This document shows positions 1-45,650 of a stretch of DNA of 45,650 bases, piece by piece. How positions within the stretch are numbered: the stretch's first letter is position 1; every line of letters starts with the position of its first letter. The notes under the pieces are model-generated. The model saw nothing but the letters and a program-made list of their open reading frames with translations, searched no databases and was not told where the DNA came from. The stretch is from Phycisphaerales bacterium. GTDB taxonomy: Bacteria; Planctomycetota; Phycisphaerae; Phycisphaerales; UBA1924. Both the position numbers and the translations under genes were made by a program. The stretch is taken from positions 1-45,650 of the forward strand of contig JAEPQP010000007.1 of NCBI GenBank assembly GCA_017640485.1. Direction: 5' to 3'.

Positions 1-27
1 AAAAAATCAGAGGTCTCCCTGATCGGG

Positions 28-813
28 ATGAGTGGCAAGCAGATTGTTGCGGATGTCGTCGAGTGCGGATCTGGGATGCCGGTTGTCTTTCTCCATGGCT
101 TGGTGGGACTCAATGAACACTGGGAGCATGTCGTCCGCTCGCTCTCGTCGCGTGCGCGATGTGTGACCCTCGAGATGCCCCTGCTGTCGCTTCGGAAATC
201 GGACTGCTGCATCCAAGCGGTCTCCGCGATGACGATGCAGTTCCTCGATAAGCACTTCGATGAGCCAGTGGTCCTGGTCGGCAACTCCTTCGGGGGACAT
301 GTCGCGCTCCGAGTCGCGCATGAGCGTCCCGAACTCGTGCGTTCGCTTGTCCTCGCTGGATCGAGCGGCTTGATCGAACGCACCGTGGTCAAGGGCGCGC
401 CCGTCCGACCCTCGCGCGAATGGCTGATCGAGAAGATCGGTGAGCTGTTCTACGACAAATCTTTCATGGATCCAGGAGATGTCGATCGCGCCTACGCACT
501 GCTCAACGAGCGTGGCGGAGCACGAGCAATGGTCAAACTCTCCAAAAGCGCTCGAAGAGACAACATGGCCGATGATCTGGGTGAGATCGAGCAGCCCACG
601 CTCCTGATCTGGGGGAAGGAAGATGTTGTCACGCCCCCGAGTGCCGGTCAGGGATTCACGGAGCTGATGCCCAGCGCGGAACTGTACTGGATCGACGCCT
701 GCGGGCACGCACCGATGATCGAATCCCCCGTGGAGTTCTCCAAAGCGATGCACGCGTTCTTTGACAAGCAGGGATACGCAAAGAGCGATTCAAGCACAGA
801 GGACCAAGCGTGA
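28..813 (+). CDS. alpha/beta hydrolase
   Basis: This 261-aa protein reads as a soluble alpha/beta-hydrolase-fold enzyme. The oxyanion-hole HG is at residues 23-24. The nucleophile elbow GNSFGG puts Ser87 as nucleophile, Asp199 (GKEDVV) is the likely acid, and His227 (CGHAP) completes the triad. The substrate cannot be told; esterase, thioesterase or C-C hydrolase activity all fit. The stop codon overlaps the GTG of the following GH3 gene (GTGA), so the two are translationally coupled, and an acyl-ester or acyl-amide substrate related to the GH3 product is a reasonable inference. Only 27 bases precede the gene, so an upstream start or operon partner cannot be excluded. Confidence 0.85.
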   Translation: MSGKQIVADVVECGSGMPVVFLHGLVGLNEHWEHVVRSLSSRARCVTLEMPLLSLRKSDCCIQAVSAMTMQFLDKHFDEPVVLVGNSFGGHVALRVAHERPELVRSLVLAGSSGLIERTVVKGAPVRPSREWLIEKIGELFYDKSFMDPGDVDRAYALLNERGGARAMVKLSKSARRDNMADDLGEIEQPTLLIWGKEDVVTPPSAGQGFTELMPSAELYWIDACGHAPMIESPVEFSKAMHAFFDKQGYAKSDSSTEDQA

Positions 814-2483
814 GTTCGAAGGGTCTTCAGCACGCCGCAATGCCGGCACCAACCCCAAACGCACCGTATTCGTTGACGAGCCTGGTGGGGGTTGCACTGC
901 GTGCTCGCGTCGAGCACCGACGGCGCAAACTCAACAATCTCGATCACTGGAAGAACAACACCCACGCGATCCAGAGCGCCCAGCTCCGTCAGAACCTCCG
1001 AGCCGCGGCTCAGACATCCTTCGGGAAAAAGCACGGCTTATCGTCCATCGCATCAATCGAAGACAACCAAGAATTGATCCAAGCGTACCGACAGGCCGTC
1101 CCGGTCTGCGATTGGTACGCATTCAAGGATGAGATCGAGTTGATGCGTGAGCAGGGACAGCCCGATGTGCTCTGGCCTGGGCGCGTCGAGCACTTTGCGC
1201 AAACATCGGGAACCACCGCCGGGGACAAGTTCATCCCGGTCAGCGAGCAGATGTTCCGCTCAAACTTCCTCGCTTCGCTCGACATCTTCGCGCACCTCAT
1301 CAATCGTGGTGCCCATCCAGAGCGACTAATGGGCGGCCGCTGCTTGTTCCTCGGCGGATCAACAGATCTTGAATACAACGAGCACGGCATCGCGACCGGG
1401 GACCTCTCCGGGCTGGTCACCCCGCTGATCAAATGGCCCCTCTCAACGATCTACTCTCCAGGTCCGCAAGTCGCGCTGATGAGTGATTGGCCCGCGAAGA
1501 TCGAAGCGATGGCGCAGCTCGCGATCAAGCAAGACATCCGCTTCATCTCGGGTATGCCGAGCTGGGCGCTGGTGCTCATCGATCGCGTCATCGAGCTCGC
1601 CAACGAGCGGGGTATGAACGCGACCTGCGCCAAAGATGTCTGGCCAAACCTTGAGGTCTTCGTCCACGGCGGTGTCAAATACACGCCGTTCATCGAACGC
1701 ATGTCCCTCGCATTTTCCGGGGATCCAAAGACCGACTTCCCGTGCAGACACGAGCTCTACCCCGCGTCCGAAGGGTTCATCGCGATGCAGGATCAGGACA
1801 ACGATCCGGGGATGAGACTGCTCGTGGACAACGGCACCTACTACGAGTTCATCCCACGCCAGCAGATCGATGACGAGAACCCGACCACGCTGTCATGCTG
1901 GGAAGTCGAGGAAGATCAGCAGTATGTCGTCGTGATGAGCACCAACGCGGGTCTCTGGAGATACATCATCGGAGATGTGGTCGAGTTCGATACTATCCCC
2001 AATGGGCCGCACGATACCAACGGCCAAGGACCGGCACGACTCCGCATCGTTGGTCGCCACCGACACTTCATCAACGCGTTCGGCGAGAACCTCATCGGAG
2101 AACACATCGAAGAAGGGGTGAGCGCCGCGTCACGAGCGACTGGAGTCACGATCGGAGAGTTCACCGCAGCACCTGTGTATCCGACAAAGACATCCCGCGC
2201 GGGTCTGGAAGTCGCGATCGAGTTTAAAGGCACCCTGAATCCTGACCAGATCGCGAACTTCGGACGCATCTTTGACGAAACCGTCAAAGCCACGAATGTC
2301 GACTACAACACCAAACGCTCCGATTCGCTCGGCATGACCGAACCAACGATCACGGCTCTCCCCGACGGCACCTTCCATCGCTGGCTCGATCGCAAAGGGA
2401 AGCTGGGTGGTCAGCACAAGTGTCCACGATGCGCCAACCATCGTGAAATACTGGGTGAAGTACTCGAAGCCGCGCATCAGTAG
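810..2483 (+). CDS. GH3 family acyl-adenylate-forming enzyme
   Basis: This 557-aa protein belongs to the GH3 branch of the ANL adenylating superfamily, whose plant members conjugate amino acids to jasmonate or auxin. Three hallmark motifs are visible: TSGTTAGDK (132-140, ATP phosphate loop), YPASEG (317-322) and WRYIIGDVVEF (383-393). GRHRHFINAFGENL then marks the start of the C-terminal domain. The full GH3 length is present. The start is GTG at 810, with GAGG at 799-802 and a 4-nt overlap with the hydrolase stop. Substrate and acceptor are unknown in bacterial GH3 proteins. The pairing suggests synthesis and hydrolysis of one acyl conjugate, which is inference. Confidence 0.88.
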   Translation: MSSKGLQHAAMPAPTPNAPYSLTSLVGVALRARVEHRRRKLNNLDHWKNNTHAIQSAQLRQNLRAAAQTSFGKKHGLSSIASIEDNQELIQAYRQAVPVCDWYAFKDEIELMREQGQPDVLWPGRVEHFAQTSGTTAGDKFIPVSEQMFRSNFLASLDIFAHLINRGAHPERLMGGRCLFLGGSTDLEYNEHGIATGDLSGLVTPLIKWPLSTIYSPGPQVALMSDWPAKIEAMAQLAIKQDIRFISGMPSWALVLIDRVIELANERGMNATCAKDVWPNLEVFVHGGVKYTPFIERMSLAFSGDPKTDFPCRHELYPASEGFIAMQDQDNDPGMRLLVDNGTYYEFIPRQQIDDENPTTLSCWEVEEDQQYVVVMSTNAGLWRYIIGDVVEFDTIPNGPHDTNGQGPARLRIVGRHRHFINAFGENLIGEHIEEGVSAASRATGVTIGEFTAAPVYPTKTSRAGLEVAIEFKGTLNPDQIANFGRIFDETVKATNVDYNTKRSDSLGMTEPTITALPDGTFHRWLDRKGKLGGQHKCPRCANHREILGEVLEAAHQ

Positions 2484-2501
2484 ACTGTTTTGCCCAGTCA
2501 C

Positions 2502-2530
2502 TAGACATAAAACCAAGTCTTTTCTATACT
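2502..2530 (+). promoter_or_regulatory. sigma-70-type promoter of the DinB-like gene
   Basis: TAGACA (2502-2507) and TATACT (2525-2530) are separated by exactly 17 nt. They lie 32 nt before the SD-preceded ATG at 2562 and just after the GH3 stop codon. The position suggests a new transcription unit starting near 2537. Confidence 0.6.
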
Positions 2531-2561
2531 TCCGCTCTTGTATCTATTTTTGGAGGTTGTG

Positions 2562-3083
2562 ATGTCAGTGCTTTTGGTGCCCCACGCGGCGGACGCGATT
2601 CTCGAACAACTCGATGGCTTCGTCGATCAACTCAGCGATGATCAGTTCGTTCAAGAATCCACAACCTTCCCCGGCGGCACAGCAGGCAAGCACATCCGTC
2701 ACACCCTCGATCACTTCAAGGCCGCGATCATGACCGATTGCGCCCAAACCATCGATTACGATCATCGCGAGCGAGGCGTGAATGTCGAATCCGACCGCTC
2801 CGCAGCGAAAGAACAGATCGCACAACTCCGCAGTTGTCTCTGTGATCTGAGCGAGGACCACCTGACCAACGAGGTCACCACCCGCGTTATGTGCTCCGGG
2901 AACGGTCAATGCGCCGAACTCAGTTCAACACGAGGCCGCGAGATTTTCTTCGCGATGCACCACTCAATCCATCACAACGCGATCCTCAAAGCAATCGCAA
3001 CCGAACTCGGGGTAACCCTCGACCAGAGCTTTGGTCTCGCCCCCTCAACCATCAACTTCGAATCCGGATTGGCTTCCTCCTGA
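2562..3083 (+). CDS. DinB/YfiT-like putative metal-binding protein
   Basis: The 173-aa product looks like a DinB-superfamily four-helix bundle. It has a first histidine cluster in GKHIRHTLDH (about residues 46-55) and a second in HHSIHHN near 135-141, spacing typical of the tri-histidine metal site of this family. DinB-like enzymes include metal-dependent thiol transferases, but the family name alone does not give the reaction here. I chose ATG 2562 because GGAGG lies at 2552-2556, 5 nt upstream. An in-frame TTG at 2538 has no such site. The stop codon is followed after one base by the next gene, so the pair is an operon. Confidence 0.75.
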   Translation: MSVLLVPHAADAILEQLDGFVDQLSDDQFVQESTTFPGGTAGKHIRHTLDHFKAAIMTDCAQTIDYDHRERGVNVESDRSAAKEQIAQLRSCLCDLSEDHLTNEVTTRVMCSGNGQCAELSSTRGREIFFAMHHSIHHNAILKAIATELGVTLDQSFGLAPSTINFESGLASS

Positions 3084-3084
3084 T

Positions 3085-3837
3085 ATGTGCACACTCAGCA
3101 TGATCGAAACCTCTGGAGGGGGGTATCGGGTCGTCCACAGCCGCGACGAGCAGCGTTCCCGCGGCCGCGCATACCCACCAACCACCCGGACACTCGAATC
3201 TGGACTCACCATCGAGCACCCAACCGATGTCGATGCTGGGGGGACATGGGTCGTCGCCGCCGAGAGCGGGATCTGTGCCGGCGTGCTCAACTACCAGACC
3301 AACGGAGCCGTGAATCCCCATCCACGCCAATCCCGAGGCCTCATCCCGCTCCATCTGATCCAGCACGGGTCTCCAGCATCAATGCTCAAGGCGCTCAAGA
3401 ACATCGATCTCTCGGCCTACGCATGCTTTACAGCATTCGGGGTCGAGTGCACGACCAATGGACCGCGTGTGATGATCGCGCAGTGGAACGCCGAGGAACT
3501 GATCGTCGTTCGAGAGGGGACCGAGTCCTTCAAGCCGGTCGTGGTCGCGTCTTCGGGTCTCGGAGACGAGATCGTCCAGTGCCGAGTGCCGCTGTTCGAG
3601 CAGACGGTTGCTCAGAATCAGACGAGCGAGCAGCAGGACGCTTTCCACATGCATCAATGGGACGATGAGCCGCAGACTTCTGTCCTGATGTCTCGTGAGA
3701 ACGCTCGGACCGTGAGTATCACGACGATCGAGGTTCAGAATGGGGAATCCGGTCCGTCCAAGCCGATAATGATCTACCAAGAGCTCCCCGAGAACGACCC
3801 GGCATGTGACCCGGTCGGTGCCGGGATGCTACAGTAG
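3085..3837 (+). CDS. NRDE/TANGO2 family protein
   Basis: This 250-aa protein begins MCTLSM and carries HSRDEQRSR near residue 20, followed by GGTWVVAAESGICAGVLNYQ. That is the pattern of the NRDE (TANGO2, DUF833) family, where Cys2 is exposed once Met1 is removed, as in N-terminal nucleophile hydrolases. The bacterial role is not established; eukaryotic TANGO2 is linked to lipid and heme handling. The start at 3085 is preferred over an in-frame GTG at 3031 because it places the invariant Cys at position 2 and follows the previous stop directly. It is probably cotranscribed with the DinB-like gene. Confidence 0.82.
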   Translation: MCTLSMIETSGGGYRVVHSRDEQRSRGRAYPPTTRTLESGLTIEHPTDVDAGGTWVVAAESGICAGVLNYQTNGAVNPHPRQSRGLIPLHLIQHGSPASMLKALKNIDLSAYACFTAFGVECTTNGPRVMIAQWNAEELIVVREGTESFKPVVVASSGLGDEIVQCRVPLFEQTVAQNQTSEQQDAFHMHQWDDEPQTSVLMSRENARTVSITTIEVQNGESGPSKPIMIYQELPENDPACDPVGAGMLQ

Positions 3838-3844
3838 AGGCACC

Positions 3845-5170
3845 ATGACCGACTTCCTATCTGATCTCATCGATGCACAGTTCATTGTCTCAGCACTGAC
3901 CCTCGCGATCGGCGTGCATGTCGTGCTCGGATGTGCCGCGATCTCGATCTGGATCGAACGCAAACTCTCCGCGTACATCCAAGACCGCATCGGTCCAAAC
4001 CGCACAGGATTCGACTTCGGTCTTCCCTTCCTCGGCTTCCTCAAAGGCATGCTCGGACTGGGTCAGATCCTCGCCGACGGCATCAAAGCGGTCACCAAAG
4101 AAGACTACACACCACCCAATGTCGACAAGGTGCTCTTCACACTCGCACCAATGATCGCGGTGGTCCCCGCCCTCATCACATTCGTCATTCTGCCTTGGGG
4201 TGGGTATGTGTACATCCCTGAGATCACACTCCCGGTCATTGGATTGATCGGTGGAGAAGCCGTCGCGGTTGCGGGCGCTGAAGTCTCCGTCGGCATCATC
4301 TACCTCCTCGCGATCGCATCCGTCGGTGCCTACGGCGTCACGCTCGGTGGTTGGGCATCGAACAATAAATATTCCATGCTCGGCGGCCTCCGCGCGACCG
4401 CTCAGATGATCTCCTACGAAATCCCAATGGGTCTCGCGCTGCTCTGCTGCCTGCTTATTGCGGGATCATTCCTCCCAACCGAAATCATCATGCAGCAACG
4501 CGAGCACGGGTGGCTCATCCTGTCGCTCCCGCTCCCCGGCATCCTGTTCTACATCTGTGTCCTCGCAGAAGCGGGACGCGCTCCATTCGATAACGCAGAA
4601 GCCGAGCAGGAACTCGTTGGTGGATACCACACCGAATACTCCTCGATGCGCTACCTCCTCTTCCCGCTCACCGAATACCTTCACATGGTTACCGGCAGCG
4701 CGTTCTTCGTGCTCCTCTTCCTCGGCGGATACGACCTCCCATTGGTCGGATTGACCGATACCGAATCTACGGGTCTCCTCGCGATGCTCGTCAAGTTCCT
4801 CGTGTTCGTCTCCAAGACCATGCTCTTGGTGTGCTTCGCGATCGCGCTCCGCTGGACGATCCCGCGTGTTCGCTACGACCAGGTCATGATGCTCGGATGG
4901 GGCGCGATGATCCCCGCAGGATTGCTCATGATCGTCGTCACCTCGGTGATGGTCCACATGGGATGGACATCCATCCTCCCGATGCTCGCGGCCAACGCGT
5001 TCATGCTCGTCGTGATCATGATCGGTCGAAAGGTTCTCGCGAACATGTTCGGTCGCTCGGTCGTGAACCACAAGATCCCGATGTACGGCTCACGCTACTC
5101 GCCCGTCGAAGGATCGGTTGTCCAGACCGCGCCATCACACCCGATCGCGCGTCAAGACAGCCCTGCATAA
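3845..5170 (+). CDS. nuoH: NADH-quinone oxidoreductase subunit H
   Basis: The product is the 441-aa membrane subunit NuoH of respiratory complex I, at the quinone-pocket junction between the peripheral and proton-pumping arms. Diagnostic segments include IWIERKLSAYIQDRIGPNR, ADGIKAVTKED and EAGRAPFDNAEAEQE followed by EYSSMR. About eight to nine hydrophobic segments are visible. It is longer than the usual ~330-430 aa because of a short N-terminal and a polar C-terminal extension. ATG 3845 follows AGAGG at 3836-3840. No other nuo gene lies in the window, which is unusual because nuoH normally sits between nuoG and nuoI. A TACAGT hexamer at 3830-3835 could be its -10. Confidence 0.93.
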   Translation: MTDFLSDLIDAQFIVSALTLAIGVHVVLGCAAISIWIERKLSAYIQDRIGPNRTGFDFGLPFLGFLKGMLGLGQILADGIKAVTKEDYTPPNVDKVLFTLAPMIAVVPALITFVILPWGGYVYIPEITLPVIGLIGGEAVAVAGAEVSVGIIYLLAIASVGAYGVTLGGWASNNKYSMLGGLRATAQMISYEIPMGLALLCCLLIAGSFLPTEIIMQQREHGWLILSLPLPGILFYICVLAEAGRAPFDNAEAEQELVGGYHTEYSSMRYLLFPLTEYLHMVTGSAFFVLLFLGGYDLPLVGLTDTESTGLLAMLVKFLVFVSKTMLLVCFAIALRWTIPRVRYDQVMMLGWGAMIPAGLLMIVVTSVMVHMGWTSILPMLAANAFMLVVIMIGRKVLANMFGRSVVNHKIPMYGSRYSPVEGSVVQTAPSHPIARQDSPA

Positions 5171-5209
5171 TCACAAGAGTGTGAATGTATCAAACACACA
5201 ACGCTCGGC

Positions 5210-6271
5210 TTATTGCCAAGGTTTGATGTCTGATGTCCGGAGCCGCTGGTAGAAGGTTGGGAGCAGGTATCCCCGATCATCGTGGATGTAGATGCGTCCC
5301 GAGACGACGAACCGGGTGCTGTCACCGTGCGCGATCGCTTGGTTCTCCATGCTCATCAGCAACGAGCAGGGGAGCATCGTGAGTTCCACTGCATCGCTCG
5401 AAGTCGCTTCATCATGATCAAAGACCGCGATCCACGATCCGTCCGGAGCACGATCCAATCGACCAGGTCGACGGATCAGCAGTGTCCCCTCACGAATCCC
5501 CGGTGCCAGTTCCGGAGCCGCGGCTTGGAGTTGGGACGACCCTTCGTCCAAAGTCCGAGGACTCACAGGAAGCACGCGTTGTTCGTCGATGTCGATCGTG
5601 CTCTCCGCATCGAGTTCTCTGAGCAGTTCAAGGACATCTGGATCCTCGCTCAGTCCTGCGGATTCTTCAGATGACTCCTGAGGAGCGTCTTCACTGACAT
5701 CCTGATCTGGTTCTTCAACAGGTTCTGCTGGCGCGGAGACCACCCCGATCGCGTAATCCGAGATGAGCAGGTAGTTCCGGCCGTGGTAGGTCAGGATTTC
5801 CCCCGACACGATGACCGGCTGGTTCGCCCAGATACTCTCGAGCTGATCCAGCGTCGAGCAGGGGAGCAGCAGGACAGGCCCCTCACCTGGGACGCGCTGA
5901 GCAGGATCCGGGACAAAGATCAATCGGTCATTGGGAGCAGGCACAAGCCGACCACTCCGAGAGAGGACGAATGATCCTTCAGCAAGCGCAGAGGGTGCTT
6001 CAACCTGAGCAACGCTGTTGTTCACGACCTTCATCCAGTCCTGACCCTGCGTCAGACCCGTCTGGTGCGGCAGGGAAGTCTGCGCCTCAGTCGGTTGGAT
6101 CGGTGTGGTATTGGTTCCCATCCGAGGCATCGAGTCCTTCAGGACCTCAATCCGCTGACGATCCGAAGGCTCACTCTCGGCCGGCGTTTCCGCATCCTGC
6201 GCGAACACAGCAGTCCCAGAGAGGAGCGTGAGCAGAAGGGCGCAGCGGGGGAGGCGGTTCAGATTCGACAT
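5210..6271 (-). CDS. secreted protein with internal duplication, unknown function
   Basis: The 353-aa product has a signal peptide (cleavage near AVFA|QDAE, residue 24) and is probably periplasmic. I recognise no named family. Two repeats of about 75-80 residues are clear, at 98-173 and 261-340. Both run G-(S/T)-(F/L)-(V/L)-(L/I)-x-R-x-GRL, then AP(N/D), then LPC, then V-S-G-x-I and R-x-YLL. Each repeat has one conserved cysteine in LPCS. An acidic, Glu/Asp/Ser-rich linker (about 178-232) separates them. The start has AAGGA 7-8 nt upstream. The gene stands alone, convergent with nuoH and divergent from the tRNA. A paired-domain surface or assembly role is possible but unsupported. Confidence 0.72.
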   Translation of the reverse strand: MSNLNRLPRCALLLTLLSGTAVFAQDAETPAESEPSDRQRIEVLKDSMPRMGTNTTPIQPTEAQTSLPHQTGLTQGQDWMKVVNNSVAQVEAPSALAEGSFVLSRSGRLVPAPNDRLIFVPDPAQRVPGEGPVLLLPCSTLDQLESIWANQPVIVSGEILTYHGRNYLLISDYAIGVVSAPAEPVEEPDQDVSEDAPQESSEESAGLSEDPDVLELLRELDAESTIDIDEQRVLPVSPRTLDEGSSQLQAAAPELAPGIREGTLLIRRPGRLDRAPDGSWIAVFDHDEATSSDAVELTMLPCSLLMSMENQAIAHGDSTRFVVSGRIYIHDDRGYLLPTFYQRLRTSDIKPWQ

Positions 6272-6325
6272 CGGCTTCCTTGGAATACTCGGCGGTCATC
6301 GCCTGTTGGATCCTGAGAACCGGGT

Positions 6326-6343
6326 CATCAGATCGATCTGATG
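6326..6343. repeat. 18-bp perfect palindrome, intergenic
   Basis: The site CATCAGATCGATCTGATG is a perfect 18-bp palindrome. It lies 55 nt upstream of the start of the 5210-6271 gene and about 45 nt before the tRNA promoter. It could be an operator for either divergent unit. It contains the GATC core that is very common throughout the window, so a chance origin is not excluded. Confidence 0.5.
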
Positions 6344-6386
6344 GCACGATACCCTTGTATCCTATCGTGCTTTCAGGCGCCAGATG

Positions 6387-6415
6387 TTGACCTTTGCGGC
6401 GTGGTGTTCTAGCGT
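6387..6415 (+). promoter_or_regulatory. promoter of the tRNA-Cys gene
   Basis: TTGACC (6387-6392) and TAGCGT (6410-6415) are spaced by 17 nt, a good sigma-70 arrangement. The predicted start of transcription is near 6421-6423, about 20 nt before the mature tRNA 5' end and inside the 6420-6435 palindrome. Confidence 0.6.
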
Positions 6416-6419
6416 CATC

Positions 6420-6435
6420 TTCCCCAATTGGGGAA
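6420..6435. repeat. 16-bp palindrome at the tRNA transcription start
   Basis: TTCCCCAATTGGGGAA is a perfect palindrome 7 nt upstream of the mature tRNA. It overlaps the predicted transcription start of the promoter at 6387-6415. As DNA it has the form of a repressor operator. In RNA it would be only a leader hairpin with almost no loop. Confidence 0.55.
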
Positions 6436-6442
6436 ACAGGCC

Positions 6443-6527
6443 GGCCGTGTGCCCGAGTGGACTAAGGGAGCGGATTGCAAATCCGTTGTGCGAAAGCCAA
6501 TCGTGGGTTCGAATCCCACTGCGGCCT
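6443..6527 (+). tRNA. tRNA-Cys (GCA) with a long variable arm
   Basis: This 85-nt gene folds as a cloverleaf. The acceptor is GGCCGTG/TGCGGCC with two G-U pairs, and the D arm has a 3-bp stem (CCC/GGG). The anticodon loop TTGCAAA (6475-6481) has anticodon GCA (6477-6479). The T arm is GTGGG/CCCAC with loop TTCGAAT. The variable region (6487-6502) is 16 nt and can form a short helix capped by GAAA, which is class II (Ser/Leu/Tyr-like) geometry, while ordinary tRNA-Cys is class I. The discriminator is U (6527), the CysRS identity base, so Cys is the best call. A Ser-chargeable tRNA with a Cys anticodon is the alternative. CCA is not encoded. Confidence 0.85.
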
Positions 6528-6535
6528 CTTGAATG

Positions 6536-6565
6536 ACCGATCCGGATCATCCGGGTCGGTTTTTT
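6536..6565 (+). terminator. Rho-independent terminator after tRNA-Cys
   Basis: An 11-bp stem, including one T-G pair, is formed by 6536-6546 and 6550-6560 around a TCA loop. It is followed by six T residues (6560-6565). It ends the tRNA transcript 9 nt downstream of the mature 3' end and separates it from moxR. Confidence 0.9.
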
Positions 6566-6591
6566 CGTGTCCAAACCACTACGATCTGCGG

Positions 6592-7644
6592 ATGAGTAAC
6601 CAAGCCCCCATGGACACCCAAGCGACCCAGCAAGCCCTGAGCCAGTTCCAGAACGACTTCCGAGCCGTTCAGGAGCAGATCTCCAAAGCCGTGGTCGGAC
6701 AACGAGCCACGATCGAGGACCTCCTCACCTGCTTGTTCGCCGGCGGACACGCGCTCCTAGAGGGTGTTCCCGGGATCGGGAAGACGCTGCTGGTTCGGAC
6801 GATCTCCCAAGCCGTGGACCTGAGCTTTGGTCGAATCCAGTTCACTCCGGATCTCATGCCCGCCGATATCACCGGGACCACGGTCGTTGACGAGATCGAA
6901 GACGAGCACGGCTCGCGCCGCCGAGCGTTCCGCTTCCAACCCGGACCGATTTTCGCGAACATCGTCCTCGCTGACGAGATCAACCGCGCGACCCCAAAGA
7001 CCCAGTCCGCGCTGCTTGAAGCGATGCAGGAACGCACCGTCACCATCGGAGGCGTTGAGGGCACAACCCATCAACTCCCCAGCCCATTCTTCGTCCTCGC
7101 GACCCAGAACCCCGTCGAGCAAGAGGGCACCTACCCCCTCCCCGAAGCACAGCTCGATCGGTTCTTCTTCAAACTCCGCGTCGGATACGCGAACCGGGAG
7201 GAGATGGGACAGATTGTCGCGTTGACGACCGGATCGACCAAGCCAGAGATCGAGCGGGTGATTGATGCAGAGCAACTCATCGCGCATCAGCAGCTTGTCC
7301 GGCGCGTCCCGGTTGCTCCCCATGTCCAAGATTACGCGATCCGTTGTGTGCTCGCGACCCACCCGAAGGGGGAACTCTCCGATGGACAGTTTGCAACCCC
7401 CATGGTGTCTCGGTTCGTGCATCTCGGCGCGTCCCCACGCGCGGCGCAGACGCTGATGCTCGCCGGGAAATGCCGAGCGCTTCTTGATGGACGCGCCGCT
7501 GTCTCGATCGAGGACATCCAGCGCGTCGCGCTCCCCACGCTGCGTCACCGGATCATGCTCAACTTCGAAGCATCCGCCGAGCAGGTTGATGCGGACATCG
7601 TGGTTCGGAATCTGATCGAAACGCTACCCCGAGATGCGACATAA
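6592..7644 (+). CDS. MoxR-family AAA+ ATPase
   Basis: This 350-aa cytoplasmic ATPase has the Walker A motif GVPGIGKT (58-65) and Walker B VLADEIN (125-131). These are followed by the MoxR signature RATPKTQSALLEAMQE and sensor 1 region ATQNPVEQEGTYPLPEAQLDRF. MoxR proteins act as chaperone-like partners of VWA-domain proteins. A BatA-like VWA gene lies 7 kb downstream at 14509, and the intervening DUF58 and other bat genes are not in the window. ATG 6592 has no SD. TACGAT at 6580-6585 stands 6 nt before it, which suggests a leaderless transcript. Longer in-frame extensions run through the tRNA and are rejected. Confidence 0.92.
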   Translation: MSNQAPMDTQATQQALSQFQNDFRAVQEQISKAVVGQRATIEDLLTCLFAGGHALLEGVPGIGKTLLVRTISQAVDLSFGRIQFTPDLMPADITGTTVVDEIEDEHGSRRRAFRFQPGPIFANIVLADEINRATPKTQSALLEAMQERTVTIGGVEGTTHQLPSPFFVLATQNPVEQEGTYPLPEAQLDRFFFKLRVGYANREEMGQIVALTTGSTKPEIERVIDAEQLIAHQQLVRRVPVAPHVQDYAIRCVLATHPKGELSDGQFATPMVSRFVHLGASPRAAQTLMLAGKCRALLDGRAAVSIEDIQRVALPTLRHRIMLNFEASAEQVDADIVVRNLIETLPRDAT

Positions 7645-7673
7645 GTTGCGAACATTTTGCGGTCTGGGCGAAA

Positions 7674-7693
7674 GTTTTTCTCTAGAGAAAAAC
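7674..7693. repeat. 20-bp perfect palindrome between moxR and the PEP-CTERM gene
   Basis: Two 10-nt arms, GTTTTTCTCT and AGAGAAAAAC, abut without a spacer 29 nt after the moxR stop. Lack of a loop and of G-C pairs makes an intrinsic terminator unlikely. A DNA operator for the downstream exported protein is the better guess. The rest of 7694-7862 is a ~170-nt leader in which I recognise no known riboswitch. Confidence 0.55.
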
Positions 7694-7862
7694 GGGAACA
7701 GCCCATCTGTACAAGCGAATAGGTTTCGGACTGCCATGCTGATGGTGTGGGTATGTGCAGGATCGGGCATGACCACACATCATCGCCTGTGCTCAGCTGC
7801 TTTGTGTGGAGCTGTGCGGTCGCATTGACCAAGGGACATCACACCCTATCTGGAGTTTGAAT

Positions 7863-8666
7863 ATGAAGAATCCGTGCGCGATCGCTGCGCTCATGCTGCT
7901 GGGGACTGGAGCATGTGCGGGCGTGGTCGATGACTTTGAAAGCTACACGCTGGGAGGTTCGCCCAGCGGGATTTGGCAAGACGCGTCAAGCTACATTGTG
8001 AATCCGAGCAATCCCGGACCAACTGTGGAGGTCATTACCACAACCGATGCGATGGGCAACGCGACCCAAGCCGTGCAGATCCAAGATGGGCTGGGCAGCT
8101 CAGGCGGGATCATCGGTCAGGTCCAGCACGCATCAATGCAACGGATGGAGATGGATGTCCGTCTCGATCAGATCGGGAACGGGAGTAACCCCAACTGGAT
8201 TGCAGCGACTGGATTTGCTCAGCTGACCGATCAGGATGACATCAATCGGATGCCACAAGCGTTCGTTTACGCCGACAAGAACTCATCACGCTTCCGCTTG
8301 TATGTCAGCAACAGCAACGGGAACACTGGATTCCGCGACTTTGGTCTGGGAGCACATTCCTGGGAACTCGATACCTGGTATCGGATCGGGTTGGGAGTGA
8401 ATAGTGAAACCGGTGTCTTTGAAGTCTCGATCGTCAACGCACAGACAGGTGAAGTGCTCGTCGATGTCCTGCGTGGATACAACGGCTGGAACAGCGACTT
8501 CGGTCAGTACGATCTTGCAGGCGTCATCGACGGCGAATACGGCTCAAATCTCGGGACAATCGCGAACATGGCATCGGTTGATAACTTCTCGTATGTCCCA
8601 TCGCCGGGAACAGCTCTGGCGCTCGGCGCATTGGGATTGTTCGCGTCCCATCGAAGACGAACATGA
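7863..8666 (+). CDS. PEP-CTERM-like exported protein
   Basis: The 267-aa product has an N-terminal signal peptide (MKNPCAIAALML, cleaving near ACAG) and a C-terminal sorting region. That region is a Val-Pro-Ser-Pro motif, a short hydrophobic segment and the basic tail HRRRT, the form seen in PEP-CTERM proteins handled by exosortase. The middle opens VVDDFESY and reads as a concanavalin/LamG-like beta-sandwich, which often binds carbohydrate, but no ligand can be assigned. GGAG at 7852-7855 supports ATG 7863. The protein is expected at the cell surface or in exopolysaccharide. No exosortase gene is present in the window. Confidence 0.78.
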   Translation: MKNPCAIAALMLLGTGACAGVVDDFESYTLGGSPSGIWQDASSYIVNPSNPGPTVEVITTTDAMGNATQAVQIQDGLGSSGGIIGQVQHASMQRMEMDVRLDQIGNGSNPNWIAATGFAQLTDQDDINRMPQAFVYADKNSSRFRLYVSNSNGNTGFRDFGLGAHSWELDTWYRIGLGVNSETGVFEVSIVNAQTGEVLVDVLRGYNGWNSDFGQYDLAGVIDGEYGSNLGTIANMASVDNFSYVPSPGTALALGALGLFASHRRRT

Positions 8667-8670
8667 GTGC

Positions 8671-9435
8671 TCAGAATGAATAAGGGTCGTTGACCAGCGC
8701 ACGACGGCGCATAATCGTGGGGGTCGGCATCGTCGTCGCTTCTTTGCACGCATCCGCGAGTGCCATCAAGAACTTCTCGTGTTCAGGGCACGCATCGAGA
8801 CGATCCAAAAAGTCATCCACCAACCACGCCGCGGGATCATCCGGTTCCCCGGCGTTCTTTGCATCCTCGATCGCTTGATCCCCGAGCTGCTCGCTCGCGT
8901 AGGTAAACCACGATGCGTCGATGATTTCGGGATTGCTCGGAGGTTCGATCCGGATACGAACGACACGCTCACCGACCCCAACGATCGGCCAGAGCCCGTT
9001 AGACATCTGCGGCTCGCGCGTTAGCACAAACACTGGCACCCCCGCGTTGTTCGCGGCTGTGCGGAACTGTCGAGCATCCGCGCCGACCAGATTCGGAGCA
9101 AACAGGTACGCCCCATGCTCGGGACCGTCCTGGAGATCTTCTCCAGAAGTGATGACCCGGATTGGTCCCGCTTCGATCGCTTCGAATCGCAGCCCGCGCT
9201 GCGCTTCGAGCATCGGCATGCAGATCCGACTCATCAGCTCGAAATCACCTCGTGACCGAGCGATCTGGAGCGCATCCCGGCACAGCATCGCTGCGTGCAG
9301 CCAATCACCGCTGCGCTGCGACTTCGCAGCGCTGAGCATGAGCACATCGATCTCGTCAGACGAGACGGCTCCATGATGACCGGATGGTTGAGCAGACGAT
9401 GACAAGGTGTGTTCCTCTCTCCAGACACCCCGCAT
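8671..9435 (-). CDS. hypothetical protein, last gene of the GT2/LAB_N operon
   Basis: I recognise no named family in this 254-aa protein. Residues ~30-80 look alpha-helical and TPR-like (WLHAAMLCRDALQIARSRGDF). The middle (about 90-170) looks like a SseB-type fold with short beta strands (GAYLFAPNLVGADARQFRTAANNAGVPVFVLTRE is a strand-helix-strand stretch shown in part). There is no signal peptide or membrane segment. It starts 26 nt after the 210-aa gene and is likely cotranscribed with it. The ATG at 9435 lacks an SD. TTG at 9405 has AGAGAGG 8 nt upstream and may be the true start, giving 244 aa. Confidence 0.62.
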   Translation of the reverse strand: MRGVWREEHTLSSSAQPSGHHGAVSSDEIDVLMLSAAKSQRSGDWLHAAMLCRDALQIARSRGDFELMSRICMPMLEAQRGLRFEAIEAGPIRVITSGEDLQDGPEHGAYLFAPNLVGADARQFRTAANNAGVPVFVLTREPQMSNGLWPIVGVGERVVRIRIEPPSNPEIIDASWFTYASEQLGDQAIEDAKNAGEPDDPAAWLVDDFLDRLDACPEHEKFLMALADACKEATTMPTPTIMRRRALVNDPYSF

Positions 9436-9461
9436 GACTTGTCATGATCGATGCGGGAAGC

Positions 9462-10094
9462 TCAAGACGGCGGCTCGCTCGTAGAAGGACCACTCCGCGG
9501 CAGGGTATCCACAATCAGAGCACCCAACAGCGCAGACCATTTGGTCGCAAGCTCTTCCAGATCATACTCGATCACATCCCCGAGCGAAGACCAATCTTCG
9601 TTTTGGAGCGTTTCTCGGACTTCTGAAAGGGCTGTGGACAGCGATTGAACAATCTCGGATCCATGCTCGCTCCCTATCTGGACGCTCTGGATGTCAAGAT
9701 TGGTAATTTGGGTAATCTGGTCAGCCATGTCCCGGATCGCTTGCCAGCCCTCGAGGATCGAGCGGAGCGTCTCCATCGAGTCACCCAGTTCTCCTGATCG
9801 GATCTGCTGAGCGCACTGAGCTTGATCCGCTTTGAGCAGCTCGATCGAGTCGATCGCGGTGTTGATCGACTCGTTGACCATCGATCGGGTATCCGCTGTT
9901 GTGAACCGGAGTTCCTCGATCGGTCCGAGCGTTTCGGGGGTGTCGCCGTAGAGTTCGTCCGGCGCGGGCTGTCCATCAACGAGGATGTCCACGATGAGTC
10001 GGCCAGCATTTTCCGCGTGGAGTCGTGCCTGCTCGATCGCTTCCCCGATGTCGGGGGCGTCGGAGAGTTGTGTGTTGTCGATCCAGATCTGCAT
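9462..10094 (-). CDS. hypothetical helical protein
   Basis: The 210-aa product is not a family I recognise. The first ~75 residues (MQIWIDNTQLSD onward) form a mixed alpha/beta domain. Residues ~80-185 are long amphipathic helices rich in Ile, Leu, Gln and Ser, resembling a helical bundle or coiled coil. There is no signal peptide or membrane segment. GGAG with a 5-nt spacer supports the ATG at 10094. It lies 27 nt after the LAB_N gene and 26 nt before the 254-aa gene, so it belongs to the same four-gene operon. The context might suggest envelope or motility roles, but nothing in the sequence decides it. Confidence 0.65.
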   Translation of the reverse strand: MQIWIDNTQLSDAPDIGEAIEQARLHAENAGRLIVDILVDGQPAPDELYGDTPETLGPIEELRFTTADTRSMVNESINTAIDSIELLKADQAQCAQQIRSGELGDSMETLRSILEGWQAIRDMADQITQITNLDIQSVQIGSEHGSEIVQSLSTALSEVRETLQNEDWSSLGDVIEYDLEELATKWSALLGALIVDTLPRSGPSTSEPPS

Positions 10095-10121
10095 ATGAAC
10101 TCCAAGAGCACAGGTGGGTAT

Positions 10122-10724
10122 TCAAGAAGGAGTCGGCTGGGGCGCAACCTTCGCTCGAGTCTTTTCTTTATTCAAGAGTCTGAGGTTGCGAGCGTAAATT
10201 ACGATCCCGGTCGATTGACCCATCACTCCAACAATATCGACGCGCCAGACGAAGTAGGTGAACAGACACACGCCTCCGATGAAACTAAACCACCAGAAAA
10301 TCTCGGGGACCGTCGAGACCTGCGATCGTTCCGAGATGATCCACTGGATAAACATGCGTCCAAAGAACGCGGCCTGTCCGACGAGCCCGATCATCACCCA
10401 CCCGAATGTACCCCAAGTGGTGATGTTAAAGAACCCGAGCAGATGCCGCTCGAGCGCGTGGCGCGCGTTCCACTCCGCGACCTGCTGAGAGATGAAATGG
10501 TCGAGCTCGATCGGGTCATAGAACGCGTCGGATCGCAAACGCGCCGGAGCGACCACCCGGTACTCCAAATCTCCATCCGGAGTATGCGAGCGATCGAGCA
10601 TGATCTCGATCGCGCCGACAGAAATGGTCAGATCCGTCGCAGAGCGTGCCAGCGCTGGTTGGAGCACGAGCCACATCCCCAGAAACACAAGGAGCACCAT
10701 CGCGATGATCGGTCCAGGCTTCAT
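10122..10724 (-). CDS. LAB_N (lipid A biosynthesis N-terminal) membrane protein
   Basis: The 200-aa product has an N-terminal membrane anchor (residues 5-25) and an extracytoplasmic stretch to ~95. Next comes a LAB_N domain (about 100-180) with three hydrophobic helices and the characteristic GQAAFFGRMFIQWIISERSQ, then FWWFSFIGG and GIVIYARN. LAB_N occurs at the N-terminus of some LpxB proteins and as a stand-alone partner of GT2 glycosyltransferases. No LpxB catalytic domain follows. Its ATG overlaps the stop of the upstream GT2 gene by 4 nt, so the two are translationally coupled. A role in making or flipping a polyprenyl- or lipid-linked sugar is likely but inferred. Confidence 0.87.
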   Translation of the reverse strand: MKPGPIIAMVLLVFLGMWLVLQPALARSATDLTISVGAIEIMLDRSHTPDGDLEYRVVAPARLRSDAFYDPIELDHFISQQVAEWNARHALERHLLGFFNITTWGTFGWVMIGLVGQAAFFGRMFIQWIISERSQVSTVPEIFWWFSFIGGVCLFTYFVWRVDIVGVMGQSTGIVIYARNLRLLNKEKTRAKVAPQPTPS

Positions 10725-11605
10725 GCGTTGAGCGTCTCCGATTCACGACGAGAGGTTGGGTCCTGGGGGGTTGGGTCCTGAGCAGTGGGGGACAGGGATT
10801 CATGGGTCAGTTCGATCGAGGTCACCGGACGACGACGCGAGCGCATCCAACGGATCGCGAAGAGATCGATCAGACCCGGGAGTGCCCGTTTCGTGATCCC
10901 CATCCCATACTTCGGTTCCCCGGCGTGCCGATTTCGGTGATTCACAGGGATCTCAACAACCGCGTATCCAAGATGACGAGCGGTCGCGGGGATAAACCGG
11001 TGCGCCCCCTTAAACTCAAGCGGGAGCTTGAGCGCGATCTCTCGCTTCATGATCCGCAGCGAGCATCCCGTGTCGGTGATCGTGTCACCGAGGACCATCA
11101 GCCGGAACTTGCGTCCGACCCACGATCCAAACTGACGGATCTTCGCATCGCCTTGGCTCCGAACCTGCGATCGGTCGCCCTGGACAAAGTCTGCGTTCGA
11201 TGATTCGAGCAGTTCGAGCATTTTGGGCAGATCCGCTGGATCGTTCTGAAGGTCCGCGTCGAGCGTCGCGACGAGTCGTCCCCGAGCAGATCTGAATCCG
11301 GCATGGAACGCCGCGGATTGGCCGTGCCCGGATCCGGATGGCGTATTGGTCATGGACACACAGCGGACCCATGGACGATCAGTCTGGTGAGCGAGGATTT
11401 TCTCGCGTGTCTGATCGGTCGATCCATCGTCCACAATGATGAACTCGAAGCGGATCTGGAGGGGTTCGAGCGCCGCTCCGACCTCTTCGATGAGCAGGTC
11501 GATGTTCTCGTCTTCGTTGTGAGCAGGCGCAAGAACAGAGAGCTCGATATCCGAGTGATTCAAGATCGAGTCGTCTGATTTCACTTCTGTGCGGGTTCTG
11601 TCCAT
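10721..11605 (-). CDS. GT2 family glycosyltransferase, DPM1/ArnC-like
   Basis: This 294-aa family 2 glycosyltransferase starts its GT-A domain at ELSVLAPAHNED (residues 21-32). It has the nucleotide-binding VDDGSTD (58-64) and the metal-binding LDADLQNDP, and it resembles polyprenyl-phosphate mannose, glucose or aminoarabinose synthases. No clear C-terminal transmembrane pair is seen, so the downstream LAB_N protein may supply the membrane partner. It is the first gene of the four-gene minus-strand operon and diverges from the ferredoxin gene. The donor sugar cannot be read from the sequence. Confidence 0.88.
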   Translation of the reverse strand: MDRTRTEVKSDDSILNHSDIELSVLAPAHNEDENIDLLIEEVGAALEPLQIRFEFIIVDDGSTDQTREKILAHQTDRPWVRCVSMTNTPSGSGHGQSAAFHAGFRSARGRLVATLDADLQNDPADLPKMLELLESSNADFVQGDRSQVRSQGDAKIRQFGSWVGRKFRLMVLGDTITDTGCSLRIMKREIALKLPLEFKGAHRFIPATARHLGYAVVEIPVNHRNRHAGEPKYGMGITKRALPGLIDLFAIRWMRSRRRPVTSIELTHESLSPTAQDPTPQDPTSRRESETLNA

Positions 11606-11697
11606 CGGGTTCTCGTCATCGACACTCGAAAGCGTGCGCCGTCTATCCTAGAGTGTTGGCCCAGCGCAGGCTTCACAAAGGACGGAGATCAACGCAT

Positions 11698-12099
11698 ATG
11701 CACTTCCACGAAGACGAAAATGTTGGCCCGCAGACCGTTCCGGTCCGCATCATCCTCGAAAACCCGGAAGAACTCAACGAGGACGGATCCGACAAAGCCG
11801 AGCATGAACTCATGGCCGCGAAGGGCGAGCACCTGCTCAATCTCGCGCTGAGAAACCACATCAACATCGAGCATTCCTGCGGCGGGGTCTGCGCCTGCTC
11901 GACCTGTCATGTGTATGTCGAGGAAGGTATGGATTCGCTCAGCGAAGCCGAGGAAGACGAGGATGATCGCGTCGAAGAAGCGCCGGGACTCCAGATCAAC
12001 TCGAGACTCTGCTGCCAGTGCGAAGTCGAAGGCGACGGCCCGATCGTGATCCGCGTCCCAGCCTGGAACCGGAATGCGGTCAAGGAAGTGCCTCACTAG
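11698..12099 (+). CDS. fdx: ISC-type 2Fe-2S ferredoxin
   Basis: The 133-aa protein is a plant/adrenodoxin-fold ferredoxin of the ISC assembly type. The motif HSCGGVCACSTCH gives cluster ligands Cys61, Cys67 and Cys70. SRLCCQC supplies the fourth, Cys106, by alignment with SRLSCQA of the Escherichia coli protein. Extra cysteines 65, 105 and 108 are present. An N-terminal extension of ~13 residues and an acidic insert (EAEEDEDD) are additions. Its likely role is electron donation for iron-sulfur cluster assembly. No isc or suf genes are adjacent. GGAG at 11684-11687 supports the start. Confidence 0.88.
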   Translation: MHFHEDENVGPQTVPVRIILENPEELNEDGSDKAEHELMAAKGEHLLNLALRNHINIEHSCGGVCACSTCHVYVEEGMDSLSEAEEDEDDRVEEAPGLQINSRLCCQCEVEGDGPIVIRVPAWNRNAVKEVPH

Positions 12100-12144
12100 C
12101 ACCAATCCAGCACGCCGAGGGTGGAGATGATCTATCCTATCGGT

Positions 12145-13734
12145 ATGAAGAATCCATCAAAGATCCTGTTTACTGCAATCTCCTTGCTTGCGATGTTGAT
12201 TGTTGTTTCATGCTCTACATCATCAAATGAAGAGAAACAGGAATCACAGGAGTCTGTAGATTGGATGATGAATCCCGTTTGGGCATTCATGAGTGTCGAG
12301 GTCCCCAAGCCTGAGGACCTCGACGGCGCGAAGGGGTTCGGTCTGGTCATCACCAACTCCGACTTCGATGATCCCGGCGATGGGTTCTCGTGGGACGAGC
12401 CCAACCATCCCAACGCGATCGGGATCGGTTTCGATGTCCATAACCCACCCCCGACGGACATCGAGCCCGACGAGAACGGGCGCGTGATGGGATGGTTCGA
12501 CGAGTTCGGGAACTGGTACGATCGTCCGCAGCGTGAAGTCTCGATCCATGTGGATGGACAGGAGCGGATCAATGTCCTGTCTCCCGTGGAGTTCCGGACT
12601 GGAGAACAGGTCGATATCGCGGTCCAACTCAACTATGTCACCGGCGGGGCGCACATTCTCGTGCTTATCAACGGACAGGTCGTCATCGACGACATGCTCT
12701 GGGGTATTCGCGCTGGTCTGTGCTCGCTGACAAGCGGGACGATCGGTGATTCCATCAAGATCAAAACAATGCGGATCATGGATCATGAGCTCAAGCAGGT
12801 TGACTACCAAGAGCCGGTACGTGTTCCTGTGTTCGAGGAGGAACTTCTCACCAACGCCGCGTGGCTCAAGTCTGAAGTTGATTTCTCAGAAATTCCAGAA
12901 CAGGTCGGCCGAGTCATCGCAACGCTCACGCTCTCCGAACCCGAGATGGGATACGACCACTGGGACAAAAAAGGCACAATAGGGCTCCGTATGCCATCGA
13001 CCATCGATGATGAAGGCAAGGAGATCAAGGGAGAACGATTCGAGGTCTTCCGCTTCATCACGCCCTACCGGCGCGGATGGACATGGCACATGGATGTGAC
13101 GGATCTGCTCCCGCTATTCAAAGATGCTCGTGAGTTTGATGCGCACATCGGGACCTACATGAAGGGGTGGCTCGTGAGTTTCGATCTGGACTTCTATCCC
13201 GGAGAGCTTGATCGCACCCCAGTCAAGGTGGTCAATCTCTGGAACGGGAACGCGGATATCGGAGATCCTGAGAAGCCGGTCGAGGAGTTCTATGTTCCCC
13301 GCGAGATTGAGGTTCCCGATGGGACCACACACGCCCGCGTGCGAGCAACCGTCACCGGGCACGGCATGTTCCCCAACTCCAAGAACGCCGGGGAGTTCAT
13401 GCCGATCTGGAGAACGATGACGATCAGCAGCGGATCCAACGGTGGAGATGTGCTGGGACAAGATTTCATCAGCATGTCCGAGCGGAACCATCTCTGGAAA
13501 ACGGATGTGTACCTGAACCCATGCAGGCCACAAGGCGGGACTTGGAAGTTCGATCGCTCTGGATGGGCGCCGGGAGACAAGGTCGAGCCTTGGATCGTGG
13601 ATGTGCAGCCTGAGTTTTTGTTCGGCGAGCAGATCACAGTCGAGTATGAACTCGACGAATACCTCAACGAGGGGCGCGGCGAAACCTGGGCGCCGCACCA
13701 CTGGACCGATGCGGTCGTGGTCTTCTACAAATAA
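12145..13734 (+). CDS. lipoprotein with PNGase F-like domains
   Basis: This 529-aa lipoprotein has a lipobox LIVVSC with Cys23 as the lipidated residue. Residues ~45-215 resemble a lectin/LamG-like beta-sandwich. The rest resembles the two jelly rolls of peptide-N-glycosidase F, which releases N-glycans from asparagine. The N-terminal one shows DHWDKKGTIGL (271-281), matching the region of the catalytic Asp. The C-terminal one shows TGHG (404-407), GEF (416-418) and NPCRPQGGTW (458-467) followed by RSGW. ATG 12145 gives a perfect lipoprotein signal and has TATCCT 6 nt upstream, suggesting a leaderless transcript. ATG 12127 with GAGG upstream is the alternative. Activity on glycoprotein is inference. 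Confidence 0.82.
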   Translation: MKNPSKILFTAISLLAMLIVVSCSTSSNEEKQESQESVDWMMNPVWAFMSVEVPKPEDLDGAKGFGLVITNSDFDDPGDGFSWDEPNHPNAIGIGFDVHNPPPTDIEPDENGRVMGWFDEFGNWYDRPQREVSIHVDGQERINVLSPVEFRTGEQVDIAVQLNYVTGGAHILVLINGQVVIDDMLWGIRAGLCSLTSGTIGDSIKIKTMRIMDHELKQVDYQEPVRVPVFEEELLTNAAWLKSEVDFSEIPEQVGRVIATLTLSEPEMGYDHWDKKGTIGLRMPSTIDDEGKEIKGERFEVFRFITPYRRGWTWHMDVTDLLPLFKDAREFDAHIGTYMKGWLVSFDLDFYPGELDRTPVKVVNLWNGNADIGDPEKPVEEFYVPREIEVPDGTTHARVRATVTGHGMFPNSKNAGEFMPIWRTMTISSGSNGGDVLGQDFISMSERNHLWKTDVYLNPCRPQGGTWKFDRSGWAPGDKVEPWIVDVQPEFLFGEQITVEYELDEYLNEGRGETWAPHHWTDAVVVFYK

Positions 13735-13782
13735 TCACCCGTAGTTTGCTCTCAAAGCGCAATCCCCCACCAGAAAGTCTCC

Positions 13783-14505
13783 ATGGCTCAGCAACGCAAA
13801 CTCCACGACAAGTACTTCAAGCTCGCCAAGCGCGAGGGGTATGTCGCACGCTCGGCGTACAAACTCCTCGAGATCCAGAAGCGGCGCAAGCTCATCCGCA
13901 AAGGGGACCGGGTCCTCGATCTTGGTTGTGCGCCCGGTTCATGGATGCAGGTCGCCGAGCAGATCGTCGGGGAAGAGGGGCTGGTGGTCGGGATCGACCT
14001 CCAAGCGATGAAGATCGATCTGGGACCCAACTCCCGAACCGTCCAAGGCGATTTCACTGAAGTCGATATCTCGGAGCTGCTCCCTCCCAAAGTGATGCAT
14101 CAGAAAGTTGTGTTCGATCTGCCCGAAGATCAGCAGCCCGAACCCGAACTGATCCAGCCGTTGTTTGATGTCGTGATGTCCGACATGGCGCCATCAACAA
14201 CCGGACACGGCGACCACTTCATGTCAGAGCGCCTCTGCCAAGTGATTGTCGATGAACTCCCCAACCTGCTCCGAAAGAACGGGAACTGCACGATGAAAGT
14301 CCTTGAAGGAGAGACCTTCCCTCAGCTGCTCAAACGCGTTCGTCGATGCTTCCGGGTCGCGGGCGCGATCAAACCCGACGCGTGCAGAGATGTCTCGCGC
14401 GAGACCTACATCTTCGGAATCGGTTTCCGGCCCGATCGTGTGCACCAGAAGAGTGAGAGCGATCAACCCAAGCCATTGACACCACCACCGGGTTGGGGGT
14501 CCTGA
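13783..14505 (+). CDS. rlmE: 23S rRNA (uridine-2'-O) methyltransferase RlmE
   Basis: This 240-aa FtsJ/RlmE-type enzyme methylates the 2'-O of U2552 (E. coli numbering) in the A-loop of 23S rRNA, using S-adenosylmethionine. The SAM-binding motif is DLGCAPGSW (46-54). The catalytic tetrad is K27 (RSAYK), D134 (SDMAPS), K172 (MKVLEG) and E207 (SRETY). An insert of ~20 residues rich in Pro, Glu and Gln (about 104-125) precedes the SDMAP strand, unlike the E. coli protein. It lies 3 nt upstream of the BatA-like gene, so the two are probably cotranscribed although functionally unrelated. Confidence 0.95.
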   Translation: MAQQRKLHDKYFKLAKREGYVARSAYKLLEIQKRRKLIRKGDRVLDLGCAPGSWMQVAEQIVGEEGLVVGIDLQAMKIDLGPNSRTVQGDFTEVDISELLPPKVMHQKVVFDLPEDQQPEPELIQPLFDVVMSDMAPSTTGHGDHFMSERLCQVIVDELPNLLRKNGNCTMKVLEGETFPQLLKRVRRCFRVAGAIKPDACRDVSRETYIFGIGFRPDRVHQKSESDQPKPLTPPPGWGS

Positions 14506-14508
14506 CCG

Positions 14509-16323
14509 ATGGGGTTCCTCGAACCCATCGCAGGGATCGTTGCGGGTTCCATCGGTTGTGTGCTGGTCCTGTTGTTCTGGATGCTCAGACTGCGACGGAA
14601 GCCCGTCCGAGTGTCATCCACGATGCTCTGGAAGCGATCGATCCGCGATCTTGAGGGAAACATCCCCTGGCAGCGCGTCAAGCCTTCAACACTCCTCTTC
14701 CTCCAACTCCTCGCGGTGATCCTGCTCGCGATCGCGATCGCTAGGCCGTTCACTGAAGGCACGGACTGGTCGAACACCAGCGGCGAGGTCGTTGTGCTCA
14801 TTGACGCGGGCGCTTCGATGCAGACGATGGTCAACGACTCTGGAGACACCCGCTTGGATCTCGCGAAGGACAACGCGATCGATGTCGTTCGTTCCATCGG
14901 TTCCCGATCCTCCTCCGCTCGATTCCGGGTATTCCGCGTCGGACCCGAGACCAGACAGATGACCAGCGCCCCGGTTTCGTGGAGACAAGCACGCGGCGCG
15001 ATCGAATCGATCCAGCCAAGCGATGTCGGGAGTGATCTCGCATCAGCGATCACACTCGCCAACCTGAGTGTCTCGGATACGCAGCAATCGGATTCGGATG
15101 ATGAGCCCAGCGAAGGGACACCTCAAGCGGTCACGCTGTTCGCGTTCACCGATTCCTCGATCGACGATCCAGCGGTCCGGGTCATCCGTCCAATCGAGCA
15201 ACTCAATGAAGATTGGGACGCAGGGAATCTCGGGATTGTGCTGGTCGGGGCGCAGCGTGATGTGATCGACCCAGCGCAGTGCAGGGTCTTTGTGACTGTT
15301 GCCGGGGATATCGGGGATCAGGGATCGGTGGGGGTGACGATCCGTGCACGCGTCGATGCAGAGGTGCTCGCGTCGCAGTCCGTAGCGCTCGAACCCGACA
15401 GCAACGGGGAAGCTGAAGCAGCGGCTACGCTCGTGCTGGAACTGGATCGATCGGGGATCATCGAGCTCGAACTCTCGCGTCCCGATGTGTTCATGATCGA
15501 CAACAGCGCGTGGATCCATATGCCCGACCCGACCCCCATCCTGACCACAGTGGTCGCGCGCGATGGACTCGCGGATCCGCTGCTCGTGGATGTTGTGCGT
15601 GCTTCCACACGAGGCGAAGTCCGTGTGATCGCTCCAGAGGAATCCGTTGAGAGCGCGACCGGATTGATGATCTTCGATCGTGTCCCTCGTCCAGAGCGTT
15701 TACTGCTCCCGAGCATTCAGATCGGCTCCAGCGAATCCAACGAGTCTGCATCGATCCGCAGAGTGCTTGGCTGGGATCGCGGGCATCCGTTGATGCAAGA
15801 TGTCGAGCTTGGACGACTCCGATACACGATCCCGGATCTCGATCGTCCACAAGCGGGGTCTGATGTTCAGGTCATCGCACGCGATGAATCGGGTCCAGTG
15901 ATAATCGAAACAGCACAATCCGGCGTTCGTCACATCTGGATCGGGTTCTCGATCGAGGACTCAAACTGGGGGGTCCAGCTCTCGATGCCGATCTTCTTTG
16001 CCAATGCTGTTCAGCGGCTGCTTCCCGGGACCAGCGGCTCTGGAGTGGTGTACCGAACCGGGATTGATGCACAGCAGGTCGGACTCACTGATGGATCCGA
16101 TGACCCGATCGGATACTCGCTGCTCGATCGCGCCGAGACTCTTCGTGCCGGACCTGTGCTTGATCGCGAAGCAACGCAGAGCGATGGCCGCGATGACCCA
16201 ATGGGATCGATGCGAGACGGGATCGCGGGACGCGTGGAACTCTGGAGATGGTTCGTGCTCGCAGGATTGGGAGTGCTGATCCTGGAGTGGACGCTGGATC
16301 TGCTTAGGAGACGCTTGATCTAG
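14509..16323 (+). CDS. BatA-like protein with VWA domain
   Basis: The 604-aa protein starts with the BatA-type N-terminal region. It has a membrane helix at ~8-27, the basic stretch RLRRKPVRVSS and a second helix at ~60-80 ending AIARP. A von Willebrand A domain follows with the metal-site sequence DAGAS (99-103) in place of DxSxS, so the first serine is Gly. The large middle region (about 250-570) is extracytoplasmic and beta-rich. A third helix near 580-597 ends in a basic tail. Bat proteins work with MoxR ATPases in envelope stress or complex assembly, and MoxR is encoded at 6592. The altered metal site may weaken ion binding. Confidence 0.83.
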   Translation: MGFLEPIAGIVAGSIGCVLVLLFWMLRLRRKPVRVSSTMLWKRSIRDLEGNIPWQRVKPSTLLFLQLLAVILLAIAIARPFTEGTDWSNTSGEVVVLIDAGASMQTMVNDSGDTRLDLAKDNAIDVVRSIGSRSSSARFRVFRVGPETRQMTSAPVSWRQARGAIESIQPSDVGSDLASAITLANLSVSDTQQSDSDDEPSEGTPQAVTLFAFTDSSIDDPAVRVIRPIEQLNEDWDAGNLGIVLVGAQRDVIDPAQCRVFVTVAGDIGDQGSVGVTIRARVDAEVLASQSVALEPDSNGEAEAAATLVLELDRSGIIELELSRPDVFMIDNSAWIHMPDPTPILTTVVARDGLADPLLVDVVRASTRGEVRVIAPEESVESATGLMIFDRVPRPERLLLPSIQIGSSESNESASIRRVLGWDRGHPLMQDVELGRLRYTIPDLDRPQAGSDVQVIARDESGPVIIETAQSGVRHIWIGFSIEDSNWGVQLSMPIFFANAVQRLLPGTSGSGVVYRTGIDAQQVGLTDGSDDPIGYSLLDRAETLRAGPVLDREATQSDGRDDPMGSMRDGIAGRVELWRWFVLAGLGVLILEWTLDLLRRRLI

Positions 16324-16330
16324 CGTGCGA

Positions 16331-18151
16331 TCACGGCTCGGTCCCGTTCCACGCCGTGGTGTCGATGACAAATCGTCCTGGTTCTTCTTGCCAAGGCATC
16401 ATGCGTCTGGGCCAACTGCTTCTGGAACTCGCATCCTCACGCGTGAGTCCAAGAATCAGAAACCCGTCCTCGTTGATGGCGCGGGGGGGGATATCGAGCT
16501 CGATGATCCATCGATCGCCATCTTCAACAAACGAGTAGGTCGGGTCGGGATTCAGATCCGCATCGCTGCGCATCTCGACAAGCCCGAGCGAACGCGAGAT
16601 CGACCACGCGATCCGCGTCGCGTTCATCGGACCAATCCAGATCCCGATCGAAGTCTCTTCGGCAGAAGCTGAATCATCGACCGCGCATTCCAGATACAGA
16701 CGCCAACCCACCCGATGATCCGGTTCATCGAGCGGCGCGATCCTGTGTACCATTCCCGCGACGCGCTGTGGATCTGGGGGGAGTGCTCCCAGCGCGGATC
16801 GTCGGGTTGAGAATGCTTGGAGCGTCCAATCAGTCAGCAAAGGCCCGACAAGGACCCCGGGAGGTTCCGCTTGCGGGATACTGCCAAGTGCTTTGATGAT
16901 CGATCGGTCGCGACCGATCTGCACAGTCAACGCACGCGGCTCATCAGATTGAGTCTTCGGAGAAAAGACCCCCGATGGCGTCGGGAGCATCCGCTCGGTC
17001 AACACACCCGGCTCGAGCATCTCGACCACCGGTGCGATCCCCTCGCTCTGGATCCGAGCAAGGTTGGCTTGAGAATCAGTGAGCGTGTCACGCAATCCGA
17101 GCATCCCGACAGTCGGCGTGAGCGTCACAGGGTACCGGGTCGGGTGTCCAGCGTCATCAACCACCCAGCTCATGCTCTGAGGCTGCGCATCAAGCCAAGC
17201 ATCGATCCGCTCAACACGGAGCTCGTCATTGACAAACGGCGAGAGCAGATCATGCGCCAGCGCACTGAGCTGAGCCGTGTCATCGAGCCAGAGCGGGACG
17301 ATCACGCCGTCGTGGGTCGTTGCGGTTTGTGCGAGTCTGGATTTGAGTCGCATCGCGACTTGGGGATCAATGAGCCAGATTCTGCCGAGGATAATCTGCC
17401 AACGAGCTGCGAAGTGGTCCGCGATCTCGTCGAGGACCGCGGAGGACTTGGTTTGGACGAGATCGGTATGGATCGCAATCAACTCTCGATCAGTCTGCGC
17501 CGAGGCGCCCGAATCTCGGTTGCTGGGATCAAAGCCGTCGGTCAGGAGCTGGGCGCGCCAGCGGTTGAAAGGGTCAGCGCGTAGATTGGCGATCGCGGTC
17601 TGGATCAGCGTGGATGCGGATTGATACGGCTCAAGCGCCGGATCCCAAAAGCCGTCATCATCACGCGTGCTGGTTTCCAGGATCACCCGCATCGGATCAG
17701 GGAGCCAGTTGGGTTCGTAGCGGACCTCCTCAATCCAGATCCCCTGACCCACGGCATCGATCGGGAGATCAATGATGGCAATCCAGGTCCCCGACTCCTT
17801 CGGCGTGGATCGGGTGTATTTATCAGCGCCGATGACATTCCAGACGGGGGTTGATCGTGTCCAGCCAGTTGAGTTTCTGGATCCTCGAGACCACACAAAG
17901 TACGCGCGAGCCGGGACTCTCCGCCCGTCATCCAGACGGACTTTGATCCCGGATTTGAGCTTGCCTGGGTCCTCGACACTCACCGGCAGGATCAATGGGT
18001 GCGTCACAATCGCATCCACCCGGTCCGTCTGAGGCTTGATATTTTGGGCTTTGGTAAGCCCATTGAAACACACGCAAGCCATCAACACAGTGAGTACTGA
18101 CCCTCTGAATGGCCGAAAAAAACACGCAAAACGGGGGAGAGAGTGGGTCAT
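16331..18151 (-). CDS. large exported protein, unknown function
   Basis: The 606-aa protein has an N-terminal signal (residues ~18-36, cleaving near TKAQ) and no other membrane segment, so it is probably periplasmic. I do not recognise the bulk of it. The last ~150 residues read like a CBM9/DOMON-type beta-sandwich (WRLYLECAVDD, then DGDRWIIELDIPPRAI, then GFLILGLTRED), a fold often used for carbohydrate or ligand binding. A run of eight G on the plus strand (16483-16490) codes Pro-Pro within it. The start has no SD but TATTTT lies 6 nt upstream, consistent with a leaderless message. It is convergent with the BatA-like gene. Confidence 0.7.
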   Translation of the reverse strand: MTHSLPRFACFFRPFRGSVLTVLMACVCFNGLTKAQNIKPQTDRVDAIVTHPLILPVSVEDPGKLKSGIKVRLDDGRRVPARAYFVWSRGSRNSTGWTRSTPVWNVIGADKYTRSTPKESGTWIAIIDLPIDAVGQGIWIEEVRYEPNWLPDPMRVILETSTRDDDGFWDPALEPYQSASTLIQTAIANLRADPFNRWRAQLLTDGFDPSNRDSGASAQTDRELIAIHTDLVQTKSSAVLDEIADHFAARWQIILGRIWLIDPQVAMRLKSRLAQTATTHDGVIVPLWLDDTAQLSALAHDLLSPFVNDELRVERIDAWLDAQPQSMSWVVDDAGHPTRYPVTLTPTVGMLGLRDTLTDSQANLARIQSEGIAPVVEMLEPGVLTERMLPTPSGVFSPKTQSDEPRALTVQIGRDRSIIKALGSIPQAEPPGVLVGPLLTDWTLQAFSTRRSALGALPPDPQRVAGMVHRIAPLDEPDHRVGWRLYLECAVDDSASAEETSIGIWIGPMNATRIAWSISRSLGLVEMRSDADLNPDPTYSFVEDGDRWIIELDIPPRAINEDGFLILGLTREDASSRSSWPRRMMPWQEEPGRFVIDTTAWNGTEP

Positions 18152-18213
18152 TGAATAAAAATACGCTCAAAGTGGGGTTTGGTGTTGCAACCGGAACGAT
18201 GATTCTTCACTAT

Positions 18214-18231
18214 AGTAAGTGTACGCTTACT
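18214..18231. repeat. palindromic site A (operator-like), shared with 21581-21597
   Basis: AGTAAGTGTACGCTTACT matches its own reverse complement at 16 of 18 positions and centres on GTAC. It lies 98 nt upstream of the glycine-zipper lipoprotein start in a 177-nt divergent intergenic region. A TATAGT hexamer (18211-18216) overlaps its left edge. The same site occurs at 21581-21597 on the other strand with 15 of 17 identical bases. The form suits a dimeric repressor such as a TetR-type protein. No such regulator is encoded in the window. Confidence 0.6.
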
Positions 18232-18328
18232 TGTGGATCGGGAAATTCGAATGTTCCGAATCCGAATCATGTCAGCGTCCACGCTTTGTTGCGGTATCGC
18301 AATGTGTCCACGACCAGAGGAGTCCATC

Positions 18329-18748
18329 ATGACCGATAGAGCACCACATCGCAGTTCATCACTCTCCACCATCTTCGGCCAGAAGTCCGGCAAGGCCTTC
18401 CTGACCGGAGCACTGCTGCTCGGAGCAACCACGCTCGGCGGGTGTGACAACGCGGGTCAGGGCTTATTCTCGGGTGCTGCTCTGGGAGCACTGACCGGTC
18501 TGGCGCTCGGATCCCTCGACGGCAACGCCGGCGAAGGCGCCGTCGCAGGCACCATCATCGGAGCTGCAGGCGGAGCGATTCTCGGAGACATCAACGAACG
18601 CGAGCGTGAGAACTCGCGTTACCACGGCTCGGATCATCGCTATGACGACCGATACGACTACCGCTACGACTCGCGATACAACCGCAGATCCCACTCCCGG
18701 CATGGATACCACCGCACCGAGTGGTGGGAAGAGGAATGGTGCGACTGA
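18329..18748 (+). CDS. glycine-zipper lipoprotein
   Basis: The 139-aa lipoprotein has a long N-region and the lipobox LGGC (Cys39). It then has a glycine-zipper segment of about 50 residues (GAALGALTGLALGS, then GTIIGAAGGAILG) like those in the OmpA-associated and YMGG-type outer-membrane lipoproteins. The last ~45 residues are a highly charged tail of repeating Tyr-Asp/Arg/His units (YDDRYDYRYDSRY) ending WWEEEWCD, of unknown role. GAGG at 18317-18320, 8 nt upstream, fixes the start. Expression may be controlled by the palindrome at 18214. It probably sits in the outer membrane, possibly as part of the envelope stress response. Confidence 0.78.
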   Translation: MTDRAPHRSSSLSTIFGQKSGKAFLTGALLLGATTLGGCDNAGQGLFSGAALGALTGLALGSLDGNAGEGAVAGTIIGAAGGAILGDINERERENSRYHGSDHRYDDRYDYRYDSRYNRRSHSRHGYHRTEWWEEEWCD

Positions 18749-18828
18749 TTCGCAGAGTTTGCCCCAAAACCACCCGCTGAACCACACCATCTTGCGTATC
18801 ATGCTCGGCTAACCGAAGGGCTCTATCC

Positions 18829-20640
18829 GTGCATATACGCAACTTTTCCATCATCGCTCACATCGACCACGGCAAGTCCACACTCGCCGACCGTTTGCTC
18901 CAAGCGACCAACGCGGTCTCCGATCGCGAAGCCAAAGCGCAGCACCTCGATTCGATGGATCTCGAACGCGAACGCGGGATCACGATCAAAGCATCCGCCG
19001 TGACAGTCACGCACAAGCACAACGGCGAAGACTACATGCTAAACTTTATCGATACCCCGGGTCATGTGGACTTCGGGTACGAGGTCTCCCGCGCCCTCAA
19101 AGCGTGTGAAGGCGCTCTGCTGATCGTCGATGCATCCCAAGGCGTCGAGGCGCAGACCGTGGTCAATACCTACCTCGCCGTCGAGCAGGATCTGGAACTG
19201 GTCCCGGTGCTCAACAAGATCGACCTCCCCGGCGCTCGTCCGGATGAGATCGCCGACGAAGTCGAGCAGGTGCTCGGGATCGACGCGATGGACTGCATCC
19301 CGGTCTCTGCAAAGACGGGTGAGGGGATTCCCCAACTCCTTGACGCGATCTGCGAACGATTCCCCGCTCCAGCGCCGTCCAAGATCAAGCAGACCCGCGC
19401 GCTGATCTTCGATGCCGTGTACGACGACTACCGAGGCGTCATCGTCTACTGCAGAGTCTTCGACGGCAAGCTCACTGTCGGCGACAAGATCCTGATGATG
19501 GGTCTCGAACGCACCTTCACGATTACCGAGCTTGGGAAGTACAATCCGAAACCTGAGAAATACAAGTCCATTGGAGCCGGGGAAACCTGCTACCTCGTCG
19601 CCGCGATCAAAACGCTCGGCGATGTGCGGGTCGGGGACACGATCACGATCGACCACGACCGCGCCGAGGAGCCGCTCGATGGGTACGAGCCCCCGGCACA
19701 GATGGTGTTCTGCGACTTCTACCCCTCGACCACTGAGAAGAAAGGCAACGACTTCGAGGAACTCCGCGAGGGGATGGAAAAGCTTGCTCTGAACGACTCG
19801 TCATTCTCGTACCAAGCCGTGCATAGTGAAGCGCTCGGATTCGGATTCCGTTGCGGATTCCTTGGACTGCTCCACATGGACATCATCCAAGAGCGTCTCG
19901 AACGCGAAGCAGGGGTCGAGGTCGTTCAAACAGCGCCGACCGTGTCCTACAAGATCAAAATGCGAGGCAAGGGCAACGAGATCTTCGAGAAAGAGATCCA
20001 CAACCCTGCGGATCTCCCGGATTCTGGATTGATTACCGAGTTCAGCGAGCCGATCTGTAAGGTCGAGATCATGACCCCCGAAAAATACATCGGGGAGACG
20101 ATGAAGCTCTGTCTGGATCGGCGCGGAATCTTCAAGAACCAGACCTTCGTCAGTCACGGCCGCGACATGCTGACCTTCGAGATCCCGCTCGCGGAAATCA
20201 TCTTCGATTTCTACGACAAGCTCAAGGGGATCAGCCAGGGATACGCGACGATGGACTACGAGGTCATCCGCTACGACAAGAACGAACTCGTCAAAGTCTC
20301 CATCCTCATCAACGGCGACCCGGTCGAAGCACTCTCACTCATCTGCCACCGCGACCGCTCCGTCGCACGCGGCAAGCTCTTGCTGAGCAAGCTCAAGAAG
20401 CAAATCGATCGTCACCAGTTCGAGATCCCACTCCAAGCCGCGATCGGGGGCAAGATCATCGCACGCGAAACCATCAAGGGTTTCCGCAAGGATGTCACAG
20501 CGAAATGCTACGGCGGCGATGTGAGCCGAAAGCGCAAACTCCTCGAAGCACAACGCAAGGGCAAGAGCAAGATGAAGTCCATCGGCTCGGTCAACATCCC
20601 ACAGAAGGCGTTCATGGCGGTGCTGGATACGGGGGAGTGA
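18829..20640 (+). CDS. lepA: elongation factor 4 (LepA)
   Basis: This 603-aa translational GTPase is LepA/EF4, which acts on stalled or back-translocated ribosomes and during initiation. The G1 loop is AHIDHGKST (10-18), G3 is DTPGHVDF, G4 is NKID, and ERGITIK marks switch I. The LepA-specific C-terminal domain carries KCYGGDVSRKRKLLEAQRKGK and ends GSVNIPQKAFMAVL. The length is standard. The GTG start at 18829 is preceded by AAGGG at 18816-18820. It stands as a single gene after the glycine-zipper lipoprotein, 80 nt away, and is convergent with the membrane-protein gene, whose stop is 9 nt beyond. Confidence 0.97.
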   Translation: MHIRNFSIIAHIDHGKSTLADRLLQATNAVSDREAKAQHLDSMDLERERGITIKASAVTVTHKHNGEDYMLNFIDTPGHVDFGYEVSRALKACEGALLIVDASQGVEAQTVVNTYLAVEQDLELVPVLNKIDLPGARPDEIADEVEQVLGIDAMDCIPVSAKTGEGIPQLLDAICERFPAPAPSKIKQTRALIFDAVYDDYRGVIVYCRVFDGKLTVGDKILMMGLERTFTITELGKYNPKPEKYKSIGAGETCYLVAAIKTLGDVRVGDTITIDHDRAEEPLDGYEPPAQMVFCDFYPSTTEKKGNDFEELREGMEKLALNDSSFSYQAVHSEALGFGFRCGFLGLLHMDIIQERLEREAGVEVVQTAPTVSYKIKMRGKGNEIFEKEIHNPADLPDSGLITEFSEPICKVEIMTPEKYIGETMKLCLDRRGIFKNQTFVSHGRDMLTFEIPLAEIIFDFYDKLKGISQGYATMDYEVIRYDKNELVKVSILINGDPVEALSLICHRDRSVARGKLLLSKLKKQIDRHQFEIPLQAAIGGKIIARETIKGFRKDVTAKCYGGDVSRKRKLLEAQRKGKSKMKSIGSVNIPQKAFMAVLDTGE

Positions 20641-20649
20641 TTGTGAAGT

Positions 20650-21468
20650 CTAGGTCAGAACGATCGCAATACAGACAGAACCAATGAACCATATTGGTCC
20701 TTGATTGTCTTTAAGTTTTTGACCAAAGTCATTCCATTGGTATGCGTATTGCCATGCTCTCAATGTATACCGTACAGAAAACACAAGCGATACGACTAAG
20801 AACGCAATTGCAGCAAAGGTGAGTGGAAAGCAAAGGATTGCTGTATTCATCCATGCTTCCTGAAACTGGTTTGGCTGTAATGGCATAGAAGCGAGTACAA
20901 ATGGTCTTACCTGAGAACTCGTTGGAGTGAACTCGATGGCATAGTGGCATAGCCCGAAGCAAATTGTTTTCAGATATGTCAATCCGCACAGTACAAATGT
21001 GATCCTGAAGATCTGGATACTCATAGTCTTGATGCTGATTTTCGAAACAGGTGTTGAGTACAACATCGACCGCAACTTATTGGTGATTCTCACAGAGTAG
21101 ACAATGTAGAAAAACGAGAACAATATTTTGGTCACGGCCGGCAGAAAGATCAGATAAAGATCACCGCGAAAAACCGGATTGTGGGCCGGTATAGAATTCA
21201 ATGCTGTCGTGAACATGACGATTGCGAACAAGAGCAAGACAAGAACTAGGTTGCTGTACGAGTTTTTTGAAACAATCAGTAAGATTGCTGAGAGAATTTT
21301 GTCGAATTTTTTAAGAAGTTCTATGTCTGCTGAATCCAATTTTGAAGTGGGGGGGCCCCGGTCTGAGATCAAGTGTCCAAAGAACATGAATACGGCGACC
21401 ACACAGATCGCGCACAGTATGGACATACTGAGATAATCGCCAATCGAGTTGAACACGATCTGCAACAT
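20650..21468 (-). CDS. multi-pass membrane protein, A+T-rich, unknown function
   Basis: The 272-aa product has about six hydrophobic segments, for instance ILCAICVVAVFMFFGHLI, LVLVLLLFAIVMF, FLPAVTKILFSFFYIVYS and TFAAIAFLVVSLVFSV. I recognise no family. Base composition and codon choice are visibly richer in A and T than in all neighbours, and it uses many codons (ATA, TTA, AGA-type, AAT) the others avoid. That suggests acquisition by transfer or weak expression selection. ATG 21468 is chosen because AGAGG stands 5 nt upstream; longer in-frame extensions reach 21621 but run through a shared operator-like site. It is convergent with lepA. Confidence 0.68.
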   Translation of the reverse strand: MLQIVFNSIGDYLSMSILCAICVVAVFMFFGHLISDRGPPTSKLDSADIELLKKFDKILSAILLIVSKNSYSNLVLVLLLFAIVMFTTALNSIPAHNPVFRGDLYLIFLPAVTKILFSFFYIVYSVRITNKLRSMLYSTPVSKISIKTMSIQIFRITFVLCGLTYLKTICFGLCHYAIEFTPTSSQVRPFVLASMPLQPNQFQEAWMNTAILCFPLTFAAIAFLVVSLVFSVRYTLRAWQYAYQWNDFGQKLKDNQGPIWFIGSVCIAIVLT

Positions 21469-21580
21469 GAGTACCTCTGCATGCATCTTGCGGAGAGAGC
21501 AGTGCCATCTGATATTCGCATAGATTTCTCTTGCGGGTTCTAGATACTTTGAGAAAATAGGCAAGAAAATAGTGCAAACT

Positions 21581-21597
21581 GTAAGCTTGCACTTACT
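21581..21597. repeat. palindromic site B (operator-like), shared with 18214-18231
   Basis: On the minus strand this reads AGTAAGTGCAAGCTTAC, which is identical to site A at 15 of 17 positions. It lies about 113 nt upstream of the chosen start of the A+T-rich membrane gene. It is flanked by AGTGCAA (21571-21577), which pairs with TTGCACT (21587-21593), so a hairpin could also form. The spacing from its gene is similar to that of site A from the lipoprotein (about 100 nt). Confidence 0.6.
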
Positions 21598-21834
21598 AGT
21601 TGGTTTATTCGTGACGACCATCCGATTGTCATATTGGGCGCAGTCGGGATCAGGTGCGCTGAGTTGACGAAGACCTCACTGCGCAGAACACAGCGAGTAT
21701 TGACTCAATTCTGCGATTCAACACAACATCCAGTACAATGCGATCAACGCTCCGGTATGTCCGGAGGATATTCATAGTTGCTGATGCGTTCAGTGATCGC
21801 TGAGCCGTTGGTGGACTCCAAGAGGGGTGTATTC

Positions 21835-22218
21835 ATGTTTATGATTCTGGGATTGATTGTCGGCAGCGCCGTGAGCGGGCTCATCGTTGGACTCTTTGTG
21901 ATGCTTGCCGGGAAGCTGCTGCTCAAGGAAGCGCCGGAGTTCGGGGACGCGTTCAAAGCATGTTTCTTCGCGGCTCTGGTCGGAGCAATCGTCCAGTTCG
22001 GGCTGGAGATGGCGCTCGCGGATTCTTCTGTACTGCTGCTGGTCGGGATCTCGCTCCTCGCGAGCTATGTGATCTATGTGATCCTGTTCCAGACCATCAT
22101 CGGATACACGATGGGACAAGCCGCTGCGGTCGCCGCAGTAGCTCTTGGGGTGATGTTTGTCATTATGCTGGGGGTCGGAATCGTGATCGGAATACTCGCT
22201 GCAGCCGCGGGGGCTTGA
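21835..22218 (+). CDS. small four-helix membrane protein, unknown function
   Basis: The 127-aa product is almost entirely hydrophobic with four predicted membrane helices: residues 3-27 (LGLIVGSAVSGLIVGLF), ~40-60, ~65-85 and ~97-125. The only polar parts are short connecting loops such as KEAPEFGDAFKA. I recognise no family. AGAGGG at 21821-21826, 8 nt before ATG 21835, decides the start over an in-frame ATG at 21781. A second ATG lies two codons on. The base composition matches the surrounding genome, unlike the preceding gene. It stands alone, with 213 nt upstream and 148 nt downstream holding nothing I recognise. Confidence 0.7.
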   Translation: MFMILGLIVGSAVSGLIVGLFVMLAGKLLLKEAPEFGDAFKACFFAALVGAIVQFGLEMALADSSVLLLVGISLLASYVIYVILFQTIIGYTMGQAAAVAAVALGVMFVIMLGVGIVIGILAAAAGA

Positions 22219-22366
22219 TACGGGAACAGCTGTTCTGTTTTTGCAAATACACTCCTGTGGTCTGCACATGCGTATCAGTTCACTCGTTCACGACATACTG
22301 TTCACATCGCGCATCGAATAGTGACCGGTCCCATGCGACACGCTAAAAACCACGATACACTTGGGT

Positions 22367-23047
22367 ATGGCGTACGAACCACGAATGTCGGAATACCCGC
22401 TCTTTATCAGCTACCCACGCAGCGGCTCGCACTGGATGAACTGCTTGATGGAGCTGTACTTTGATCGCCCGCGCCTGCGTGAGGAGCGGGTCACGCTGAT
22501 GCCCGCAGATCGGACGGACTGGATGTGGTTCCACGATCACGATCTGGATCTGGACATCGAGCACAACAATGTGCTGTACCTGTACCGCGATCCCGTGGAT
22601 GTGATCTACTCGCTGCTCATGGCCGAGCAAGGCAAGATCAAGAAGAAGGGGATCCAGCAGATCCCGGAACTCGCTCAAGGGATGGCGGATCATTTCCGTC
22701 GATACCTCGGTCCGGACGGCATGGCGAAAGCCGTGATCCGCTACGAACTCTGCAAAGCGGATCTCCCGAGCCAGTTCAAGATCATCACCGAGTTCTACGG
22801 CCAATCGTTCGACCAGTCCCGCTTGGACTGGGCCGCGGATCAGGTCTCGAAGGACAAACTGGTCAAGGAAGCATCGCTCCGCAAGAAGAAGCCCGATCAG
22901 TACATGAACGACAAGATGCTCAGCGAGAAGTACAGCAAGAACCGCAAGCAGTTCCGCATCGATCACGGCGATCAGATCACGAGCATCGCGATCCCGACCG
23001 AACTCGAATCCTACTTCGCACCAATCTCGACCGGTCAGCCGGTCTAA
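22367..23047 (+). CDS. sulfotransferase-like protein
   Basis: This 226-aa protein has the two PAPS-binding signatures of the sulfotransferase superfamily. The 5'-phosphosulfate loop is ISYPRSGSHW (14-23) and the 3'-phosphate region is YLYRDPVDVIYS (71-82). It would transfer sulfate from PAPS to an alcohol or amine. The C-terminal part, with KDKLVKEASLRKKKP, resembles the usual acceptor-side helices. The length is short for the family (250-300 aa). ATG 22367 lacks an SD, and TACACT (22356-22361) is 5 nt upstream, which fits a leaderless message. The acceptor is unknown; marine planctomycetes handle many sulfated polysaccharides. It is convergent with the nitroreductase gene. Confidence 0.8.
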   Translation: MAYEPRMSEYPLFISYPRSGSHWMNCLMELYFDRPRLREERVTLMPADRTDWMWFHDHDLDLDIEHNNVLYLYRDPVDVIYSLLMAEQGKIKKKGIQQIPELAQGMADHFRRYLGPDGMAKAVIRYELCKADLPSQFKIITEFYGQSFDQSRLDWAADQVSKDKLVKEASLRKKKPDQYMNDKMLSEKYSKNRKQFRIDHGDQITSIAIPTELESYFAPISTGQPV

Positions 23048-23058
23048 CCCAGACTGCT

Positions 23059-23826
23059 TTAATCGAGACTCGCGCCTTTGGAGCGGTAGAACGCCGCGAG
23101 CCCGACGCGCGTCGCGTAGCTGAACTTCTTGCAGATCGCTTCGGACCATGTGCTCGGCTTGGCACCTCGATCGGTCAGGTACTGTTTGTAGACCTCGTCG
23201 TACTGCTTGATCGCGGACATGGTGACTTCGTCGCTCGGGTATGCGTTCTCAAAGAGCATCGCGTCGGGTTCGAGCCGGGGACGATGAGAAGGCGATTCGT
23301 CAGGGACTCCGGCGCAGAGCCCGTAGAGCGGGAGGACTCCGGTCGGGAGATTCAGGATCTCATTGACTTGCGGGAGATCGTTGCGGATCCCTCCGATGTA
23401 GCAGGTGCCGTACCCGAGCGACTCAAGCGCGAGCGTGAAGTTTTGCGCGAAGAGCGATGCATCGACCGTCCCGACCACGAACGCTTCCAGACCGGTCGAG
23501 TACGACTCCCCGGCTGCTTCGACGATCAGCATGTGCTTGCGGAGATCGGCACAGATCACAAAGAACGCGCCGCAGTCGTGGACCATCTGCTGAGGTCCAG
23601 CGAGATCCGCGATCGCTTGCCGATTGGCGCTGTCGGTCACATGGATGATGCAGTAGGGCTGGACGGCGGAACTGGTCGCGGCGGCTTGTCCCGCTCGCAT
23701 TGCGGTTTGGATGTTATTCTGGGGGATGGTTCCGGGCTTGAACTTGCGGATCGATCGGTGTGCAAGCATGGTTGAAATTGTTGGATTCGTCGATTCGGTC
23801 TGGGAATGGGTCGGATAGTCGGTCAT
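23059..23826 (-). CDS. NfsA/FRP-type nitroreductase family protein
   Basis: The 255-aa flavoprotein belongs to the nitroreductase fold. HRSIRKFKPGTIP (about 25-37) and AATSSAVQPY (50-59) are the FMN-binding N-terminal motifs, and LESLGYGTCYIGGIRND (near 140-156) and LYGLCAGVP (near 170-178) are those of the NfsA/Frp subgroup. Such enzymes use NADPH to reduce quinones, flavins or nitro compounds in two-electron steps. The length agrees with NfsA (~240 aa). ATG 23826 is preceded by TATCCT at 5 nt with no SD, and a TTG two codons upstream is the alternative. It diverges from the 23932 gene. Confidence 0.86.
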   Translation of the reverse strand: MTDYPTHSQTESTNPTISTMLAHRSIRKFKPGTIPQNNIQTAMRAGQAAATSSAVQPYCIIHVTDSANRQAIADLAGPQQMVHDCGAFFVICADLRKHMLIVEAAGESYSTGLEAFVVGTVDASLFAQNFTLALESLGYGTCYIGGIRNDLPQVNEILNLPTGVLPLYGLCAGVPDESPSHRPRLEPDAMLFENAYPSDEVTMSAIKQYDEVYKQYLTDRGAKPSTWSEAICKKFSYATRVGLAAFYRSKGASLD

Positions 23827-23931
23827 ATTCAAGGATAGTTCCCAACTTTGTGACAGGGAATCGTCCGCTGAGCATCGGTGTACAGTGAACCACCAGGCGT
23901 CCGATGCGCCGGGTATGCACAGGAGTCAACT

Positions 23932-24747
23932 ATGAACTGGAATCGAACCGCACGAGGCGCTGCGGATGTGAAGCTGATCATCGCGATCCTCTTTGCTGTT
24001 GGAGGACTGTCGTGGGCCGTCGTGTCCTTTCTATCGAGCGGCAGCAGCGAAAATGACAACGAACCCCGCGTGGTCGCATCCGCGCTCGACGATGAGGGGA
24101 ACGAGGTCGATACCGCTTACACCAAAGCGAGCACTCAGAAGCAGATCGATCGCGTACAAGCAGAGATCGAGTCCGTGATCCGCTCGCAGGCTGTGAATGA
24201 ACTCAACAAGATCGATGCGCCCAAAGGGCTCCCCGACGGCATCAGCGACGCGACCATCAACGCGTTCATCCCGATCCTCAGCGGCGATCAGGATTCGTTC
24301 TTCGACGCGATCCAAGCGATGGGCGGCGAACTTCCAGGCGATCTCGAATCCGAGCACCCGCTTTTCAAGCATCTCGCTGGAGTCTTCAAGCACGCGAAGG
24401 TGGATCTGAACCGGATTACCGTCGAGCGGTTTGTTGAAGAGCCGCGTGGTGGAGGGATGCGGATGCGCCGGGAGGTGACCGCTGAAGAAGCCGAGGATGT
24501 GCTGGGTGGTGAAGAGCAACGCACTCGCATCCAATCGCAGGTGATGGAGATGCACCCCGCATCCATCTTCCCCGATGCACCACCCAAGCAGGACGCGACG
24601 GCCGTGCAGATCAAGATCCCGGTCCAGCCCAAAGGCGAGAAGCATGAATCCGTGTTCGCGTTGATCCTGACCTGGAACAAGGACGCGAAACTCTGGCAAC
24701 CCGCCGCGTACCAGATGATCAACAACCGGCGCATGGAGGACGGATGA
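23932..24747 (+). CDS. membrane-anchored hypothetical protein
   Basis: The 271-aa product has one N-terminal membrane helix (residues ~13-34, VKLIIAILFAVGGLSWAVVSFL) and a large, charged, mostly helical outer region. There is a basic insert EEPRGGGMRMRREV and a C-terminal part with beta-strand character. I recognise no family. AGGAG at 23921-23925 marks ATG 23932. Its last codons carry the SD of the following pseudopilin gene, and TGA overlaps the next ATG, so the two are translationally coupled. It may be a partner of that pseudopilin, but nothing else supports this. Confidence 0.7.
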   Translation: MNWNRTARGAADVKLIIAILFAVGGLSWAVVSFLSSGSSENDNEPRVVASALDDEGNEVDTAYTKASTQKQIDRVQAEIESVIRSQAVNELNKIDAPKGLPDGISDATINAFIPILSGDQDSFFDAIQAMGGELPGDLESEHPLFKHLAGVFKHAKVDLNRITVERFVEEPRGGGMRMRREVTAEEAEDVLGGEEQRTRIQSQVMEMHPASIFPDAPPKQDATAVQIKIPVQPKGEKHESVFALILTWNKDAKLWQPAAYQMINNRRMEDG

Positions 24748-25571
24748 TGCGCACGCGATCTTGCACACGACCCAACGCGTTCTCACTGATCGAGCTCCTG
24801 GTCACCATCGGGATCATCGGCGTCCTGATCGGGCTGCTCCTCCCCGCACTCAGCGGTGCGCGGAGTTCGGCGCTCCAGACCGTGGCGCTGAGCAATGTGC
24901 GTTCAGTGGGGACGCAGTTCCAGCAGTTCTCCGGCGATGAAGGGAAGTACCCCCAGCAGAATCTCGGAGAGCTTCCCCCCGGGCTCGATCTGGGGAGCGA
25001 GTTTGTCCCGGAGGACGATGTGATCATCAGCGCCTGGTATCCCGGCGGGGTCGTGATCGCAACCACAGACTACTTCGATCACGACTGGATGTGGCCTGCG
25101 ATGGTCGCGCCGATCGATGATTGGCCCAACTACTGGGAGACCTGGATCTCGCCTCGAAAGGACCAAGAACTGCCCGATCTGGATGACATCGGATTCGATT
25201 CGGATATCGAGATCCGCGACATGATCTCGATCGCGTATTCAAACTCCTTCGTCGCTCGTCCGGAATACTGGAACGGCCAATCACACGACGGGGATCTGAC
25301 CCTCCTCAGAGCGGTCCGACCGCACGATGTCCGCTACCCATCCGGGAAGGCCATGCTCTGGGACGACGATCTGTCCTACATGAGCGGGAAGCAGACCCCC
25401 GAACGGATCGATGGATTGCTCGACGCCAAGACCCCCATGGCATTCGCGGATGGTCACGCCGATGCGCTGCTCCCAAGCGATGCAGGTGAGTCAGTGCAGA
25501 ACTCGATGAACGGGGAGTCGACCAAGCTCCATAACACCAAGGACGGCGTCCACGGGAGAGACTACAACTAG
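24747..25571 (+). CDS. prepilin-type protein (pseudopilin-like)
   Basis: The 274-aa protein has the type IV prepilin signature NAFSLIELLVTIGIIGVLIG near the N-terminus, cleaved before Phe by a prepilin peptidase. A membrane helix and then a globular domain follow. FADGH near the C-terminus (position ~230) is typical of planctomycete prepilin-like secreted proteins. The ATG at 24747 is best spaced from GGAGG (24735-24739); ATG 24744, which overlaps the previous stop, is the alternative. It forms an operon with the preceding membrane-anchored protein and is convergent with the 25627 pseudopilin. No pilus assembly genes are in the window, so it likely uses a type II secretion-like system encoded elsewhere. 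Confidence 0.85.
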   Translation: MRTRSCTRPNAFSLIELLVTIGIIGVLIGLLLPALSGARSSALQTVALSNVRSVGTQFQQFSGDEGKYPQQNLGELPPGLDLGSEFVPEDDVIISAWYPGGVVIATTDYFDHDWMWPAMVAPIDDWPNYWETWISPRKDQELPDLDDIGFDSDIEIRDMISIAYSNSFVARPEYWNGQSHDGDLTLLRAVRPHDVRYPSGKAMLWDDDLSYMSGKQTPERIDGLLDAKTPMAFADGHADALLPSDAGESVQNSMNGESTKLHNTKDGVHGRDYN

Positions 25572-25619
25572 ATTTCTGCACTCATCGACACCAAAGAACT
25601 ACACCACAGAACCACACCG

Positions 25620-25664
25620 ATCCGCATTACTTCCATCGCTCGGGCGACTCGATGTAATGCGGAT
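25620..25664. repeat. 11-bp inverted repeat at the 25627 gene end
   Basis: ATCCGCATTAC (25620-25630) and GTAATGCGGAT (25654-25664) are exact inverse complements around a 23-nt loop, and an inner CATCG/CGATG pair extends the fold. The arms span the last codons of the minus-strand pseudopilin gene and the convergent gap to 25571. There is no T-run, so a simple intrinsic terminator is not supported. A bidirectional 3'-end hairpin is possible. Confidence 0.5.
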
Positions 25665-26442
25665 TGTTCTGCGCCGAGATCGATCCGATCCCATGCTCAG
25701 GAATGTTCCGAGCGTCCACGGCGTGTTGATTGCGATGGACCGAACCATCGACGCGTGCGTTGATCGCCTTCCCGAACCCAGTGCTCTGGTCGATGCCGTG
25801 CCTGAACGAAGTGGTGGGGGAGAAGTTCTCATACCAGAACCCGTTGCCTCCATAGAGCGTGGGCGGATCGAGCAGGGCGCTGCTCGTCGGGAGGTCCCCA
25901 AAGAACGAAATCAACGAGTCCGCGAACACAATCATGGACGCGGGTCTCTGGATCTGATGGAGCTTTGTGGTGCGCTGTTTGATCAGCGTGTGGTACCCGG
26001 TCGTGGCGGGCGCGAGCCCGTACGCGTTGTAGCCGTAGGTCGAGGTAAAGGTGTTGAACTGCCCCTGATGCCGATACGAATCCTCGGGCTGGGACGGGCA
26101 CTCGTACACCGAACGGTCACCCAGCGATGAGCTCAGGTACGGCGAGAGTGTCCCTGAATCATGATCGATCTGCTGAGCGCCCAACCGTTCGGTGCCGAAC
26201 CAGTATTGCCGGTCCGATGAGTGTGTCTGGATATGGGGCATCGACAACCCCCGATGATCATCCGCGTACAGCGTCCATCCCAGCGTGAGCTGCCGGAGAT
26301 TCGATTCGCAAACAACCGCTCGCGCACTCGCTCGAGCGGATGCAAGCGCGGGGAGCAGTATCCCGATCAGCAGCGCAATGATCGCGATGACGACCAGCAG
26401 CTCGATCAGCGTGAACCCAAATGGGCGACGGGCGTCGGTCAT
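25627..26442 (-). CDS. prepilin-type protein, last gene of the cobalamin-riboswitch unit
   Basis: The 271-aa protein has a perfect prepilin signal, [28 protein letters not shown], with cleavage after Gly9. The mature part starts with the amphipathic helix expected of pseudopilins. A C-terminal segment [12 protein letters not shown] matches the metal-binding-like DGSV(H) end seen in many planctomycete prepilin-like proteins. Its ATG overlaps the stop of the PQQ-propeller gene by 4 nt, so the two are translationally coupled. It is therefore probably under the control of the upstream cobalamin riboswitch. It may be an extracellular or pilus-like partner of the propeller protein, which is inference. 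Confidence 0.85.
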
Positions 26443-28022
26443 CGGTTCCCCCTCAGCGATTCGATCGGCGCGTGCCCATCGACCACATCGCGGATCTGCT
26501 GGATCAGTGATCCAGTGATGGGTGCTCGAGAGAGATGAAGCGAGGCGATCCCCGACGATGAGGTCGTCAGGACCCGATTCCCAAAGAGCGCGGGGGTGGT
26601 GCCCGCATCCTTCTGCGTCGAGATCACAAACCCCGATTCAGTCGGATGCTTGCTCAGGTCGATCGTGTGGAGTGATCCCGCGTGTGTGAGCGGATCGTTG
26701 AATGTCGGAGGGAGCATGCTCCCAACCAAGAGTTTGGGCGAACCCCGATCTCGATACACCAACGGCTGGTGCCCCCAACCACCAAGCGACAGGTATGGCT
26801 CTCCTTGATCCCATTGCCCATTGGTATTGAGATCCTCATGGGTTGCCTCGAAGGAGTCCCACAGCACGACCGCCGAATCCCCGAGGTCCTCGATCAACTC
26901 GATCGCGGGAAGCGATCCGCTGAAGAAAGTTGATGGGGAAGTGGGGACCCCACCCGACACGACAATCCGGCCGTCGCCCAGAATGACCGGAGCCGCGTCT
27001 GTTCGCACGGTCGGGGCACTCCATTGAACCTGCCCATCACTTGCGCGGAGCTTGATGGTGTTGGCGCTCCGCTGACCCCCGCTGAAGTTGTAGCTCGATG
27101 CGTACACCGCGCCGTCAGCGACACTCACCCCGCTGAAGAACCCGATCGGCTGCGGGTTCTGGGTATCCCAGAGCGGTTCGGGAGTCATCAACGCGCGTGC
27201 ATCGAATGCTAGAACATGACCCGCACCCCCCGACCCGTTGTCCGCAGTGGACACATACACCACGCCGTCGTGATACGCCGGGGTGTTGCCCGAACACTCG
27301 CCTGGAAGACCCGCGGCCCACACCAGTTCCCCGGGTTGATACGGATTGAGCACCGCATCGAACGGATCAACATTCACACAGTACAGCATCCCCAATGACC
27401 CGCTCGAGAACGAATAGTCGGTCAGGAAGACCCGATCTGAGCAATCCAGATCATCCGTCACACACGGCGACGCGTTCACCAAAGGCATCCCAAGATCGAT
27501 CGACCACACCTGCTCCCCGCTCAAGCAATCGATCGCCAGAAGTGTGAAACCCGCAGCGACCACGATCGTGTTGTTGTGTGGATCAATCGATGGGGAGGAC
27601 CACGAATCGAGCAGTTTGAACGGGATCTCGGATGACCACACCATCGAGCCATCATTCAGATCAAACGACGAGAGCCGATGCGTGAACTCTTGATCGAGCC
27701 CGAGCACATAGACCCGTTCATCATCACACACAGCGCTCGCGTGCGGGGTGAAACTGAGCTGCAGATCGCCGTCTCCATCGCTGATCCAGTCCGGATCAAG
27801 CAGAATCGAACCGCTGGTCTGGTTGGTGGGGGAGTTTCCGTTTCGGAGTGATGAACCCCCAAGCTGAGACCACCAAGCGGATTCGACCGCGATCTGATTC
27901 TGAAACTGGTCCGAACTGATCAAGCCCCCGGTTGAACCCCCGATCGACCCCCCGCTTGCTGACTGCGCGTGCGCCGCTCCAACCCAGCACATGGACGACA
28001 GGATGGCAATCTGGAGTTTCAT
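26439..28022 (-). CDS. secreted PQQ-like beta-propeller protein
   Basis: The 527-aa protein has a signal peptide [20 protein letters not shown] (cleavage AHA|Q). It then has a repeat series typical of PQQ/WD-like beta-propellers, e.g. [34 protein letters not shown] and [17 protein letters not shown]. No catalytic residues of a quinoprotein dehydrogenase are seen, so it is more likely a binding or scaffolding propeller. ATG 28022 has GGAG 9 nt upstream. It lies 115 nt after the PEP-CTERM gene, with a strong hairpin in the gap, and overlaps the pseudopilin start. A propeller next to a surface protein under B12 control recalls Bacteroidetes B12-uptake loci. Confidence 0.84.
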
Positions 28023-28093
28023 GATGGTCGGCTCCGGGAAGGGCAGTTCATTGAATCCGGCACCGCGTGTTTCCACACTGTGCCGAGGAAGAT

Positions 28094-28125
28094 CCGCGAT
28101 CCCGGATCACGCACCGGGATCACGG
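28094..28125 (-). terminator. strong hairpin between PEP-CTERM and propeller genes
   Basis: Two 12-nt arms (28094-28105 and 28114-28125) pair with one G-U and an 8-nt loop. On the minus strand it is followed by ATCTTCC, not a clear U-tract. It could be a partial terminator or processing element that tunes the ratio of the two genes, so the call as a terminator is tentative. Confidence 0.4.
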
Positions 28126-28137
28126 AATCAGTTGTGA

Positions 28138-28977
28138 TCATCGACGACGACGCACCGCTCCAAGCCCGAGCAGCGATGCGATCATCAGTGTGCTCGGAGC
28201 AGGAACCACTGCGACCGCGTCGATCTCGAACGCTTCACCCGATTCGTTGAGGAAGCGAACAAAGCTCGCGGATTCCAATCCAGTCGAAGCGATGTCGATC
28301 CCGACGCCGCCGCCTGAGCCGTTGTAGAAATCGCGAAGCTCAGCGAACGTCATGTTCGCAAGATCCGATGCTGCCAAGGTCGGATCCATCGCAAGCGTGA
28401 AATCAGTTTCGACACTTCCCGGCGAGAACGGGGTCGCATCGATGAAGTCGCTGTAGCCAAGTGTTGGGAAGAGATCCAGCTTCGTAGTCGTCGCGGTGAT
28501 CCAGTTGACCCCATCAGCAGAAACTTGAACCGTTGCGGCTCCGCCTGCTCCAAAGATGAATGGATTCGCACCGGTAAACCCGGTCCCGTCGTTGTTGGGA
28601 TCCGCATCCGTCCAGGTCGTATCAGCGATACCAGCATTCGAGAAGATGATCAGATCAACCCCGAACAGGTGGGATGCATTGTTGGTGATTGCGCGATCAA
28701 ATCCCAATGACAGATGCCCACCCGCTCCGATCGAGACGATCTCATCGGTCCCGAATGCAGGGTTGAACGGGGTCACCCCGCTCGGGAAGACCCCCTCGCC
28801 CGTGAATCGCTCGGCGCTACCGAGGGCTGTTGACGCATCGGTGTAGTCCACGGCGGCGTTGGACCCCGCGTCGTACGACAGCACCGATGTCGCGAACGAT
28901 GAAACGCCCGCTATTGAGAGCGATGCAGTGGAGGCAATCACAACGATCGCGCTGTGGGTTCCTGTAAAATTACGCAT
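28138..28977 (-). CDS. PEP-CTERM surface protein under a cobalamin riboswitch
   Basis: The 279-aa protein has a signal peptide (residues ~1-29) and a C-terminal sorting tail: Val-Pro-Ala-Pro, a short hydrophobic stretch and RRRR, so it is probably exosortase-processed. The core is beta-rich. GAGGHLSLGFDRAITNN, FGVDLIIFSNAG and VQVSADGVNWI recall the beta-sandwich surface proteins next to cobalamin receptors in Bacteroidetes. I infer a cobalamin-binding or capture role, but no ligand residue can be named. ATG 28977 has AGAG 8 nt upstream. The 183-nt leader before it begins at the riboswitch end (29161). No transporter gene is adjacent. Confidence 0.78.
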   Translation of the reverse strand: MRNFTGTHSAIVVIASTASLSIAGVSSFATSVLSYDAGSNAAVDYTDASTALGSAERFTGEGVFPSGVTPFNPAFGTDEIVSIGAGGHLSLGFDRAITNNASHLFGVDLIIFSNAGIADTTWTDADPNNDGTGFTGANPFIFGAGGAATVQVSADGVNWITATTTKLDLFPTLGYSDFIDATPFSPGSVETDFTLAMDPTLAASDLANMTFAELRDFYNGSGGGVGIDIASTGLESASFVRFLNESGEAFEIDAVAVVPAPSTLMIASLLGLGAVRRRR

Positions 28978-29160
28978 GTTCAGACTCTGCTTCCTGCCCA
29001 ATCCTGTTTTTGGGCGTGTGATGTGTTGTCCTGTTTCGCGCAGGACACTCCCCAGAACTTCATCATCGGATCACGCGACTTTTCGATTGGGGGCGGGGGA
29101 CGAGCGCAGGGAGGGGCGCACAACCGATCCGCCGACCCATTACGCGAGGTCCGACACATC

Positions 29161-29358
29161 TGTTGAGGCAGGTCTTCCGGCTCAGGGCTCAGATCGCTCA
29201 CCTTCCCGACGCTTGATCCAATCTATGAATCGCGTCAGTGGCTGCCGAGTGTTCGGCTGAGCGGTCGTCGATGCCCGTTACGGCGGCGCGTCCGCGGTGG
29301 AGTCTCACCACACTTCCCTATTCACCAAGAGATCCACGATCCCTCGGCACCTTCAACA
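29161..29358 (-). promoter_or_regulatory. cobalamin (B12) riboswitch
   Basis: The minus strand carries all conserved parts of the adenosylcobalamin aptamer in order. P1 pairs TGTTGA (29353-29358) with TCAACA (29161-29166). TAGGGAAGTGTGGTGAGACTCC lies in the 5' core (about 29299-29320, shown as motif only). GCCACTG is at 29236-29242 and GGGAAGG at 29201-29207. The B12 box AGCCGGAAGACCTGCC is at 29167-29182. The length of 198 nt is typical. High cobalamin would normally lower expression of the following genes. Downstream hairpins in the 28978-29160 leader (GTGTCCTG/CAGGAC and CCCAA/TTGGG) lie near the start codon and suggest translational control. Confidence 0.93.
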
Positions 29359-29399
29359 CACGGACTGTACCAAGCACAGCCCGATGAAGCAAATCCAGA

Positions 29400-29666
29400 T
29401 TAAGCCAGTTTGGAAATCAGACGCGCCAACGCCTGTGGATCGCGTTTGGTCACAACCGGTGTCCACAATTCTGGTTTGATCGAGGTTTTCGCGAGTGCCT
29501 GCTCGGCGCGTTTCCAGAGCGTGTTGAGCTTCTTGGAGTTCCCATCCGCGAGCGCGATGTCGGTCACGATCTCCCCGAGCCGAGTCGCGATGATGGTGTC
29601 CTGATTGTCGTAGTAGCGGTTGATGACCTTCCGCTGGTACTGGGAATATTCGCGTCCACCAGCCAT
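29400..29666 (-). CDS. small hypothetical protein
   Basis: The 88-aa product starts MAGGREYSQYQRKVINRYY and is rich in Arg, Lys and Leu; it looks like a short mixed-helix soluble protein with no signal or membrane segment. I recognise no family with confidence. The pattern YQRKVINRYYDNQDTI near the N-terminus resembles small helical proteins found across bacteria. ATG 29666 has GAGG 7 nt upstream. Extensions upstream run through the tRNA-Lys gene and are rejected. It is followed at about 40 nt by the cobalamin riboswitch in the same direction, which probably begins its own transcript. Confidence 0.6.
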   Translation of the reverse strand: MAGGREYSQYQRKVINRYYDNQDTIIATRLGEIVTDIALADGNSKKLNTLWKRAEQALAKTSIKPELWTPVVTKRDPQALARLISKLA

Positions 29667-29764
29667 GGCAATCCTCACTCTGAAGTGGATCGGGTCCACA
29701 TATACACCCCGAACAAAGCCAGAAAGCCCGATCGGCGACCCGAGATGGTCTTGTGTGCGGAAAG

Positions 29765-29837
<73 letters not shown>

Positions 29838-29864
29838 AATACGGGCCGTTTCTGACCCGACGGG

Positions 29865-29893
29865 ATGATAACCAAGCGATACAGTCTTGTCCA
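29865..29893 (-). promoter_or_regulatory. promoter of tRNA-Lys
   Basis: On the minus strand TGGACA (29888-29893) and TATCAT (29865-29870) are separated by 17 nt. The predicted start is near 29858, about 20 nt upstream of the tRNA 5' end. Confidence 0.7.
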
Positions 29894-29935
29894 CTGTCCC
29901 GGCGCCCCGGAGTGTGTGATCTGGACCGATCTGGA

Positions 29936-29964
29936 TTGACGTGATCTAGTGGGGGGTCTATTGT
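29936..29964 (+). promoter_or_regulatory. promoter of the rpmF-plsX-fabHDG operon
   Basis: TTGACG (29936-29941) and TATTGT (29959-29964) are separated by 17 nt. Transcription would start near 29971, leaving a ~78-nt leader before the rpmF ATG at 30049. No fatty-acid-regulator site that I recognise overlaps it. Confidence 0.72.
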
Positions 29965-30048
29965 TCCCGTCCACCATCGGCGTGTGCCGGGGTGCTTTCA
30001 GAACGATTTGAACGGGTTCTTCAGACAACCCGATCCAAGGAGAACGAC

Positions 30049-30246
30049 ATGCTTCCAGCACAACGACAGAGCCGAGGACGAAGCAAGCGTCGCCGCTCCC
30101 ACGATGCCATCACAGGCGTCAAGCCGACCATCTGCCCACTCTCAGGTATGCCAAAGCTCCACCACCGCGCGTGCACCGAGTCGGGCTATGTCCGTCCGGG
30201 TCTTCGCATTAAGGTCCGCAAGCTCGGTATCGGCGTTAACGCCTAA
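30049..30246 (+). CDS. rpmF: 50S ribosomal protein bL32
   Basis: The 65-aa basic protein is bL32 of the large ribosomal subunit. The N-terminal RQSRGRSKRRRSH and the block CPLSGMPKLHHRACTESGY align with the family. Only two cysteines of the four zinc ligands remain (Cys in CPLSG and Cys in ACTE), so it is a reduced-zinc form. AAGGAG at 30037-30042 marks the ATG. It is first in the fatty-acid operon, as in many bacteria where rpmF precedes plsX and fabH, and it is followed 26 nt later by plsX. Confidence 0.9.
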   Translation: MLPAQRQSRGRSKRRRSHDAITGVKPTICPLSGMPKLHHRACTESGYVRPGLRIKVRKLGIGVNA

Positions 30247-30272
30247 ACGGTTTCTCAGAAAAGAGGTACGCC

Positions 30273-31307
30273 GTGGCGGTTCGAGTGGGTATCGATGTCA
30301 TGGGTGGGGACCATGCACCAGAAGCTATTCTGCGCGGATGTATCGAAGCGCTCCCCCTGATCGGATCCGACGACACGCTTGTCCTCATCGGACCAGATCC
30401 AGTTATCCAAGCCGCTCTCCAAGAACACGGGATCGACGATCCGCGTGTGGTGATTGAGCACGCTGAAGAAGTCATCGCGATGGACGCGTCCCCGATGGAA
30501 GCCGTCCGGAGCAAGAAAGATTCAACGCTCGTCCGGATGTCCGTGCTCGGCTCAAAGAAAGCCGAGACACGATGCGACGCAGTCATCTCTGCCGGGAACA
30601 CCGGCGCCTGCGTCGCCGCGGGTCAGATGAACATGCGTCGTCTTCCAGGCGTTCATCGTCCAGGGATCGCGGTCACCATCCCAGCGTTCGGCGGTCCAGT
30701 CACGCTCTGCGATGCTGGTGCCAACCCAGAACCCCGCGCAACCCACCTGTGGCAATATGGCATGATGGCCGAGGTCTACACACGGATGATCCACGGCATC
30801 GAGTCTCCGCGCGTGGGTGTGATGAACATCGGATCCGAAGAGTCCAAAGGCTCGGGTCTCGCGAAGGAAACCGCCGAACTCCTCAAGAATACTCCGGGCA
30901 TGAACTACATCGGGTACATCGAGGGACGAGACTTCTTCGCTGGAGCCGCGGATGTGGTGGTGACCGACGGATTCCTCGGCAACACCCTACTCAAGATGGC
31001 TGAGGGCATGGCCAAGAACCTCTTCCAAGCGATCGGTGCGGAGATCAGAGAACTTGATCCCCAGCTCGCTGGGAAGTTCCAACCAGTCATCAAGCGGATC
31101 TACGCAAAGAACGATTACCACGAGCACGGCGGCGCTCCACTTCTCGGAGTCAACGGCGTCATGCTCATCGCGCACGGGTCGTCTGAACCAAGGACCATCA
31201 AGAACGCGATCGTCAATGTGATCGATTATGTGAACAAAGGTGTCAACGAAGCGATTGTCGAGCGTATCGAGTACGCTGAACAACGACTCCAAGGTGAGCC
31301 CGTATGA
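30273..31307 (+). CDS. plsX: phosphate acyltransferase PlsX
   Basis: The 344-aa enzyme makes acyl-phosphate from acyl-ACP for phospholipid synthesis. VRVGIDVMGGDHAPEAIL at the N-terminus, GNTGA, GMNYIGYIEGRD and TDGFLGNTLLK are the family signatures. It starts at GTG 30273 with AAGAGG at 30261-30266. Its stop codon overlaps the fabH ATG by 4 nt (ATGA), so the two are translationally coupled and coordinated with fatty-acid initiation. The length matches the usual ~330-345 aa. Confidence 0.97.
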   Translation: MAVRVGIDVMGGDHAPEAILRGCIEALPLIGSDDTLVLIGPDPVIQAALQEHGIDDPRVVIEHAEEVIAMDASPMEAVRSKKDSTLVRMSVLGSKKAETRCDAVISAGNTGACVAAGQMNMRRLPGVHRPGIAVTIPAFGGPVTLCDAGANPEPRATHLWQYGMMAEVYTRMIHGIESPRVGVMNIGSEESKGSGLAKETAELLKNTPGMNYIGYIEGRDFFAGAADVVVTDGFLGNTLLKMAEGMAKNLFQAIGAEIRELDPQLAGKFQPVIKRIYAKNDYHEHGGAPLLGVNGVMLIAHGSSEPRTIKNAIVNVIDYVNKGVNEAIVERIEYAEQRLQGEPV

Positions 31308-32341
31308 CAGATCAATCCCGCGCCGGCTCGAGCGGTTCACTGGGGTCCATCGGTGTCGAAATCGCCGGGACCGCGATGCACCTCCCGAGCACCAAGCTCA
31401 CCAACCATGATCTTGAACAGATGATGGATACCTCTGATGAGTGGATCATCAAGCGCACAGGGATTCATACCCGCCGTCGTGCCGACATCGCTGGAGGCGA
31501 GACCACAAGCGTGCTCGCATCCGAAGCGATGCGCAAAGCGCTCGAGAACGCAAAGATCGATCCCAAAGACTTGGACCTGCTGCTGGTCGCGACGATGACC
31601 TGCGATTCACCGACCCCTTCGATCGGATGCATCGTTGCTCGAGAGATCGGGTGCCGGGACATCGGCGCGATGGACATCAACGCCGCGTGCTCAGGTTTTC
31701 TCTACACAATCTGCATGGCCGACGCGATGATCCGCTCGGGTCAGTACAAAACGGTTGGTGTCATCGGCGCCGACACCGTTACGCGTCACATCGACTACTC
31801 AAACTTCGGACGCGGTGCCGCGATCCTGTTCGGCGACGGCGCGGGCGCGATGGTCCTCCGAGCGACGGATGATCCTTCGATCGGGATGATCTCCCACGAG
31901 ATGCACGCAGACGGGCACGGCGCGAAGCACCTCTTCATCCCATCGTGCGAGATCGACTTCCCTGAAGAAGCGGAGTTCGATGAACGCAAACTCGACAAGG
32001 TCCAGATGAACGGGCAAGCCGTCTTCAAGTTCGCGGTCACCAAGTTCCAAGAGGTGATCCAAGAAACACTCACCGATTCAGGACTCACCGCAGACGACAT
32101 CGATCACTTCGTGTGCCACCAAGCGAACTCGAGGATCCTTGATTCTGCGCGTGAGCGATTCGGGATCCCCGAAGAGAAGCTGCTGGTCAACATCCAGAAG
32201 TACGGCAACACCGTGGGCGCTTCGATACCGATTGTCTTTGACGAACTCATGAGCGAGGGCAAGCTCAAGAAGGGTCAGAAGGTGATGTTCCTCGCGTTCG
32301 GTGCCGGACTCACCTGGGGCTCCTCGCTCTGGCAGCTCTGA
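31304..32341 (+). CDS. fabH: beta-ketoacyl-ACP synthase III
   Basis: The 345-aa condensing enzyme starts fatty-acid chains from acetyl-CoA and malonyl-ACP. The catalytic triad is Cys129 (NAACSGF), His272 (CHQANSRIL) and Asn302 (KYGNTVGAS). An N-terminal extension of ~17 residues precedes the usual IEIAGTAMHLP start. The stop is followed after 47 nt by fabD, and the sequence TACAAT (32342-32347) lies at the stop codon but lacks a good -35, so an extra promoter is doubtful. Confidence 0.97.
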   Translation: MTDQSRAGSSGSLGSIGVEIAGTAMHLPSTKLTNHDLEQMMDTSDEWIIKRTGIHTRRRADIAGGETTSVLASEAMRKALENAKIDPKDLDLLLVATMTCDSPTPSIGCIVAREIGCRDIGAMDINAACSGFLYTICMADAMIRSGQYKTVGVIGADTVTRHIDYSNFGRGAAILFGDGAGAMVLRATDDPSIGMISHEMHADGHGAKHLFIPSCEIDFPEEAEFDERKLDKVQMNGQAVFKFAVTKFQEVIQETLTDSGLTADDIDHFVCHQANSRILDSARERFGIPEEKLLVNIQKYGNTVGASIPIVFDELMSEGKLKKGQKVMFLAFGAGLTWGSSLWQL

Positions 32342-32388
32342 TACAATCACGCCTGTACACCGTCTTCAATCACACTGGAGGGTATCCA

Positions 32389-33330
32389 ATGAGCAACATC
32401 ATTCTCTGTCCTGGTCAGGGTGCTCAAGCCGTATCGATGGGCAAGCTCTGGTCGCAAGCCTCTGAAGCTGCACGCACAATCTTTGAGCAAGCGGATGAGG
32501 CGCTCGCGGATTCGCTCGGCGCTCCACTCTCAACACTCTGCTTCGAGGGACCCGCTGAGACGCTCAACCGCACCGATGTCTCTCAGCCCGCGATCTACAC
32601 CGCTTCGATTGCGTGCTTTACGGGATGGATGGATCTCGAGAACAAGACCAAAAAAGAACTCGACATCGTCGCGACCGCTGGGCTCTCGCTCGGGGAATAC
32701 ACGGCTCTCTATCTTGCAGACGCATTCAGCTTTGTGGATGGACTCAAGCTCGTCGCACTCCGCGGCCAAGCGATGCAAGACGCCGCGGAAGCCGCGGATT
32801 CGTCGATGGTTGCCCTCATCGGCGCAGATGAAGACAGCGCAAATGCGGTGTGCGACCAAGCCCGCGAGGAAGACATCCTTGTCGCGGCCAACTTCAATGC
32901 ACCCGGACAAGTCGTCATCTCTGGATCAACCGCCGCGTGCGATCGCGCCGAGCAAGTCGCCGCGGAGATGAAGCTGCGCGCGACCAGATTGAGTGTCGCG
33001 GGAGCGTTCCACTCGCCGTTTATGCAGCCCGCCGCGGATCGTCTTGCTGAAGCTCTCGCGGCGACCCAGATCAACACACCATCGTGTACCGTGATGTCCA
33101 ATGTGACCGCGCAGCCACACGAAGCCAACGCGGACACCATCCGTCAGCGATTGGTCGAGCAGCTCACCTCCCCAGTCCGCTGGGCCGCATGCTGCTCGCA
33201 TCTTGTTGAGCAGCACGCTGAATCGCAGTTCCACGAACTCGCACCCGGAAAGACCCTCGGCGGCATGATGCGACGCATCAGCAAACCCACAAAGGTCCAA
33301 GCACACATCGAACCAGAGCCAGTCTCCTGA
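32389..33330 (+). CDS. fabD: malonyl-CoA-ACP transacylase
   Basis: The 313-aa enzyme moves malonyl from CoA to ACP. GQGAQAVSMG (9-18), the active GLSLGEY with Ser100, and His208 in GAFHSPF form the usual site. A GGAGG Shine-Dalgarno lies 7 nt upstream of ATG. The last 15 residues (KVQAHIEPEPVS) extend the usual C-terminus slightly. It is the fourth gene of the rpmF-plsX-fabH-fabD-fabG operon, and fabG follows after a 30-nt gap. Confidence 0.96.
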   Translation: MSNIILCPGQGAQAVSMGKLWSQASEAARTIFEQADEALADSLGAPLSTLCFEGPAETLNRTDVSQPAIYTASIACFTGWMDLENKTKKELDIVATAGLSLGEYTALYLADAFSFVDGLKLVALRGQAMQDAAEAADSSMVALIGADEDSANAVCDQAREEDILVAANFNAPGQVVISGSTAACDRAEQVAAEMKLRATRLSVAGAFHSPFMQPAADRLAEALAATQINTPSCTVMSNVTAQPHEANADTIRQRLVEQLTSPVRWAACCSHLVEQHAESQFHELAPGKTLGGMMRRISKPTKVQAHIEPEPVS

Positions 33331-33360
33331 GACTGCAGATCACAAGAATCGAGATCAGAT

Positions 33361-34101
33361 ATGACCGAACAACGAGTCGCTATTGTCACCGGAGCATCCC
33401 GCGGGATCGGTCGCGCCGTCGCGCTGCGTCTCGCGTCTGAAGGACGCCATGTCGTGTGTGTTTCCCGCTCGCAGGGACCGCTCGACGAACTCGTCAGCGA
33501 GATTCAAGCAGCAGGGGGCTCCGCGAGCGCACTGACCTGCGACATCACCGATTTCGATGCGATCACCTCGATGATCGACACGGTTGTCAATGATCAGGGC
33601 AGACTCGATATCCTGGTCAACAACGCCGGGATCACGAAGGACAACCTGATCCTCCGAATGTCCGATGAAGAGTGGGACGATGTCATCAACACGAACCTCA
33701 AGTCGGTCTTCGTCGCGTGCAGAGCCGCGGCCCGTCCGATGATGAAGAACAAGTTCGGGCGCATTGTCAACATCGCATCGACCTCAGGCCTGGTTGGAAA
33801 CTCAGGTCAATCCAACTACGCCGCGGCGAAATCCGGATTGACCGGGTTCACCAAAACAGTCGCACGCGAACTCGGGAAGAAGAACATCACTGCGAACTGC
33901 GTCGCGCCGGGATTCATTGAGACCGATATGACCAAAGACCTCCCGGCAGCCGTCACAGAGCACATCAAGAGCGTCATCTCGACGCGCGATCTGGGGAAGC
34001 CCGAAGACATCGCCGCCGCGGTCGCGTATGTCACAAGCGACGATGCGGGTTACCTGACCGGTCAGACCATCGCCGTCGACGGCGGGATGACCATGTGCTG
34101 A
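33361..34101 (+). CDS. fabG: 3-oxoacyl-ACP reductase
   Basis: The 246-aa short-chain dehydrogenase reduces 3-oxoacyl-ACP with NADPH. The Rossmann motif TGASRGIG is at 10-17, and NNAG is at 87-90. The catalytic set is Asn112, Ser140, Tyr153 and Lys157. The C-terminal PEDIAAAVAYVTSDDAGYLTGQTIAVDGGM is typical of FabG. It is the last gene of the operon. The usual acpP does not follow; it sits at 44322 on the other strand. Confidence 0.97.
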   Translation: MTEQRVAIVTGASRGIGRAVALRLASEGRHVVCVSRSQGPLDELVSEIQAAGGSASALTCDITDFDAITSMIDTVVNDQGRLDILVNNAGITKDNLILRMSDEEWDDVINTNLKSVFVACRAAARPMMKNKFGRIVNIASTSGLVGNSGQSNYAAAKSGLTGFTKTVARELGKKNITANCVAPGFIETDMTKDLPAAVTEHIKSVISTRDLGKPEDIAAAVAYVTSDDAGYLTGQTIAVDGGMTMC

Positions 34102-34137
34102 TTTGATCAGTCACAAAGACCAGTTCTTAAACAGCAT

Positions 34138-34626
34138 TCAATAGTTCAGATACCCGAAATGCATCCGGCAGTGGTTCAGGTGCAGGTTCACCCACTGCTC
34201 GTGCGTCATCTTTCCAAGCAACGGGCTCGGACGCGTGATCCGTTCACCCGATTGGATGCGCCCGACCTGCGTCCGCATCATCTCCATGCCTTCTTCAAAG
34301 CTGACGGATTCTTCAGGGACCAGTTCCTTCGCTTTCTTGGGGAGCTTGAATCCCGGCTTCATCTGTGAGGTAGGCTTGGTCGCAATGGGTTTGAGCAGCA
34401 CAGAGCAGAGCATCCGCACGATCGCTGGTGCATTCATCTCGAATCCATCGTACGAATTTTTGATAAGCACTCCACAGTGCATCAGGTTTTGTCCAACAGT
34501 CCACCCGCCGTCCGTGCTCAGCGTCCCGGACTCGTAGGCGGCTTGCATCTGATCAAGATCCGCACTCAACTCCTCGATGGAATGAAATGATTTGGGTGAC
34601 CACTTGGATTTGTCCGCAACTGCCAT
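34138..34626 (-). CDS. DUF1569 family protein
   Basis: The 162-aa protein resembles DUF1569, a DinB-like helical bundle. The N-terminal part has WTVGQNLMHCGVLIKNS, and the C-terminal part has PSPLLGKMTHEQWVNLHLNHCRMHFGYLNY. A histidine pair near HLNHCRMH is consistent with a divalent-metal site. The function is unknown in the family. AGGAG lies 9 nt upstream of ATG 34626. It is a single gene convergent with fabG, followed by a 36-nt gap with nothing else. Confidence 0.82.
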   Translation of the reverse strand: MAVADKSKWSPKSFHSIEELSADLDQMQAAYESGTLSTDGGWTVGQNLMHCGVLIKNSYDGFEMNAPAIVRMLCSVLLKPIATKPTSQMKPGFKLPKKAKELVPEESVSFEEGMEMMRTQVGRIQSGERITRPSPLLGKMTHEQWVNLHLNHCRMHFGYLNY

Positions 34627-34716
34627 CTGGTGTTCTCCTGTTGTGTTCTTGCGATACAGGCAATATTCGCGTGAAATAGTATATCGGTGGATTCAGGTTA
34701 TCGACTATGCTTCGCT

Positions 34717-35148
34717 ATGAAACCACATTCCATTCTTGAAACCGTCCTGTATGGCACCGATATTGACCAAGCCGCCTGGTTCTACCACGAAGTCCTTGGC
34801 TTGGATATGCCACGCGGCAAATCCCAACTCATGACCTTCTTCAGGATCGACGACCATCATGTGCTGCTGGTCTTCGATCCAACCAAATCCGATCAGCCCG
34901 GGCGCGATGTCCCCTCCCACGGGCCGCGCGGACCGGGTCATATCGCACTGCGGATCGAAGAATCGCAGTACGACGCATGGAAAGAGCGGTTGAGTGCCCA
35001 CGGCGTCGGGATCGAGCAAGAGATCGATTGGGGGCTCGAAGAGGGGTTTTCGCAAGGAAGATCCATCTACTGCCGGGACCACTACGGCAACTCAGTGGAA
35101 CTCATCACAGGGAACATCTGGTCAAAGCACAACGAGAATCAGAACTGA
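34717..35148 (+). CDS. VOC/glyoxalase-fold protein
   Basis: The 143-aa protein has the vicinal-oxygen-chelate fold: an N-terminal ETVLYGTDIDQAAWFYHEVLGLDM, a central GHIALRI and a C-terminal RDHYGNSVELIT. The metal-ligand pattern (Glu/His, His, Glu) fits a dioxygenase, glyoxalase or resistance-type enzyme. The substrate is unknown. ATG 34717 has no SD. TATGCT (34706-34711) is 5 nt upstream, which suggests a leaderless message. An earlier in-frame GTG at 34687 has no supporting signal. It diverges from the DUF1569 gene. Confidence 0.82.
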   Translation: MKPHSILETVLYGTDIDQAAWFYHEVLGLDMPRGKSQLMTFFRIDDHHVLLVFDPTKSDQPGRDVPSHGPRGPGHIALRIEESQYDAWKERLSAHGVGIEQEIDWGLEEGFSQGRSIYCRDHYGNSVELITGNIWSKHNENQN

Positions 35149-35214
35149 TCATCGATCCGGCATGACTTCCTCACGAGATCCAAAATCCTGTCCTGCAAAC
35201 ACCTAGACTCTTGC

Positions 35215-36060
35215 ATGAACACGCCACGACCCCTCCAATCGATCGCATTGCTTCTCACGACCTCAAGCCTGATCATCTCGGGATGCTCTGACTCAAGCAG
35301 TTCACAGCCCGCTGAGGAGACAGCCGTGGAACCCAAAGCGGACACCAGCTACCTTGATCAACTCGCGGCTAAGCAAGGCATCGAGATCGATGAAGAGCCA
35401 GCCGATCCGGATCCGATCGATGAACCGGTCGAGCTTTCCAACGCATCGACAAGCGACGAGCAGGACACCCAGGACGAAGAGCGCGAGTGGGAAGCCGAGC
35501 GGGAATCCACATCACTGCTGGGTCGCTCGCGTGATAAAGCCAAGGGACTCCGTGATCAGATCCAGGGCAGTACCACCGCCGGCGAAGGACTCGCGTACAC
35601 ACTCAGCGAAGAGGAATACGCGGCGAGTTCCGGACTCCGCTGGGAGATGCCCGAGTCTTGGCGCATGGCGGTCCCTCCTCGCGGCCGCTTCGGAGAGATG
35701 TACATCCAGAATCCACTGGGGAACGCGTCGGTCGCATTCAGCAAGGAGTCCGACTCTGTGCGCAACCTGATCCGCTCAATGCAGGGACAGATGATCGACC
35801 CGATGGGCGGGCGTGCCAAAGCCCAGACCTCCAAGAAAACCGTTCAGGGATACGAGGTTGAGATCGTTGAACTCGAGGGCACCTACCTTGATCCCGGATC
35901 CAAGGGCGGCACGAAAGAGCAAATCTTCTACGCGATGCACGCCGCGATCTTTGATCTTGGTGATTCCCGGATCGTGATCAAGATGTGGGGTCCTCAGGAC
36001 ACCGTGAACCAGAGCACCCGCTTGTTTGACAAGATGATCGACGAAACCTCAAAGCAATAA
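35215..36060 (+). CDS. lipoprotein, unknown function
   Basis: The 281-aa product has a lipobox ISGC with Cys24, then a Ser/Pro/Glu-rich linker to ~100. A globular domain of ~165 residues then begins with LRWEMPESWR (near 142-151) and ends VNQSTRLFDKMIDE. The domain reads like a mixed alpha/beta fold, but I do not recognise it. It is probably membrane-anchored and exposed. TAGACT (35204-35209) stands 5 nt before ATG with no SD, so a leaderless message is likely. It precedes the glycosyltransferase by 10 nt, and the two may form an operon. Confidence 0.74.
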   Translation: MNTPRPLQSIALLLTTSSLIISGCSDSSSSQPAEETAVEPKADTSYLDQLAAKQGIEIDEEPADPDPIDEPVELSNASTSDEQDTQDEEREWEAERESTSLLGRSRDKAKGLRDQIQGSTTAGEGLAYTLSEEEYAASSGLRWEMPESWRMAVPPRGRFGEMYIQNPLGNASVAFSKESDSVRNLIRSMQGQMIDPMGGRAKAQTSKKTVQGYEVEIVELEGTYLDPGSKGGTKEQIFYAMHAAIFDLGDSRIVIKMWGPQDTVNQSTRLFDKMIDETSKQ

Positions 36061-36070
36061 CTCATCGGAT

Positions 36071-36952
36071 ATGCCCGCACTCCACGCACTGGTCATCACC
36101 CATACACACGAGCGCATCGCCCGCACGCTCATGGGACTCGCGTGTCAGTCGCGAACCCCGGATTCGATCACCGTCGCGTGCGATTCGGACGATCCGCGCA
36201 TCGAGCCCGAAATCCAGAAAGCAGCTGACGAGCTCAAGCGACCGATCACGCTGCTTCTGCGCAAGCGGTCCGAGGTCGCGTGCAGATCTCAGAACCGGAA
36301 CAATGTGGTCCGAGCGTTGATCTCGACCCTTGAAAAGCAAGGCAAGACCGATTATCGAAGCGATCATCTCTTCTTCATCGATGGCGACTGCATCCCAAAC
36401 CCCTACGCCTGCGATTCACACGATCACGCGCTCCAGACCCATGATCTCTCGCTTGGTTGGGCGGTGCGTTTAACCCCGGAGCAGACCGACGCGCTGAGCG
36501 ACGAGCAGATCCTCCTAGGCCGGACTGAGGAACACCTGGACCAAGAACAGATCCAATCGTCTTCCAGAGCCCACCTCCAGACCCGCAAACGGATCATGCT
36601 CCGCAAGTTCGGAATGACCAAGCCCCACAAGCCCGGGATCTTATCTGGAAACTTCGGTGTCCGGATGAACGCGTTCCTCGAAGTCAATGGCTTCGATGAG
36701 ACATTCACCGGATGGGGGATGGAAGATGATGATCTCGCGCGCAGACTCTACATGATCGGCGCCAAACCTAAATCAGTGATGAACCGCGCGATCGTGATTC
36801 ACCAATACCACCCAACGGAAGAGCCGCCGAACTGGAAGGACTCCCCGAACGCGCACCGGCTGTCGGAGCCGTGCGAAGCGCGGTGTGTGTCCGGAATTGA
36901 AAATCCCGCGTCTCAGCACGAGCCGCGGGTGATTGAGATCAATCCGAGTTGA
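36071..36952 (+). CDS. GT2-type glycosyltransferase with GT7-like C-terminal motif
   Basis: The 293-aa GT-A fold enzyme begins MPALHALVITHTHERIARTL, with a metal-binding-type FFIDGDCIPNP (about 96-106). The catalytic-region GWGMEDDDLARRLYMIGAK (near 213-231) is the hallmark of the galactosyltransferase (GT7 C-terminal) motif found in many bacterial sugar transferases. There is no membrane segment. Acceptor and donor are unknown; an N-acetyl-hexosaminyl or galactosyl transfer to a polysaccharide is plausible. It is convergent with the FKBP gene and lies 10 nt after a lipoprotein gene. Confidence 0.85.
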   Translation: MPALHALVITHTHERIARTLMGLACQSRTPDSITVACDSDDPRIEPEIQKAADELKRPITLLLRKRSEVACRSQNRNNVVRALISTLEKQGKTDYRSDHLFFIDGDCIPNPYACDSHDHALQTHDLSLGWAVRLTPEQTDALSDEQILLGRTEEHLDQEQIQSSSRAHLQTRKRIMLRKFGMTKPHKPGILSGNFGVRMNAFLEVNGFDETFTGWGMEDDDLARRLYMIGAKPKSVMNRAIVIHQYHPTEEPPNWKDSPNAHRLSEPCEARCVSGIENPASQHEPRVIEINPS

Positions 36953-36961
36953 AGTGTTTGT

Positions 36962-37291
36962 TTAGCTGACGCCGAGCAGTTCGATCTCGAAGATGAGATC
37001 CGCTTTGGCCGGGATCGCGGGAGGCGAACCAAACTCGCCGTACGCCATGGCGTAGGGGATGGTCAGCTTCCGCTTCCCGCCGACCTTCATGCCCGGGATG
37101 CCTTCTTGCCAACCTTGGATGAGGTTGTTGAGCGGGAAGTTGATCGACTCGCCGCGATCGTACGAGGAATCGAAGACGGTGCCGTCCATCAGGGTGCCCT
37201 TGTAGTGGACATTGACGGTCGCTTGCTTCGGGCATTCCATGCCGTCGCCGACGACGGTGTCTTCGATGATGAGTTCGTTGATGTTGCTCAT
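36962..37291 (-). CDS. FKBP-type peptidyl-prolyl isomerase
   Basis: The 109-aa protein is a minimal FKBP domain catalysing cis-trans isomerisation of peptidyl-proline. [42 protein letters not shown] and [24 protein letters not shown] carry the expected binding residues (Tyr, Asp, Trp, Ile). It lacks a signal peptide, so it is cytoplasmic. AAGGA lies 7-8 nt upstream of ATG 37291. The 81-nt gap upstream contains ten G in a row (37325-37334), a likely sequencing or replication slippage spot. It is convergent with the glycosyltransferase. Confidence 0.94.
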
Positions 37292-37372
37292 ATGATTTTC
37301 CTTTTCTGTTGGGAGAGAATGGTAGGGGGGGGGGGCAAGAAACTCAAAGCGGATCGAACGCACACAGCCCGT

Positions 37373-38836
37373 TCAGAGATCGAAATACTCCGTGATATAC
37401 GCCGGGATATCGGGGGCTTTCGTGAGATTCACGACATCGAGCAGTCTGGTCAGATCCCGCTTGAGTTTCTCGTTGATCGAGTCCGCGTCGATTTCATCAT
37501 CGTCGATCGTCCGCATGTAGCGATAGCGTCCCTGCCCGCGTTCATTGGACTGGAGGTTGGTCAACTCGATCGCGCCCAGTTCCGCGAGACGGATCAGGAC
37601 ATAATCCATCACGCCCCCGCCCAAGCCGTGCGCGTGTCCTTTCCCGATGACATGGATGCGGAGGTCGTCGCTGTCGAAGTCATCGTGCGCGAACCGCGCC
37701 TCGATCGCGCTCATGGTCTGCATCAACAGATCAGGAGTCGGGTTCTGCCAGCGGATGAACTCCTGCTGTATGGTTAGATCCGATTGTGCATACAGGATCT
37801 TGCAAATCGCGGGCAGCCCATCGCGTCCAGCCCGGCCGACCTCCTGGTGGTACGCCTCGACCGATCCCGGGAGCTGCGCATGGATCACTGAACGAAGATC
37901 TGCTTTATCGACACCCATCCCGAACGCGTTGGTCGCGCACAAGAGCAGATTCTCGCGAGGAGTCGCATTGATGAACTGGTTGTATACGCGCCGTCGCTCA
38001 TTTGCTGGGAGTCGTCCGTGATAGACCTCAACAGGCCGGTCCATCTTCCGCATAATTTGCGGCGCCATCCGTTCGAGATCTTTGATCAGCGTGAAGTACA
38101 CAATCGATGTGCCCTCGATCCCTTTGAGCGTGGATTGGAGTTTCTCGATCTTGTCTTCATCATCCCAAACGACTTCTGATCTGAGTTTGAGATTCGGACG
38201 ATCCACAGGGGCGGCATACAACGGCATCGACTTTTCATCGACCCCAAGCACCGCTCGCACATCGGCGCGGACCGCTTTCGTCGCCGTCGCCGTCAGCGCG
38301 ATCGTGACCGGCTCCCCGAGTTCCTTGCGGAACTCCCCGATCCGTTGGTACGCCGGACGCAGGTCATGACCCCACTTGGTCACGCAGTGGCACTCGTCGA
38401 TCGCAAGCAGATTCACCCCGCCGGGGACTTGGTCGAGGGCTTCGCGGAAATCGTCCTTCGTCATGCGTTCTGGGGTCGCATAGAACAACTCATACTCGCC
38501 GCGAGCGAGCTTCTCGTATCGCTTCCGTCGCTCTTGCTTGGAGACTGTCGAGTTGACATACGCGGCTCGGATCCCGCGCTTGGTCAACGCGTGGACCTGA
38601 TCCTCCATGAGCGCGATCAACGGCGAGAACACCAATCCAACCCCTTCCCCGCCGCACTCCTCGTTCATGACCAGCGCCGGGAGCTGGAAGCACAGCGACT
38701 TCCCCGACCCCGTCGGCATCACGACCAGTGCATCACCCCCGTCCAGCACGCGATCAATAATCTCCTGCTGGAGCGGACGCAGCGCTTCCAGACCGAAGCG
38801 TTCTTGGAGTGTGTTCTGGATCTGAGTCGTTGGCAT
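37373..38836 (-). CDS. RecQ family ATP-dependent DNA helicase
   Basis: The 487-aa helicase has the Walker A motif PTGSGKS (41-47), Walker B DECH (147-150, in place of DEAH) and the RecQ loop CVTKWGHDLRPAY. HAQLPGSVEAYHQEVGRAGRDG marks motifs V-VI. It unwinds DNA 3' to 5' in recombination and repair. The zinc-binding four-cysteine segment of the RQC region is missing, and there is no HRDC domain. The last ~150 residues resemble a winged helix with an added C-terminal helix. It is short compared with E. coli RecQ (~610 aa). ATG 38836 has TACCCT 5 nt upstream and no SD, so a leaderless message is likely. Confidence 0.93.
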   Translation of the reverse strand: MPTTQIQNTLQERFGLEALRPLQQEIIDRVLDGGDALVVMPTGSGKSLCFQLPALVMNEECGGEGVGLVFSPLIALMEDQVHALTKRGIRAAYVNSTVSKQERRKRYEKLARGEYELFYATPERMTKDDFREALDQVPGGVNLLAIDECHCVTKWGHDLRPAYQRIGEFRKELGEPVTIALTATATKAVRADVRAVLGVDEKSMPLYAAPVDRPNLKLRSEVVWDDEDKIEKLQSTLKGIEGTSIVYFTLIKDLERMAPQIMRKMDRPVEVYHGRLPANERRRVYNQFINATPRENLLLCATNAFGMGVDKADLRSVIHAQLPGSVEAYHQEVGRAGRDGLPAICKILYAQSDLTIQQEFIRWQNPTPDLLMQTMSAIEARFAHDDFDSDDLRIHVIGKGHAHGLGGGVMDYVLIRLAELGAIELTNLQSNERGQGRYRYMRTIDDDEIDADSINEKLKRDLTRLLDVVNLTKAPDIPAYITEYFDL

Positions 38837-38872
38837 CGTGAAGGGTATGAACCCGACACCGATCGACCCACC

Positions 38873-40918
38873 TTACTTCTTGGATTTCCCGTTCGGAGTC
38901 TTCTTCTGCGTGGTCTGCTTCGATGAACCCTGCTTCGCGCTCGATTCCTGTGCCTTGAGCATCTCAAGCTTCTTGAGGTACTGCACGCAGGTGCTCACAA
39001 AGGTCGCGTGCGACCAAGTCAGCGGCGATACGGAGATCGGATCTCCTGAATATGGATCAAACTGCTCAGCGAGCACACCAGATGGACGCGTCCGACGATG
39101 CGTCCAGTCCAGCAGATTCATGCAAGGCGTGAGTTCCGCAACGGTCTTGGCTTTCGCGATCTCGTACTGCGTCTGCCAGAGTGTGCAGATTACCCAAGGA
39201 TTCCCCGGGACTTCATCCGTCTTCTCGCACTCGACCTGGTGGTAGTAATCACGCTCGTAGCGTGCGCACCCGCCGACATCGGTCTTGACCCAGAGTCGAT
39301 CACGCATCGTGTCCATCTCGGATCGGATCAGCGGATCATTCGGATCAAACGCATCAAACGCGAACAACGCGAAGTTCGCGCTATCGCGCGTCATATCCAG
39401 TCGGTAGGTCCCGTCCTCGATCGGAACAGCCATGCGTGCGAAGTGTCCACGCTCAGCGTGCCAGAAGTGACGACGCAGTGCGCCCTTCATCCGCTCGGCA
39501 CCCTCTCGGAACGCCGCGGACCGATCCATCTCACCAAAGTCGCTCGCGAACTCCGCGGCTGCATTGAGCGCGCCGATCGTCGCCGCGACTGTGAAGGTAT
39601 GAATCCCGCGTCGCTCCTCCCACAGGTCCCAAGACTGGAGCGGGAGCCCGTTGTGGTCTCGATGCTCAAGCATCCACTGTGCAGGACGAAGCACCAGTTT
39701 TACATACAACGGCTTGATGAACTCAACATCACGGAACTCGTTGAAGTGCTGACGCAGCGCCCACAGCGTGAGCGCGGTCTCGTCCTGCTGGATCGGGAGC
39801 ACGGGCTTCCCATCGATCATCCATGGATGCCATGAACTCGCCAGATCACCTTCCGGGGTGTACTTGTGCAAGAAATACGGCTTATCCCCGATGCACTCAG
39901 CGGCGTATCGGAAGAAGTTTCGGCTCAGTTCGCTCTGTCCCGCAAGGATCAGCGAATGCGCAACCAGCGCTCCGTCACGCATCCAGCAGTAGGAATAGTG
40001 ATCGCCCGCAAAGTGGGTGATGTCCGAATCGTTCGCCGCGATGATCGCGCCGCCGTTATCGATCTGTGTTCTCAGGATCAGTTGTGATCGGTAGAACAGA
40101 TCACGGATTGGTTCTGACAGCGGTGAAGTGTCGATCGGCTCCTTGCGCGACCAGAGCTTCCAGTACGCTTCGGTCCGCGTGATCAAGCGATCAGGACCGA
40201 TCTCCCAAACGCGCTGGTTGTGGCGTTTCGCGGATTCATAGTCATCAGCGCAGACCACCCAGAGGGTTGCGTCCGCTTCCCCGAACTCGGGGACCTGCAG
40301 GTGCACGCCAACAGTCGTGTCGACCGAGCCCTGCGAGATCGCGTTGCGACCGAGCTGCCCGTCTTCTGCATCGCGCCAAGTTCCCTCAGCGCCGCCGACA
40401 CGCTTGGCGCCGATCGCCCAGTGCTCGATGCCGCACTTGGTCGGATCGCTGGATGCGTTGATCAGGAAGTACGAGTCGTCCTTGTACAAGATGACCGCGT
40501 TGGTGTTCGGATCGTAGTTCGCGGTATCCCCGACCGGCGAGCCGTTGATCGAGAGATCAAAGTGGAAGAACAGCCGAACATCGCGCGTCGCGCCCTTGAG
40601 ATCACGAACCGACACTTTCCGGAAGAAGACCGGCTTGTGGTAGTCCACAAGATCATGACAGGTCAGTTCCAGTCCGAGCTGCTGATTCACCAGACGCACA
40701 TCGGTGGTCATCGAATCAGGTTTGTAGCGCAGTTCTCGTTCCCACGAATCGTCCTCGATCCAAGCGATCTCGCCGTCCGCCCAGACCCCGAACCGCTGGA
40801 CATGCCCATCGGTGTGGTTGAACCGACCAACCCTCGGCGAGTAGATATCGCGGATACGGTACTTGTCGTCGAAGGTGAACAGGATGGAGCCGTTTCCGAC
40901 TGGTATATCTCGAGGCAT
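38873..40918 (-). CDS. GH15 family glycoside hydrolase (glucoamylase-like)
   Basis: The 681-aa protein has an N-terminal super-beta-sandwich (residues ~1-270) and a catalytic alpha-toroid typical of bacterial glucoamylases. Active-site segments are CWMRDG (311-316), DLWEERRG (431-438), with catalytic Glu in this stretch, and NPWVICTLW (573-581). It would release glucose or a related sugar from alpha-glucans, trehalose or a disaccharide. No signal peptide is seen, so it acts in the cytoplasm. A Lys/Gln/Ser-rich tail closes the protein. ATG 40918 is the most conserved start; the frame stays open for 25 codons upstream. The SD is weak (GGAT). Confidence 0.9.
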   Translation of the reverse strand: MPRDIPVGNGSILFTFDDKYRIRDIYSPRVGRFNHTDGHVQRFGVWADGEIAWIEDDSWERELRYKPDSMTTDVRLVNQQLGLELTCHDLVDYHKPVFFRKVSVRDLKGATRDVRLFFHFDLSINGSPVGDTANYDPNTNAVILYKDDSYFLINASSDPTKCGIEHWAIGAKRVGGAEGTWRDAEDGQLGRNAISQGSVDTTVGVHLQVPEFGEADATLWVVCADDYESAKRHNQRVWEIGPDRLITRTEAYWKLWSRKEPIDTSPLSEPIRDLFYRSQLILRTQIDNGGAIIAANDSDITHFAGDHYSYCWMRDGALVAHSLILAGQSELSRNFFRYAAECIGDKPYFLHKYTPEGDLASSWHPWMIDGKPVLPIQQDETALTLWALRQHFNEFRDVEFIKPLYVKLVLRPAQWMLEHRDHNGLPLQSWDLWEERRGIHTFTVAATIGALNAAAEFASDFGEMDRSAAFREGAERMKGALRRHFWHAERGHFARMAVPIEDGTYRLDMTRDSANFALFAFDAFDPNDPLIRSEMDTMRDRLWVKTDVGGCARYERDYYHQVECEKTDEVPGNPWVICTLWQTQYEIAKAKTVAELTPCMNLLDWTHRRTRPSGVLAEQFDPYSGDPISVSPLTWSHATFVSTCVQYLKKLEMLKAQESSAKQGSSKQTTQKKTPNGKSKK

Positions 40919-41300
40919 AGTGGAAATCCGTTGGTAAGCAGTGAGTGAGCGCCACTCATGGGTGTATTCGTTCAAGAGACCAGTCCAGATCATCGGCCAG
41001 ATCGGGATCGGACACTTGGAGACTGCCCAGAGTCGCCCATAATACTGATTCTGAGACGGAAATACCCGAAATCAGGATCCAGAATTGACCAGAAAGCGAA
41101 CAGATTCCATGAAGCACGCCCGGCTTTGTTGTATGCTGGACCACTCAGAGTGCCTCATTCGGCTCCAAGTCGTTATGACGGGGTGTCAATCATTCAGTCC
41201 GCGATCAATCCTCTGAATGCTCATGAAGTCGTCCATGGGCTTGAATGGATCAAGCAGTTCGTGTGCTGATTCAATCTTTCGGTCTTTCAGAAGGGTCTTT
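40919..41300. other. divergent intergenic region, no gene seen
   Basis: This 382-nt region separates the GH15 gene (-) and the 41301 pseudopilin gene (+). I see no RNA gene, riboswitch core or good inverted repeat. TTGACC (41085-41090) has only CATGAA 17 nt downstream, so a promoter is doubtful. A TATGCT hexamer lies at 41132-41137 without a clear -35. Confidence 0.5.
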
Positions 41301-42371
41301 ATGTCCAGATCAACGATGTTCTCATCCATTCGATCCAGAAAATCCAACCACTCGGGTTTCACCCTGATTGAACTCTTGGTGGTCGTCGCGATCATCGCCG
41401 TGCTCATCGGGATCCTGCTCCCAGCTCTCGGCAAGGCGCGTCTCAGCGCCCAGACGGTCAAGAGCAAAGCCAACCTCCGATCGATCGGACAGATCCAGTT
41501 CCTCTACGCCGGGGACCATCGCGACAGCTACATCAACCCCTTCAACACCAACAAGACCGGGGGCGGGGCACAGCAGGGGGGCTGGTCAACCGTCACCAAA
41601 CCCGGTCTCGGAGCCAGCCCATACCGCTGGGAGTTCACGACCGCCGGCGCACCAATGAAATGGTACTCAGAGATGTATGCGTTCCACTGGTACTCCTTGA
41701 CGGGGAGTTGGGTCAACGACGGAGATTACGGCTCCGAAGTCCAGTTCGCGCCAGCCGACAAGATCATCATCAGTCGATTTGCAGACTTGCTGAACGAAGA
41801 GGACGGATTCAACCTCGGCACTGGGATCTGGGATACCTCCTACATCCTCTCACCAACCGTCTGGTTTGATCCTGAACGCTACGCCGAGGATGAGCGACCA
41901 ACCACCTTCCGGAGCAACGGTCCAAGATCCATGGCACGAAGAAACAAGGTCTCTGAAACCGCGTTCCCGTCCAGCAAAGTCATCGTCTGGGAGCGGTTCG
42001 ATTTTGCGAAGGACACCAGGCGATCCACCCAAGACATCGGCTTTACGGTCGTTGATTTCGGAGTCGAGACCGGTCATCCGCAGTGGAACAACAACGACGC
42101 AGAGCCCGCAGCGCTCACCGCGGATGGCTCGGTCGTGACCGCATCCATCCCAGATATCCGATCCAGATCCGAAGACGAGGATCCGTTGGTCTCCCAAGCA
42201 TACACCCCGACCGATCGGTGGGATCCCCCAACCCAACTCCTGCTCCAGTACGGCATGGCCTACGACGGGTTCGAGCTCGGATCCAATGTCGCGGGGTTCG
42301 GTGGCGGGCTCTATCCCGCATTCTTCTGGGCAACCCGCGACGGCATCAAGGGACGAGACCTCGTCCGCTGA
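41301..42371 (+). CDS. prepilin-type protein (pseudopilin-like)
   Basis: The 356-aa protein has a 17-residue basic leader and the prepilin motif [27 protein letters not shown], with cleavage after Gly. A long globular domain follows (residues ~45-356) with many Trp and Tyr residues. The C-terminal AYDGFELGSN and WATRDGIKGRDLVR resemble planctomycete prepilin-like proteins. The metal-type FADGH motif of its homologue at 24747 is absent. AAGGG at 41291-41295 lies 5 nt before ATG 41301. It is a single gene in this direction, facing GH15, and convergent with the FliN gene. Confidence 0.87.
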   Translation: MSRSTMFSSIRSRKSNHSGFTLIELLVVVAIIAVLIGILLPALGKARLSAQTVKSKANLRSIGQIQFLYAGDHRDSYINPFNTNKTGGGAQQGGWSTVTKPGLGASPYRWEFTTAGAPMKWYSEMYAFHWYSLTGSWVNDGDYGSEVQFAPADKIIISRFADLLNEEDGFNLGTGIWDTSYILSPTVWFDPERYAEDERPTTFRSNGPRSMARRNKVSETAFPSSKVIVWERFDFAKDTRRSTQDIGFTVVDFGVETGHPQWNNNDAEPAALTADGSVVTASIPDIRSRSEDEDPLVSQAYTPTDRWDPPTQLLLQYGMAYDGFELGSNVAGFGGGLYPAFFWATRDGIKGRDLVR

Positions 42372-42402
42372 GTCGCTCCAGAGTTCAGAATCGATCAGAG
42401 TT

Positions 42403-42762
42403 TCAGAGCTGACCCGCGAGCATCGCTTCCGCGATCTCGTCTGGAGTCATCTCTCCAGTGCCGCCCATTTCGCCCATATCAGCAGAAGCCCCCCCGCCGG
42501 GACCCATCGCATCGATGCGTTCGGTTTGCCCGAGCGTCGTGGTCAGGCGGATCCCGAAGTTCTCCCCGAGCTTCACGGCTGATCCGCTCGCGATGCGTCG
42601 GTTATTCACACGGATCTCAAGCTCTTCCTCGGCATTGATCGGGAGCTCGATAATCGAGCCGGGAACCCACTGACGGATGCTCTGGATATCCATGACACGC
42701 TCGCCGACGATGACGACCAGCGGAACCTCGATGCGCATGATTGATTTGAGATTGGAACCCAT
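42403..42762 (-). CDS. fliN: FliN/SpoA-domain flagellar switch-type protein
   Basis: The 119-aa protein has the SpoA domain of FliN (residues ~6-85): IMRIEVPLVVIVGERVMDIQSIRQWVPGSIIELP, then LEIRVNNRRIASGSAV and FGIRLTTTL. FliN forms the lower C-ring of the flagellar motor switch. A Gly/Met-rich tail (GPGGGASADMGEMGG) and a helix ending MLAGQL follow. No other flagellar or secretion gene is in the window, so it could also belong to a separate T3SS-like system. GAGG lies 5 nt before ATG 42762. It is convergent with the pseudopilin gene and follows fabF with a 140-nt gap. Confidence 0.88.
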   Translation of the reverse strand: MGSNLKSIMRIEVPLVVIVGERVMDIQSIRQWVPGSIIELPINAEEELEIRVNNRRIASGSAVKLGENFGIRLTTTLGQTERIDAMGPGGGASADMGEMGGTGEMTPDEIAEAMLAGQL

Positions 42763-42902
42763 AGCATCCTCATCGGCACAAGCTGCGCCCCGATGCACTC
42801 AACGCGCACAACTCACAGGGCATAGATGAACAATCGCAACCGATATGCCAGTCTGCAAGGTCCAAATAACGCGAGTTGTCCAGGATGACTCTGTGGGGAG
42901 TC

Positions 42903-44186
42903 TCAGCCTGTGTACTCACCGATGATCAGGCTGACATTGTGTCCGCCGAATCCGAAGGTGTTGTTCATCGCCCGTCTCACGGGCATCTCGCGAGCGGTAT
43001 TCGCGACGATATCGACCCCTGAGCATTCCGGATCGATCTCATCGAGGTTGATGGTCGGAGCGACGATGTTGTCACGGACCGCGTGGATACACGCGATCAA
43101 CTCAACAGCTCCGGATGCTCCGAGGCAGTGGCCGTGCATGGATTTGGTCGAGTTCATGACGAGCCCGCCGTTCGCTCCACCCTTGGTCGCGTGCTCACCA
43201 AAGACCGATTTGACCGCGATGATCTCGGCTTTGTCTCCCAGCGGCGTGGAAGTGCCGTGAGCATTGATGTAATCGATGTCTTCCGGATTGAGACGCGCGT
43301 CGTCGAGCGCCCAGCGCATCGCGTGACTCGCGCCGCGTCCCTCCGCGTGCGGAGCGGTGATGTGACCAGCATCGCAGGAGTTCGCGGCTCCGCACAGTTC
43401 CGCATAAATCGTCGCTCCGCGGGCTTTCGCGTGCTCCTCGGATTCAAGCACATAGACCGCAGCGCCTTCCGAGAGGACGAATCCGTCACGGCCGGTATCA
43501 AATGGACGCGAGGCCTTCTCTGGAGCGTCGTTGCGTGTCGAGAGCGCCTTCATGGTCATGAACGATCCGAGACACAACGGGGTCAGCGCCGCTTCGGATC
43601 CACCCGCGAGCATGACATCAGCCTTTCCTGATCGGATCGCTTCCATCGCGTCCCCGATCGCATGGCCAGACGATGCACACGCTGTCGCGTGGGTCGATGC
43701 GGGTCCCTGAAGGTTGAAGCGGATCGAAATATTCCCAGTGACCGCATTGGCCATGAGCTTCGGGACGGTGAATGGAGAGATCCGCGATGGACCCTTGTTC
43801 TCCAGCACTTTCACGCTGTCCTCGATCGTCGAGATCCCACCGATCCCCGATCCCATCACAATTCCCTGACGCTCAGGGTCCCCAGATGCGAAATCGAATC
43901 CACAATGGTCCACGGCTTCCTGAGCCGCGAACAGACCGAGCAGCGAGACCCGATCCATGCGCTTTGCTTCTCGTCCCTCAACAACGGGATCTGGGGTCCA
44001 GTCCTTGATCGAGCCACCGATCGTCACAGTCCATCCGTCGTACTTTGAAAAGTCCTTCGAGTCGATCGTGGAGATCCCGGATCGACCGGATTTCATCGCA
44101 TCCCATGTGTCTGCGGCGTTGTGACCAATGTTGGTCAGGGCGCCAAAGCCGGTGATTACAACACGATGACGGGTGGTGGAGGTCAT
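42903..44186 (-). CDS. fabF: beta-ketoacyl-ACP synthase II
   Basis: The 427-aa condensing enzyme elongates fatty acids. The catalytic residues are Cys170 (TACASSGHA), His310 (NAHGTSTPLGD) and His353 (KSMHGHCLGASG), with a Lys348 in the same segment. An AGGA Shine-Dalgarno lies 7 nt upstream of ATG 44186. It is the second gene after acpP (136-nt gap), and a terminator-like hairpin (44269-44296) lies between the two. Longer in-frame extensions to 44276 lack a signal. The length agrees with the family (~410-425 aa). Confidence 0.97.
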   Translation of the reverse strand: MTSTTRHRVVITGFGALTNIGHNAADTWDAMKSGRSGISTIDSKDFSKYDGWTVTIGGSIKDWTPDPVVEGREAKRMDRVSLLGLFAAQEAVDHCGFDFASGDPERQGIVMGSGIGGISTIEDSVKVLENKGPSRISPFTVPKLMANAVTGNISIRFNLQGPASTHATACASSGHAIGDAMEAIRSGKADVMLAGGSEAALTPLCLGSFMTMKALSTRNDAPEKASRPFDTGRDGFVLSEGAAVYVLESEEHAKARGATIYAELCGAANSCDAGHITAPHAEGRGASHAMRWALDDARLNPEDIDYINAHGTSTPLGDKAEIIAVKSVFGEHATKGGANGGLVMNSTKSMHGHCLGASGAVELIACIHAVRDNIVAPTINLDEIDPECSGVDIVANTAREMPVRRAMNNTFGFGGHNVSLIIGEYTG

Positions 44187-44268
44187 AAGAGCATCCTGGT
44201 CTTGCACGATCCCGGAGGGATTGGGAATGATCAAGCGGCTTTGAAACCTGTCCCTGATCAAAATACAG

Positions 44269-44296
44269 AAGCCCACCGGGGCATGCCGGGGGGCTT
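44269..44296 (-). terminator. terminator-like hairpin between acpP and fabF
   Basis: Arms 44269-44279 and 44286-44296 pair over 11 positions with one C-T mismatch around a 6-nt loop. On the minus strand it is followed by CTGTATTTT, a partial U-tract. It could stop most transcripts after acpP and let a fraction read into fabF, which would fit the higher need for ACP. Confidence 0.62.
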
Positions 44297-44321
44297 GGAT
44301 ATTCAGCTACACGGGCTCTGA

Positions 44322-44570
44322 TTATTCAGCGCCGTTGGCCTGCTTGATGAAGTCGATCGCGTTCCCGACAGTGAGGATCTTCTCGGCTTGATCGTCAGGG
44401 ATTGATGTCTCGAACTCGTCTTCGAACTCCATCACGAGCTCGACGGTATCGAGACTGTCTGCGTTTAGGTCTTCCATGAAGCTGGTCTCGCGTGAGATCT
44501 TCTCCTTGTCAGTGCCCATCTGCTCAGCAACGATTTCGATAACCTTTGATTCGATTTCTGTTTCGGTCAC
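44322..44570 (-). CDS. acpP: acyl carrier protein
   Basis: The 82-aa acidic protein carries acyl chains on a 4'-phosphopantetheine arm attached at Ser39 in NADSLDTVE. The four-helix ACP pattern is complete ([13 protein letters not shown], then [10 protein letters not shown], then [11 protein letters not shown]). GTG 44570 has GGAG 8 nt upstream; a TTG six codons earlier gives a longer 88-aa form and lacks an SD. It is expressed from the promoter at 44654-44683 and leads the acpP-fabF unit, separate from the plsX-fabHDG operon. Confidence 0.96.
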
Positions 44571-44901
44571 AGCGTATTCTCCGCTCAATTGATCGGGATC
44601 CCTTGCCCGGACGCTCCATACGCCCGAGAATCTCGTCCCACGATCTGGCCCCGATTGTATCCAGTCAGTGTAGCGTTTGCCAAGCGTTTATGCGATCGCG
44701 AGAATAGATCTTTGTTCGGGATTCGGACATTATCGTCCCTCAATGCCCCCTCCCATCCCGCTTGATCCCGTCCAACCAGAACATCTAGGTCCTAGAGCCA
44801 TTCTCGCTCACATTCAGCGTACATCCCACTCGAAATCGCGTCGAAACACCTCCAACAGCACGCGGCGTATCCGCACATGCTGCCTTCTGAGAGGAATCGT
44901 G
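44571..44901. other. divergent region between acpP and the DUF1444 gene
   Basis: The 331-nt region holds the acpP promoter (44654-44683), a ~77-nt acpP leader and the GAGG at 44891-44894 of the next gene. I see no riboswitch, long inverted repeat or other RNA. A promoter for the plus-strand gene could not be identified. Confidence 0.55.
44654..44683 (-). promoter_or_regulatory. promoter of acpP
   Basis: On the minus strand TTGGCA (44678-44683) and TACAAT (44654-44659) are spaced 18 nt apart. The start of transcription would be near 44647, about 77 nt before the acpP GTG. Confidence 0.68.
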
Positions 44902-45650
44902 ATGGGAACCATGCCGAAAGAACCAGACGCATTCGTTGAACATGTGGTCAAGCTCATTCAAAAGATGCAGCCCGAGTTCAGCATCAACCGCGTCAATCCC
45001 AACGAGCTCCATGTCAACGGGCGTCGACTGGACCTCGAGAATCTCTACCGCATGGTCGCGCACGAACCCGATCGCGGCACCGACATCGTCGAGCACTTCC
45101 TCGACCAACTCTTTATGGGTGACCATGTCGAGGTCAATGACATCCCGCTCGATCAAGCGAAAGCACGGATCATGCCTCGCATCCAGCCGACCTCGATCTT
45201 CGAGCATCTGACCGAATCACTCGTCGCACATGTCCCGTTTGTCAATGACACGGTCATCGTGTTCGTCCTCGATATGCCTCATATGACAGTGAGCATCACG
45301 ATGGATCAGGTGATCCGCTGGGGGATCACGATCGACGAGGTCGAGGAGTACGCACGCGAGAACCTAGATCTGTACGCTCCGGAACTCGAGATGCAGGTCA
45401 TCGAGAGCGCCGAGGGCGGGAAGGCGGTCATCGTCGCCGAGCAAGACGGCTACGACGCGGCGCGTCTGCTGATGGGTGATCTTCATTCACGCCTCGCGTG
45501 CCACCTGGGCGCAGACTTCTATGTCGCGACCCCGGCGCGTGATATGTTCATCGCATTGACCTGCGAGCCCGACGAGTTTGTCCAGCGTCTGTGCGATCGT
45601 GTGGACGAGGACTTTACCCGCCTCCCATACCCGATCACCAAGGACCTGTT
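44902..45650 (+). CDS. DUF1444 family protein (partial, 3' end missing)
   Basis: The reading frame from ATG 44902 (GAGG at 44891-44894, 7 nt upstream) stays open for 249 codons to the window edge without a stop. The product shows the pattern of DUF1444, e.g. RIMPRIQPTSIFEHL, then VIVFVLDMPHMTVSI, then VIRWGITIDEVEEYARENL, and FYVATPARDMFIA. The function of the family is unknown, and no signal peptide is visible. A second ATG lies at 44911. The gene diverges from acpP. Confidence 0.83.
   Translation, partial: MGTMPKEPDAFVEHVVKLIQKMQPEFSINRVNPNELHVNGRRLDLENLYRMVAHEPDRGTDIVEHFLDQLFMGDHVEVNDIPLDQAKARIMPRIQPTSIFEHLTESLVAHVPFVNDTVIVFVLDMPHMTVSITMDQVIRWGITIDEVEEYARENLDLYAPELEMQVIESAEGGKAVIVAEQDGYDAARLLMGDLHSRLACHLGADFYVATPARDMFIALTCEPDEFVQRLCDRVDEDFTRLPYPITKDL

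Follow-up and report, generated by a model that had tools for sequence, protein, structure and literature searches.

The window, a stretch of 45,650 nucleotides from a Phycisphaerales draft genome (92.6% complete, 250 contigs), carries on its minus strand a cobalamin riboswitch, the only one found in that genome, and a unit of three genes downstream of it. The features are as follows.

29150..29370, minus strand: cobalamin riboswitch aptamer (RF00174), full length, 76.5 bits, E 3.1e-17
29287..29291, minus strand: aptamer loop L5 (ACGCG in GGACGCGCC), half of a proposed L5-L13 loop-loop contact
29134..29151, minus strand: P13-like hairpin GACC-UCGCGUAAUG-GGUC just 3' of the aptamer, with a loop (29147-29143) complementary to L5
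28996..29015, minus strand: 6-bp hairpin GCCCAA/TTGGGC immediately before the ribosome-binding site
28138..28977, minus strand: gene 1, predicted exported BtuH-like protein with a PEP-CTERM-type tail, 279 aa (homology, AlphaFold model)
26439..28022, minus strand: gene 2, predicted exported eight-bladed PQQ/BamB-type beta-propeller, 527 aa (PF13360 4e-13; AlphaFold pLDDT 87.4)
25627..26442, minus strand: gene 3, DUF1559-type pseudopilin with a prepilin N-terminus, 271 aa (PF07963 and PF07596 above cut-off)

The aptamer and its leader RNA

The complete cobalamin aptamer that the initial annotation had placed at 29161-29358 falls inside the RF00174 match at 29370-29150(-), and the covariance-model scan of the minus strand that it had proposed bears the assignment out, with a match that spans this range at 76.5 bits against a gathering cut-off of 31.5 bits (Rfam cmscan). 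The match covers model positions 1-189 of 189 and is not truncated, and the 6-bp P1 (TGTTGA/TCAACA), GCCACTG, GGGAAGG and the B12 box all lie in order within the alignment. Judged by its sequence, the RNA at 29370-29150(-) is a genuine vitamin B12 sensor. It shares the full aptamer, L5 and a complementary 3' hairpin loop with the RF00174 cobalamin riboswitches and is unusual only in the genes that it would regulate.

Complementarity between L5 and the loop 3' of the aptamer is present in the window and conserved beyond it. Of 121 family loci, 116 have ACGCGCC as L5 and 117 have a C[TGC]CGCG motif (CUCGCG or a near variant) in the loop of a hairpin that directly follows the aptamer. The two loops change together in several other families of the class and could still pair, as UCCCG with CGGGA in loci L142 and L144; in L141, L143 and L145-L148 this holds in part. 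We take this pairing to be the L5-L13 contact of cobalamin riboswitch structures. A test for kissing-loop complementarity of the peripheral aptamer loop was negative (median p 0.53).

The second hairpin lies directly before the ribosome-binding site AGGAAG (28995-28990), and its stem shows many compensatory changes among 12 congeners, such as ACCCGC/GCGGGT, CGATGC/GCATCG, GAACGC/GCGTTC and GGGCGC/GCGCCC. Minimum free energy folding of the leader gave no informative signal (z -0.89) and the promoter scan recognised no sigma-70-like promoter. The terminator scan returned one unconvincing candidate, inside gene 2; transcriptional termination as the mode of control is thus unsupported, and the riboswitch more likely acts on translation.

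An 88-aa gene without a Pfam or NCBIfam match lies just upstream of the aptamer at 29400-29666(-). It was considered as a partner of the riboswitch and set aside, with synteny seen in close congeners only (6 of 78 loci), as against a downstream operon that is almost always retained.

The three gene products and the relation of gene 1 to BtuH

Gene 1 starts at the ATG at 28977, and its C-terminus, which ends VPAPSTLMIASLLGLGAVRRRR, is laid out as VPAP, a helix at residues 263-276 and RRRR. The scores of the single sequence against PEP-CTERM models are below cut-off (PF07589, 14.6 against 20.7 bits; TIGR03370, 18.2 against 25.35 bits), but the VPxP...RRRR tail is kept in nearly all of 23 aligned relatives. 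An exosortase is encoded in the source genome (G000:C110, E 7e-43) and was found in each of the 31 family genomes tested. By motif, transmembrane helix, basic tail and genomic exosortase, gene 1 is a predicted PEP-CTERM/exosortase substrate, and its product would be located at the cell surface. The description of the first downstream gene as an exported surface protein of exosortase type is upheld. Its contrast with transporters, receptors and cobalamin enzymes does not hold, as gene 1 falls in the BtuH superfamily of B12-binding proteins.

This homology was reached through relatives of gene 1. Loci of this kind show two gene orders: type 1, that of the window, with BtuH-like gene, PQQ propeller and pilin, and type 2, with another propeller, BtuH-like gene and pilin. 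Searches of the PDB with the gene 1 sequence alone and with the profile of its own family gave no BtuH match. A single type-2 relative, by comparison, matched BtuG1 (8BLW_B, E 7e-24) and BtuH2 (7BIZ, E 2.5e-20), and the type-2 profile matched the H domain of BtuG1 (8BLW_B) with E 5.5e-33 and BtuH2 (7BIZ) with E 1.4e-26; the gene-1 and type-2 families in turn align with E 3e-25 (hhalign). The structure predicted for gene 1 by AlphaFold (pLDDT 81.8) points the same way: these two BtuH-domain entries were its best Foldseek matches in the PDB (8BLW_B, E 7.6e-6), and fold comparison gave Z 12.9 for 7BIZ (rmsd 3.7, 147 residues aligned) and Z 12.5 for 8BLW, with generic CBM32-like jelly rolls trailing at Z of about 11. 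That gene 1 encodes a diverged homologue of the Bacteroides BtuH B12-binding domain is well supported by the type-2 relatives together with the predicted fold.

In Bacteroides thetaiotaomicron, BtuH2 binds B12 at the cell surface and is needed for efficient B12 transport; its contacts with B12 include Gln333 and Asn399 (PMC8941943). BtuG1 of the BtuB1G1 complex bears a fused BtuH domain (PMC10404256). Comparison of six BtuH2 contacts (Gln333, Asn399, His476, Tyr510, Trp511 and Trp577) showed that Gln333 and Asn399 map to invariant columns of type 2 (PAPGQ and a GNA/SNA motif, respectively); Leu578 is also largely retained there. The gene-1 family retains only the Asn column, which is at least 90% conserved and is represented by N114 in the window protein; it has no equivalent of Gln333, none of the aromatic contacts and no counterpart of the C-terminal BtuH2 strand GWLGEVS. 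With these contacts missing, the putative B12 pocket of gene 1 may differ from that of BtuH2; binding of B12 by gene 1 is suggested by analogy with its Bacteroides homologues.

Gene 2, for which an alternative GTG start exists at 28076, follows gene 1 after about 115 bases without a convincing terminator, and genes 2 and 3 share an ATGA overlap. The best fold matches of the gene 2 model are eight-bladed designs, YxaL and BamB; BtuG, to which gene 2 may nonetheless be related, is absent among the matches listed. The profile of the type-2 propeller gave weak matches only, mostly to designed propellers. Gene 3 has a GspG-like N-terminus and scores 31.0 against 21.2 bits for PF07963 and 33.6 against 23.3 bits for PF07596. 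A second pseudopilin-like gene with an N_methyl motif, at 24744-25571(+), is convergent to the operon pilin, in a position kept in close relatives within the genus.

The known systems most similar to this operon are those of Bacteroides. BtuH2 (BT_1956, 7BIZ) and the H domain of BtuG1 (BT_1490, 8BLW) share with gene 1 a homologous jelly roll and export, and are likewise found at B12-riboswitch loci with a beta-propeller gene or domain alongside. The planctomycete proteins differ in having a PEP-CTERM tail or dockerin-like repeats rather than a lipid anchor, and their operon in having a pseudopilin partner and no BtuB; the window protein, moreover, lacks several of the BtuH2 contacts. BtuG2 (BT_1954) and gene 2 are both exported propellers encoded at a B12-regulated locus next to a BtuH-type protein, but BtuG2 is a seven-bladed propeller of the YncE-like BtuG type that captures B12, whereas gene 2 is predicted to be eight-bladed and BamB/YxaL-like, without evident BtuG kinship. 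Another comparison is with Mucisphaera calidilacus, presumably a member of the Phycisphaerae. Its DUF4465 protein 'Pan' binds B12 according to a paper in which planctomycetes, PEP-CTERM and pilins go unmentioned (PMC13398666). The DUF4465/BtuJ proteins are exported jelly-roll cobamide binders of a family distinct from gene 1, and gene 1 gave no DUF4465 match.

Conservation of the riboswitch with its operon

An RF00174 match occurs in 150 of the 163 family genomes, nearly always exactly one per genome, which argues that the match is more than chance. Downstream DNA was scored with purpose-built profiles at 121 family riboswitch loci, including that of the window, and 101 of the 110 loci whose downstream sequence reached 3.6 kb or more had the BtuH-like gene, the propeller and the pilin together. 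A complete riboswitch stands ahead of a PEP-CTERM-type gene, in line with the proposal of the initial annotation that surface proteins are part of a planctomycete B12 regulon.

The association was also approached from the protein side. The gene-1 profile matches 212 of 298 genomes of the class, and 20 loci from different families were fetched by this profile only and then scanned with Rfam. All 20, which were hand-picked across the score range rather than drawn at random and were found with profiles trained on family loci, had an RF00174 match upstream on the same strand and a pilin gene downstream. Across these class-wide loci no gene accompanies the BtuH-like gene more constantly than the pilin, which is present even without a recognised propeller. 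Several of the loci L138-L157 have no recognised propeller between riboswitch and pilin. A phylum-wide search with type 2 was swamped by dockerin-tail matches and gave few genuine domain matches outside the class. One planctomycete locus outside the class (L218, G442:C58:36314-37072) has a BtuH-like domain in a 649-codon frame, possibly a BtuG1-like fusion. No relatives of gene 1 were found on plasmids.

Two riboswitches occur in each of five family genomes (G146-G149 and G159). Those of G149 divide the system between them, one standing before the BtuH-like gene by itself and the other before the propeller and pilin, and one of the two in G159 lies ahead of a propeller alone. The second riboswitch of G146-G148 (L159, L162 and L163) precedes a lone protein of a further PEP-CTERM family (FDDIxFWVGxGSNEAALVIDWN...SLAWGFRxDGxATGxDML), for which no Pfam, NCBIfam or PDB match was found. 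By the predicted nature of their products, the targets in all five genomes stay within surface proteins.

Apparent need for B12 and its possible route into the cell

Among 61 evenly sampled family genomes, the B12-dependent methionine synthase (MetH) domain was found in 60, CbiC in none and MetE-like matches, partial only, in 3; the source genome has MetH and lacks CbiC and MetE. With CbiC as a single marker, which leaves room for other routes to corrin, MetH without CbiC points to a family of B12 auxotrophs. The rest of the conserved operon, together with the apparent lack of corrin synthesis beside a B12-dependent MetH, also favours B12 acquisition as its function. The operon is most likely a B12-repressed unit for surface cobamide capture in a B12-auxotrophic planctomycete of the Phycisphaerales.

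In such an operon, the leader RNA would leave the messenger translatable when B12 in the cell is low. Binding of B12 would let L5 dock with the hairpin that follows the aptamer (L5-L13), with a fall in the expression of the three genes. The BtuH-type jelly roll of gene 1, anchored outside the cell by its PEP-CTERM tail, would bind cobamides with gene 2 as an exported propeller partner, and the gene 3 pseudopilin would either export the proteins of genes 1 and 2 or move them with their cargo. A BtuC-type ABC transporter whose gene lies beside metH could then bring the cobamide into the cytoplasm, where it would serve the B12-dependent methionine synthase. A BtuC/FecCD-type permease gene is indeed convergent with the adjoining metH in the source genome (L127, G000:C143, 2022-6569), and likewise in several relatives, and its product is likely the inner-membrane B12 importer.

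The step across the outer membrane, which in well-studied Gram-negatives runs through the TonB-dependent BtuB, allows several readings. Since the proteins belong to the same class as BtuG and BtuH, which load BtuB in Bacteroides, they might load a conventional TonB-dependent receptor. The source genome does encode one such receptor (L128), but it sits on another contig and scores far below the BtuB equivalog cut-offs (67.5 against 599.7 and 49.7 against 836 bits; best family TOL_0244). The conserved operon encodes no TonB receptor, as a BtuB-dependent uptake locus would, and 51 of the 61 family genomes have no TonB-receptor plug at all (10 have one), which makes this route improbable. Among those without a plug are the about 100% complete G079 and the single-contig G150, both with the operon and MetH and without CbiC and MetE. 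The same scarcity of plugs would suit uptake driven by a pilus, in which a fibre built from the pilin, or including it, would bring bound cobamide into the periplasm by way of a secretin. The presence of the pilin at each of the 20 class-wide loci, with or without a detected propeller, also speaks for such uptake, as do secretins in all 31 family genomes examined, and pili-like fibres of other planctomycetes bind dextran, with crateriform structures proposed to act in uptake (PMC5394234). These fibres are, however, known from other planctomycete classes. That riboswitch-controlled BtuH-like proteins of B12-auxotrophic Phycisphaerae pass their B12 to a dedicated pseudopilus, or travel on it themselves, via a secretin and without TonB is a proposal with circumstantial support that is speculative and rather unlikely.

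Dedicated export by the pseudopilin is a credible option, with the chances somewhat against it: a type II secretion-like pseudopilus would place both the BtuH-like and the propeller protein at the surface, with B12 itself entering by an unrelated channel. Pseudopilins serve secretion in known systems, the N-terminus of gene 3 is GspG-like, and secretins were found in all 31 family genomes examined (4-8 each). On the other hand, an adjoining pilin gene is not known to be necessary for the other exported PEP-CTERM or dockerin proteins of these genomes, and no outer-membrane B12 channel was identified. Secretin domains lie within very long frames (3,600-4,750 codons) in many family genomes (e.g., G098:C11, G068:C3 and G079:C13). 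Finally, many PEP-CTERM proteins belong to the matrix or the cell surface and DUF1559 pilins are common in planctomycetes, so the products could serve adhesion or the matrix, with B12 merely a signal. The BtuH homology, the apparent auxotrophy and the fact that nearly every genome spends its single B12 riboswitch on this one operon make such a function very improbable and favour surface capture of cobamides.

With capture as the preferred reading, the riboswitch itself is ordinary and the regulated system is a variant on the BtuG/BtuH theme of Bacteroides. BtuH, BtuG and BtuJ in Bacteroides and the binding of B12 by the Mucisphaera DUF4465 protein were already known; what sets this system apart is that its BtuH-like catchers end in PEP-CTERM or dockerin-like sequences, that its propeller is a different one, that a pilin is dedicated to it and that its operon has no BtuB. 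Neither BtuH in planctomycetes nor the three-gene operon turned up in the open-licence PMC papers searched. BtuH-type B12 capture would thereby extend beyond the Bacteroidota, and a concrete role can be offered for one DUF1559 pilin and one PEP-CTERM protein, members of large and functionally obscure groups. The operon also names specific genes with which passage of B12 across the outer membrane without BtuB can now be probed. Many genomes of the family need B12, appear incapable of its synthesis and are mostly free of TonB-receptor plugs, yet nearly all of them use their one B12 riboswitch for this surface operon; it looks as though a whole class of B12-dependent planctomycetes catches the vitamin in this way, mostly without the outer-membrane transporter known from other bacteria.
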